Below are positions 1-43,028 of a DNA stretch of 43,028 nucleotides, one piece after another (positions within the stretch are counted from its first letter, which is position 1; the number at the start of each line of letters is the position of its first letter). The notes under the pieces are model-generated. The model did not search any database. It had not been told where the DNA came from and worked only from the letters and a program-made list of their open reading frames with translations. Source of the DNA: Elainella saxicola E1 (GTDB taxonomy: Bacteria > Cyanobacteriota > Cyanobacteriia > Elainellales > Elainellaceae); the NCBI GenBank assembly GCA_002796835.1, contig LUGL01000003.1:58382-101409 (forward strand). Direction: 5' to 3'. The position numbers and the translations under genes were made by a program.

Positions 1-1558
1 CATCGATCGCCAGAAGTTCGTCATCTGGATCAATACCTGCCTGCTGTGCCGGAGAGCCATATTCCACAAATCGAATCACATCCCGGCCATTGTCTCCATT
101 CACGGTAATGCCGATAAAGGGTGGCAAACCTGCAAGATTTTCGGGTTGGATTTTTAATCCAAATGGGGCGAGATATTCGTCGAATGGCAATTCTTCGGTG
201 GAGTGCAGATAGCGCTGGAAAAAGTCGCCTAAGTCCATTTCTGCCACTGATGCAATCACCTGTTCAAGCTGCTGTGGGGCAAAGCCCTGCTCCGGTTGTC
301 CGAAAGTCTGCCAAAGCTGTCGCAGCACGTCATCGAGCGAGCGTTGATTCCCATGTCGGGCACGAATCAGCAGATCGAGCAGCAGCGAAACCATTTCGCC
401 TTTGAGGTAGTAAGAAATTTGGTTGTTGTCGCTATTGTTATCTCGTCGATAGAGCTTAATCCAGGCGTCAAAACTGGACTCGCTTAAGGGCTGCACTTGC
501 CGTCCGGGAGTGGTCAAAAAGCGGCTGATCTCTTTACTGAGATTCTTCAGGTAACTACGCGCATCGTAAATACCCGCTCTGAGCGGCAGCAGCAGATCGT
601 AATAGCTGGTTGTCCCTTCGCTAAACCAGAGAGAGGGCGTATAGTTTTCTGCCTCGTAGTCAAATACTTCCAGCGCCTTGGGCCGAATCCGTTTGATGTT
701 CCACAAATGGAAGAACTCATGGGCTACGAGCTGCATAAAGCGCTGGTAGCTTTCCTCTGACTGGAAGCCAAACCGAGGATAGATCAGGGAGCAGGAATCT
801 TTATGTTCCAGACCGCCAAACCCTTGAGCAGTCAGATGGAGGATAAACAGATAGCGATCGTAAGGCAGCCCGTCGAATAACTCGGCTTCGGTTTGAATAA
901 TTTTCTGGGTATCCTGTAGAACCCGTTGAATATCCGCATTTCCCTGGCCCCAAATTGCGAACGCATGCGGTTTACCCAACACCTCAAATTCATAGCGCTG
1001 ATGCTGACCGATTTCAAACGGAGAATCGACTAGCGTATCGAAATCTTTTGCCTCAAATGTATTGAGCTGATTAGCGACCGAGGGTAGCGCTGTTGCGACT
1101 TGCCAAGCTGGAGCAGGGGGAACGATCGTCACTTGAATCGGATGATGCTCCAGTCCGGGCAGATAAAAGAAGAGAGCCGCTCCATTAAAGTAGCCATGGC
1201 TGCCATCCAAATGATTGGTCCGTACTGTCAACTCATTCGCAAAAATGCGGTATCGCACCGTGATTTCAGCACAGCCTTTTGTCTCAATCCGCCAATGATT
1301 TTTGCTGACTTTTTCCCACGGCAACGGCTGGTCTGCCAGGGCCGTGAAGTCCTGCACATGCCGCGCATATTCCCGTACGAGATAGGAACCGGGCGTCCAG
1401 ACTGGCATCTTTAAATCGAGCACTGCTGCTTGCCAACCCTGAACCTGAAGCGTCACCTCAAACAGGTGGGACTCTGGTTGGGACATTGCGACTTGATAGT
1501 GCAGCTTGAGGCCGGTCTGAAGCGCTGAAGTAGGGCGAATTTGGGTGACTTCTGTCAT
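1..1558 (-). CDS. M61 family metallopeptidase (glycyl aminopeptidase-like) with PDZ domain, 3' end cut by window
   Basis: An open frame of 519 codons runs from an ATG at 1558 off the left edge without a stop. Around residue 280 it has HEFFHLW, the HExxH zinc-binding motif of gluzincin peptidases, followed by a WFSEGTTSYYD segment that should carry the third zinc ligand. The N-terminal 200 residues look like the beta-rich M61 N-domain (TPGSYLVREY, NHLDGSHGYFNG). The visible C-terminus (VNGDNGRDVIRFVEYGSPAQ, then AGIDPDDEL) resembles a PDZ fold, as in M61 proteins of bacteria. The family cleaves N-terminal Gly or Ala from peptides; the substrate here is unknown. No signal peptide is seen, so it is probably cytoplasmic. 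It lies 120 bp upstream of a co-directional regulator gene. Family assignment is secure; the physiological role is not. Confidence 0.93.
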   Translation of the reverse strand, partial: MTEVTQIRPTSALQTGLKLHYQVAMSQPESHLFEVTLQVQGWQAAVLDLKMPVWTPGSYLVREYARHVQDFTALADQPLPWEKVSKNHWRIETKGCAEITVRYRIFANELTVRTNHLDGSHGYFNGAALFFYLPGLEHHPIQVTIVPPAPAWQVATALPSVANQLNTFEAKDFDTLVDSPFEIGQHQRYEFEVLGKPHAFAIWGQGNADIQRVLQDTQKIIQTEAELFDGLPYDRYLFILHLTAQGFGGLEHKDSCSLIYPRFGFQSEESYQRFMQLVAHEFFHLWNIKRIRPKALEVFDYEAENYTPSLWFSEGTTSYYDLLLPLRAGIYDARSYLKNLSKEISRFLTTPGRQVQPLSESSFDAWIKLYRRDNNSDNNQISYYLKGEMVSLLLDLLIRARHGNQRSLDDVLRQLWQTFGQPEQGFAPQQLEQVIASVAEMDLGDFFQRYLHSTEELPFDEYLAPFGLKIQPENLAGLPPFIGITVNGDNGRDVIRFVEYGSPAQQAGIDPDDELLAID

Positions 1559-1678
1559 GCACGAACCTTCCACTTGCGATCGAGAATGAGCAATCTCAGT
1601 TTCTCAACCCTAACATCTGCTTAGAAAAAGCAGACAGGAATCCCAGAAAGCTGGATATTCAAGTGTGTGATCAGTGCG

Positions 1679-2362
1679 TTAAACTCGACCGGCAATATGG
1701 GCCAACTGCTTCATATGCACCAGATAGATGGCCTGCCGTCCTGGAGCAAGACGAACCCAGCCTTTACTATTTAGTTTTTCCATAATTTTTGTGGTTTCAT
1801 CCAGCGTGATGTCGCTGACGTCGGCCAGATCTTGAAAGGGAATGTTGAAAATTTCGGTGCCGTACTCGGTTGGTACACCATAGGTTTCACCCAAACCGAC
1901 CAGCGTACTCACTAATTTGATGGCAGGGGGTTGGTGGCGCAATTGAAACCGATAGTTGGTTTGACGGAGCCTCCGCACCATGAGTTGCAACATGCGGTGG
2001 TGTAGCTGAGAATCCCGAAACAGAGTTTGAATAAACCGTTGGGCAGAGATACTGAGCAATCGCACGGCTGACAGGGCTACCACATCGGTCGATCGCGGTG
2101 ATTCATCTAAAATGGCCATCTCGCCAAAGAAATCACCCCGCCCTAGAATTGCCAGTGTGATGACTTCCTCTCCAGCATGACGGCGTACTTTGACCCACCC
2201 CGTCTCCACAAAATAGACGGCATTGCCCCAAGCATCTTCCATCAGGACCGCGCGATTGGCAGGATATTCATGCTCAACCGCGATCGAAAGTAACCAATCT
2301 ACCGTTTCAGGGCTAGCCGCGTTGAATAAAGGAAATAGTTCACTAAAAGCCGCAGTCTGCAT
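1679..2362 (-). CDS. Crp/Fnr family transcriptional regulator
   Basis: A 227-residue protein with an N-terminal cyclic-nucleotide-binding beta-barrel and a C-terminal helix-turn-helix. The phosphate-binding cassette is recognisable as FGEMAILDESPRSTDVVA, with the Gly-Glu and Pro-Arg-Ser pattern that in CRP contacts cAMP, so nucleotide binding is plausible. The HTH lies in DLADVSDITLDETTKIMEKL, followed by a wing ending GRQAIYLVH. I prefer the ATG at 2362 (MQTAAFSELF); an in-frame TTG at 2404 would add 14 residues without clear homology. There are no Fnr-type cysteine clusters and the protein does not look like NtcA. It could regulate one of its neighbours, but no operator was identified. The family is certain; ligand and regulon are unknown. 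Confidence 0.9.
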   Translation of the reverse strand: MQTAAFSELFPLFNAASPETVDWLLSIAVEHEYPANRAVLMEDAWGNAVYFVETGWVKVRRHAGEEVITLAILGRGDFFGEMAILDESPRSTDVVALSAVRLLSISAQRFIQTLFRDSQLHHRMLQLMVRRLRQTNYRFQLRHQPPAIKLVSTLVGLGETYGVPTEYGTEIFNIPFQDLADVSDITLDETTKIMEKLNSKGWVRLAPGRQAIYLVHMKQLAHIAGRV

Positions 2363-2552
2363 GAAAAATTTGGATAGGAAACAATTAAATTCTGCCGTCA
2401 GCAACTCTCATCGCAGGGTGAAGAGTTTTGCGGATTGCAAACACTGAACGGACAAGGTAATAACCAACTACTTCCCTAATAGTACCCATAAACTCCAGGA
2501 ACACTGCACCTGAACAATCCCGAGTTTTTACAGAATTGTTTTATGAAGCATG

Positions 2553-3716
2553 TCAGTGACAAAGGGCAAGTTTTGGGGCCAACCGCTCCAGAATTTGCTT
2601 GAGTACTAGAGCAGTCCAATCAATATCGGCCTCTGTTGTTTCTCGGCCTAAGGATAAGCGAATGCCAGACTTAGCAGCCCGATCGCTATACCCCATTGCT
2701 TTCAGTACCGTACTGGGAACTAACTTCCCACTGTTGCAAGCCGATCCAGAGCTGATGCCAATGCCTGCCAGGTTCATCTGCCGGACAATGGTTTTGCCAC
2801 TCAACTGGTCTCCGTCAGCGCAACGCCAGTAGAAACTGACATGATGCGGCAGCCGATGTAGCCGATCGCCGGTAGGAACCAAGGCATCAACTTCATTCAA
2901 CTGCTCAAACAGTCGTTCTCGTAAGCGCAACAACCGAGCATTTTCTGTTGTTAAATCCTGAGCGGCCAGTTCTGCTGCCAGCCCAAACCCTGCGATCGAG
3001 GGAACGGCCTGAGTGCCAGACCGCAATCGAAATTCTTGGCCGCCACCTGTAATCAGTGGGACTAATTCCAGCCCAGAACGAACATAGAGTGCTCCGGCAC
3101 CTTGGGGACCATAGAGTTTATGACTCGACATCGACAGCAAATCGACGGGTAGGCGCTGTACATCGATCGGCAGTCGCCCCACCACTTGAACTGCATCGGT
3201 ATGAAAAATTGCGCCATGGGCTCGAACGATTTCCCCTAATGCTTCAATGGGCTGTATTGTCCCTACTTCGCTTTGACCATAAATTACTGACACAAAAACC
3301 GTATTTGGACGCAAGGCTGCTCTCAGATCCATTGGATCAATCCGACCTTGGGCATTGACCGACAAACGGGTGACTTGCCAACCTTGCTGCTCCAGCCACC
3401 GCACTGGCTCACTAATGGCCGAATGTTCAACACTAGAAATGATCAGATGCTGAGGGGTTGCATATCGCTGGCTCATACCCAGTACAGCCAGATTATCTGC
3501 TTCTGTGCCACCTGACGTGAAGACAATTTCGTCTGGTTCTGCATTGACAAGGGCTGCCGCTCGGCTTCTGGCCACTTCTAACTGGGTAGCCGATCGCTCT
3601 CCCCATTGATGCAAGCTAGAAGGATTGCCCCATTCTTCTGCCATGACCGTCTGCATCAAGGCCACCACTTCCGGACGAACTGGCGTTGTCGCACTATAGT
3701 CAAGATAAATTTGCAT
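2553..3716 (-). CDS. Cysteine desulfurase (IscS/NifS family)
   Basis: A PLP enzyme of 387 residues that takes sulfur from L-cysteine for Fe-S clusters and other thio-cofactors, releasing alanine. The PLP-binding lysine is in SMSSHKLYGPQG (about K200), the cofactor-stacking histidine in SVEHSA (H98), and the catalytic cysteine in GISSGSACNSGK (about C327), whose loop length fits the IscS/NifS group rather than SufS. I start at the ATG at 3716 (MQIYLDYSATTP), the usual family N-terminus; the open frame extends 20 codons upstream without homology. Cyanobacteria often carry more than one such gene, so I do not assign iscS or nifS. No Fe-S scaffold gene is adjacent. It sits downstream of two FHA genes on the same strand, about 110 bp away. 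Confidence 0.93.
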   Translation of the reverse strand: MQIYLDYSATTPVRPEVVALMQTVMAEEWGNPSSLHQWGERSATQLEVARSRAAALVNAEPDEIVFTSGGTEADNLAVLGMSQRYATPQHLIISSVEHSAISEPVRWLEQQGWQVTRLSVNAQGRIDPMDLRAALRPNTVFVSVIYGQSEVGTIQPIEALGEIVRAHGAIFHTDAVQVVGRLPIDVQRLPVDLLSMSSHKLYGPQGAGALYVRSGLELVPLITGGGQEFRLRSGTQAVPSIAGFGLAAELAAQDLTTENARLLRLRERLFEQLNEVDALVPTGDRLHRLPHHVSFYWRCADGDQLSGKTIVRQMNLAGIGISSGSACNSGKLVPSTVLKAMGYSDRAAKSGIRLSLGRETTEADIDWTALVLKQILERLAPKLALCH

Positions 3717-3824
3717 AGGAATTTCAAGATATTCGAAGATGCCTGAAAAATAACGACAACGACCGAAAGGGGCCAATTGACCAGGCTAATGAATCAGGCT
3801 GATGCGTGACCTTGACTGAAATAG

Positions 3825-4286
3825 CTATTTGGGGAATAAAGGAGTGGTCCGATCTTGCGCATCTGATTCCGGATCTTCTTCAGCCGGCGTACGCCCCGTA
3901 ATTTCAGTTGGCATGAGCGGCATATCCTGTCGGGGATGAGTAATTCGTGCGGCTGGCACCGTTTCAGCCAGCTCTTGAAAAGCAGCTTCACCAATCCGAA
4001 TTTGAATATTAGGCCCCGATCGAGCTAGCCGAATAATGGCTCCATCTGTAATCATCATTTGCGTAATTCGTTTGCCGTTGAGATAGGTGCCGTTGGTTCC
4101 CAGGTTCACTACTTCCCATTCCAAACCAACACGGCGTAACTCAACATGACGTCGAGACACAACAGCGCTATAGAGGATGACTTGATTATCCGTCGATCGC
4201 CCAATACGAATCACGGACTCCTTCGGAAAAGTCCATACCTGAACCGGAACCTGCTTAATGGGGTGCAAAAGGGAGAGGATAATCAC
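3825..4286 (-). CDS. FHA domain protein (short)
   Basis: A protein of about 153 residues dominated by one forkhead-associated domain, a phosphothreonine-peptide-binding fold used in Ser/Thr kinase signalling. Typical elements are visible in order: VIRIGRSTDNQVIL, SAVVSRRHVELR and NLGTNGTYLNGKRI, giving the G-R, S-R-H and N-G-T/x-N-G core. After the domain, about 40 polar residues rich in Pro, Glu and Asp form a disordered tail. The start is uncertain: a GTG at 4286 gives VIILSLLHPIKQVPVQ, which resembles related cyanobacterial FHA proteins, while a TTG at 4307 would add seven residues. The upstream neighbour is a second FHA gene 94 bp away on the same strand. Partner kinases are not in the window. 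Confidence 0.85.
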   Translation of the reverse strand: MIILSLLHPIKQVPVQVWTFPKESVIRIGRSTDNQVILYSAVVSRRHVELRRVGLEWEVVNLGTNGTYLNGKRITQMMITDGAIIRLARSGPNIQIRIGEAAFQELAETVPAARITHPRQDMPLMPTEITGRTPAEEDPESDAQDRTTPLFPK

Positions 4287-4380
4287 ACGGATCAGCGCGA
4301 AAAACAAAGGGGGTCACCGAAGTGACGGTTGTAAACTCTTTTATATCCTATGTTGTCCCATGCCCAACCAGTACAGCTCA

Positions 4381-5142
4381 CTAAGAAATTTGGAATAAAA
4401 ACGTCACTTTGTCCCCTTTTCCCAGCGCAATTCGATCGCCCGGTCTCAGCCGATGTCGATTGCCGCTCGGCAAAGGCGCATTGTTGATATAGGTTCCATT
4501 CGAGCTACCCACATCTTCAATATAGTAGATATCCCCTTCGACGCGGATATCCGCATGGATGCGTGAAACAATTTCTGAATGAGGAAAACCAGAAACATCA
4601 ATATCTGGTGGGATGCGATCGTTGGGTTTACCAATGTGGATGACTGCAAGATTGACAGGTAGCTCAACAAACTGATTGGTTTGAACATGCAACAATCGAG
4701 CAATCTGCGTTTGCAACTGAGTTTGAGAACCGAGCGGAGCCGGAGGCATGGCAGGGGGAGGGTTTGCAGCAACCGGAGCAGCAACTGGCTCAGCAATGGC
4801 AGCCTCAGGAACCGTTGCACTCTCAAGCGGCTCGGAGACCATTGGCGAGCCCAAGGCACTCACCACTAAGGGATCGGGTGGAATAAGGGGATCCGGCATG
4901 GCTAATTCAGGTAAATCAAAATCAGGCGAAACAGTTGCAGGCAAAGGTTCTGGCTGGTTAGAGCCTGTCGATACAGTAGCAACTTGCAAATTAAAACCAC
5001 ATTGGCCACAAAAGCTGGCATCTGCCTGGACAGAAGCGCCACAGCTTGGACAAGTCGTCATGGTTGGCAGGGGCGTATAGCACGCCTCACATTGAACTGC
5101 CGCATCGGGATTTGGGTGGTTGCAGTTAGGACAAACGATCAT
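4381..5142 (-). CDS. Double zinc-ribbon and FHA domain protein
   Basis: A 253-residue protein of three parts. Residues 1-50 have two CxxC...CxxC zinc ribbons (cysteines about 4, 7, 18, 21 and 31, 34, 45, 48). Residues 55-150 are a Pro/Ala/Glu-rich linker that is probably disordered. Residues 160-253 are an FHA domain, with SEIVSRIHADI and DVGSSNGTYINN as the phosphothreonine-binding loops. The ribbon-linker-FHA arrangement suggests an adaptor in Ser/Thr phosphosignalling. The start at 5142 is supported by an AGGGGGAAG ribosome-binding site about 6 nt upstream. It is followed at 94 bp by the short FHA gene, so the two are likely co-transcribed. The exact role is unknown; the domain calls are solid. 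Confidence 0.9.
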   Translation of the reverse strand: MIVCPNCNHPNPDAAVQCEACYTPLPTMTTCPSCGASVQADASFCGQCGFNLQVATVSTGSNQPEPLPATVSPDFDLPELAMPDPLIPPDPLVVSALGSPMVSEPLESATVPEAAIAEPVAAPVAANPPPAMPPAPLGSQTQLQTQIARLLHVQTNQFVELPVNLAVIHIGKPNDRIPPDIDVSGFPHSEIVSRIHADIRVEGDIYYIEDVGSSNGTYINNAPLPSGNRHRLRPGDRIALGKGDKVTFLFQIS

Positions 5143-5331
5143 GCGACTTCCCCCTGACGTTTTGTCTTGGTATTAAAATACACCAGTAAGGACTGAAGAT
5201 TCGCTTCCATCATACACCTAACCCAAAAAGCAAGCCTCAAGGAGTTAAACTCGTTGGTTTACAAAAAATTGACTGATGCTCGATCGCTCGACTCTTGCCA
5301 ACTACCACTCACTACAGTTGGAAAGATGCTA

Positions 5332-5353
5332 TTTCCTAAAACTTTTTAAGAAA
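5332..5353 (-). terminator. Weak AT-rich hairpin just after pgl
   Basis: Directly after the pgl stop codon (minus strand) two 10-nt arms, TTTCTTAAAA and TTTTAGGAAA, can pair at 9 of 10 positions around a 2-nt loop. The stem is almost all A-T and the minimal loop is strained, so it may not act as a terminator. It is listed only as the best structural candidate between pgl and the FHA genes. Confidence 0.2.
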
Positions 5354-5356
5354 TTG

Positions 5357-6079
5357 CTAGGATGGCAAGTTTTGTGCCGCAGCCTGATCGAGTAGCCACC
5401 AGAGTTCTCCCTGGGGTTGAATCAAGCGAGATGGATAGATTGCAGCATCCCCTTCCGGTGCAAATACAGCAGTTAAGGCAGGTTGTTTACTGGCTCCTGC
5501 CACAATAAACAGGACGCAGCGAGCATGATTGATCAGAGGTGCCGTAAATGTGATGCGCGGCTGTCCGTCTTTGTTACCCACCGTAATCAACCGATCGGCC
5601 ACTTCTAAGGCTTGTGTGTGGGGAAACAGAGAAGCAGTATGACCATCATCCCCCATACCTAACAGCACCATATCCATCGCTGGGAAGACACCGGATGGGA
5701 TGTGAAAGAACTGTTGCAACTCCTGCTCATGCTTCTGGGCAGCGATCGCGGGATCCGGTTCATTGGTTGGCATTGGATGAATGTTAGCCGCTGGAATGGG
5801 CACTCGATCCAGCCAAGCAGCGCGGGCCATGCCTTCATTACTATCAGGGTGACTGAGCGGAACGTAGCGTTCATCTCCCCAAAAGATATGTACCTTGTCC
5901 CAGGGGAGATCCTGTTGGGCCAACGCCTCATAGAGTGGCCTAGGAGTACTGCCGCCAGACAAGGCGATCGTAAATATTCCCCGTTCAGCCACTGCTGCCT
6001 GTAATTTTTCGACAACCAGTTCCAGCGATCGTTGAATCAGCGCGTTTTTATCTGCCAGTACTTCAACCTGCTTCATCAT
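5357..6079 (-). CDS. pgl: 6-phosphogluconolactonase
   Basis: A 240-residue enzyme of the oxidative pentose phosphate pathway that hydrolyses 6-phosphogluconolactone to 6-phosphogluconate. The family signatures are present in order: IALSGGSTPRPLYEAL (about residues 38-53), WDKVHIFWGDERYVP followed by HPDSNEGMA, and GMGDDGHTASLFPHT with the catalytic His region. Length matches the DevB/Pgl family. An ATG at 6079 or 6076 is preceded by a GGGAG box. In cyanobacteria this pathway supplies NADPH in the dark. Zwf and opcA are not in the window, so the gene appears to be on its own. The call is secure. Confidence 0.95.
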   Translation of the reverse strand: MMKQVEVLADKNALIQRSLELVVEKLQAAVAERGIFTIALSGGSTPRPLYEALAQQDLPWDKVHIFWGDERYVPLSHPDSNEGMARAAWLDRVPIPAANIHPMPTNEPDPAIAAQKHEQELQQFFHIPSGVFPAMDMVLLGMGDDGHTASLFPHTQALEVADRLITVGNKDGQPRITFTAPLINHARCVLFIVAGASKQPALTAVFAPEGDAAIYPSRLIQPQGELWWLLDQAAAQNLPS

Positions 6080-6383
6080 GGTTTATACTCCCGATCAACA
6101 CTTATACTGCCGCTCAAATTACTGCTGCTCAAACGCCGATTCGCGAGTCAACAATGACAACCGATTCGACCTGATCGACTCAGGTATCACTTTAGTCAAT
6201 TCCCTTCAGCCTCGTCGGAATCGATCAGGATTCCTTAAGATTACAAGCTAGCAATTTCAGCTTGAGATAGCTCAAATCCATCCACATCCAATCCGGTTTC
6301 GGCATTCACCTGTTCAGCCTGCAAAAGTCCGAGCTTCCTATAAAGTCTGTGCTCTCGCTGTGCTCTGCTCGCCAGATGCGAGA
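6080..6383. other. Intergenic region between divergent pgl and hpsJ-like genes
   Basis: About 300 bp separating two divergently transcribed genes, so both promoters should lie here. A TATAAA hexamer at 6339-6344 could be the -10 of the plus-strand gene, but there is no matching -35. No RNA gene or strong hairpin is seen. Confidence 0.4.
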
Positions 6384-7199
6384 ATGACCGTTGAACTCAA
6401 ATTTCTTGCCATGACCTCTAAAAAATTAGTTAGTAGCCATTCCACCAATACTCTGATTGCCCGCATTCTTAAACTTGCTGGTTTGATCATCACTTTAGTG
6501 GCGATATTCGACATCTTGATTACGCCGATGCCTTATCAATTCGGCGATCGGCAGTGGCAAATTGATCTGGTGACCTCGTTGGTCGATCGGGGTATTGTGC
6601 CGCTGGTTGGGATTGTGTTATTTCTAACGGGCTTTGGCATTGATGGTCCCCGTACTGGAGAATTGCAGAGAGCAATCTGGCAGGATCCTCGCTTCTGGGC
6701 TTGTGTATTAGCAAGTTTGCTAGGGTTAGTCTATGTGCTGGCCTTTCCCTTGCATTTGAATAATGTACGGTTGGAGAACCAGTCAGCGATCGAACAGGTG
6801 AGTCAGCAAGCAAGCCAAGCAGAAACTGAGTTAAACAACCGCATTCAGACTGAAATCGCCTCACGGCGGCAGCAAATCAACCAACTGATAACGGCCACGG
6901 ATGATCAAATCCAGCAGTTGACGAAAAATGGCCAGCTCACTCAAGACCAGGCAGATTTGATTAAGAAATTTAAGGCAGACCCCAAATCGGTAGAGCCATT
7001 CCTCAAGAAACAGGAGGAGGATCTGCGATCGCAGTTACAAACAGAACTGGGGAATCGTAAGCAGCAGGTTCAAGATTCCCGGAAGACTCAAGACTTGAAA
7101 TCGGGCTTGCGTGTGAGTATCAGCAGTCTTCTACTCGCGATCGGCTTTATTGCTGTGGGATGGATGGGTTTATTTCATCTGATTCAAAGGCAAATGTAG
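6384..7199 (+). CDS. HpsJ-like integral membrane protein with coiled coil
   Basis: A membrane protein of 271 residues if it starts at the ATG at 6384. Hydrophobic helices occur near the N-terminus (ILKLAGLIITLVAIFDILI), in the middle (GIVPLVGIVLFLTGF and FWACVLASLLGLVYVLAF) and at the C-terminus (ISSLLLAIGFIAVGWMGLF). Between the third and last helices lie about 120 charged, Gln/Glu-rich residues that look like a coiled coil. This layout and the QFGDRQWQIDLVTSLVDRG segment match what I recall of the cyanobacterial HpsJ family, linked in Nostoc punctiforme to hormogonium polysaccharide export. Alternative starts are a GTG at 6360 and an ATG at 6411. It is 18 kb from the hpsA-C genes in this window. 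The biochemical function of the family is unknown. Confidence 0.7.
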   Translation: MTVELKFLAMTSKKLVSSHSTNTLIARILKLAGLIITLVAIFDILITPMPYQFGDRQWQIDLVTSLVDRGIVPLVGIVLFLTGFGIDGPRTGELQRAIWQDPRFWACVLASLLGLVYVLAFPLHLNNVRLENQSAIEQVSQQASQAETELNNRIQTEIASRRQQINQLITATDDQIQQLTKNGQLTQDQADLIKKFKADPKSVEPFLKKQEEDLRSQLQTELGNRKQQVQDSRKTQDLKSGLRVSISSLLLAIGFIAVGWMGLFHLIQRQM

Positions 7200-7227
7200 C
7201 CTTCGAAAAAGGTTACTTGAACGGTCC

Positions 7228-7248
7228 GGGCGGACAAAATGTCCACCC
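7228..7248. terminator. Hairpin between convergent hpsJ-like and DUF362 genes
   Basis: Arms GGGCGGACA and TGTCCACCC pair at 8 of 9 positions around an AAA loop, midway in the 77-bp gap between two convergent genes. No T-run follows on either strand, so factor-independent termination is uncertain; it could instead stabilise the 3' end of either transcript. Confidence 0.4.
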
Positions 7249-7276
7249 ACCAGAGATTCTGTTTGATTTCCGTTCC

Positions 7277-8239
7277 TCAGCGAGTTGCGTAAGCCTTCAT
7301 TGGCTCTTTGATAAACCGGATGTAAAGATGGCGGAACGTCGATTTGAGCACGCGCGGCATACCAAAGTCGATCGGCATAAGCTTTTCAGGCAATTTCCAG
7401 TCCTGAATCTGAAGTTCTGCGGGAGTTAGAAGCGGAAATTCAATTTCTGTCAGGCGCGGACAGAGGCCCAGTTTTTGAGAGGCTGCTACGGTTGGCACCC
7501 TGGTTGGATCCGTCTTGAGGATTTCCACCATGGCCCGATCGATCGCAAACACATTGGTAGAGGCTCCCAACACACCTAAAGGGCGAGGTTCTCCGCCACT
7601 GGGGCCGTTCCCTTCATGCCCAATAATCCCATCCAGAATTGTCAAATCAGGATCGATCGTGCGGGCGGTTTCAACCAGCATCTTGCCGAAGCGATCGCTA
7701 TCTTTGCCAGCTTCCATATGCCACCATGCCTTCATTTTGCCGGGAACACAGCCAAACAGGTTTTTCACGCCCAAGGTTAAGGTGAGCTGAGCATGGGATT
7801 TGACCTTCGGCAAATTAATCACCACATCTGCTTCCATCGCTTCTTTAGAAAGTAGTAAGTGGTTGAAACCTTCGCCCACTGTTTCATAGCGACGACCTTG
7901 AAAATCGATAATGGGCAGCCGCAATTCTTCCACGATGGGCTGATAGCCATTGGCCAAGGCAACTCCCCTGGCACTGCCAAACGCTGGACTATCGCCCAGA
8001 AAAGGTTGGCCTCCTGCCTCCAGTACAAGACGAGCTACCCAATACACGAGTTCTGGCCGGGTTGTACATTCCTTGCCGGGACGAGCCCCCGTCAGTAAAT
8101 TCGGTTTCAGCAGCACTCGATCGCCCGGTTTCACAAAGGCCGCCATACCCCCTAGAGGTGCTAGCACTTGTCTCAGTGCAGTTTCTAGGACGGAATTTTC
8201 GTAGGAATCGGCTCGGACAAAGCTGACAGTTGCTGACAT
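7277..8239 (-). CDS. DUF362 domain protein
   Basis: A 320-residue protein of the DUF362 family. The N-terminus has GDRVLLKPNLLTGARPGKEC, typical of the family, followed by PFLGDSPAFGS, ADVVINLPKVKSHAQ and TLGVKNLFGCVPG. Some relatives carry ferredoxin-like cysteine clusters, but this one has only isolated cysteines and no CxxCxxC, so it is the cluster-free version. I choose the ATG at 8239 because GGGAA lies 6 nt upstream; an in-frame ATG at 8251 would put that box inside the gene. The biochemical function of the family is not established. It is convergent with the HpsJ-like gene and follows a small conserved gene on the same strand. Confidence 0.85.
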   Translation of the reverse strand: MSATVSFVRADSYENSVLETALRQVLAPLGGMAAFVKPGDRVLLKPNLLTGARPGKECTTRPELVYWVARLVLEAGGQPFLGDSPAFGSARGVALANGYQPIVEELRLPIIDFQGRRYETVGEGFNHLLLSKEAMEADVVINLPKVKSHAQLTLTLGVKNLFGCVPGKMKAWWHMEAGKDSDRFGKMLVETARTIDPDLTILDGIIGHEGNGPSGGEPRPLGVLGASTNVFAIDRAMVEILKTDPTRVPTVAASQKLGLCPRLTEIEFPLLTPAELQIQDWKLPEKLMPIDFGMPRVLKSTFRHLYIRFIKEPMKAYATR

Positions 8240-8324
8240 GGTGTTTCCCATTGCTGCGATTGGTGGAATCAGGTCTAACTTCGATCTAAAGCATTGGATC
8301 TAAAGCAGATTCTAACCCGATCGA

Positions 8325-8615
8325 CTAGCGAGTCCGATTCAGCGCCGTTACCCGTTCCGCATTATCAAAAATGCCTTCGCCTTGCAATTGCGGGAAGGAC
8401 GGCTTCACTTCGACTTTCACAACATTGGCAATGTTGACTAGCACGGTTTGTTCTTCCAAATGCAGGATCCACCAGTCTTTTTGCAAAATATGGCGGACCT
8501 CAATTCGCATATCGTGGCCAGTTTCATCGAGAGCAGCCGGAACCACGAAGGATTCAGTTTGGCCGTTGAGATAGTAGAAAGTCAGTTGGGTATAGCCATT
8601 GTCTTCAGTTTGCAT
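8325..8615 (-). CDS. Small conserved cyanobacterial-type protein of unknown function
   Basis: A 96-residue soluble protein. It begins MQTEDNGYTQLTFYYLNGQT and is rich in alternating polar and hydrophobic residues (ESFVVPAAL, MRIEVRHIL, WWILHLEEQTVLVNIANVV), suggesting a small beta-sheet fold. A more variable tail of about 25 residues ends NAERVTALNRTR. There is no signal peptide, membrane helix or metal motif. The compact reading frame and position 85 bp upstream of a co-directional gene support it as real. I recall similar short proteins in cyanobacteria but cannot name a function. Confidence 0.65.
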   Translation of the reverse strand: MQTEDNGYTQLTFYYLNGQTESFVVPAALDETGHDMRIEVRHILQKDWWILHLEEQTVLVNIANVVKVEVKPSFPQLQGEGIFDNAERVTALNRTR

Positions 8616-9057
8616 TGCTTTGCTCCAAATAAAGTGCCGATCGTTAATTCAAGCGATTTCTATCAAAAAATTCCCAATTGTAGGGCGATTGTCTCGCTCG
8701 CGGGGAGCAAGATGCCTACAAGCTTGTCGGTAATTTCGATGCCTCTTTGGTTCCTCAGAAATCACCCAAGCTGGTATTCAGATTATTCGATGCCACTGAA
8801 AGAGGACCGTTTTTCGAGCGAAATTTGCAAATTATTACGTTTTCTCCCATTGCCCTTGAACAATATCCAGTTGCATGTAACTGGCACATTACGCAATGTA
8901 CGGCAGGAAAACCGTCCTATCGGTGGACGCAATCCAGAGTTCAGCAGCGCAGAATCTTTCACAGTCGCATATTGGTTTTGCTTGGGCTGGCCACCCTCAC
9001 ATGACGCAGACCTGCACGCCAAGCGCCACTTCGAACAATTTGTCGCTATGAGGAACC
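8616..9057. other. 442-bp spacer between divergent small gene and sigma factor gene
   Basis: This spacer should hold the promoters of both flanking genes. I see no convincing -35/-10 pair, no RNA gene and no strong hairpin. A GAGG box at 9049-9052 supports the sigma factor start at 9058. Open frames crossing this interval extend into the antisense of the 96-residue gene and look non-coding. Confidence 0.5.
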
Positions 9058-9783
9058 ATGCAACTCATGTCAGCGTCTTTCAGAAGTAAACGTCCTCAAA
9101 GTCAAGCTTCGTCCATGACTAGTGAATCTTTGCCGGTATCTTGGTCAGCAGTTGAGGCGATCGCTCCTCGCACCTCGGTTTCCTCAGTTTCCACTGAAAA
9201 ACTCTCTAACTATGACCTGATTTTGCAGTGCCAAGTGGGGCTACGCCCAAACAAATCATTATTCGCTGAGTTGATGCGGCGATATCATCCCCATGTGGAG
9301 AAATTGCTCTATCACCTCGCCCCCGATTGGAGCGATCGGGCTGATTTGGCTCAAGAAGTTTGGATTCGGGTTTATCGCAACATTAAACGCTTACAAGAAC
9401 CTGTCAAATTTCGGGGTTGGCTGAGTCGAATTGCCACCAACTTGTTCTATGACGAGTTGCGGAAGCGGAAACGCAACCACTTGCCTCTCTCTTTAGATGC
9501 TCCCTTGGCGATCGAAGATGGAGAGCTCGATTGGGAAATCGCTTCAGCGACTCCTGGCCCTGCTGAAGAACTGGCTACGCAAGAGTTTTATGAGCAGCTT
9601 CGTCATGCGATCGCCGATTTACCAGAAGTTTTTCGGACGACGATTGTGCTTCGAGAAATTGAAGGGATGGCCTATGAAGAAATTGCTGAGCTCACGGGAG
9701 TCTCTCTGGGAACTGTAAAATCCAGAATCGCCAGAGCTCGTCAACGCCTCCAGGAGCAATTACAACATTATCTAGAGCCCTAG
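9058..9783 (+). CDS. sigG: ECF-type RNA polymerase sigma factor, SigG-like
   Basis: A 241-residue group 4 sigma factor. After about 50 Ser/Thr-rich N-terminal residues, region 2 runs through LFAELMRRYHPHVEKLLYHL, DLAQEVWIRVYRNIKRL and FRGWLSRIATNLFYDELRKR (about 70-140). A 30-residue acidic linker follows, then region 4 with LREIEGMAYEEIAELTGVSL and GTVKSRIARARQRLQEQL (about 195-235). ATG 9058 is preceded by a GAGGAACC ribosome-binding site. The gene is followed by a single-membrane-helix protein typical of anti-sigma factors. In Synechocystis, SigG (slr1545) likewise sits beside its anti-sigma gene; I infer the same pairing here. SigG is often described as an envelope or light stress regulator; its targets here are unknown. 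Confidence 0.85.
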   Translation: MQLMSASFRSKRPQSQASSMTSESLPVSWSAVEAIAPRTSVSSVSTEKLSNYDLILQCQVGLRPNKSLFAELMRRYHPHVEKLLYHLAPDWSDRADLAQEVWIRVYRNIKRLQEPVKFRGWLSRIATNLFYDELRKRKRNHLPLSLDAPLAIEDGELDWEIASATPGPAEELATQEFYEQLRHAIADLPEVFRTTIVLREIEGMAYEEIAELTGVSLGTVKSRIARARQRLQEQLQHYLEP

Positions 9784-10010
9784 GGGGGCAGATCCTGCGT
9801 GGATTTCACCCAGCATCCTGAGTTTCTAGTCAGAGTGTTATAGTTGCAACGGTTCAACAATTCTTTGTTCGGTAAGTTTGCCTAAGGAGTGACGGAAGCA
9901 ATGTGGTAACTCTACCTCATGCATGATTATCAGCACATCACGGCTTGATAAATTACTCAAAACATTGGTGTTCCTTCAACTATTGAGTTCGAATTCTAGA
10001 GACTCTGAAC

Positions 10011-10577
10011 ATGAGCAACCATCTTGATGGATCTAACGAATACAACCGCACTCCAAATCCCTGTGATCTAACTGGACTAAATGATTGTGATTATCAAAGC
10101 TGTAACTCAACAATGCAGCGCGATCGATTTGAGCTTCTAAGTGCTTACCTAGATGGAGAAGTCACTGCTGCAGAACGCCACCAGATCGAGACTTGGCTAG
10201 CAACTGACGCTTCAACGCAACGGCTTTATGCCCGGTTATTACTATTGCGGCAGAAGTTACAAACTATGCCGATCAGCAAATCCGATCAAAGCGTTGAGCA
10301 ATTAGTCAATTGTGTGACGGCCAGAATCGAACATCGTCCTCGGCACTTGCTCTGGGGTGGGTTGGCGATCGCAGCCCTTGTTGTCGGCGCAGTGTTGGGC
10401 TCCATGCCTCGGCAGACCTATGCACCTTCAGTTGCAACCAATTCACTGAACCAAACTGATGAAGTGCCAAGCGATAGCCTGATGATTGCTTTAAATCGCC
10501 CGCCTATCGAAATTCCAAAAACCTCGCTATCCAGTCCGATCAACTCGCTGCCCAAGTCAGATATCAAGCTACCCTAA
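10011..10577 (+). CDS. Probable anti-sigma factor, membrane-anchored
   Basis: A 188-residue protein with an RseA-like cytoplasmic domain, FELLSAYLDGEVTAAERHQI (about residues 40-60), then one predicted membrane helix (LLWGGLAIAALVVGAVLGSM, about 117-136) and a Pro/Ser-rich periplasmic tail of about 50 residues. The topology fits a membrane anti-sigma factor holding the upstream SigG-like sigma until a signal releases it. The first 34 residues are polar, contain three cysteines and look unlike the family; a start at the ATG at 10113 (MQRDRFELL) is a credible alternative. It lies 227 bp after the sigma gene, a long gap for a co-transcribed pair, so it may have its own promoter. Its stop is one base from the stop of the convergent gene. 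Confidence 0.75.
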   Translation: MSNHLDGSNEYNRTPNPCDLTGLNDCDYQSCNSTMQRDRFELLSAYLDGEVTAAERHQIETWLATDASTQRLYARLLLLRQKLQTMPISKSDQSVEQLVNCVTARIEHRPRHLLWGGLAIAALVVGAVLGSMPRQTYAPSVATNSLNQTDEVPSDSLMIALNRPPIEIPKTSLSSPINSLPKSDIKLP

Positions 10578-10578
10578 A

Positions 10579-11037
10579 TTAGCTTGCTGATCCCAAGCGG
10601 TTGTCGTCAGCAGTCACACCTGTCCAGTTGCCTTCTGGTAACCAAATTCCACTCAATTGATTGATGAGGGCAGGTCGCATTTGATAAAGCCATGCCTGCC
10701 CCAGTCGTCGAGGAGCAATTAAATTCCGATTTGCTTCAGGCTCAAACACATCGGTCTGAGTGCGAAAATATTCATTCGCTTCGATCGGGCGATCGGGATG
10801 ATAGTCTTCTAGCTCATCCAGACTAACGAGAATATTGGAATTACTAAAATAAAGCAGAAATCCTTGGACAGGTGTGTTGCCTGGAGTCAGGGCAGGATAG
10901 CCGAACGGCAGGTGGTATAGTTCTCCATAAACAATCGCTGCTTTGGCTTCAACCACCCAGGGTTTGCAATAGCGATCGTAGTTCGCTTCACCTGGCTTTA
11001 GCGTGCCGTACACAAACACTTTCAGTACCTCAGACAC
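10579..11037 (-). CDS. Gamma-glutamylcyclotransferase-like (AIG2/GGCT fold) protein
   Basis: A 152-residue protein opening with KVFVYGTLKPGEANYDRYC, the substrate-binding YGTL motif of the GGCT fold. A candidate catalytic glutamate lies in LDELEDYHPD (about residue 77). The family opens gamma-glutamyl bonds with formation of 5-oxoproline, or acts on gamma-glutamylamines; the substrate here is not known. It faces the anti-sigma gene and their stops are separated by one base. Upstream it is divergent from leuS. Confidence 0.82.
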   Translation of the reverse strand: MSEVLKVFVYGTLKPGEANYDRYCKPWVVEAKAAIVYGELYHLPFGYPALTPGNTPVQGFLLYFSNSNILVSLDELEDYHPDRPIEANEYFRTQTDVFEPEANRNLIAPRRLGQAWLYQMRPALINQLSGIWLPEGNWTGVTADDNRLGSAS

Positions 11038-11206
11038 CCTTCCTCCTAAGAGATTTGGTGGACAAGATTTTGTTCTATCTGTGGGCTAGAGGCAGGAATG
11101 CAATTTCGCTTTGGAAAATTTGTGGCAAAGCGGTTTTCCCGCATCTTTATCCCGGTGGTTTAGACCCCAGTCCTTTAGAATGGTTTAGAAATCACTTGCT
11201 TATCCA

Positions 11207-11212
11207 GAGGAG
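11207..11212 (+). promoter_or_regulatory. Ribosome-binding site fixing the GTG start of leuS
   Basis: GAGGAG lies 8 nt upstream of the GTG at 11221. It supports that non-ATG start over any downstream ATG and gives the expected leucyl-tRNA synthetase N-terminus. Confidence 0.75.
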
Positions 11213-11220
11213 TTTCGTTC

Positions 11221-13791
11221 GTGGAGTCCCGTTACAATCCGGCAGCAATTGAGGAAAAATGGCAGCAACTTTGGGTAGAACAGGGAGTTGATCTGACTCC
11301 TGAGATTACAGACAAACCCAAGTTCTATGCTCTGTCCATGTTTCCTTATCCATCCGGAAACCTTCACATGGGGCATGTCCGCAACTATACCATTACTGAT
11401 GTGATCGCGCGGGTACGGCGGATGCAGGGTCACCGAGTTTTGCACCCAATGGGATGGGATGCCTTTGGACTTCCCGCAGAAAATGCCGCAATCGATCGTG
11501 GGGTTCATCCAGCCAAATGGACCTATCAGAATATCAACCAAATGCGAACTCAGTTGCAGCGATTGGGCTTGTCTTATGACTGGAACCGCGAAGTCACAAC
11601 CTGTTCGCCTGACTATTATCATTGGACGCAATGGATTTTTCTAGAGTTTTTGAAGGCAGGTTTGGCCTACCAACGTGAAGCGGCGGTCAATTGGGACCCG
11701 ATCGATCAAACTGTGTTAGCCAATGAACAGGTAGATAGCGAAGGGCGGTCTTGGCGATCGGGTGCGAAGGTTGAGCGGCGGTTGCTGAAACAATGGTTCT
11801 TCAAAATTACGGCCTATGCTGAGCAGCTCTTGAAAGATCTGGATCAACTGGATGGATGGCCAGAGCGGGTCAAGCTGATGCAGGAAAACTGGATTGGCAA
11901 ATCGACTGGGGCAGAGGTGGTATTCAAAACCGAAGGCGGTGATCATTTACCCGTCTTCACGACTCGTCCCGATACGCTTTGGGGCGCAACTTTTATGGTG
12001 CTGTCACCAGAGCATCCGCTGGTTGAAAAACTAACCACGCCTGAACAGGCTGCGGCGATCCAGACCTACCAGAAGGCAGCAGCAGCTAAAAGTGAGATCG
12101 ATCGGACAGCGGAAGATCGGGAGAAAACGGGTGTCTGGACCGGCAGCTATGCTATTAACCCGGTCAATGATGCTGCGATTCCGGTTTGGATTGCGGACTA
12201 TGTGCTGATGGGCTATGGCACAGGGGCAATTATGGCGGTGCCTGCGCATGATCAGCGTGACTTTGAATTTGCTAAAACCTTTGATTTGCCGATCAACGTG
12301 GTGGTACAACCTGCCGATCGGGAAATTGATGCTGCAACCATGAAGGTCGCCTATGCCGATGAAGGGGTGATGGTGCATTCCGGTCCACTGGATGGCATTC
12401 CGGCTGGCAAAGGAGCAGGTCAGAGTGTGGAAGCAGCGGTGAAATGGCTGGAGCAGAACGGTAAAGGCAAAGGCATGGCGACCTATCGCCTCCGAGATTG
12501 GCTGATTTCCCGCCAGCGCTATTGGGGTTGCCCAATTCCGGTAATTCACTGCCCTAGCTGCGGCATTGTGCCCGTTCCAGAAGATCAGCTCCCGGTTCAG
12601 CTTCCAGAAGATGTGGAGTTTTCTGGTCGTGGTCCTTCCCCGTTGGCTAAACTCACCGATTGGATTAACGTTTCTTGCCCAACCTGCGGCGAACCAGCGC
12701 GACGGGAAACCGACACCATGGATACGTTTATGTGTTCATCCTGGTATTATTTGCGTTACCCCGATGCCTGTAATGATCACCAAGCGTTTGATCCGGCCAA
12801 AACCAATGATTGGATGCCGGTTGATCAATATGTGGGTGGCATTGAGCATGCCATTTTGCACTTGCTCTACTCGCGCTTTTTCACGAAAGTGTTGCGCGAT
12901 CGGGGCATCCTCAATTTCGATGAGCCCTTCAAGCGATTATTGACCCAGGGCATGGTTCAAGCAGCCGCTTACAAAAATCCTAAGACTGGCAAATACTTTG
13001 CTCCCAGCCTGCTGGATTTGGCTGATCCAAGAGATCCGGAAACCGGAGATCCCTTGGAAACAGTGTTTGAAAAAATGTCGAAGTCCAAATACAACGGCAT
13101 CGATCCAGAGCAGGTGCTGGCAAAATATGGTGCTGATACAGCCCGCATGTTTATCTTATTCAAAGCGCCCCCAGAAAAGGATCTGGAATGGGATGATGCG
13201 GATGTCGAAGGCCAGTTTCGCTTTTTGAACCGGGTTTGGCGATTGGTGACTGAATTTGCCGATCGTTCAACTGCTGCGTCTGCGGCTAATGGTGCTCTCA
13301 GCAAAGCTGAAAAAGATCTGCGCTACGCAATTCATAATGCGATTTTGCAAATTACAGAAGATCTGGAAGGAGATTATCAGTTCAACACAGCTGTTTCAGA
13401 GCTGATGAAGTTAAGCAATGCATTAACCGAAGCACCTTGCAAAAAATCCTTCATCTATCAGGAAGGGGTTGAAACGTTAGTGAAGCTGCTTGCTCCTTTC
13501 GCTCCCCATATCGCTGAAGAACTTTGGCATCTGTTGAATCATTCAGACTCAGTCCATCAGCAACCATGGCCGCAGGCTGACCCAACTGCGCTTGTGGTCG
13601 ATGAGATTCCGCTGGTGATTCAGATTATGGGTAAAACTCGGGGAACCATTCAAGTTCCAGCAGCAGCGGATAAACAACAGCTAGAACAATATGCTCGCGA
13701 GTCTGATTTAGCCCAAAAATATATTGCAGGTAAAGAAATCAAGAAGGTGATTGTAGTCCCCGGGAAACTCGTGAATTTTGTGGTTGAATGA
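11221..13791 (+). CDS. leuS: Leucyl-tRNA synthetase
   Basis: A class I aminoacyl-tRNA synthetase of 856 residues that charges tRNA-Leu. The class I signature is present as HMGH in [14 protein letters not shown] (residues 49-52) and KMSKS occurs in [11 protein letters not shown] (residues 618-622). Between them lies the CP1 editing domain (for example [12 protein letters not shown] and [15 protein letters not shown]), which removes mischarged amino acids. A zinc-ribbon-like [13 protein letters not shown] follows the editing domain. The C-terminus ends [19 protein letters not shown], as in bacterial LeuRS. Length is normal. A GTG start with a good ribosome-binding site is used. A lipoprotein gene begins 16 nt after the stop and is probably in the same transcript. 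Confidence 0.98.
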
Positions 13792-13807
13792 TGCCGGGAG
13801 GGGAATC

Positions 13808-14491
13808 ATGAAGCCGCGTTCAACCATTTATCTTGCAATCGCAGTTGTGTTGGGGCTGTCTACAGGCTGTACTTTGTTGCGTTCTGCTGAGCCATCTCCA
13901 GAGGCTTCAGTGGCAACACCAACTGAGTCTGCAACACCGAGCCCTGTAGCCTCCCTCAGCTCAAACCGTCCCGATACGCGAGTCATGCCAATGACTATCG
14001 AAGGGCGAGTTCTGGAAATTGAAATGCGGCTATTTGATCAGCAACCATTGCCGTTCACAACCTACGTGCCGATCAAAGACTTTCAGACTGAAGTCAATCG
14101 ATCGGATCAGGGGACGGTTGCCCAGTTTTTCTTTAGCCCTAAAGGAAAAAAGGACTCATCTGCCTACGTTCAGATCTTTTTACCTACTCGCCAGACAAGC
14201 GTCGAGGATATGCGCAGCCTCTTGCTAGATGAGGGAGGACTCCTAGCAGCCAATGATTGGAAGTTGGTCGATCGTACAGATATTGTCAGTTATCCCTGGG
14301 CTGAAGAAAAACTGATCTACCAACATCAAGTTGGCAAGGACAAGTATTTAGGATCGATCTACATTGGAGACTATGAAGGCAAATCCTTTTATGCCCTGAC
14401 CCATTATCCAGCAGAATACATTGATGGGTTTGAGCCGCGATCGACCATCATGCTAGAAAACTTGCAGTTTCGCGATCAAAATAGTTTCTAG
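13808..14491 (+). CDS. Predicted lipoprotein of unknown function
   Basis: A 227-residue protein starting at the ATG at 13808 with a lipoprotein signal peptide (STIYLAIAVVLGLSTGC, lipid-modified Cys about residue 21). A Ser/Thr/Pro-rich tether of about 35 residues follows, then a folded domain with YVPIKDFQTEVN, QFFFSPKGKKD and YIGDYEGKSFYAL. The GGGAGGGGAAT stretch just upstream is a strong ribosome-binding site. An upstream in-frame ATG at 13778 lies inside leuS and is rejected. It is predicted to sit on the outer face of the plasma membrane or in the periplasm. I do not recognise the domain. The likely coupling to leuS is positional only. Confidence 0.8.
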   Translation: MKPRSTIYLAIAVVLGLSTGCTLLRSAEPSPEASVATPTESATPSPVASLSSNRPDTRVMPMTIEGRVLEIEMRLFDQQPLPFTTYVPIKDFQTEVNRSDQGTVAQFFFSPKGKKDSSAYVQIFLPTRQTSVEDMRSLLLDEGGLLAANDWKLVDRTDIVSYPWAEEKLIYQHQVGKDKYLGSIYIGDYEGKSFYALTHYPAEYIDGFEPRSTIMLENLQFRDQNSF

Positions 14492-14543
14492 GTTAGTTCT
14501 GCGCCTCGCTCAGAATGTTCTGGATTAGTTAAAATCCGCTGAA

Positions 14544-15488
14544 TTAAATTGATGTAGAGGCCTCCGCAAGCTGGGCCACTTCAGAAGGCTCCATCGACCA
14601 ACCTATTGCACCTGCATTTTGCCGAACCTGTTCAGCGTTTTTTGCACCCGGAATTGGAACTACGTTACCTTGAGCCATTAGCCAATTCAATGCCACCTGC
14701 GCCGGAGTGCGATCGTACTTTTTAGCGATCGATTGCAGTAGCTGGGTCAGAGGGGCTAGTTTTTCCAACCCACTGCGGCTAAAACGTGGATCCAGTTTAC
14801 GTGCACCGATCGGGGTCTTGTAATTTTCGATGCTATATTTACCCGTTAGTAGCCCTTGCGCTAACGGACTGTAAGCCAAAATAGTCACATTTAATTCGCG
14901 CGCGGCTTGTAAAACTCCGTTTTTTTCAATTTGTCGAGCCAATAGAGAATATTGCACCTGATTCACGGCCAGTGGAATCCCCCGACCTGCTAAAATTTGG
15001 TGCGCCTGTCGCAGTTGTGGGGCTGAATAGTTGCTAACCCCAACGGCCTGAATTCGACCTTGTTGGACCTCATCCGCAAGCGCACTCAGCAGCGTTTGCT
15101 GACCCATGAAAAAGTCAAAAGGCCAATGTACCTGATACAGGGTAACCGTCGGTAATTTTAGCCGTTTCAAGCTGGCTGTTAGCGCCTCAGCAACCGCATC
15201 TCCATTGAATCGCCAAGGCAGCGGAAAATACTTGGTAGCAATGAACACAGGACGATCGGTCTGCTGCATAAACTGTCCCAACAGCCGTTCTGATTCGCCA
15301 AACCCGTAGATTTCTGCTGTATCAAAAAAATTCACGCCTAGTTCAAGGGCAGTGTTAAAGGCAGCTTGCAGCACCGTGGCATCATAATCTTTGCCATAGC
15401 CCCAGAACAATGTATCTCCCCAGGCCCAGGTGCCAATGCCGATCGGTGGCACCGAGGGACCATTCAAACCCAGCGTTACAGTTTCCAT
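14544..15488 (-). CDS. Aldo/keto reductase
   Basis: A 314-residue NADPH-dependent oxidoreductase of the aldo/keto reductase superfamily. The catalytic tetrad is visible: Asp in NFFDTAEIYGFGESE (D56, with Tyr61), Lys in ATKYFPLPW (about K86) and His in YQVHWPFDF. The NADP-binding region includes ILAYSPLAQGLLTG and VVPIPGAKNAEQVRQN. No signal peptide is seen. Cyanobacteria carry several such enzymes, often linked to stress or pigment metabolism, and the substrate cannot be read from sequence. It is convergent with the lipoprotein gene and divergent from bvdR at 134 bp. That adjacency hints at tetrapyrrole or redox metabolism but is weak evidence. Confidence 0.92.
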   Translation of the reverse strand: METVTLGLNGPSVPPIGIGTWAWGDTLFWGYGKDYDATVLQAAFNTALELGVNFFDTAEIYGFGESERLLGQFMQQTDRPVFIATKYFPLPWRFNGDAVAEALTASLKRLKLPTVTLYQVHWPFDFFMGQQTLLSALADEVQQGRIQAVGVSNYSAPQLRQAHQILAGRGIPLAVNQVQYSLLARQIEKNGVLQAARELNVTILAYSPLAQGLLTGKYSIENYKTPIGARKLDPRFSRSGLEKLAPLTQLLQSIAKKYDRTPAQVALNWLMAQGNVVPIPGAKNAEQVRQNAGAIGWSMEPSEVAQLAEASTSI

Positions 15489-15622
15489 GCTCCAGCCCCT
15501 GGCTTAACGGATTTGTTTAACACATCTTAATATTTATAGGCAAATGTATGAACTGAGCTAAAGAAGGAATTCCTGGAAAGTCTTGATTGAGTCCGCCGTC
15601 CTGAATGAATTAGGAGAATGCC

Positions 15623-16594
15623 ATGCCGCCAACTCGAGTCGGCTTAGTGGGAACTGGATATGCTGCGAAAGCCAGAGCTGAAAGTTTGAAGGCTGAGGAA
15701 CGATCGCAACTCATCGCAGTCGCGGGACATATGTTTGAGCACACTCAGACCTTTAGCAAAACCTATGGTGCAGCCGCGCTTGAGTCTTGGCAAGCGTTGA
15801 TCGATCGCTCTGATATCGATTTGGTCATCATTGCCAATGTGAACAAGGAGCATGGCAAAATTGCGCGGGCAGCCCTGCAAGCCGGAAAACATGTGGTGGT
15901 GGAATATCCCCTATCGATCGACTACAACGAAGCCGTCACCCTGGCCCAGCTCGCTCAAACCCAGCAAAAACTGCTGCATGTTGAGCATATTGAACTGCTT
16001 AGCGGTATTCATCAAGCCGTCCAAGCGGCCCTTCCTGAAATTGGCCAACCTTTTTATGCACGCTATACCAGCTTCAACGCCCAGCATCCCGCTCCGCAGA
16101 AATGGACCTATTCGTCCCAACTGTTTGGCTTTCCGCTGATCGGTGCTGTTTCCCGCATCCATCGCCTCACCCATTTGTTTGGTCGGGTTGCTCAAGTGTC
16201 TTGTCAAACTCGGTTTCAGCCAGCCGATCGATCGGATTTTTATCACACCTGTTTATGTACAGCTCAACTGCAATTTGTGAATGGACTGATCGCAGAATTG
16301 ACCTATGGGAAAGGAGATCGCCTCTGGCAAAGTGGCCGCAGCTTGGAGATTCAGGGGGAACAGGGAGGAATTTTCGTTGATGGCGATCAGGGCAGGCTCG
16401 TGCGACTATCCGATACACAATTCCTCGATCTGGGTAGCCGCCGGGGTTTGTTCGCCAAAGATACTGTGATGGTGCTCGATCATCTAATTAATCAATCTCC
16501 GCTCTATGTCTCGCTGACTGAAAGTTTGTATGCCCTCCAAGTTGCAGATGCAGCCCGACAATCCGCAGAACAGGGACAACCGATCGTTCTATAA
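15623..16594 (+). CDS. bvdR: Biliverdin reductase (BvdR-type Gfo/Idh/MocA oxidoreductase)
   Basis: A 323-residue NAD(P)H-dependent oxidoreductase. The Rossmann start is VGLVGTGYAAKARAESL, and LQAGKHVVVEYPLSIDY and KLLHVEHIELLSGIHQAV follow. These segments, with HPAPQKWTY, FGFPLIGAVSRIHRLT and GSRRGLF, match my recollection of the Synechocystis BvdR sequence (slr1784) closely, so I go beyond the generic Gfo/Idh/MocA label. BvdR reduces biliverdin IXalpha to bilirubin; in Synechocystis it affects phycobilisome amount. Length matches. AGGAGA lies just upstream of the ATG at 15623, giving a clear start. It is divergent from an aldo/keto reductase. The call rests on remembered sequence, not an alignment. 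Confidence 0.88.
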   Translation: MPPTRVGLVGTGYAAKARAESLKAEERSQLIAVAGHMFEHTQTFSKTYGAAALESWQALIDRSDIDLVIIANVNKEHGKIARAALQAGKHVVVEYPLSIDYNEAVTLAQLAQTQQKLLHVEHIELLSGIHQAVQAALPEIGQPFYARYTSFNAQHPAPQKWTYSSQLFGFPLIGAVSRIHRLTHLFGRVAQVSCQTRFQPADRSDFYHTCLCTAQLQFVNGLIAELTYGKGDRLWQSGRSLEIQGEQGGIFVDGDQGRLVRLSDTQFLDLGSRRGLFAKDTVMVLDHLINQSPLYVSLTESLYALQVADAARQSAEQGQPIVL

Positions 16595-16820
16595 GTCACC
16601 GCAGCTTTTTGCCTGCCCCTTTTTTATTTAGGTCCAAACTATGCTTAACTCTTCTTTAAAGTGTTCTCCCCCTGAAGCAAACTCATTTTTGCCGCTTATC
16701 ATTCGTTCCCTGCTTTGATTCACGCTGATGATGCTCGGTTTCACATAGCCCACTCAGATCGCCAACACAGGACAGGCGATCGCAGGACAGATCGTTATCA
16801 CCTCTGGAGATCAGGATATC

Positions 16821-18047
16821 GTGCAATCTAGCCAAGCTCTTACTCTGCCCTCCGGCCCATTGAAAATTTCTGCACAGACTTTTCCCAGAGATCCTGCGCT
16901 CATTCACTTCTCTTTGGTGATTCCGACCTATAACGAACGTCACAATATTGCCAAACTGGTGCAGCAGCTTACGGCCTTACTCGATCAGACCACAATCTAC
17001 TATGAGCTCATCGTGATGGATGACAATAGTCCCGATCGCACCTGGGAAGTGGCTGAATCACTCATGTCTAACTATCCATCCCTGCAGGTTGTGCGTCGTC
17101 AAACCGAAAAGGGCTTATCGACCGCTGTGATTCGAGGTTGGCAAATTGCGCGAGGGGATGTTCTGGGCGTCATTGATGGTGACTTGCAGCATCCGCCTGA
17201 AGTGCTCTTGCAATTATTAGCGGCGATCGAGCAGGGCGCAGATTTGGCCGTTGCCAGTCGGCATGTTGCCGGAGGTGGGGTGAGTGAATGGAGCCTTTTG
17301 CGGCGTTTTTTATCGCGTGGTGCTCAAGTTTTAGGGTTGCTGATTTTGCCTAACGTGGTCGGACGAGTTTCCGATCCCATGAGTGGTTACTTTTTGGTTC
17401 GACGGGATGCGATCGCGGAGCGAGTCCTAAATCCGTTAGGCTACAAAATTCTGCTAGAAGTGTTAGGCAGAGGTAATATTCAAGCGGTCGCAGAGGTTGG
17501 CTATGTCTTCCAGGAACGGCAGCAGGGAGCCAGCAAAGTCACCTGGCGGCAATATGTTGACTATCTGCTGCACCTGGGCCGGTTACGTTCACGAGGCAGA
17601 ATCTCCCAATTCCGCCAAAAATATCAACTGCCGCTACAACGATTGATTCGATTTGGCCTAGTCGGCTTCAGCGGCGTCTTCATCGACATGGGAATGCTCT
17701 ATTTGCTGAGCGATCCAAGCACGTTGGCCTGGGGATTGACTCGCAGCAAAATCATTGCCTCCGAAATCGCGATCATCAACAATTTCTTGTGGAACGATCG
17801 CTGGACGTTTGGCGACATTTCCAGTCAGCAAAAGGGGTGGCGCAAGCGATTAAAGCGGCTGTTAAAGTTCAACTTGATTTGTCTGGCCGGATTGCTCTTA
17901 AATGTGCTGTTGCTCAATCTGCTATTTAATTGGCTGGGGGTCAATCGCTATTTGGCAAATTTGATCGCGATCGCAATTGTCACACTGTGGAACTTCTGGC
18001 TAAACCTAAAGCTGAGCTGGCGCGTGACGGACGCCCAGGAACCCTGA
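16821..18047 (+). CDS. GT2 glycosyltransferase fused to GtrA membrane domain
   Basis: A 408-residue protein. Residues about 30-260 form a dolichol-phosphate-mannose-synthase-like GT2 domain, with SLVIPTYNERHNIAKLV, the VMDDNSPDRTWEVA nucleotide-sugar site, GVIDGDLQHPPEVLL and DPMSGYFLVRRDAIAE. From about 273 (IRFGLVGFSGVFIDMGML) to the C-terminus a GtrA-like domain follows, with four predicted helices including LICLAGLLLNVLLLNLLFNW. Such fusions transfer a sugar to polyprenyl phosphate and help flip it for glycan or glycoprotein synthesis; the sugar is unknown. The start is a GTG at 16821. Its last 68 bp overlap the convergent antiporter gene. A link with surface polysaccharide export in this window is speculative. 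Confidence 0.88.
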   Translation: MQSSQALTLPSGPLKISAQTFPRDPALIHFSLVIPTYNERHNIAKLVQQLTALLDQTTIYYELIVMDDNSPDRTWEVAESLMSNYPSLQVVRRQTEKGLSTAVIRGWQIARGDVLGVIDGDLQHPPEVLLQLLAAIEQGADLAVASRHVAGGGVSEWSLLRRFLSRGAQVLGLLILPNVVGRVSDPMSGYFLVRRDAIAERVLNPLGYKILLEVLGRGNIQAVAEVGYVFQERQQGASKVTWRQYVDYLLHLGRLRSRGRISQFRQKYQLPLQRLIRFGLVGFSGVFIDMGMLYLLSDPSTLAWGLTRSKIIASEIAIINNFLWNDRWTFGDISSQQKGWRKRLKRLLKFNLICLAGLLLNVLLLNLLFNWLGVNRYLANLIAIAIVTLWNFWLNLKLSWRVTDAQEP

Positions 18048-20103
18048 ATGGCTTATACTGCGGTTCTCCCAACATCACAATGGCACAGTTGATCTGTTGA
18101 ACGATCGGAACTGTCATACTGCCAAGCGTTAGCTCCCCAAACCCATTATGGCGACGACGCGGGGTGCGTAACACCACCAGATCATAGGCCCGCGAGGCTT
18201 GGGCGATCGTGCCAACTACATCCTCAGCCCGTTGAATCCGGATCTCTGGAGGGCTGGGCAAATTTGTTCTGCTGACTAAGGCTTCCAAACGAGATTTTAC
18301 CCATGCAAGGCGTTGAGCAGGCACGCGTGGATTCGCCACATGCAACAAGGTAATTTCTGCTTGATTTCCCTGGGCCAACAGGGCTGCAAATCGAATACTT
18401 TGCCAAGCGGCCTCAGTAGGCGTTTCGATCGGCACTAAAATCCGACGAATTTCAGTAGGAGGCTGCATTAGCCGAGTAATAGCAACCGGACAGTGGGCAG
18501 ACCACAGCACGCGATCGATCAAAGAACCAAAGAGACGAGCTTTAAAGCCATCAGTCCGACTCCATCCCATCACGATCAGGGTTGCCTGTTGCTCTCGGCT
18601 AGTTCGACTAATTCCCATCGCAACATCATCATCAATACGCAATAAGGGTTCGATCGGCACATCGGTTTCTTGCTCGTGACCTGTGGCCTGTCCCAAACTG
18701 GTTACTTCAGATAACAAGGTGTGGCTCCGCTCGATCGCCTGATCCAGTTCCGGTGCATCCATGTGGACATGGCTGGGCGTCACTGCCAATGGAATCACTT
18801 TGCCATGCGCATGACCTGCTATCAAGGCTGCCATTTGAATCAAATATCGCTGAGTGTTGGGATTATAGACAGGTACGACAATCGTTGGCTGTTGCAACTC
18901 AGAGTCAAAACTCAACGCTGAACCGGTTGTTTCAACATCTGTCTCTCCAATCGGAGTTAATCTTTCTGCGGCCCAGGAGGTAAGGATCGGCCCCAGGGTA
19001 GCAGTGACTAACATCAACACAATTACGCTATTCAGCACGTCTTCGGTCAACATACCTTCTCGAAAGCCTACAAATGCCGCCGCCAATGTTGCAGCCACTT
19101 GCGGTAGAGACAGCGACCACATCGTGATGCCTTCTAGCCAGCTATAGCGATATACCAGTTTGGCCAACAGTGCTGCCAGAAATTTACTGATGATCAGTCC
19201 AAGGACGATCGCCAAGGTCAGACCGATCGTGCCACCGCTCTGAATGAAGGCAGGTAAGTCAATCAACAAGCCAATGTTGACGAAAAAAATGGGGACAAAC
19301 AGAACGTTCCCGACAAACAAAATCTTTTCTTTGACCGGACCTTCGCCTACAACGCTGTTAACAGCAAGACCGGCCAAAAATGCCCCCACAATTTTCTCGA
19401 CGCCAATCAGTTCCGCCCCCAAAGCTGCAACAAATACGACCAGCAGCACGAACAGAAACTGGTTGCCTTCTTCATCGCCCGATCGCCGGAAGAACTCCTT
19501 GCCTAACCAATTGAATCCGACCAAAACCAACGTCGAGTAAATCAGCAAGGCCAGCAGCAAACGTACCAGGCTCAAGATATTGAAGTCGCCTTGATTGATG
19601 CCAACACAGATTGCCAGAACCAATAGCGAGCCAATATCAGTAAAGATTGTTGCGCCGATCGTCACCGTGATAGCTTCGTTGTTGACCAATCCCAAGCGGC
19701 TGACAATTGGATAGGCAAGCAGCGTATGGGAAGCAAACAGCGAGCCAATTAAGAAAGAAGAATTCCAATCAAACCCAAATAATCGTCCCACCAGCACACC
19801 CATGGCAAGCGGCACGGCAAAGGTGAAAAAACCAAATCCAGCAGAACGATGCTTGGTTTCACGAAACTGATCCAGATCAATCTCTAACCCTGCCACAAAC
19901 AGCAGGTAAACTAACCCAATGCCGGATAGCAGCTTCATCGTTTCGGAGTCGTTATGCAAGACATTGAGGGCATTTGGCCCTAACACAACGCCTGCAACTA
20001 ACAAGCCTAGTAACCCTGGCAGCTTTAATCGCTCAAAGCAGAGGGGCACAATCAAAATAACGGCCAGCAAAATTGAAAATGAGACGATCGGCTCTAGCTG
20101 CAT
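17980..20103 (-). CDS. CPA2-family cation/proton antiporter with two universal stress domains
   Basis: A 707-residue membrane protein. Residues 1 to about 385 carry a multi-helix Na+/H+ exchanger domain of the CPA2/KefB type (LLGLLVAGVVLGPNAL, GLVYLLFVAGLEIDL, ASHTLLAYPIVSRLG, AFLAGLAVNSVV). A linker leads to two UspA-like cytosolic domains (about 410-550 and 555-690), with LIVMGWSRTDGFKARLFGSL and DLVVLRTPRRRHN followed by GELTLGSMTV as nucleotide-binding-type loops. ATG 20103 (MQLEPIV) is preceded by a purine-rich GTGGGAT; a GTG at 20112 is less likely. It probably exchanges Na+ or K+ for protons under stress control. The 3' end overlaps the convergent glycosyltransferase gene by 68 bp. Confidence 0.92.
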   Translation of the reverse strand: MQLEPIVSFSILLAVILIVPLCFERLKLPGLLGLLVAGVVLGPNALNVLHNDSETMKLLSGIGLVYLLFVAGLEIDLDQFRETKHRSAGFGFFTFAVPLAMGVLVGRLFGFDWNSSFLIGSLFASHTLLAYPIVSRLGLVNNEAITVTIGATIFTDIGSLLVLAICVGINQGDFNILSLVRLLLALLIYSTLVLVGFNWLGKEFFRRSGDEEGNQFLFVLLVVFVAALGAELIGVEKIVGAFLAGLAVNSVVGEGPVKEKILFVGNVLFVPIFFVNIGLLIDLPAFIQSGGTIGLTLAIVLGLIISKFLAALLAKLVYRYSWLEGITMWSLSLPQVAATLAAAFVGFREGMLTEDVLNSVIVLMLVTATLGPILTSWAAERLTPIGETDVETTGSALSFDSELQQPTIVVPVYNPNTQRYLIQMAALIAGHAHGKVIPLAVTPSHVHMDAPELDQAIERSHTLLSEVTSLGQATGHEQETDVPIEPLLRIDDDVAMGISRTSREQQATLIVMGWSRTDGFKARLFGSLIDRVLWSAHCPVAITRLMQPPTEIRRILVPIETPTEAAWQSIRFAALLAQGNQAEITLLHVANPRVPAQRLAWVKSRLEALVSRTNLPSPPEIRIQRAEDVVGTIAQASRAYDLVVLRTPRRRHNGFGELTLGSMTVPIVQQINCAIVMLGEPQYKPFRVPGRPSRASSALGLARSSTV

Positions 20104-20227
20104 AGATCCCACTCTTCAGTCAAGGTGAACTGCTCGACAATTCCCGGCAAGCATAGGAACTACGCGGTGGTAATGTCTCCGCAAGAATACCTGAAACTGA
20201 AAATTGAAAAATCTATTGCGAGGCGGA

Positions 20228-20902
20228 TTAGAGATGAATTTGGCTTAAGATCACCCGCAGCCGATCGTAATCATCTTTAAGCAAGATGCTGAGGCTGCGT
20301 CCAGCTTGCACCAGCCATTCCCGGTCAGCTTTGCGCAATCGATAAATTTCCCGCATGGCCGCTGCCGTTAGGCTTTCAACAGGCGCACCTGTGATCTGCA
20401 AAAGAGTTCTTAGGAAATCTAACTGCTCGCTAAAGTGCAAAACTTCGGCTGGCTCACAGTAATAAACCGCTTGATGCACTTGAGGCGGACGGGGTGGCAA
20501 GTGCTGATAGATCTGGTCGCTCAATTCTGCTGGAAGGTTTGGATCGGTACGGAATGCTATAGGCTGATAGCCAACGATCGCTGCCCGAAATTCCGTTTTC
20601 AACATAGCAAAGATTTGGGGCTGCTGCTCTCTCAACTCTGGCAAAGACAGCCCCAACGCTCTGGCCCGATGCACTGAGTCGATCGGGCTTGTGGTCACAT
20701 GGTAAATTACCGCAAAAATCTGATTGCCAGAGTCTTCGTCTTTAGATTTAACCCAACTGCCAAAGGGTGGCATTGAGGAAAAGTTAAGATCTTCAGGCTC
20801 AAGACACTGGGCTAGAAATTCTGTCGTCGTGGTTTCAATCACCTCAGCAATGTAATCAGGTGAACGATTCTGAGCACTGAACTGAGGTAGTGGTAACCGC
20901 AT
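20228..20902 (-). CDS. HAS-barrel domain protein
   Basis: A 224-residue soluble protein. The N-terminal 120 residues, with IAEVIETTTTEFLAQCLE, FGSWVKSKDEDSGNQIFAVI and TEFRAAIVGY, look like a HAS-barrel domain, the small beta-barrel found at the N-terminus of HerA-type DNA-translocase ATPases and in cyanobacterial stand-alone proteins. The C-terminal half is helical (EQLDFLRTLLQITGAP, AAMREIYRLRKADREWLVQ). I start at the ATG at 20902 (MRLPLPQF); a TTG at 20914 is the alternative. It lies 51 bp after ndhS and 124 bp before the antiporter gene on the same strand. No HerA-like ATPase is in the window, so the partner, if any, is elsewhere. Confidence 0.7.
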   Translation of the reverse strand: MRLPLPQFSAQNRSPDYIAEVIETTTTEFLAQCLEPEDLNFSSMPPFGSWVKSKDEDSGNQIFAVIYHVTTSPIDSVHRARALGLSLPELREQQPQIFAMLKTEFRAAIVGYQPIAFRTDPNLPAELSDQIYQHLPPRPPQVHQAVYYCEPAEVLHFSEQLDFLRTLLQITGAPVESLTAAAMREIYRLRKADREWLVQAGRSLSILLKDDYDRLRVILSQIHL

Positions 20903-20953
20903 AGCGACTGGCAATCCGGGAAGTTTGAAGGAGAGCAGATTTCAGGCAAAAAC

Positions 20954-21148
20954 CTATTTTTTGGCCCGACCAGCAGTTGCATCCACAAGTTCTAATTCTG
21001 AAAGCCGGAAGGTGACGAGTTTGTCCCAGTTGCCACCCTCGAACAGAACCGCAACTTTGCCACTGCTAATGCGCTGCACCAAACCTTGGTAACCGTAATA
21101 GATGTCATTAACGTTTTTGACTCGAACTGCTGAACCGGGCAAAATCAT
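20954..21148 (-). CDS. ndhS: NAD(P)H-quinone oxidoreductase subunit S
   Basis: A 64-residue protein, [20 protein letters not shown] followed by [20 protein letters not shown]. This matches the SH3-like NdhS subunit as I recall it from Synechocystis (ssl0352). NdhS sits on the peripheral arm of the cyanobacterial and chloroplast NDH-1 complex and helps dock ferredoxin for cyclic electron flow and respiration. Length and the GNWDKLVTF core are typical; the last eight residues are a basic extension. The gene is easily missed because of its size. The next gene downstream is the HAS-barrel protein. Confidence 0.88.
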
Positions 21149-21194
21149 GATAAACCAAAGTAGTATTGATGTTCTTATTTAGCTTACGATATTC

Positions 21195-21209
21195 CGATCG
21201 ATCGATCGA
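21195..21209. repeat. Short CGAT tetranucleotide tandem
   Basis: CGATCGATCGATCGA, nearly four CGAT units, lies about 50 bp upstream of ndhS. The CGATCG core is over-represented throughout this genome, so this is probably a by-product of that bias. It is still a possible slippage or Dam-type methylation hotspot. Confidence 0.5.
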
Positions 21210-21275
21210 GACTCTCAACAATAGAAATTCACGATGGTAAGGTTCAGTTTTACTGAGAGATTGGGCCAGAGGCAC

Positions 21276-22532
21276 CTAAAACTTCAACCGATGTCGGTAA
21301 TTATTCACCGATTCCACAATCCCCAGGGCAATAAAGTTGGTTAGCAAGGCCGATCGGCCATAACTCAACCAGGGCAAGGGAATCCCGGTAATCGGCGCAA
21401 GTCCAATCGTCATACCAATATTAATCAGCACCTGGAACACGATCATGGACAAAACGCCAATCGCCAGCAGCGACCCAAAATTATCCTTCGCATTTTGGGC
21501 AATGATCACCAACCGCAGACAAATAAGCCAGAAGACCGCTAGAACAACCATACAGCCGATGAAGCCAAATTCTTCGCCAATGGCTGAAAAAATAAAATCC
21601 GTGTGCTGCTCCGGAATGAAGTTGAGCTGGGTTTGAGTGCCCTGATTCAGACCTCGCCCAAACAGCTGACCTGCACCGATCGCAATCCGAGATTGAATCA
21701 GGTGATAGCCCCCTCCCAACGGGTCTTGATCTGGATCTAAGAACAGCGTTAGGCGATCGCGCTGATATTCCTTCAGCACATGCTGCCAAGCGAAACTGCC
21801 CAATCCTCCAGCAACCAAATTCACAACGGCTGCGGTGAAGCTGCCTGAAATAGCCCAGGGTAAGGTTCGCCAAGCTACCACAATGATCAGCACAACCCAC
21901 AGTAGCCAACCCGGTAAAAACACTCCGAATAGGATCGCCGAGATGATCGGTGACGCCAGCAGCAACAGCCAACCGGGATTCGCATTCGCCCAGTACAACA
22001 TACCTAAAGTGACAGCACCAAACACCAGCGATGTTCCTAAGTCAGGCTGTAACAAGATCAGAATCCAGGGTACTGCGGTAATTCCCAATGCCTTGAACAT
22101 CATCCCTAAGCTGCCAGCTCCTTGTTCATGCAAAACGGCAGCCAGTGTAATAATGACGCCAACTTTGGCAAATTCTGATGGCTGCAAATTAAAACTGCCG
22201 ATTGTTACCCAACTTTGAGCGCCATTCGCAGTTGTGCCAATAAAAATCACCACCAGGAGTGCAATATTGGTAATTGCATAGATAATCCATCGCCACTGAA
22301 TCAAATTCTCGTAGCGCCAACGTGAGATCAGCAATGCTGCAAGGACACCGACAGCACCAGTAACCCAATGCAGCCACCAGACGGTCAGGCCTAAATGTAA
22401 CTGCGTACTGCGGATAGTAATGCCGCCAAACAAGGTAAGGCCAACAGGTAGCACAAATAGCAGCCAGTCAAGCTGTTGCCAGGGTTGAACCAGAGATTTC
22501 CAGTTCACGCGGCTGAAAGATTTTTGCAGCAT
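21276..22532 (-). CDS. rodA: Rod shape-determining protein, SEDS glycosyltransferase
   Basis: A 418-residue integral membrane protein of the FtsW/RodA/SpoVE (SEDS) family that polymerises lipid II glycan strands for lateral cell wall growth. About ten membrane helices are visible. Signature segments include NLQPSEFAKVGVIITLAA, LILLQPDLGTSLVFGAVTL, GGGYHLIQSRIAIGAGQ, NFIPEQHTDFIFSAIGEEFG and GIPLPWLSYGRSALL. The long loop with YHLIQS and GRGL holds catalytic-type residues. The gene starts 14 bp after the mrp stop on the same strand, so they are probably co-transcribed. RodA rather than FtsW is chosen by N-terminal length and general resemblance. Confidence 0.92.
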   Translation of the reverse strand: MLQKSFSRVNWKSLVQPWQQLDWLLFVLPVGLTLFGGITIRSTQLHLGLTVWWLHWVTGAVGVLAALLISRWRYENLIQWRWIIYAITNIALLVVIFIGTTANGAQSWVTIGSFNLQPSEFAKVGVIITLAAVLHEQGAGSLGMMFKALGITAVPWILILLQPDLGTSLVFGAVTLGMLYWANANPGWLLLLASPIISAILFGVFLPGWLLWVVLIIVVAWRTLPWAISGSFTAAVVNLVAGGLGSFAWQHVLKEYQRDRLTLFLDPDQDPLGGGYHLIQSRIAIGAGQLFGRGLNQGTQTQLNFIPEQHTDFIFSAIGEEFGFIGCMVVLAVFWLICLRLVIIAQNAKDNFGSLLAIGVLSMIVFQVLINIGMTIGLAPITGIPLPWLSYGRSALLTNFIALGIVESVNNYRHRLKF

Positions 22533-22546
22533 AATCTCAAATTGAA

Positions 22547-23617
22547 TTAACTTAAAGCGGCCACTGAAACACTTGCTGCAATTCGTTGAGCAACTTCAGT
22601 CAACGCTTTTGCTGAGGCGGAATCAGGCCGATCGACCACAATCGGAACACCCCGATCGCCGCCTTCCCGTAAGGGCATCTCCAATGGAATGCAACCTAAG
22701 AGCGGCAGATCCAATTCCTTGGCTGTTTTTTCACCACCGCCTGAACCAAACAGGTCATATTGACGATCGGGCAGGTCAGGAGGGATGAAATAACTCATGT
22801 TCTCCACAATACCCAAAACGGGCACTTGCATTTGCTGGAACATGCGCAGACCTCGTCTAGCATCAATCAACGCTACCGTTTGTGGAGTCGTGACGATTAC
22901 AGCACCTGCCATCGGCACAGCTTGAGCCAGGGTTAACTGGGCATCTCCTGTTCCAGGCGGCATGTCCACAATCAAGTAATCGAGTTCACCCCACTGCACC
23001 TGATACAAAAACTGCCGAATGATGCCATTTAACATAGGACCTCGCCAAATGACAGGCTGATCAGGATCAATCAAAAATCCCATTGAAACCAGCTTGACGC
23101 CATAATTAAAGGCTGGTTCTAACACCTCTCCTTGCGCTCCTTGCTGCACCATCACCTTGGCATCCGCAAGTCCTAGCATAGTGGGGGCATTAGGACCATA
23201 AATGTCAGCATCAATCAGCCCTACCTTAGCTCCCGCCTGAGCTAAAGCAACAGCGACATTCACAGCAACCGTACTTTTGCCAACCCCTCCTTTTCCGCTT
23301 GAAACCGCCAGGATATTTTTGACTCCTGCAATGCCAGTGCGATCGGGCAGACTTTTTTGCTGAGGAGTTTCTGCAGTGACTTCCACTGTTACAGTTTCAA
23401 CGCCAGGAAGCGTCTTAATCGCACGCTCACAGTCTTCCACGATAAATTGACGCAGAGGACAGGCCGGTGTAGTCAGAACTAGCGTAAAACTGACATTTCC
23501 CCCTTCTACCTGAACATTACGAATCATGTTCAGCTCTACCAAGCTTTTGCGCAATTCTGGATCTTGTACAGGTCGCAATACCTCTAAGATTTGGCTAACG
23601 TCGAGTGTTGTGAGCAT
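22547..23617 (-). CDS. mrp: Mrp/NBP35-family P-loop ATPase (iron-sulfur cluster carrier)
   Basis: A 356-residue protein with an N-terminal MIP18/DUF59 domain (SQILEVLRPVQDPELRKSL, TTPACPLRQFIVEDCE; residues 1-85). A deviant-Walker P-loop ATPase follows, with SSGKGGVGKST (106-116), GLIDADIYGPNAPTMLG, DYLIVDMPPGTGDAQLT and VENMSYFIPPD. Mrp proteins bind and transfer Fe-S clusters. The CxxC normally found after ENMSYF in many bacterial members is absent here, replaced by PPDLP. The start is the ATG at 23617; 51 extra upstream codons are spurious. It is 14 bp from rodA and 74 bp after the SRPBCC gene, in one apparent transcription unit. Confidence 0.93.
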   Translation of the reverse strand: MLTTLDVSQILEVLRPVQDPELRKSLVELNMIRNVQVEGGNVSFTLVLTTPACPLRQFIVEDCERAIKTLPGVETVTVEVTAETPQQKSLPDRTGIAGVKNILAVSSGKGGVGKSTVAVNVAVALAQAGAKVGLIDADIYGPNAPTMLGLADAKVMVQQGAQGEVLEPAFNYGVKLVSMGFLIDPDQPVIWRGPMLNGIIRQFLYQVQWGELDYLIVDMPPGTGDAQLTLAQAVPMAGAVIVTTPQTVALIDARRGLRMFQQMQVPVLGIVENMSYFIPPDLPDRQYDLFGSGGGEKTAKELDLPLLGCIPLEMPLREGGDRGVPIVVDRPDSASAKALTEVAQRIAASVSVAALS

Positions 23618-23691
23618 TGTGTTCTCTATCCCGGAATTCGGTGTCGGGCGCAAATAAGTATATTTTCTTAAAACCAGTTTAAATTTTAGCC

Positions 23692-24282
23692 CTAGCTTAG
23701 ACCGGGAATGCTGTTTACTGAACCCAAGATTTCTCCAATGCCTACAATTAGAAAAATCAAACTCAGCCAATCTGGACTGACTCGACGTTTAAAGCGCGTT
23801 GCAGTAGGTGAAATTGATTGATCTTGCTCAGCAGCATGGGCTAATTCACTGGCCACTTTAGCGGCATGAGGCTGAATCACAGACCAAACCAACGGGGATA
23901 GCCAACCCTTCAGCGTTACGGAATAAGACACAAACGTGCCACAAACTGTAGATTCAATGCGATAAGTGACTCGCTCTTCAAGACCGGGCAGAGCTAGCAC
24001 TCGCACGCTCAACATTTCTCTTGGCAGAACTCGCTCAACAAAGATTTTGATCGGAATTGGGAAAAGGCGGCTGACAGCCTGGTAGATCAACCCTGGTTTT
24101 GGAATTAAGCCATGGGGAACATTCGTTTTCGCCAACAAAGGATGCCATGAAACATCAGCCAAGTTAACAACTTTTCCCCAAAGGTCATCGACTGAGGCTG
24201 AGCTGAGAACCTGGTAGGTTCCCGCTAAGGGAGGAAACTGCATGGGCTTGAAACGCATGACTCTTGTCCAGAGATCTAGCAT
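23692..24282 (-). CDS. SRPBCC/START-like domain protein with C-terminal hydrophobic helix
   Basis: A 196-residue protein. The first 150 residues look like a SRPBCC (polyketide cyclase/START-like) lipid-binding fold: YQVLSSASVDDLWGKVVNLA at the start of the domain, GLEERVTYRIESTVCGTFVS in the beta-sheet and a long C-terminal helix (IQPHAAKVASELAHAAEQ). A hydrophobic segment (WLSLIFLIVGIGEILGSV) near the end could be a membrane anchor. In-frame ATGs at 24258 and 24243 are other possible starts. It is the first gene of the run leading to mrp and rodA. No ligand can be inferred. Confidence 0.7.
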   Translation of the reverse strand: MLDLWTRVMRFKPMQFPPLAGTYQVLSSASVDDLWGKVVNLADVSWHPLLAKTNVPHGLIPKPGLIYQAVSRLFPIPIKIFVERVLPREMLSVRVLALPGLEERVTYRIESTVCGTFVSYSVTLKGWLSPLVWSVIQPHAAKVASELAHAAEQDQSISPTATRFKRRVSPDWLSLIFLIVGIGEILGSVNSIPGLS

Positions 24283-24623
24283 TGCAACACTTCTCCACAG
24301 TGGCCAACTAGGTGTAGCCAGACAGGATTCTAGATGTTAGGTAGGTTTTGGAGAGGAGTAAAAAGCTCCTAGCCAACAATCGATCGATTCGAAGCATGAC
24401 CTAAAATTCAGGGCGATAGTTCAGTTAAAGACTAGCAAACTTCGAGTTTCCGTAAGCCCGGTCTAGCCCCACTCTACACAAATTTTGTTGGCTCAGCTTC
24501 TCATTTTAGATAAACATTTCTACTAACGATGTCAAATCTCTGAATGAGGGTCAGTTTTTTCCAACAATGCCTCCAGTTCTTTGTGTATAATGAGAGACTG
24601 TGTCCATCATCCCAGGGAAAAAT
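24283..24623. other. Spacer between divergent SRPBCC and rpmB genes
   Basis: About 340 bp with the rpmB promoter -10 near its right end. I see no RNA gene. A partly overlapping minus-strand frame at 24501-24917 is antisense to rpmB and rejected. Confidence 0.5.
24586..24591 (+). promoter_or_regulatory. Consensus -10 box of the rpmB promoter
   Basis: A perfect TATAAT lies 33 bp upstream of the rpmB ATG. There is no good -35 hexamer at 16-18 bp spacing, so activity may depend on flanking contacts or an activator. Position and perfect match make it a credible housekeeping promoter element. Confidence 0.6.
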
Positions 24624-24860
24624 ATGGCTCGTAAATGTGAATTGACTGGTAAACAAGCGAATAATGCTTATGCAGTTTCTCACTCCCACCGACGCACTAA
24701 AAAACTGCAAGAAGCTAACTTGCAGGAAAAGCGCGTGTGGTTTCCCCAAGAAAAACGCTGGGTGAAACTTCGCCTTTCCACAAAGGCAATTAAGACTCTG
24801 GAACGCAAAGGGTTGTATGCAATGGCAAAAGAGGCAGGGATTGATCTCCGCAAATATTAA
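24624..24860 (+). CDS. rpmB: Ribosomal protein bL28
   Basis: A 78-residue basic protein, [20 protein letters not shown], with the typical [19 protein letters not shown] middle and a C-terminal [16 protein letters not shown]. It is a component of the large ribosomal subunit. The cyanobacterial form keeps one cysteine and lacks a full zinc-binding set. The start at 24624 is preceded by CAGGGAAAA; eight upstream in-frame codons are excluded. It is a single-gene unit with its own -10 box and an intrinsic terminator downstream. Confidence 0.97.
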
Positions 24861-24928
24861 AGGCTTAGAAAACCTTTGGATGCATGGATTGAGCCTGTTT
24901 AACCTTAGTTCGTACAACTTTGATGAAA

Positions 24929-24955
24929 GGGCAGCGTTAATTCGCTGTCTTTTTT
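24929..24955 (+). terminator. Intrinsic terminator of rpmB
   Basis: GGGCAGCG and CGCTGTCT can pair around a TTAATT loop, giving about 7-8 base pairs including one G-T, and the stem runs straight into six T residues. It lies about 70 nt after the rpmB stop codon. This is the clearest factor-independent terminator in the window. Confidence 0.85.
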
Positions 24956-25571
24956 AATGTCTTTGAACAATTTGACGTTTTGCAACAGCTTCAATACGCA
25001 ACTTGGCTGATTTTTCGGCAATTACATTCGAAATCAATAAAATATAAGTGTCATATTTTACATCTACTTACTTAGAAAGCAATTTTGAACGAACTGAAGC
25101 AGCAGAGATTTCATTTACCTTAACTTTGGCTTTAGGAGCGATCGGTTTTTGTTGATTGATGCTGCACTGATTAGATTGCAATAGGTGTTGTGATCGATTT
25201 TTCTGCTGAAGTGGGAATCATCAATGCTTAAAGACCAGACGAGCCCATTAATCGCCATCTCCGATGGGTGTGACTTGATAGTTGTGATAGGAAAATCGCG
25301 TTGTGAGAAAACTAATTTCTATCTTCCTTCGTAGTTTCCCAGTTCACTGTTGTAGCTTTTGTTCTTCGTAGTTTCTCTGTTGATTTCACAGTTCTGAATT
25401 GTTAGTACAGTGATCGCTCATAGCATCAGCTTGTAAACTTTAGGTGACCTCGCATTCTGCGATCGACTTCTCCTGAGTTTATAGCTCAATCAAATTATTC
25501 TGATTCTAATTTTTCAAAAACTCCTGGCTTCTTAATCTTCTCCATCATTCCGTCTGACAGGTAAAGCAGAT
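24956..25571. other. Long AT-rich leader upstream of hpsA
   Basis: About 615 bp without a supportable gene between the rpmB terminator and hpsA. It contains an AT-rich inverted repeat, AAAATAT/ATATTTT (25039-25059), a short CCATC/GATGG inverted repeat (25255-25267) and a 12-bp direct repeat (25327-25375). Its length suggests complex regulation or a long 5' UTR for the hps genes, as expected for a developmentally controlled surface system, but no promoter hexamers stand out. Confidence 0.5.
25327..25375 (+). repeat. Direct repeat CTTCGTAGTTTC, two copies, upstream of hpsA
   Basis: The 12-mer CTTCGTAGTTTC occurs at 25327-25338 and again at 25364-25375, 37 bp apart start to start. Related TTTCmCAGTTC words occur at 25335-25345 and further right. 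They lie about 200-245 bp upstream of the hpsA ATG and may be paired binding sites for a regulator; this is inferred from position only. Confidence 0.5.
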
Positions 25572-28500
25572 ATGTCAACCCAAAAGGCAATCAGGGCAGC
25601 CCAATCTCTCCTCCGACAGGTGAGCCGCATGACACAGAGCCTCACGAAAGGACTTGTGAGCTGGCTTCTGCGCAGTCTGCTAATTATTGGTAGGCAACCC
25701 CTCTCCAGAGCAGGGTTTGTGTTACCCACTACAGTTCTGCTGCTACTTGTTGTCGTTTTGACCGTGGGCGCTATCAGCTACCGCACCTTCACGCGCACTC
25801 AACAAGCAGCTACGGAACGGCAGCAGCAAGTTGTTTATAACGCCGCCACGCCCGCGATCGATCGGGCTAAAAGTAAGCTTGAGTTTCTATTTGACCCCAA
25901 CAAAGACAGTCGAGCAGGCGGAGTTCCCAGCCAAACGCAGTTGTTAGGCATGATGCTCAACGATGAGCGAGATTTGGGCAACGGCGTAATCGTGACCCAT
26001 TTCCCCGATGACAAAAGCGTCGATCCATATACTCTGGACGGGGAAGAGCGCATCGACATCAACGGCGACGGTAAAAAAGATAATGCTTGGCGCTATCGGG
26101 TTGACCTGGATGGAGACGGCAATGTCAGCTCTCCCGGCAACAAAGATGGTTGGGCTGTTTATTCGATCCTCTTCACTGCCCCGTCTGACTCAAACAGTTT
26201 GCGAGATGCCAGAACAACAGCATGGCAGACACGAGCGAATGCCCTTCAGGTCAGGAATGCTCCACTGAGTAATGCTTCTCAATCAAATAACATTTGTCAG
26301 CGCAATGATGCTGCGAATGCTGGTACTCCGCTGGTGAATGGAGACGGCTGGTTCCCTGATCAACGCAACACAACCAAAATTCGTAAGAACTTTCAGGTCA
26401 GTGCTTATGTAGTTCCTGATAACCCAACCGGTACAGTTGCAACCCTAGAGTTTCAGCAGGATCGAGAGGCAACGCAAGGTTTCAAATGGGCAGCTTGGTT
26501 CCGCAACGATCTGGAAATTTTCCCAGGTCCACGATTCAACTGGAACGGAGCCATGCACACTGAGGGCAGCCTAATTATTGGAGGCAGCAGTTTCCGGGGG
26601 TACTTAGTCAGTTCTCCCCAATCTTGCATCAACAGTTCCGATGCTTCCGAAATTACAGCCCGGTTGAACAGCAACCCAACGAATGATACGACAGCGCTTC
26701 CAGACTTTAGAGGGCGTTTTATTACCGGAACAATTCGTGATAACAACTTCAGTGGCAGCGCCATCATTGATACTGAGTCTAAGAATCCTGACAACCAACA
26801 GCCTGCAATGGGAGTAGCACAAGATTCTGTTGCACCAGGGTCTCTCAAACCGATCGATTTTTCTTTGGAACCGGTTGTGCTTCAAACGACTGGTCGGTCT
26901 AAACCCCGCAATTCCACCGTTACCTCAGCCAATTTCCAAGAAGGAACAAATTGGACTGGCGGTCAGCTAAATAAGGGCGGACAAGGGCGGGTACGCAACA
27001 TCGATAAAGTGACAACGCCCTATGTAGATGATACTTTCCGGGCAGACAACCGCTGGGGACCTAAGCCAACCTGGGGACCTCAAAGCTTGTCAATCGGCAT
27101 CCTGGATGAAAATGATGCTGGGAGCGCAACCGCTAAAATTGGCGATCTGATTACAGGGGCCCCAATTCTGACAGGCAGCGATCCCACTCCCGGCTCTGAT
27201 TCAGCAAGTGTTGGCTTGGATGGCTATTGGGAAAGGCGGGCTCGGGTGGATGGCTTGCGGCTGATTGTGGGTCAGCGGCTTGAGCTAGGTGATCCAGCAG
27301 GTTGGGGTGGACCAGGGAGCTTCAGTCCAACTGGTGGTGGAGCATCCATTGCTCTGACAAATGAACCCCTACGTCCCTGGCAAACTGGCTGCTCTGGCAT
27401 AACCTGTAATGAAGAGCGTCAACGCAAAGCCCTGTGGGATAACCTCGCCGCCGTTCAATCGACTGCCATTTATCACAACGCAACGGATACAACTGCAGAT
27501 GCTCGTGACTTTCCAGATGCTTGTTTAGTCACCACGGTTCATCCCGGCACACCCACAACGCTTGATCGCAGCTCTACTTTTGAACAGTTGGCTTACGGCA
27601 TTCCAAAGACTGCCTTCCAAAACGCCTATGGCCCAGAAGAAATCATCAGCGACTTCTTCCGGGGACGGGGGACAAATGGCTGGGAATTTAGCACCCCCAC
27701 TGCGGCTGACTTCAAGAATCCTAATAGTGCTCTGATGACGGCATTGAGAAATCTGGCTTACTTTGCTGGTGATCCCTATGGAGGAACTCCATCCTTCAAG
27801 CCTGAACAGCAGCCAACGGGACAGGTACATCCCTATCCCAGTATGGCAATGTGGGGCGATTTTTCTAATCTTCGTCGGGTTTTTCAAGATCTCCTGGAGA
27901 AAGGCGCGACTTACGATAGTCTGAGCCCAGCCGATAAAACAACCTTGCATACTGCGGCTTGCACGCTAGGTATGCTGGCTTACAACTTGGACTATCTAGA
28001 AAAACTCAAAGTCTACGATCTGAGCCCAGCAAGTGACCCAACCCGAGGCACTGGCGTGTTGCAATCCTTGTCCGGCTTTACGGATGATGAGATTAATCCT
28101 GCTGGTTTAACGATCACAAACAATCTTCTGGGTAATACCAAATATAGTGCGGGCTTGCGGGGCCGGATTCGTGTGATCGACCACATTGCCAAGGGGTATA
28201 TCAACGCAACGAATGTTACAAACATCCCGGTTGACCAACGTCCACCAACCAGCCTGATCACCAGCATGGCAGACCTCATGCCACCGACTGTGGAGCCATC
28301 TGGGGGCATGAATCTCTTGGTTTGGGATGCTAATAAGTCTAATAACCCTGAAACTTATGTGCGTCTGCTGGAGCGGTGGCGCGATGATTCGACAACTTCA
28401 GCCGTTCAAAAGGATGAACTGAACAAGATCATTTCGTTGGCTCAGCTCATTATTACAAAAGAGCAGGTTGCTCGCGATCGCACCTGGGGCTTCAGAGGAA

Positions 28501-30644
28501 ACTACGGAGGTCAAACAATCTATAGTATCGATCGTTTGGTCAGTACCGGGCCACTCGGAGACTGTGGTTTTAGCCTGGATGCTACCAACAAAACCCCCTT
28601 CGGCGGGTGGCTGCTAAATCTTAAGTTGCCATTCTCAGCAAAGAATTTAAACAACGGTGTAACTGATTCCTCAACTGAGTTGGTGGATCCGTTCTATCGC
28701 CTCTGCTCCTCTCGCCCTCGCTATCCCATTCTCTATTCTCTGTTTCCAGCTAAGTTGCAGGATGCGATCACTGCAGTACCTGCTGATTTAAACACAGCCT
28801 ATGCTGGTGGATTTAAATCTCATCAGGATATTTCAGATCCAACAGAACTCGGGTTCACCCGAGATGATGAAGATAGCAAGCCGCTTTTGGGCAAATTCAT
28901 CACCAATGAAAACTCAGGACGGACCTATGCAGTCGTGCGGCCCTCTGCTGTTGCTACCCGCCCGTTACGGATTAACCAATCGGGGATTACGCTGGGAACG
29001 GCTGGAACGGCTTGGACTCTACCCACTGACCCGGGTTCACCAGGCACAGGCACAACTCCCAATAGCAATCAGTTCAACCTGATCAAAGCTTGTAATAACA
29101 AGTGCTCTGAGCCCAATAACGCCAATAGTACAACCTTCCAAGCCCCCAAGGTGGGTACGTTGATTCGGGTTGCCTTCAAAGATGGTGCATTCTTCAATGG
29201 TCGAGAAATGTTGCCTGTTCGCACTCTCGACCTGGACCTCGATTTGATGCGGAGCAAGTCCTATTCCAACGACTGGTGGCTGCCGAAGAAGGGAATTGTC
29301 TACGCCTTCCGGGAAGATGCTGTTTCGGAGTCCACAATTGTACGGCCTAACAGTGGCAATACCTGGTTGGGATGCGACACCGACGCTGAGTTGAAGACAG
29401 TCACTTGTGCGATGAGAACGGGCGATGTTTCCGCCTTTAACTCGAAAGATCCACCGCTGAACGACAAGAACTCCATTACCCCGAAAGCAGTTGATTATTA
29501 TGCTGATCCCGATCGCCGTCCTCACGGATTCCGATTGCGGCAAGGCGCATCTCTCAAACGCGATGGAGATGAAGGACGAGGCCTCTCTCTGATCAGTGAC
29601 AACCCAGTCTATGTGCAAGGCAACTTCAACCTGCACCAACAGGGCGGGACAAGACTGGAGGAGTTCACCCCGTCTCAGTTTCTAGCGTTCAATGCTGATG
29701 GTAGCTACAGCAACTTCTATGACCGGACTGACCTCGATCTCAGTTTCGCCGATCGCAATAAAGATGAATGGCGACCCAGCGAAGTTGTAGCAGATGCTGT
29801 AACGCTGATCTCCTCCAATTTTTGTGATGGCAGCATTGAAGATACTTTCGCCAGTGCTGGCGCTACTTCAATTCCAGCCTGGTTGCGCACTCGCTATGGT
29901 TGCGGTGCAAGTGCTTCCGTCACTTCCTATCTCAACCAAAACCGCCCAGAAGTCGCAATTACGGGCACTGATACGACTTCCTTTACAAAAGGGGCTGTTT
30001 GGGTTCGCACCAACTTGATTGACAATTTCCCAAGAGCGATGGTTACGACAAGAGTTGCAAGTGGGCGCAACTATGATGAAGGCGAGTCACCCATGTTCGT
30101 CGCTCGCCAGGGCCGTCCAGCCTATTGGGGAGATATCAGTGGCAATAACAAGGTCTACGACAAGACCTATATGGACATGTCCGACAATAAACAGCTGATC
30201 GGCGCAACCGATAATACTCGGATGAACCTGATTCTGGTCAGCGGTTTAGTGCCCTCACGGGAAGGCCAGTCCTATGGTGGGTTGCACAACTTCCCTCGCT
30301 TCTTGGAGTCTTGGAGTAACCTGTTTATCTCAGGCGCATTCTTGCAGCTCAATTTCAGCAACTATGCCACCGCTCCCTTTGATCAGGAGAACTGGCAAAT
30401 TGGCTCTCCAGACCCAACGACAGGATCTGGAGCGAACGAATGGATTCGCTACTATAGTCCACCTAACCGACGCTGGGGTTATGATGTGGCCCTTCAGTAT
30501 GCTCCAGCTGGACCTGTAGCACAGCGTTTCCAATTCGCCGAAGACACCCGCAGTGAGTTTTATAGTGAACCACCTGCGAACGATCCCTACATTCGGAATC
30601 TCTGTAAGCAGGTTCCGGGTAAAGCTGCGACCTGTCCAACCTAA
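25572..30644 (+). CDS. hpsA: Hormogonium polysaccharide biosynthesis protein HpsA
   Basis: A very large protein of 1690 residues. The N-terminus has a basic stretch, then AGFVLPTTVLLLLVVVLTVG (about 47-66), resembling PilX-like minor pilins: Gly before a hydrophobic helix, but without the usual Glu at +5. After the helix come two calcium-loop-like motifs, DINGDGKKD (162-170) and DLDGDGNVS (178-186). The rest is a long Gly/Asn/Asp/Pro-rich extracellular-type region with few cysteines. It matches the cyanobacterial HpsA family as I recall it; in Nostoc punctiforme hpsA is needed for hormogonium polysaccharide and gliding. It leads a cluster with hpsB, hpsC and a FimT-like gene, only 20 bp before hpsB. 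The ribosome-binding site is weak. Confidence 0.88.
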   Translation: MSTQKAIRAAQSLLRQVSRMTQSLTKGLVSWLLRSLLIIGRQPLSRAGFVLPTTVLLLLVVVLTVGAISYRTFTRTQQAATERQQQVVYNAATPAIDRAKSKLEFLFDPNKDSRAGGVPSQTQLLGMMLNDERDLGNGVIVTHFPDDKSVDPYTLDGEERIDINGDGKKDNAWRYRVDLDGDGNVSSPGNKDGWAVYSILFTAPSDSNSLRDARTTAWQTRANALQVRNAPLSNASQSNNICQRNDAANAGTPLVNGDGWFPDQRNTTKIRKNFQVSAYVVPDNPTGTVATLEFQQDREATQGFKWAAWFRNDLEIFPGPRFNWNGAMHTEGSLIIGGSSFRGYLVSSPQSCINSSDASEITARLNSNPTNDTTALPDFRGRFITGTIRDNNFSGSAIIDTESKNPDNQQPAMGVAQDSVAPGSLKPIDFSLEPVVLQTTGRSKPRNSTVTSANFQEGTNWTGGQLNKGGQGRVRNIDKVTTPYVDDTFRADNRWGPKPTWGPQSLSIGILDENDAGSATAKIGDLITGAPILTGSDPTPGSDSASVGLDGYWERRARVDGLRLIVGQRLELGDPAGWGGPGSFSPTGGGASIALTNEPLRPWQTGCSGITCNEERQRKALWDNLAAVQSTAIYHNATDTTADARDFPDACLVTTVHPGTPTTLDRSSTFEQLAYGIPKTAFQNAYGPEEIISDFFRGRGTNGWEFSTPTAADFKNPNSALMTALRNLAYFAGDPYGGTPSFKPEQQPTGQVHPYPSMAMWGDFSNLRRVFQDLLEKGATYDSLSPADKTTLHTAACTLGMLAYNLDYLEKLKVYDLSPASDPTRGTGVLQSLSGFTDDEINPAGLTITNNLLGNTKYSAGLRGRIRVIDHIAKGYINATNVTNIPVDQRPPTSLITSMADLMPPTVEPSGGMNLLVWDANKSNNPETYVRLLERWRDDSTTSAVQKDELNKIISLAQLIITKEQVARDRTWGFRGNYGGQTIYSIDRLVSTGPLGDCGFSLDATNKTPFGGWLLNLKLPFSAKNLNNGVTDSSTELVDPFYRLCSSRPRYPILYSLFPAKLQDAITAVPADLNTAYAGGFKSHQDISDPTELGFTRDDEDSKPLLGKFITNENSGRTYAVVRPSAVATRPLRINQSGITLGTAGTAWTLPTDPGSPGTGTTPNSNQFNLIKACNNKCSEPNNANSTTFQAPKVGTLIRVAFKDGAFFNGREMLPVRTLDLDLDLMRSKSYSNDWWLPKKGIVYAFREDAVSESTIVRPNSGNTWLGCDTDAELKTVTCAMRTGDVSAFNSKDPPLNDKNSITPKAVDYYADPDRRPHGFRLRQGASLKRDGDEGRGLSLISDNPVYVQGNFNLHQQGGTRLEEFTPSQFLAFNADGSYSNFYDRTDLDLSFADRNKDEWRPSEVVADAVTLISSNFCDGSIEDTFASAGATSIPAWLRTRYGCGASASVTSYLNQNRPEVAITGTDTTSFTKGAVWVRTNLIDNFPRAMVTTRVASGRNYDEGESPMFVARQGRPAYWGDISGNNKVYDKTYMDMSDNKQLIGATDNTRMNLILVSGLVPSREGQSYGGLHNFPRFLESWSNLFISGAFLQLNFSNYATAPFDQENWQIGSPDPTTGSGANEWIRYYSPPNRRWGYDVALQYAPAGPVAQRFQFAEDTRSEFYSEPPANDPYIRNLCKQVPGKAATCPT

Positions 30645-30650
30645 GTTCCT

Positions 30651-30655
30651 GGAGG
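30651..30655 (+). promoter_or_regulatory. Ribosome-binding site deciding the hpsB start
   Basis: GGAGG abuts an ATG at 30656, too close to serve it, but is 9 nt from the ATG at 30665. This supports the downstream start for hpsB. Confidence 0.75.
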
Positions 30656-30664
30656 ATGTCTGTC

Positions 30665-31474
30665 ATGACCCTGCAACGTTCATTGATCAACGCTCGTCTG
30701 TCTCTGCTGAATCGGCTTGCTGTCACTCAGGACAAACATGCTCCTGAACAGGGGTTAACTATCATGGAGTGCCTAGTCGCCATTATGTTGATTGGCCTGA
30801 CTGTGGCAATGGTCACTCCACCACTGTTGGTGGCGACGGCAAGTCGAGTCCAAAACCGCCGTGCTGAACAAGCCGCCCAAGTCGCTCAAGATGAGATCGA
30901 TCGGATTAATACAATGGTGCAGCAAGGGACTCATGAAAGTCGTTTTCTGCCGAAGAGTATTGGCCCATTGGTTGGCGGGGATTTCAGAACAGCAGTAGCT
31001 GCCCCAACTACACAAGCAAGTCTTTTGGCCAGCCCACGGCGACGTGATATCTCAGCTTGTCCGGCAGCTTCTGCACCATATGGCACCTATGCGGCTTATA
31101 CCAACCAACAATTGCTAGTCAACCAGGCCCTGCCAGTTGACGTGGATGGTGATTGCACCCCAGATTTCTTCACACAAGTTTTTCGGACAGATGGGAAAAC
31201 GAGTACGTCTGAGCTGCAGAAACCTTTGATAAACCAACGTCCTGCCAAGTTTGAGATTGGTGTTCGAGTTTACTCAGCACTCGCCAGAAACAACTTTGGC
31301 ACTGGGAACTTGAAAACTGATCCAGCTCCCATCTTGGCAACAGGTGGGCAGGGCAAACAAGCCACTAATCCTCTGATCACCGTTTATAAATCGATTGCCT
31401 GGGGAGAAAAATCAGATGTCCTGTGTGCTTCTTTAAAGGCAACTGATGTTCAAAAGATTGCAACCTGTCAATAA
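30665..31474 (+). CDS. hpsB: Pseudopilin HpsB
   Basis: A 269-residue type IV pilin-like protein. A basic leader of 30 residues ends at Gly30, followed by LTIMECLVAIMLIGLTVAMV with Glu at +5 of the predicted mature protein, the prepilin peptidase (PilD) signature. The helix continues into a heptad-like NRRAEQAAQVAQDEIDRIN and then a globular domain containing DVDGDCTPDF. The sequence resembles the HpsB pseudopilins that accompany HpsA in filamentous cyanobacteria. It lies 20 bp after hpsA with a strong ribosome-binding site, so the two should be co-translated from one message. It likely joins a short pseudopilus or caps type IV pili that aid polysaccharide secretion. Confidence 0.85.
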   Translation: MTLQRSLINARLSLLNRLAVTQDKHAPEQGLTIMECLVAIMLIGLTVAMVTPPLLVATASRVQNRRAEQAAQVAQDEIDRINTMVQQGTHESRFLPKSIGPLVGGDFRTAVAAPTTQASLLASPRRRDISACPAASAPYGTYAAYTNQQLLVNQALPVDVDGDCTPDFFTQVFRTDGKTSTSELQKPLINQRPAKFEIGVRVYSALARNNFGTGNLKTDPAPILATGGQGKQATNPLITVYKSIAWGEKSDVLCASLKATDVQKIATCQ

Positions 31475-31590
31475 GATTTCCTAGGGCTGCGTTCTTGGAC
31501 TCATGACACCGGTTCGCTTTTTAGGGCATTCAATTCACCACCCATTCACAAATTCGGAGTTCGGCTCCTCAATGATTCAGCTAGAACACT

Positions 31591-32712
31591 ATGGCTAAAC
31601 ATTCCTTCTGGTTTCGTCTCAAAAAAGCTTTCCTGAAATCTCGTCAGCATCGTTTTCAAGGCTTCACGTTGCTGGAACTCCTGGTGGTGGTTGCGATCTC
31701 AGGCATTATTATGTCAGGGCTGACCTACATTGTGGTGCAAATGATGACCGCAGACCAGCGAGAGGCATCCCGTTCCGATACCCAACGGGAAATGCAAATG
31801 GCTCTCGACTATATGAGTGCTGAACTGCGAGAAGCCATCTATGTCTATCCCGGTAAATATTTAGAATGTGGTCCCAAGTACGCCATTGATGGAACTTGCC
31901 CCGAAAGCTTCACTAAATTTTTGCCCGCTGCAGTTAATAAAAATAGTGTTCCGGTCTTAGCGTTTTGGAAACAGCAGCCATTTCCAGACGCTATCAAAAC
32001 GAAATGTGCCTCAGCGGTCCAAAATGGAGTCGCCTGCCTAGCAGGACAATCCTACGCATTGGTTGTTTATTCCTTACGCAAAAACGATACGACTGATAGT
32101 CCTCGCTGGCAGGGCAAAGCCAGAATTACTCGCTATGTGCTCAGTCAATTCGATTCTGATGGCAATGCGAATGCAGGCTACCTTGATCCGAGTACCCCAG
32201 GCACTGATTTCACAACTTGGCCCTACGGCAAAAATGAGAGCACAGGTGCCCTCACCAATCTCCAGACAACCACACCGACTGGCAGCGCAGATACACTCGT
32301 CGATTTTGTTGGCTTTAACTTTGGAGATGCAGGTTTATCGACTCAGATAGGACAGGTTGGCTCCTGCCCAGATCTACCCTCTGACAATCCAACTGATCCA
32401 AAGGTTGAGGAATATCAACTTACCCCTAGCAATAATATGCTGACGGGTACTTTTGCTGGAGTACGCAGCTTCTATGCTTGTGTGGCAGCCCCAACCAAAC
32501 AAGTAAAAGATGGTGGAGTAACCAGAGACTTACCCGATGCAACCCGCTATCGAGACATCATCTTGTTCCTCCGGGGCAGTGCAGCGGGTAGACCGGGCAT
32601 TAGCTCCGATGAAGCGGGTGGCTTCTTCAAAAGCAATAACCCTGATATTTTGCCGACCTTGCAAACCCGTGTTTTGAGCCGCAGTGTTTTAGGACGGAGC
32701 CCGACTGAATAA
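31591..32712 (+). CDS. hpsC: Pseudopilin HpsC
   Basis: A 373-residue prepilin-like protein. The basic leader ends at Gly24 and is followed by FTLLELLVVVAISGIIMSGL with Glu at +5, a textbook class III signal peptide for PilD. The amphipathic continuation DTQREMQMALDYMSAELREA and the long C-terminal domain, with an SLRKNDTTDSPRW-type variable region, are like PilW/GspJ minor pilins and HpsC. The start at 31591 (MAKHSFWF) has only a weak ribosome-binding site. It is separated from hpsB by 116 bp, with no strong terminator seen, so it is probably still in the same unit. Predicted location is the cell envelope, embedded by its N-terminal helix. Confidence 0.85.
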   Translation: MAKHSFWFRLKKAFLKSRQHRFQGFTLLELLVVVAISGIIMSGLTYIVVQMMTADQREASRSDTQREMQMALDYMSAELREAIYVYPGKYLECGPKYAIDGTCPESFTKFLPAAVNKNSVPVLAFWKQQPFPDAIKTKCASAVQNGVACLAGQSYALVVYSLRKNDTTDSPRWQGKARITRYVLSQFDSDGNANAGYLDPSTPGTDFTTWPYGKNESTGALTNLQTTTPTGSADTLVDFVGFNFGDAGLSTQIGQVGSCPDLPSDNPTDPKVEEYQLTPSNNMLTGTFAGVRSFYACVAAPTKQVKDGGVTRDLPDATRYRDIILFLRGSAAGRPGISSDEAGGFFKSNNPDILPTLQTRVLSRSVLGRSPTE

Positions 32713-32765
32713 AACGCAGGTTTCACAATTCATTTCCCATTGTTTTGTCCGGAGTCACTTAATCC

Positions 32766-33308
32766 ATGAGCAAACCAGCCCTCCGTCACTCAATTACTGG
32801 CTTCACGCTTGTTGAATTGCTAGTTGTGATTGTTATTGCAGGAGTTTTGGCAGCGATCGCCGCACCTGGCTGGCTCAGTTTTGCCAATAGCCGCCGTGCA
32901 GATGCAGGCAGAGACCAAGTTTTGCAGTTGCTCAGGCAAGCTCAGTCTCAAGCGACCCAAAGTCGGCAAGCAAAGATAGTCAACTTTATTACGCCAACCA
33001 ACAATTTACCAAGCATTCAAATTGCTGGGATCGATCAACGGATTGATGGGCAGGTTCCCAATGTCAAGGATTCTAAGCTGTTTGGCTTAAAGGTAATCAA
33101 TGGCAATGTGGCAGGTTGCGAGGGGTCAGCAACAAGCTGTGTAATCTTTGACGATCGTGGCAATGTTAAGCGTCCAAACAACGATCTTGGAAGTGGGATT
33201 AAAGTAGTCGTCACTTCTCCGGCAGATAATGCAGGGAGTAGGCGCTGTGTAATTGTTAAAACGCTACTTGGGGCAATGGAAAAAGGGAAAGGAGCTGCTT
33301 GCGATTAG
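32766..33308 (+). CDS. FimT/GspH-family pseudopilin (HpsD-like position)
   Basis: A 180-residue prepilin. The leader is short (12 residues ending in Gly), followed by FTLVELLVVIVIAGVLAAIA with Glu at +5 and PGWLSFANSRRADAGRDQVL, characteristic of FimT/GspH minor pilins. The C-terminal domain has two likely disulfide cysteine pairs (GCEGSATSC and, near the end, RRCVIVKTL with the final Cys). GGAG lies 11 nt upstream of the ATG at 32766. As the third pseudopilin after hpsA it probably corresponds to the hps minor pilin called HpsD in Nostoc, but I am not sure of that name. Some FimT proteins bind DNA for natural transformation, an alternative role. Its stop is 2 bp from the convergent cbiB stop. 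Confidence 0.82.
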   Translation: MSKPALRHSITGFTLVELLVVIVIAGVLAAIAAPGWLSFANSRRADAGRDQVLQLLRQAQSQATQSRQAKIVNFITPTNNLPSIQIAGIDQRIDGQVPNVKDSKLFGLKVINGNVAGCEGSATSCVIFDDRGNVKRPNNDLGSGIKVVVTSPADNAGSRRCVIVKTLLGAMEKGKGAACD

Positions 33309-33310
33309 TG

Positions 33311-34303
33311 TCACTGGATGATCAGTAGAAGCATCGCCAAAACTAGCCAACTGAGAAAACAGACACGGGTTAGTCGCGTCGCCTGCTTAATTTTTTCTGG
33401 CGTAATTGGATCGATCGGATCACCTAACAGAGGCTTGAACTTCACAATCCCTTTGTAATGGTTTTCGCCACCCAACTGGACCTTAAGTACAGCCGCATAG
33501 GCACATTCAATCCAACCTGAATTGGGACTCGGATCCTTAATCGCATCTCGCTGGCAGAGCTGCCAAATTTGACGAATTTGCCCTGATATCAGTCCAATCG
33601 ACAAAACATGAAGACGGCAAGGAAGCCAAGTCAATCCATCTTCCAAGCGGGCACTAAACCAACCTAAATCCTTGTAAGGCAATTCCCGATAACCCACCAT
33701 TGAGTCAAGCGTGCTGGCAGCCTTGTAGACCAACGCTAGTGGAGCACTACCGATCGGCAAAAAAGCCCCCAGAATCGCATAAAACAGCGGAGCCATCACC
33801 CCGTCCGTGGCATTTTCAGTCACCGTCTCCAGCACAGCCCTTAGAATCTCGAATTGCGTTAGGTTCTGCGTATCTCGACCCACATAGAGACTCAATTTCG
33901 ATCGTGCCGTTGCCAGATCATTTGCCGCTAGGGGTTGCAAAACATCTTCAGATGCTCGCCGTAAACTGCGGCCTGCCAAACAGCTAGCCAACAGCACCAC
34001 TTCAACCAGCAATCCCAAGAGCGGATGCAGCCAGGTTACTGCTTGAATCATCCCCCAGCCAATAAATCCACTTAAGCAGAGGGTAAGCACCGTCAAGCCG
34101 ATCCCAGCACCTCGCAAGACCAAGGGATGCTTCAGAAACATCAAACAAAATTGGCTGTAGCGCTGAATTCCCCACCCCATGACCTGAACCGGATGCAGCC
34201 AGTTCCAAGGATCGCCAATTCCATAATCGAGAACTGCTGCCAATAGCAGAACAATCGCAGCCCTCGTAGAATGAAATGAGTCGAAAAGAGACAAGCTATT
34301 CAA
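33311..34303 (-). CDS. cbiB: Adenosylcobinamide-phosphate synthase (CobD/CbiB)
   Basis: A 330-residue integral membrane enzyme of cobalamin biosynthesis that attaches the aminopropanol side chain to adenosylcobyric acid. Family segments are LDYGIGDPWNWLHPVQVMGW near the N-terminus, SLYVGRDTQNLTQFEIL, VTENATDGVMAPLFYAILG and AYKAA-type VYKAASTLDSMVGY, plus C-terminal AYAAVLKVQLGGENHYKG. Five or so helices are predicted. The start is uncertain: a TTG at 34303 is the longest, and a 9-bp tandem repeat spans it. The next TTG at 34294 would also fit. Other cob genes are not adjacent. Cyanobacteria use pseudocobalamin, so the linker may differ from the classic one. Confidence 0.93.
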   Translation of the reverse strand: MNSLSLFDSFHSTRAAIVLLLAAVLDYGIGDPWNWLHPVQVMGWGIQRYSQFCLMFLKHPLVLRGAGIGLTVLTLCLSGFIGWGMIQAVTWLHPLLGLLVEVVLLASCLAGRSLRRASEDVLQPLAANDLATARSKLSLYVGRDTQNLTQFEILRAVLETVTENATDGVMAPLFYAILGAFLPIGSAPLALVYKAASTLDSMVGYRELPYKDLGWFSARLEDGLTWLPCRLHVLSIGLISGQIRQIWQLCQRDAIKDPSPNSGWIECAYAAVLKVQLGGENHYKGIVKFKPLLGDPIDPITPEKIKQATRLTRVCFLSWLVLAMLLLIIQ

Positions 34304-34309
34304 GCTATT
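34292..34309. repeat. Tandem 9-bp repeat at the cbiB start
   Basis: CAAGCTATT occurs twice in a row, spanning the putative TTG start of cbiB. One unit encodes part of the N-terminus if the longest start is used. It could be a slippage-prone spot, but two copies are weak evidence. Confidence 0.5.
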
Positions 34310-34370
34310 AATGTCCCAATGGGTGAAAATATGGACGTAAATCAGCGTCGCCTCCTACTGACTCGGTGAA

Positions 34371-34880
34371 ATGCCAAATCTATCTTCGCAGCATCGATCA
34401 CCCCATGAACGTCGTGCTCATCGTCTTCAGCGGTTGCGGCAGCTCAGTTTTTGGCTCGACAGCGCTATCCCGATTCCCGGCACTCGTCACCGAATTGGCC
34501 TTGATCCTTTAATTGGCCTCCTTCCTGGCGGCGGTGACACAGCAGGGTTGTTTTTATCGGCATTTGTTGTGATAGAAGCAGCCCGAATGGGAGCAACTAA
34601 ATCCACCTTGAGCCTAATGGCCTTTAATATTTTGCTAGAGACTGTAGTTGGTACGGTGCCTGGTCTAGGGGATGTATTTGATGCTACCTGGAAATCGAAT
34701 CTACGGAATCTGGAACTCCTGGAAAAGCAGTTTAACTTACCTCAGCCAGTCCAACGAGCAAAGAACCACTGGTTCGCGATTCTGCTGATTTTAGGGTTGA
34801 TCGTGGTATTTCTCGGTTGCGCCTACCTCTCCTTTCTACTGTTGCGCTGGATCATCCAAACCCTCAGCACCCTGTCCTAG
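34371..34880 (+). CDS. DUF4112 membrane protein
   Basis: A 169-residue protein with a basic N-terminus (RSPHERRAHRLQRLRQLSFW), then GLDPLIGLLPGGGDTAGLFL and ILLETVVGTVPGLGDVFDAT, the paired loops typical of DUF4112, and a C-terminal membrane helix (WFAILLILGLIVVFLGCAYL). Function is unknown. ATG 34371 has GGTGAA just upstream. It diverges from cbiB across 67 bp, so both promoters are compact or overlapping. Confidence 0.85.
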   Translation: MPNLSSQHRSPHERRAHRLQRLRQLSFWLDSAIPIPGTRHRIGLDPLIGLLPGGGDTAGLFLSAFVVIEAARMGATKSTLSLMAFNILLETVVGTVPGLGDVFDATWKSNLRNLELLEKQFNLPQPVQRAKNHWFAILLILGLIVVFLGCAYLSFLLLRWIIQTLSTLS

Positions 34881-35021
34881 ATCTGTCTTTACCACATCAT
34901 CAAATACCTGTAGCGTTTGAAATAGCTGATTGGCAACACTTCACCCCACATCTAGAGATTTTGCTTGACGGATTCTGGTGGGATCATCCATAATGATGCG
35001 GCTGTTTTGTGGCATGTCGGC
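34881..35021. other. Short spacer before ParB-like gene
   Basis: No RNA gene or strong hairpin seen. A TTG at 34965, in frame with the downstream gene, would extend it by 19 residues without clear similarity. A short AGAGATT-type box near 34953 is not a convincing ribosome-binding site. Confidence 0.35.
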
Positions 35022-36155
35022 ATGGTTCACGCACTTCCCTCCTCCAATAGTTTGCACCTTGTTAACTCCAGTACTGCACCTCATGCTCGATCGTCCCATC
35101 TGGACTGGAGTGAATCTCTAGATCCAGCTGCGATCAATCTCAAAATTCCCCATTCTGAGGACGACCAACTTTCCGAAGTAGAATTCTGGCAGCAAATTGA
35201 AACAGCATGGCAGGTTTGCGATCGGTTTGATTTGCAAACTGAAATTTGGCGAGGGCAGATTCTCAGAAGTGTGCGCGATCGCGAGAAACAAGGGGGAGAT
35301 GGTCGCGGCACAGGATTTCTCAACTGGTTAAAGGATCGAGAAATTAGCAAAAGTCAAGCCTATTCTTTAATTGAGCTGGCAAATAGCGCAGACACCCTAC
35401 TGGAAGCCGGAATTTTGGAGCCAGAAGAGGTAAACTGCTTCAGCAAGCGCGCTTTTATTGAAACTGCTCAAGCTGCTCCAGAAGTGCAGCGCATGGTGAG
35501 TGACCTGGTGAAAGAGAATCAAGAGGAAAAATCGGCTCAGCGGATCACCCGACGAGAAGTGCGGCAGCTCAATGATGAATGGACTACTATGTCTTCTGAT
35601 TTGTTGCCCAGTGCAATTAAAGAGAAAGCAGCAAACAGTACGATTCCCACACGCTATCTGACTCCTTTAGTCAAAGAGATGGAAAAACTGCCGGAAGTTC
35701 ATCAGACAGCTTTACAGGCGGAAGTGGTTGCAAATCCTGATGTAGACACCGTTAAACAGGTGACTGCTGAAGCTCGTTACTTGGCCAAGTATTTAGCAGC
35801 GGCGGCTCAGGTTCAGGTATTCGCCCAACCCTCTCTCAACCTAGAGCTTGCTTTAGAAGAAGCGCTACGAATCGGTTGTCTTAGCAGCACCGCTGATATG
35901 GTGAATTTGGCAGCTCAGCTCGAACAAACCACAATGAAGCTGTACACCACCTGGAAACGGTTGAACAACCTGTCAGAACGGGTTTATCTCGATAGTGGTA
36001 CCAGTACACCCCATTTGCGATCGCTCCTGGCTCACCTAACACCCTTAACCAATCAAACCGTAGAAGTAAATTTGGGCGATCCTAACAGCAATTTTTCACG
36101 GTTGATTCGCCTCCAAATTCTCGCAGACGATCAAGATGATCCGATCGAAACATAG
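35022..36155 (+). CDS. Uncharacterised helical protein with ParB-like HTH segment
   Basis: A 377-residue soluble, almost entirely helical protein. Around residues 110-140 it reads FLNWLKDREISKSQAYSLIE, like the HTH of ParB or DUF3102-type proteins. This is followed by a region (about 150-210) with SKRAFIETAQAAPEVQRMV and RITRREVRQLNDEW that resembles the lower ParB/Noc helices. The N-terminal ParB CTPase motifs (GxRR-like) are absent, so it is not a full ParB. The C-terminal 120 residues contain a long helix (VNLAAQLEQTTMKLYTTWKR) suited to dimerisation. I recall similar unnamed proteins in cyanobacteria. The start is uncertain: ATG 35022 is chosen over a TTG at 34965. DNA binding is an inference. 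Confidence 0.7.
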   Translation: MVHALPSSNSLHLVNSSTAPHARSSHLDWSESLDPAAINLKIPHSEDDQLSEVEFWQQIETAWQVCDRFDLQTEIWRGQILRSVRDREKQGGDGRGTGFLNWLKDREISKSQAYSLIELANSADTLLEAGILEPEEVNCFSKRAFIETAQAAPEVQRMVSDLVKENQEEKSAQRITRREVRQLNDEWTTMSSDLLPSAIKEKAANSTIPTRYLTPLVKEMEKLPEVHQTALQAEVVANPDVDTVKQVTAEARYLAKYLAAAAQVQVFAQPSLNLELALEEALRIGCLSSTADMVNLAAQLEQTTMKLYTTWKRLNNLSERVYLDSGTSTPHLRSLLAHLTPLTNQTVEVNLGDPNSNFSRLIRLQILADDQDDPIET

Positions 36156-36217
36156 ATTTTGCGTCAGCAAGAGCGATAGGGTAAAAGGCAAAGCTTCTTC
36201 AAGATGGGGTCGGTATC

Positions 36218-36670
36218 GTGCTGATTAGCACCATCAATCTGCCTTCGTTTCTCTGGCTTTGGCGAATTGCCGCCTGGTCCATGGGACTTTCTCTGTTTGC
36301 CTATTCGCTGCTGGCCATGAGTGGAACCTGGATTCTGCTCAGCCGTCGCAATCATCAATCACGGCCAGGTTGGCTGCGCCCTGTGCATTTCAGCATTGGG
36401 GCTATTTTAGTGGTGCTGGTACTGCTGCTATTGGCAATCGGCTTAGTTGGTACTTTGGGGCATTACGGATCCTTAGGCCACTCCTCTCATTTAATTGCAG
36501 GCATCATCACAGTTGGTTTAACCCTGCTCTCTGGCTGGAGTGCAACGCAAATCAGTCCCCAACGCCCTTGGGCGCGATCGCTCCATCTCGGCACTAACTT
36601 AGTGCTGTTACTTGGGTTTATCTTTGTGAGCTTGACTGGATGGACCGTCGTGCAGAAGTATTTGCCTTGA
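36218..36670 (+). CDS. DUF4079-like four-helix membrane protein
   Basis: A 150-residue protein with four predicted membrane helices (WRIAAWSMGLSLFAYSLLAM, FSIGAILVVLVLLLLAIGLV, LIAGIITVGLTLLSGWSAT, LGTNLVLLLGFIFVSLTGWT). Conserved histidines before or in helices (RPVHFS, GHYGSLGHSSHLI, RSLHLGTN) are reminiscent of b-type haem ligands as in cytochrome b561-like DUF4079 proteins. The start is a GTG at 36218. Haem binding and electron-transfer function are inferred from histidine pattern only. It follows the ParB-like gene by 62 bp. Confidence 0.72.
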   Translation: MLISTINLPSFLWLWRIAAWSMGLSLFAYSLLAMSGTWILLSRRNHQSRPGWLRPVHFSIGAILVVLVLLLLAIGLVGTLGHYGSLGHSSHLIAGIITVGLTLLSGWSATQISPQRPWARSLHLGTNLVLLLGFIFVSLTGWTVVQKYLP

Positions 36671-36782
36671 ACTTGTCTGGTCAATCAAACAATCCGGGTC
36701 GGGTTGCAGGGCGATCGCCTTTATTCAAACCAGGAATGCTTGCTAGACTAAAAATGAAAGCTTAACAAAACTTATATTTTCA

Positions 36783-37400
36783 GTGACGCCATTGTCGGAC
36801 CCAATCCCCACTCAGTCAGATTCAGAGGCAAAGTTGCAGTCAACATCACCCCTTGCCGCTCAGGTCGATCGACGAGTCTTTCGCCTATCGATTTTGATTC
36901 GTCTCACTTTGCTACTGTTCTACACTGCGCTGACACTGCCTCTACCATTTTTGGCTGTCATCACTGCTGCACCTGTTTCTCCGACACTTTTGGCGATCGG
37001 CCTAGTCTTAGGTGCGATCGTTCTATACGGGGCACTGAGTGAACAGGTAATTGTGGATCAACAAGGAATTCAAGTGACTTATCCGGGCTGGGTCAAGCTG
37101 CTCTGGCGCAAAGGCTGGAGTTTAGATTGGCAAAATATTCAAGCACTCAAACCTCGATCGACCGGGCAAGGTGGTATTGTCTACTATTTCTTAAGTCGAT
37201 CGGGCGAGGCCTATCTTTTACCAATGCGCGTTGCTGGCTTCGCTGAGTTGGTGCGTCGAGTAGAGGCCAAAACAGGGATTGACACGCGAGATGTGCGCCC
37301 ACTTTCTCAACCCTGGATGTACCTGATTCTGCTGATGCTGACCGTATTTCTGTTGCTGATTGACAGTTGGACTATTTTGACCGCTATGGGTCAGTCCTAA
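36783..37400 (+). CDS. PH-like domain membrane protein of unknown function
   Basis: A 205-residue protein. A polar N-terminus is followed by two adjacent helices (LIRLTLLLFYTALTLPLPFL and LLAIGLVLGAIVLYGAL). A soluble segment of about 85 residues then reads QVIVDQQGIQVTYPGWVKLL and ends with EAYLLPMRVAGFAEL, and one C-terminal helix follows (YLILLMLTVFLLLIDSW). The middle part looks like a bacterial PH (YdbT/YvbH-like) beta domain. The start is a GTG at 36783. Only 38 bp separate it from the following ABC ATPase gene. No enzymatic motif is seen. Confidence 0.6.
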   Translation: MTPLSDPIPTQSDSEAKLQSTSPLAAQVDRRVFRLSILIRLTLLLFYTALTLPLPFLAVITAAPVSPTLLAIGLVLGAIVLYGALSEQVIVDQQGIQVTYPGWVKLLWRKGWSLDWQNIQALKPRSTGQGGIVYYFLSRSGEAYLLPMRVAGFAELVRRVEAKTGIDTRDVRPLSQPWMYLILLMLTVFLLLIDSWTILTAMGQS

Positions 37401-37438
37401 TCCCAAGCTAGAATTCAAACGTTCATCTGCTATCTAAG

Positions 37439-38197
37439 TTGACCGTGCCCAATTCTCACGTCAGCCTATTGCTCGATCGAGTGAGCTTGAAAACACCCAA
37501 TAGTGCTCACTATTTACTGCAAGACATTTCCTTTGAAGTTGCAGCAGGAGCCTGCGTTGGGATCGTTGGCGCTTCGGGTGCTGGCAAAACCTCGCTGCTG
37601 AAAGTGATCAATCGTTTATCAGAAGTCAGTCAAGGCAAAATTCTGTTTGAGGGTGAAGACATCCACCGGATTCCAGTCATCGCTTTACGGCGAAAGATCA
37701 CCCTTCTCCCTCAAGAATCAAAACTACTGGGCATGACGGTACGCCAAACGCTAGCCTATGCCCTTACCCTACGAGGCATCGATCGATCAATCATAGAACA
37801 GCGGCTTCAGTATTGGATAGAACAGTTGCGCCTACCCGGTGATTGGCTCGATCGCACTGAAGTTCAGCTTTCTGTAGGGCAGCGACAGCTTGTGGCCATT
37901 GCTCGCGCCCTGATGATTCAACCCCAAGTTTTGCTGCTGGATGAGCCCACTTCTGCCCTGGACGCCGGACGAGGAGAATTTTTAATCCAGTTTTTGCGGG
38001 AGCTAGCAGTTCGATCGTCATTGACTATCTTGATGGTGAATCATCAATTAGAGCTGGTTGAACAGTTTGCCAGCCAAGTGCTGCATCTACGCCAAGGCCA
38101 GTTAATCCAGAACTGTTCTGCTCAACAAGTCAATTGGTCAGAGCTGCGACAAACCTTAATTGATGAAAATACCGCCATTGCAGAAGAGTGGATGTGA
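37439..38197 (+). CDS. ABC transporter ATP-binding protein (no adjacent permease)
   Basis: A 252-residue ABC ATPase. Walker A is GASGAGKTS, the Q-loop LLPQESKLLG, the signature LSVGQRQLVAIARAL (Val in place of the second Gly of LSGGQ), Walker B VLLLDEPTSALD, and the H-loop VNHQLE. The fold resembles the importer or FetA-type single ATPases. The start is a TTG at 37439 or a GTG at 37445. No permease or binding protein is in the window; the PH-like membrane protein 38 bp upstream is a possible partner in position only. Substrate unknown. A hairpin lies just after its stop. Confidence 0.88.
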   Translation: MTVPNSHVSLLLDRVSLKTPNSAHYLLQDISFEVAAGACVGIVGASGAGKTSLLKVINRLSEVSQGKILFEGEDIHRIPVIALRRKITLLPQESKLLGMTVRQTLAYALTLRGIDRSIIEQRLQYWIEQLRLPGDWLDRTEVQLSVGQRQLVAIARALMIQPQVLLLDEPTSALDAGRGEFLIQFLRELAVRSSLTILMVNHQLELVEQFASQVLHLRQGQLIQNCSAQQVNWSELRQTLIDENTAIAEEWM

Positions 38198-38212
38198 TAA
38201 ATAGTGAATGCA

Positions 38213-38227
38213 CGCATCCACGATGCG
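38213..38227 (+). other. Small perfect hairpin after the ABC ATPase gene
   Basis: CGCATC and GATGCG form a perfect 6-bp stem with a CAC loop, 16 nt after the ATPase stop. No T-run follows, so it may be an mRNA 3' structure or an operator for the next gene rather than a terminator. Confidence 0.35.
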
Positions 38228-38281
38228 GATTACCAAGGCTAGCGCTAATATACACACAATTTCTTTCAAGATTTTTGAGGT

Positions 38282-39493
38282 ATGAGCACTTCTGAAAATG
38301 AAATCTCCTATCGAGAGTTTGTGCAGCGCTGCGTCAAAGAGCAGCAACCCTCGGCGGATGATTATGAAGCACTTGAGAATTACCGGGCTTACCTCAAACT
38401 TTCACCCGAGCGAGCAAGAGCGATCGAACAAGAGATCTTAGGTACCCAAATTATTCCACCTCAATCTTCTTCCAACCTCAGCCCTGAAACGAATTCTGTG
38501 AATCAACGGGTCTTGGAGCCTGACAATCCACCTTCAGCCAACCACTCAAACAACAATTCCGTTCCTGCGCCTTTATCGGTAGGACTTACACCAACTCCTT
38601 CCATTGGTCCACCCCCGATCGATCAGGCGATCGAGCACACAACTCAACTTCTGCCAAAGCAACCAGAAAACTATTTTGCTCATTTGGAACAATATGGCAA
38701 AGAATTTTTACAAGCATTGAGAACGGAAGGGTTTAACTTAAGCGAAGAAACACGAGAACGCCTTCGTAAACTAGCAAAACAGTTTGAGTTACTGGGTACA
38801 GACGTTGCAGATATAGAGCGAAAAATGTTGGTTGAACTGTATTTGACAACAGGCCAACGCGAAGCCGTGTCACCCCCAATCACAGTTCCAGACCCTCCTA
38901 TAGAACCTGAAGAGAAATACAATGCTGATCTAGAGCCTTTCTTTCTAGAACTTAAGGGTAGTTTGAAGGCAGGAGATCTAAAAGTCGCAGATATTGCAAC
39001 TTGTAAGATTTTATTGAAGGTCATCGATCCATCGCTTGGATGGTTTGATGAAGCATCTCTCAGAGATTTTAAACCTGAGACCGCTGATAAGAAAGCAATT
39101 CAGGAGATCGATCGATTGTGGAGAGAATACTCCAAGGATAGATTTGGATTCAAACGCCAACTTCAACTCTATGGGATCAACCATGTTGCTACGCAAGAAG
39201 CAGATCTGGACAAACAGCAACGGGCAAACCGCACTTATACACTTCTCTTTAGCAAACAGGTGCAATGGTGGCTCAAGGGTCTAGAATTTTTCAAGTTTTA
39301 TAACCAGCTGGATTTTTCAATGGAAGCACCTGACGGACATTTACCTGCTCGCTGGTTTTGGGAAATTCCTCGACCCAAAGCATTCCAGTATGGTGGTTTA
39401 GGACTTCTCCCAGAACGAGGGGGATGCGGGGTTGACTCATTTGTCATTCCTGCTTTCATGTACATGATCCGAAATGCTGGCATTCAGCCTTAA
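38282..39493 (+). CDS. GUN4-domain protein with two N-terminal helical modules
   Basis: A 403-residue protein. The C-terminal GUN4 domain (about 213-400) is shown by SLKAGDLKVADIATCKILLK, SLGWFDEASL, EIDRLWREYSKDRFGFKRQL and APDGHLPARWFWEI, then LLPERGGCGVDSF. GUN4 proteins bind porphyrins; the classical one stimulates Mg-chelatase. This is one of the additional GUN4-domain proteins of cyanobacteria, not necessarily the chlorophyll one. N-terminally, residues 10-53 (EFVQRCVKEQQPSADDYEAL) and 137-183 (EFLQALRTEGFNLSEETRER) look like two copies of one small helical module, separated by a Pro/Ser/Asn linker. A GAGGT box precedes the ATG. Its role may be tetrapyrrole-dependent signalling. Confidence 0.85.
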   Translation: MSTSENEISYREFVQRCVKEQQPSADDYEALENYRAYLKLSPERARAIEQEILGTQIIPPQSSSNLSPETNSVNQRVLEPDNPPSANHSNNNSVPAPLSVGLTPTPSIGPPPIDQAIEHTTQLLPKQPENYFAHLEQYGKEFLQALRTEGFNLSEETRERLRKLAKQFELLGTDVADIERKMLVELYLTTGQREAVSPPITVPDPPIEPEEKYNADLEPFFLELKGSLKAGDLKVADIATCKILLKVIDPSLGWFDEASLRDFKPETADKKAIQEIDRLWREYSKDRFGFKRQLQLYGINHVATQEADLDKQQRANRTYTLLFSKQVQWWLKGLEFFKFYNQLDFSMEAPDGHLPARWFWEIPRPKAFQYGGLGLLPERGGCGVDSFVIPAFMYMIRNAGIQP

Positions 39494-39858
39494 TGCTCCA
39501 CGATCAACAAATATCCGTTGCGCCTACAACATCAGCTAGGGGCAGCCACTTAAGTTCGCTACTTTTCCAGGATAGCTTTGCTTGGCACAAGTAACAATCT
39601 GAGTTATACCAGAAATGCGATCATATTTGATATCTATTCTGTAGCTGATTGCATACCATTTAAAGTTATTACTCATTAGCCAAACGATTTTTGAGCTGAT
39701 GGAACAGGCTGAACAATGACTACGCATGTTTTGGCAGGATTAATCATGAAAGATTCCCACATCCTCATCAGTCTCCAGATGGTTTCAACTTGAGAGCCCT
39801 TATTCTTTGTGAAAGTGGCACAAAACTGCTTTCAGTCAATCAGATCGGCAAGATTCTG

Positions 39859-39873
39859 TGAAGTAATACTTCA
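39859..39873. repeat. Inverted repeat TGAAGTA-A-TACTTCA
   Basis: Two perfect 7-bp arms around one base. This is typical in size for a dimeric regulator site, but about two to three such sites are expected by chance in a window this long. Confidence 0.35.
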
Positions 39874-40028
39874 TTCTTTATGTTCTAATTAAATAGAAAA
39901 CTCGCATATTTATTTCTTATGTTTGATTGAAATGAATAGTCTCAAATCGGGTAACAAATAAAAGTGAAAAAGTCGGGTAGATTTTGATTTGTTCTGAAAT
40001 TAAATCAATTTATTCTTCGACAAAATCG

Positions 40029-40060
40029 ATTTTTACCATTCACCTTTGGTAAAAATTTTT
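40029..40060 (+). terminator. Hairpin with T-run in AT-rich spacer
   Basis: Perfect 10-bp arms ATTTTTACCA and TGGTAAAAAT surround an 8-nt loop and are followed by TTTTT. In form it is a terminator for plus-strand transcription, or by symmetry (AAAAAT on the other strand) a bidirectional one. No annotated gene ends here, which raises the possibility of an unannotated small RNA upstream. Confidence 0.45.
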
Positions 40061-40100
40061 AATCCTACTCTAGTCCACATGCGATAGGTTGACTTTCACC

Positions 40101-40114
40101 GATCAACGTTGATC
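40101..40114. repeat. Perfect palindrome GATCAACGTTGATC
   Basis: A 14-bp perfect palindrome about 45 bp after the hairpin. It could be an operator, but its length is within chance for this window size. Confidence 0.35.
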
Positions 40115-40857
40115 TTCTATTCAGTTAGAGTACTCAAAAATACAAGTATGTCTATAGCAGCTCTGATTTATGTAGACTGAGAAGTAGGAATCCAATGATT
40201 AGGTAACACTCGCCTTGCTCTGTTGGAACCCGATTGGACAGTGCGTTCATTAGCCAGAATCTAAGGCTCGCAAGCGTTCTTCGCAAATTGTTGCCTGTAG
40301 ATGAACAAGAAATTCGGGAGAGGTGGCCAACAGCGAGAGTGATTGCAGCCCCTCACTAGGATATTGATATCAAAATGAGTTTTGTGTCAAAGTTTACTCG
40401 TTTTTTATCAGAAAGAAAATGCTCAAAAGTTTCAGTATTCCATCAAGTACGGGTGTCCAATCAAACTGATTTCCTAAATGAAAAGAACTGATTTAAAGCA
40501 ATCTAAACTCTTATAAATAAAGTAGAGATCCTCATAGAGAATTCATAAAATTCTGTTCTGAAACCCCCTCAACAGTGATATTTATAAATTATTAGCTCCT
40601 CTCCATAGTTCATTACTCATTGATCAAGGATTATTTTTTAGTTCAGCGACTTAGCGGATCTAGATAACTTTTAGGGAATGATAGGTTAAAGCCACAAATG
40701 CCCTAACCATGTGAGTTCTTTTTCTAAGAGTTCAGTGGACCGGCGGCATAAAAGCGATGACATCACTGAATAATCCTTGTCAAAGAGAATTCTCACAGGT
40801 TGTTTTCAGTCTTTCTTAGTTGGATTTCTTAGCTCAACAAAGGTGTGATTACCTCCG

Positions 40858-41139
40858 ATGGAACCAAATTCTTTAGAGCAACAATCCTTGAGTTCTGACT
40901 TCGCAGTTTATGACTGCGAGATTCATCTCAAGTTTCGACTGATCGAGGAGAAACAAAGTATCAGCAATCGTGAACAACTTCTCGAAGTGTTGCTGGATGC
41001 ATTTTCCTATGGCGCAGATGAATATTTAGAACCGTTACAGGTCTTGGTTGAAGCTCAAGAAATGCCCGAGACACAAGCTTCACCCCAAATGAGACGGCAA
41101 TTGATCCGCTTACGCAATTCCAACGGAGATGTTGCTTAG
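40858..41139 (+). CDS. Small acidic protein, Npun_R1517-type heterocyst-regulator-like
   Basis: A 93-residue protein with YDCEIHLKFRLIEEKQS, then EQLLEVLLDAFSYGADEYLE, VLVEAQEMPE and SPQMRRQLIRLRNS. This matches my memory of a small cyanobacterial family annotated after Npun_R1517, reported to influence heterocyst differentiation in Nostoc. The family name rests on memory and moderate similarity. Members also occur in strains without heterocysts, so the name does not prove that this organism differentiates. There is no classical HTH; it may act through protein contacts. ATG 40858 has no good ribosome-binding site. The gene stands alone after a long spacer. Confidence 0.65.
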   Translation: MEPNSLEQQSLSSDFAVYDCEIHLKFRLIEEKQSISNREQLLEVLLDAFSYGADEYLEPLQVLVEAQEMPETQASPQMRRQLIRLRNSNGDVA

Positions 41140-41278
41140 ATCCATTTTTCTGTCTACTCGCTAATCGAGGATATCACTGCGTTCTAACACTTACTATTTT
41201 CCAGAACTGCAATTGTATATTCGTCGAGCTTCACCGAATATGAGCAAAGCTTTTGAGGAGTAATCATGTAGTTCGTAA

Positions 41279-42202
41279 TTAAGAACTGAGAACAGCCTGA
41301 AGCGCTTGCTCTACACGGACATATTGATAAGTAAAGCCGCTTGCCTGCGTTCGCTCAGATAGAACTTGTTGACCTTCCAGAACAACTTTCGCTGCATCAC
41401 CCAGTAGTGCCTCTAGCGCAAAAGCTGGAACAGGTAGCCATGAAGGCCGATGCAACGTTTGACCTAGAGCACGACAAAGTTCCGTCATACGAACAGGTTG
41501 CGGAGCAGTTGCGTTAAACACACCTGCCATTTCAGAGTGAGTGAGCGCTGCAATAATCAAACTGACTAAATCATCAATGTGAATCCAGGAAAACCACTGT
41601 TGCCCAGTGCCCAAAGGGCCACCTGCAAAAAGTTGGAACGGGAGAAGCATTTTCGCAATGGCCCCTCCTTGGCCTAGAACGATTCCGGTCCGCAAAATCA
41701 CCAGCCGCGTTCCTGATTGCTTTACCTGCTCTGCTTCTGCTTCCCAAGCTTGACAGACTTGCGCCAAAAAATCTTGACCGGGCGGGCTATCCTCATTAAA
41801 CGCCGCTGTTTCACTCGTGCCGTAATAACCGATCGCAGAAGAATTGACCAGCACACCGGGTTTAGAATCAGCTTGGGCGATCGCCTCTACAATTTTTTGT
41901 GTCCCAATTTTGCGACTATCCAGAATTTCTTGCTTGCGTTCAGCCGTCCATCGGGTTTCTGCGATCGGTGCCCCTGCTAAATTCACCACCCCATCGCAAC
42001 CTGAAATCTGATTTTGCCAAGCGCCTGACTCTAGCGGTGTGTAGCTGACAATTTCAACTTTGGGAAAAGCCGTTGATGGAAATACTCGACGAGCCTTCTC
42101 TAGATTTCTAGTGAATACAAGGACTTGATGACCTTCTTGCTGCAGCCGCTCAACTAATCGGCTTCCTACAAATCCTGTTGCCCCGGTAACTGCGACTTTC
42201 AT
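41279..42202 (-). CDS. TIGR01777-family epimerase, SulA/ThyD-like
   Basis: A 307-residue SDR-family protein. It starts MKVAVTGATGFVGSRLVERL with the glycine-rich NAD(P) site, and then has VVNLAGAPIAETRWTAERKQ, SSAIGYYGTSETAAFNEDSP (the YxxxK-type region is modified), VILRTGIVLGQGGAIAKMLL and WFSWIHIDDLVSLI. These are hallmarks of TIGR01777 epimerases. Cyanobacterial and plastid relatives (Slr1223/SulA, GC1/ThyD) have been linked to cell division or thylakoid functions. I take the ATG at 42202; the open frame runs 57 codons further upstream and overlaps the psb28 end, so it is spurious there. It lies 65 bp after psb28, same strand. Catalytic activity is not proven for the family. Confidence 0.9.
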   Translation of the reverse strand: MKVAVTGATGFVGSRLVERLQQEGHQVLVFTRNLEKARRVFPSTAFPKVEIVSYTPLESGAWQNQISGCDGVVNLAGAPIAETRWTAERKQEILDSRKIGTQKIVEAIAQADSKPGVLVNSSAIGYYGTSETAAFNEDSPPGQDFLAQVCQAWEAEAEQVKQSGTRLVILRTGIVLGQGGAIAKMLLPFQLFAGGPLGTGQQWFSWIHIDDLVSLIIAALTHSEMAGVFNATAPQPVRMTELCRALGQTLHRPSWLPVPAFALEALLGDAAKVVLEGQQVLSERTQASGFTYQYVRVEQALQAVLSS

Positions 42203-42267
42203 AGATTTCTTACTGTACAACTCGTCCTTGCTGTGACTGAACTGAGCATCCATTTTGAATGCTTTGC

Positions 42268-42642
42268 TTACTGGCCTGCTTCTCCATAAGCCATACCATT
42301 CGCTTCTGCATAGCGGTGCATAAAGCGCATGAATCGCTCCCAGTGGTCTTCGCGATCGATCTCTAAACGGCATTCTACCCGCTCTAACTCATCCCCTTCA
42401 GGTCCTCCAAAAATGAACTTGATGGCAGCAGGTTCAATGCTAATTTTGCCTTCCTCATCCGTTAACAGCAGGGCTTTTGCAAATCGGTTGGTGTAACTGC
42501 GAAACCGTTCGATCGATCGCAAAGCTCGAAACACCAACAAGACCGATCGAATGCCGGTCGATCGATTCAGCCTGAGGCTAACGTCCGCAAGCTCTTCAGG
42601 AATTCCTTCAAAAAATTCAATGCAGGGAATGATATCAGCCAT
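42268..42642 (-). CDS. psb28: Photosystem II assembly factor Psb28 (probably Psb28-2 type)
   Basis: A 124-residue soluble protein with EFFEGIPEELADVSLRLNRS at the start, KFIFGGPEGDELERVECRLE in the middle and HWERFMRFMHRYAEANGMAY at the end. The C-terminal helix is the hallmark of Psb28, which binds PSII assembly intermediates on the cytoplasmic side. The N-terminal half differs from the common Psb28-1, which I recall as starting MAEIQF with a TGMYMVDEEG segment; that suggests the Psb28-2 paralog. It is followed by a TIGR01777 gene and diverges from a phytol-kinase-like gene. The family call is strong; the subtype is moderate. Confidence 0.9.
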   Translation of the reverse strand: MADIIPCIEFFEGIPEELADVSLRLNRSTGIRSVLLVFRALRSIERFRSYTNRFAKALLLTDEEGKISIEPAAIKFIFGGPEGDELERVECRLEIDREDHWERFMRFMHRYAEANGMAYGEAGQ

Positions 42643-42787
42643 TGCTACCCAATCAAACTTTGATTGACGCTGTCAGTTTCAGTATAGAGCTGAGTCGCAA
42701 TCCTCAGTCAGCCAAAGCGATGATCTCGACGTTTGTCCTTGCTTCAGAAAGGAACAAAATCCTTTACAGTGAAGATCGGAGTTGGTT
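42643..42787. other. Spacer between divergent psb28 and kinase-like gene
   Basis: No strong promoter hexamers are seen. A GGAG box at 42778-42781 supports a TTG start for the downstream gene at 42788. Confidence 0.4.
42778..42781 (+). promoter_or_regulatory. Ribosome-binding site for the TTG start at 42788
   Basis: GGAG is 6 nt upstream of the TTG, making that start the best choice in an open frame that begins just after a TGA at 42770. Confidence 0.55.
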
Positions 42788-43028
42788 TTGGGGATCATTG
42801 GAACGTTGGCCAGTAATTTTATCTCGTGGACTGAGCCAGGATTGGGATTGCAAATCGGGGCTACTGCAGTTTGGCTCGGTCTGGTGGTTTTGCTGTCCCT
42901 GATTCTGCACTACTGGAAAACTGCCAAACCTGAAGTGACCCGAAAAGTTGTCCATATTGGCACTGGTAATGTAATTCTGCTGGCCTGGTGGTTAAAAATG
43001 CCAGCGTTTTTAGGCATTGGAGCCTCTA
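42788..43028 (+). CDS. Phytol/diacylglycerol-polyprenol kinase family protein, 3' end cut by window
   Basis: The first 80 residues of a membrane protein, continuing past the window edge. A hydrophobic helix (GATAVWLGLVVLLSLILHYW) is followed by KPEVTRKVVHIGTGNVILLA and WWLKMPAFLGIGAS. The EVTRKVVHIGTGNVILLAWW segment is the family signature of the CTP-dependent phytol kinase (VTE5) and DAG/polyprenol kinase group, which in cyanobacteria recycles phytol from chlorophyll for tocopherol. The start is a TTG at 42788 by the GGAG box. It diverges from psb28. The family is fairly secure; the substrate is not determined. Confidence 0.78.
   Translation, partial: MGIIGTLASNFISWTEPGLGLQIGATAVWLGLVVLLSLILHYWKTAKPEVTRKVVHIGTGNVILLAWWLKMPAFLGIGAS

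Follow-up and report, generated by a model that had tools for sequence, protein, structure and literature searches.

Whether the pseudopilins of hps loci export slime or grip it is the question raised by a four-gene cluster in the window, by which we mean the whole stretch of 43,028 nucleotides analysed from the genome of Elainella saxicola E1. The hps genes are listed for Nostoc punctiforme, as hpsA-K, in PMC10581220 and PMC4284469, and the N. punctiforme locus itself lies outside the set compared here. In the window, four genes follow one another on the forward strand, and the open reading frames agree exactly with the original prediction of four genes in a row at 25572-33308, the first encoding 1690 residues. 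Reading-frame and profile calls assign them to HpsA, an HpsB-like protein, an HpsC-like protein and a GspH/FimT-like pilin, separated, in gene order, by 11, 116 and 53 bases (Table 1).

Table 1. Features of the cluster and its upstream flank; HpsA ranges from residue 159 onwards are predictions transferred from the model of a homologue
Feature	Position in window	Strand	Basis
rpmB (bL28), conserved neighbour upstream of hpsA	24600..24860	+	same strand, upstream, in at least 45 of 118 HpsA loci (a minimum, given the limited flanks); median 623 bases
terminator-like hairpin 3' of rpmB	24925..24954	+	stem of 12 pairs followed by a T-rich tail
hpsA (1690 aa), encoding a very large pilin-like protein	25572..30644	+	NF038301, 605 bits (cut-off 400)
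HpsA leader, residues 1-48, basic, ending at prepilin site G48↓F49	25572..25715	+	alignment; motif count; leader lengths
HpsA residues 49-107, pilin-type N-terminal helix (hydrophobic) and the stretch that prolongs it; mature residue 5 is not Glu	25716..25892	+	alignment; helices in both models; mapping
HpsA residues ~159-302, predicted strands of pilin-like sheet	26046..26477	+	homologue's model; alignment mapping
HpsA residues ~308-1638, predicted beta-solenoid module with inserted segments	26493..30485	+	homologue's model; 5b5h Z 9.3, ComZ Z 13.1; mapping
HpsA residues ~1661-1667, possible closing strand of the pilin sheet, late in the chain as in ComZ	30552..30572	+	model range on ComZ; mapping
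hpsB-like, 272 aa, GspI/PilV-class pseudopilin, G↓LTIMEC	30656..31474	+	NF038303, 58.6 bits (cut-off 150); place in conserved order
hpsC-like, 373 aa, GspJ/PilW-class pseudopilin, G↓FTLLEL	31591..32712	+	NF038304, 116.7 bits (cut-off 200); gspJ 25.9 (cut-off 64.85); order
GspH/FimT-class pilin, 180 aa, HpsD/HpsH position, G↓FTLVEL	32766..33308	+	N_methyl; gspH 35.8 bits (cut-off 80); order

The score of HpsA against the curated NCBIfam model, gathered over three stretches, exceeds the cut-off, and a search of the organism's own genome found this one copy. The names first given to the next two proteins stand in so far as HpsB and HpsC are the best-matching models and the order is right, but both proteins fall under the curated cut-offs; the HpsB-like protein, which fits by its place between A and C, is for this reason not filed as a member of the curated family. 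The HpsC-like protein of a relative from the same family (L058) scores 124.8 bits, whereas in the Nostoc locus L100 both B and C pass. The fourth protein passes N_methyl and TIGR02532. No match to the GspI and GspK models was listed for the cluster proteins, and membership of a K-I-J-H set is a matter of fit in order and in weak class scores, the gspH and gspJ equivalog scores being below cut-off. By the same two measures, the four proteins fit the classes of the GspK-GspI-GspJ-GspH tip of type II secretion.

Upstream, about 600 bases separate the region of rpmB and its hairpin from hpsA; because the hairpin is terminator-like, the hpsA transcript probably starts independently of rpmB. Same-strand rpmB precedes hpsA in ten families besides the Nostocaceae-like family f6 and the Nostocales sample. 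Downstream, a cobalamin gene (CbiB) converges on the cluster at 33311. Counts of promoter- and terminator-like sites in the region were not clearly above those in shuffled sequence, and Rfam gave no match over 24400-34400. The reported absence of glycosyltransferases holds for the cluster; the window contains one GT2-type glycosyltransferase (16821-18047), which reaches just 49.6 bits to HpsE (cut-off 300). An HpsJ gene lies about 18 kb upstream of hpsA (6360-7199; NF050014, 278.5 bits, cut-off 260), which says little because the HpsJ family is multi-copy in this genome. The genome's best match to HpsK, at 30% identity, was not taken for an orthologue.

Three proteins with class III signal peptides had been counted originally, and all three are real (the HpsB-like, HpsC-like and GspH-like proteins, each with Glu5), but a fourth site, in HpsA itself, had gone uncounted. 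This site, G48↓FVLPT, has no Glu5; it combines a class III leader, a Gly at position −1 and a hydrophobic helix thereafter, so that the cluster comprises four pilin-like proteins, not three. Lack of Glu5 is a trait of GspK, the K-class member of type II tips. Of 116 HpsA frames that the profile found and whose N-terminus is not plainly cut, 115 have the motif GF[VIL][LFI]P at this site (105 GF[VI][LF]P, 8 GFLLP and 2 GFIIP, with none in L089), the 116 being what is left of 121 profile-hit frames once three Slr2018-like frames (GYVL) and two without an N-terminus (the second piece of L088, and L093) are set aside. Glu5 occurs in none of the 105 GF[VI][LF]P frames, and the other ten carry Thr or Met there; as a background, the motif was found in 0 of 784 open reading frames within the first 130 residues. 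The exceptional frame in L089 (7548-12506) is without the N-terminal prepilin part, and a matching stretch lies upstream in another frame, which makes this a possible frameshift or broken copy.

The rows of the HpsA alignment had been pre-picked with a G[FY][VI][LF]P[TMLV] filter, and their own agreement on the motif proves nothing; the resulting 71 rows omit nine Nostocales loci, eight of them motif variants that were filtered out and the ninth the cut L093. The general prepilin models TIGR02532 and N_methyl gave no score on HpsA, and PilX_N matched one of 28 HpsA proteins, at E 0.16, and nothing in the organism's own genome. HpsA leaders are long and basic (median 50 residues in 71 proteins, 48 in the window), lengths that depend on the start codon chosen, and 55 of the 71 contain a W-hydrophobic-hydrophobic-R/K motif.

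For the fold of the 1690-residue HpsA, a short homologue, that of Dolichospermum circinale (L091:4400-7831, 1144 residues), was modelled at full length. AlphaFold2, supplied with 71 aligned sequences, returned a confident model (pLDDT 84.0, pTM 0.82) that has long helices at the N-terminus, a first group of long strands, numerous short ones and helical insertions. In VIA-align, whose list is a realignment of Foldseek's picks, the first rank went to ComZ (6qvi; Z 13.1, 365 of 518 residues, with an r.m.s.d. of 10.4 Å that is loose and compatible with domain movement) and the second to an ice-binding beta-solenoid (5b5h; Z 9.3, 189 residues, r.m.s.d. 3.7), the third rank dropping to Z 4.6. Foldseek alone also placed ComZ first, but weakly (E 0.18, probability 0.11). 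Residues 86-1112 of the model align on ComZ 6-528, a span that would fit a solenoid set into the pilin sheet ahead of its last strand. PilJ is among the VIA-align rows (Z 2.1), and the absence of PilX, PilV and GspK chains from them is not counter-evidence, because the list only re-examines what Foldseek had picked. ComZ, which with PilA2 is among the minor pilins of Thermus thermophilus, is a GspK-like pilin that works with a GspI-like partner; its beta-solenoid is inserted in the pilin sheet, between the last two strands, and was compared by its authors with an ice-binding protein, and the pilin is argued to sit at the tip (PMC6561018). Both top matches thus point to pilin plus solenoid as one architecture. 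By contrast with ComZ, HpsA is about three times the length of the 518-residue chain, contains extra inserts and has no sequence match to it.

The fold is carried over to the HpsA of the window on the strength of alignment and of membership of the same family, since its own residues 1-335 modelled poorly (pLDDT 60.4, pTM 0.54), a result taken as uninformative rather than contrary because the fragment is without the late strand. An HpsA profile searched against PDB sequences found nothing relevant (best E 0.32, an NTF2_HH entry), and ComZ was absent from its matches up to E 10, which leaves room for a distant relation. Pfam has no family for the window's HpsA and gave scattered single-member matches among 28 HpsA proteins. 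One of these 28 carries a PF11999 ice-binding domain (7.5e-18), the solenoid type that ComZ resembles. HpsA proteins range in length up to 3158 residues (L050:7243-16719), with another of 2505 (L076:7416-14933). A match to the HpsA model below its cut-off in a control genome, Deinobacterium chartae, is possibly a ComZ-like protein outside cyanobacteria. In the partial literature covered, no text linking HpsA to ComZ or naming it a pilin was found, a weak absence given that subscription papers were outside its scope.

On the predicted structure, the best reading of HpsA is that of a giant tip pilin of the ComZ class; this is the new element, and the link to ComZ is solely a structural one. The structure prediction originally called for fits a pilin fold, a long helix at the N-terminus against an antiparallel sheet, in the homologue through its match to ComZ, and the idea of HpsA purely as cargo gives way to HpsA as a pilin-like subunit in its own right. 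It is very improbable that HpsA is instead a polysaccharide-synthesis protein or a plain surface protein: its NCBIfam name, 'hormogonium polysaccharide biosynthesis protein', would suit such a role, PMC4284469 calls it functionally unknown and another label found in the literature is 'hypothetical membrane protein', but against it stand the prepilin site in all but one of the frames, the pilin-plus-solenoid model that matches ComZ and the conservation of HpsA without linked glycosyltransferases.

This last point emerges from gene order. HpsA matches were found in 90 of 291 genomes of the phylum sample, 69 of them above cut-off, and the neighbourhood was compared for 29 copies from 21 families, the window included and the Nostocaceae-like f6 and Slr2018-like f12 (three loci) left out. 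B and C directly follow HpsA in 28 of the 29 copies (21 families; the exception is L076), and at least one GspH-class pilin also follows in 26. An HpsE/F/G-like glycosyltransferase in the downstream run, which comprises the frames that follow HpsA on its strand with no gap above 1500 bases, occurs in 0 of 29; this count excludes other sugar enzymes and upstream genes (L066 and L071 each have one HpsE/F/G-like frame upstream of HpsA), and four of the runs (L047, L051, one L060 copy and L065) end at the edge of the stretch examined. The proposal that the pilin part is a separate module is well supported by these figures. Two arrangements of pilin genes were seen in passing: in L060 the cluster occurs twice in tandem, and B, C and GspH-class genes accompany each HpsA; in L062 (3285-6954, in f6), four more small genes of pilin-like type, coding for 213, 298, 170 and 251 residues, lie between rpmB and hpsA, so that two tip sets may adjoin there. 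The likeness of the 213-residue protein to pilins is a judgement by eye, Pfam and NCBIfam having given nothing useful.

The Nostocales present a different picture. Their 79 loci hold 80 HpsA copies; glycosyltransferases are linked to 57 of these and not to the remaining 23, of which 15 are clear absences, because the other eight end at an edge; among further f6 copies, linkage was found in one of eight. Sampled Nostoc hps loci share the order HpsA, HpsB, HpsC and GspH class, with rpmB upstream in many relatives, and the window differs from them in lacking the inserted hpsE-G glycosyltransferases and hpsI/J/K beside the pilins. Other gene contents also exist: compact A-B-C-H in Dolichospermum and Anabaena (L091, L092 and L096), and A-B-C-H-I-J-K without E-G in Scytonema, Tolypothrix and Brasilonema (L135, L139, L140, L141, L144, L150 and L166). 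In Leptolyngbya boryana, hpsA-B-C-H bear the consecutive tags LBDG_47480 to LBDG_47510, with hpsE elsewhere, according to a table in PMC10581220; the likeness to the window is one of locus tags, and the part of that paper cited here draws no conclusion about a module. Since the large hps cluster of Phormidium sp. KS contains glycosyltransferases (PMC4284469), their linkage is not confined to Nostocales. In this comparison, the pilin genes are what stays constant, in a position that is conserved, and the glycosyltransferases are what varies. Compactness, first put forward as a special feature of this cluster, is the usual arrangement in the sampled families and implicit in print for L. boryana, so the window is not a special case.

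Which machine the pilins serve was addressed with Pfam models in the organism's own genome, which is 99.99% complete. The search found a single secretin gene and a single PilC/GspF gene, the latter with two domains, and a secretin and GspF apart from those of the type IV pilus, as type II secretion would have, were not seen with these models. The type IV pilus is thus the most likely machine for the cluster pilins. Outside the cluster, the prepilin model, which misses divergent pilins such as HpsA itself, found only two PilA-like genes (C176) and an orphan FimT-like gene (C131). This orphan, on another contig (L041:1315-1980), is a possible fifth minor pilin.

These counts bear on the proposal made for Nostoc hps, in which the four proteins would make up a pseudopilus, similar to that of type II secretion, to drive hormogonium polysaccharide out of the cell. 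In its favour, the pilins sit with glycosyltransferases in 57 of 80 Nostocales copies, but we consider it unlikely, as no separate machine was seen in the genome and the 29 copies from the 21 families are all without a downstream-run glycosyltransferase. The type II K-class member likewise carries a large inserted domain; this GspK insert is alpha-helical (PMC6561018), whereas that of HpsA looks like a beta-solenoid, and no separate type II machine was seen here. The original idea of a minor-pilin tip carrying HpsA is supported by the homologue's structure and the single pilus machine found, but not by the window's own fragment, which modelled poorly.

HpsA also has smaller cousins. A profile built from 25 HpsA proteins, the cousins excluded, finds proteins of 844-853 residues in L057 (1.5e-28), L067 (6.5e-26) and L068 (3.1e-27), the next non-HpsA match being at 0.048; these proteins, all in f12, adjoin two or three pilin genes. 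From layout and size, rather than Synechocystis sequence, we take them to be Slr2018-like. The f12 genomes appear to be those of unicellular organisms with the layout of Synechocystis pilA9-10-11-slr2018. That operon, pilA9-pilA10-pilA11-slr2018, combines several minor pilins with one pilin-like protein, Slr2018, listed as pilA12 (PMC7076178); its deletion abolishes flocculation (PMC6755745), and motility is said to depend on it (PMC5924778). With respect to the cluster in the window, the order is reversed, the pilins coming first, and the larger protein, in L057, L067 and L068, is about half the size of HpsA. The ties of the Synechocystis operon to flocculation and motility suggest adhesion as the common task.

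A tip for DNA uptake, the functional equivalent of Thermus ComZ, would also account for ComZ being the best structural match, and ComZ binds DNA (PMC6561018). We nevertheless regard this as quite improbable for HpsA-B-C-H, because PilA9-12 of Synechocystis, the set that by its layout, not its sequence, would correspond to HpsA's cousin, serves motility and flocculation, and the minor pilin reported to be essential for transformation is PilA5 (PMC12288463).

The cluster probably encodes the K-I-J-H minor pilins that prime and cap the single type IV pilus, with HpsA in the GspK/PilX place and its giant ComZ-like solenoid distal, as adhesin or receptor. In such a tip, PilD would cut the HpsA leader at G48↓F49, and the N-terminal helix would pack with those of HpsB (I class), HpsC (J class) and the GspH-class protein to form the priming complex. 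The solenoid would then be outermost, at the distal end of the fibre, where it may act as an adhesin or receptor, most likely for gliding polysaccharide or neighbouring cells. Cleavage and tip assembly are suggested by sequence and the homologue's predicted structure; ligand and adhesion are further steps of conjecture.

Should HpsA be a giant tip pilin, a genome in which the hps pilins and the polysaccharide genes are unlinked would allow each to be tested apart from the other, and export of slime by the hps pseudopilins could then be told from gripping by direct test. A wider history is possible, though we hold it only tentatively and think it somewhat doubtful: HpsA-B-C-H could be the ancestral and main minor-pilin tip of many cyanobacterial type IV pili, with HpsA as a giant ComZ-class adhesin whose solenoid grips the gliding polysaccharide, and the glycosyltransferases that make this ligand could, in Nostocales, have moved in among the genes for its receptor. 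Were this true, the name 'hormogonium polysaccharide biosynthesis protein' would be wrong for what is in fact the hook of the pilus. The reading of the cluster as a pilus tip suggests how gliding cyanobacteria may grip their surroundings.
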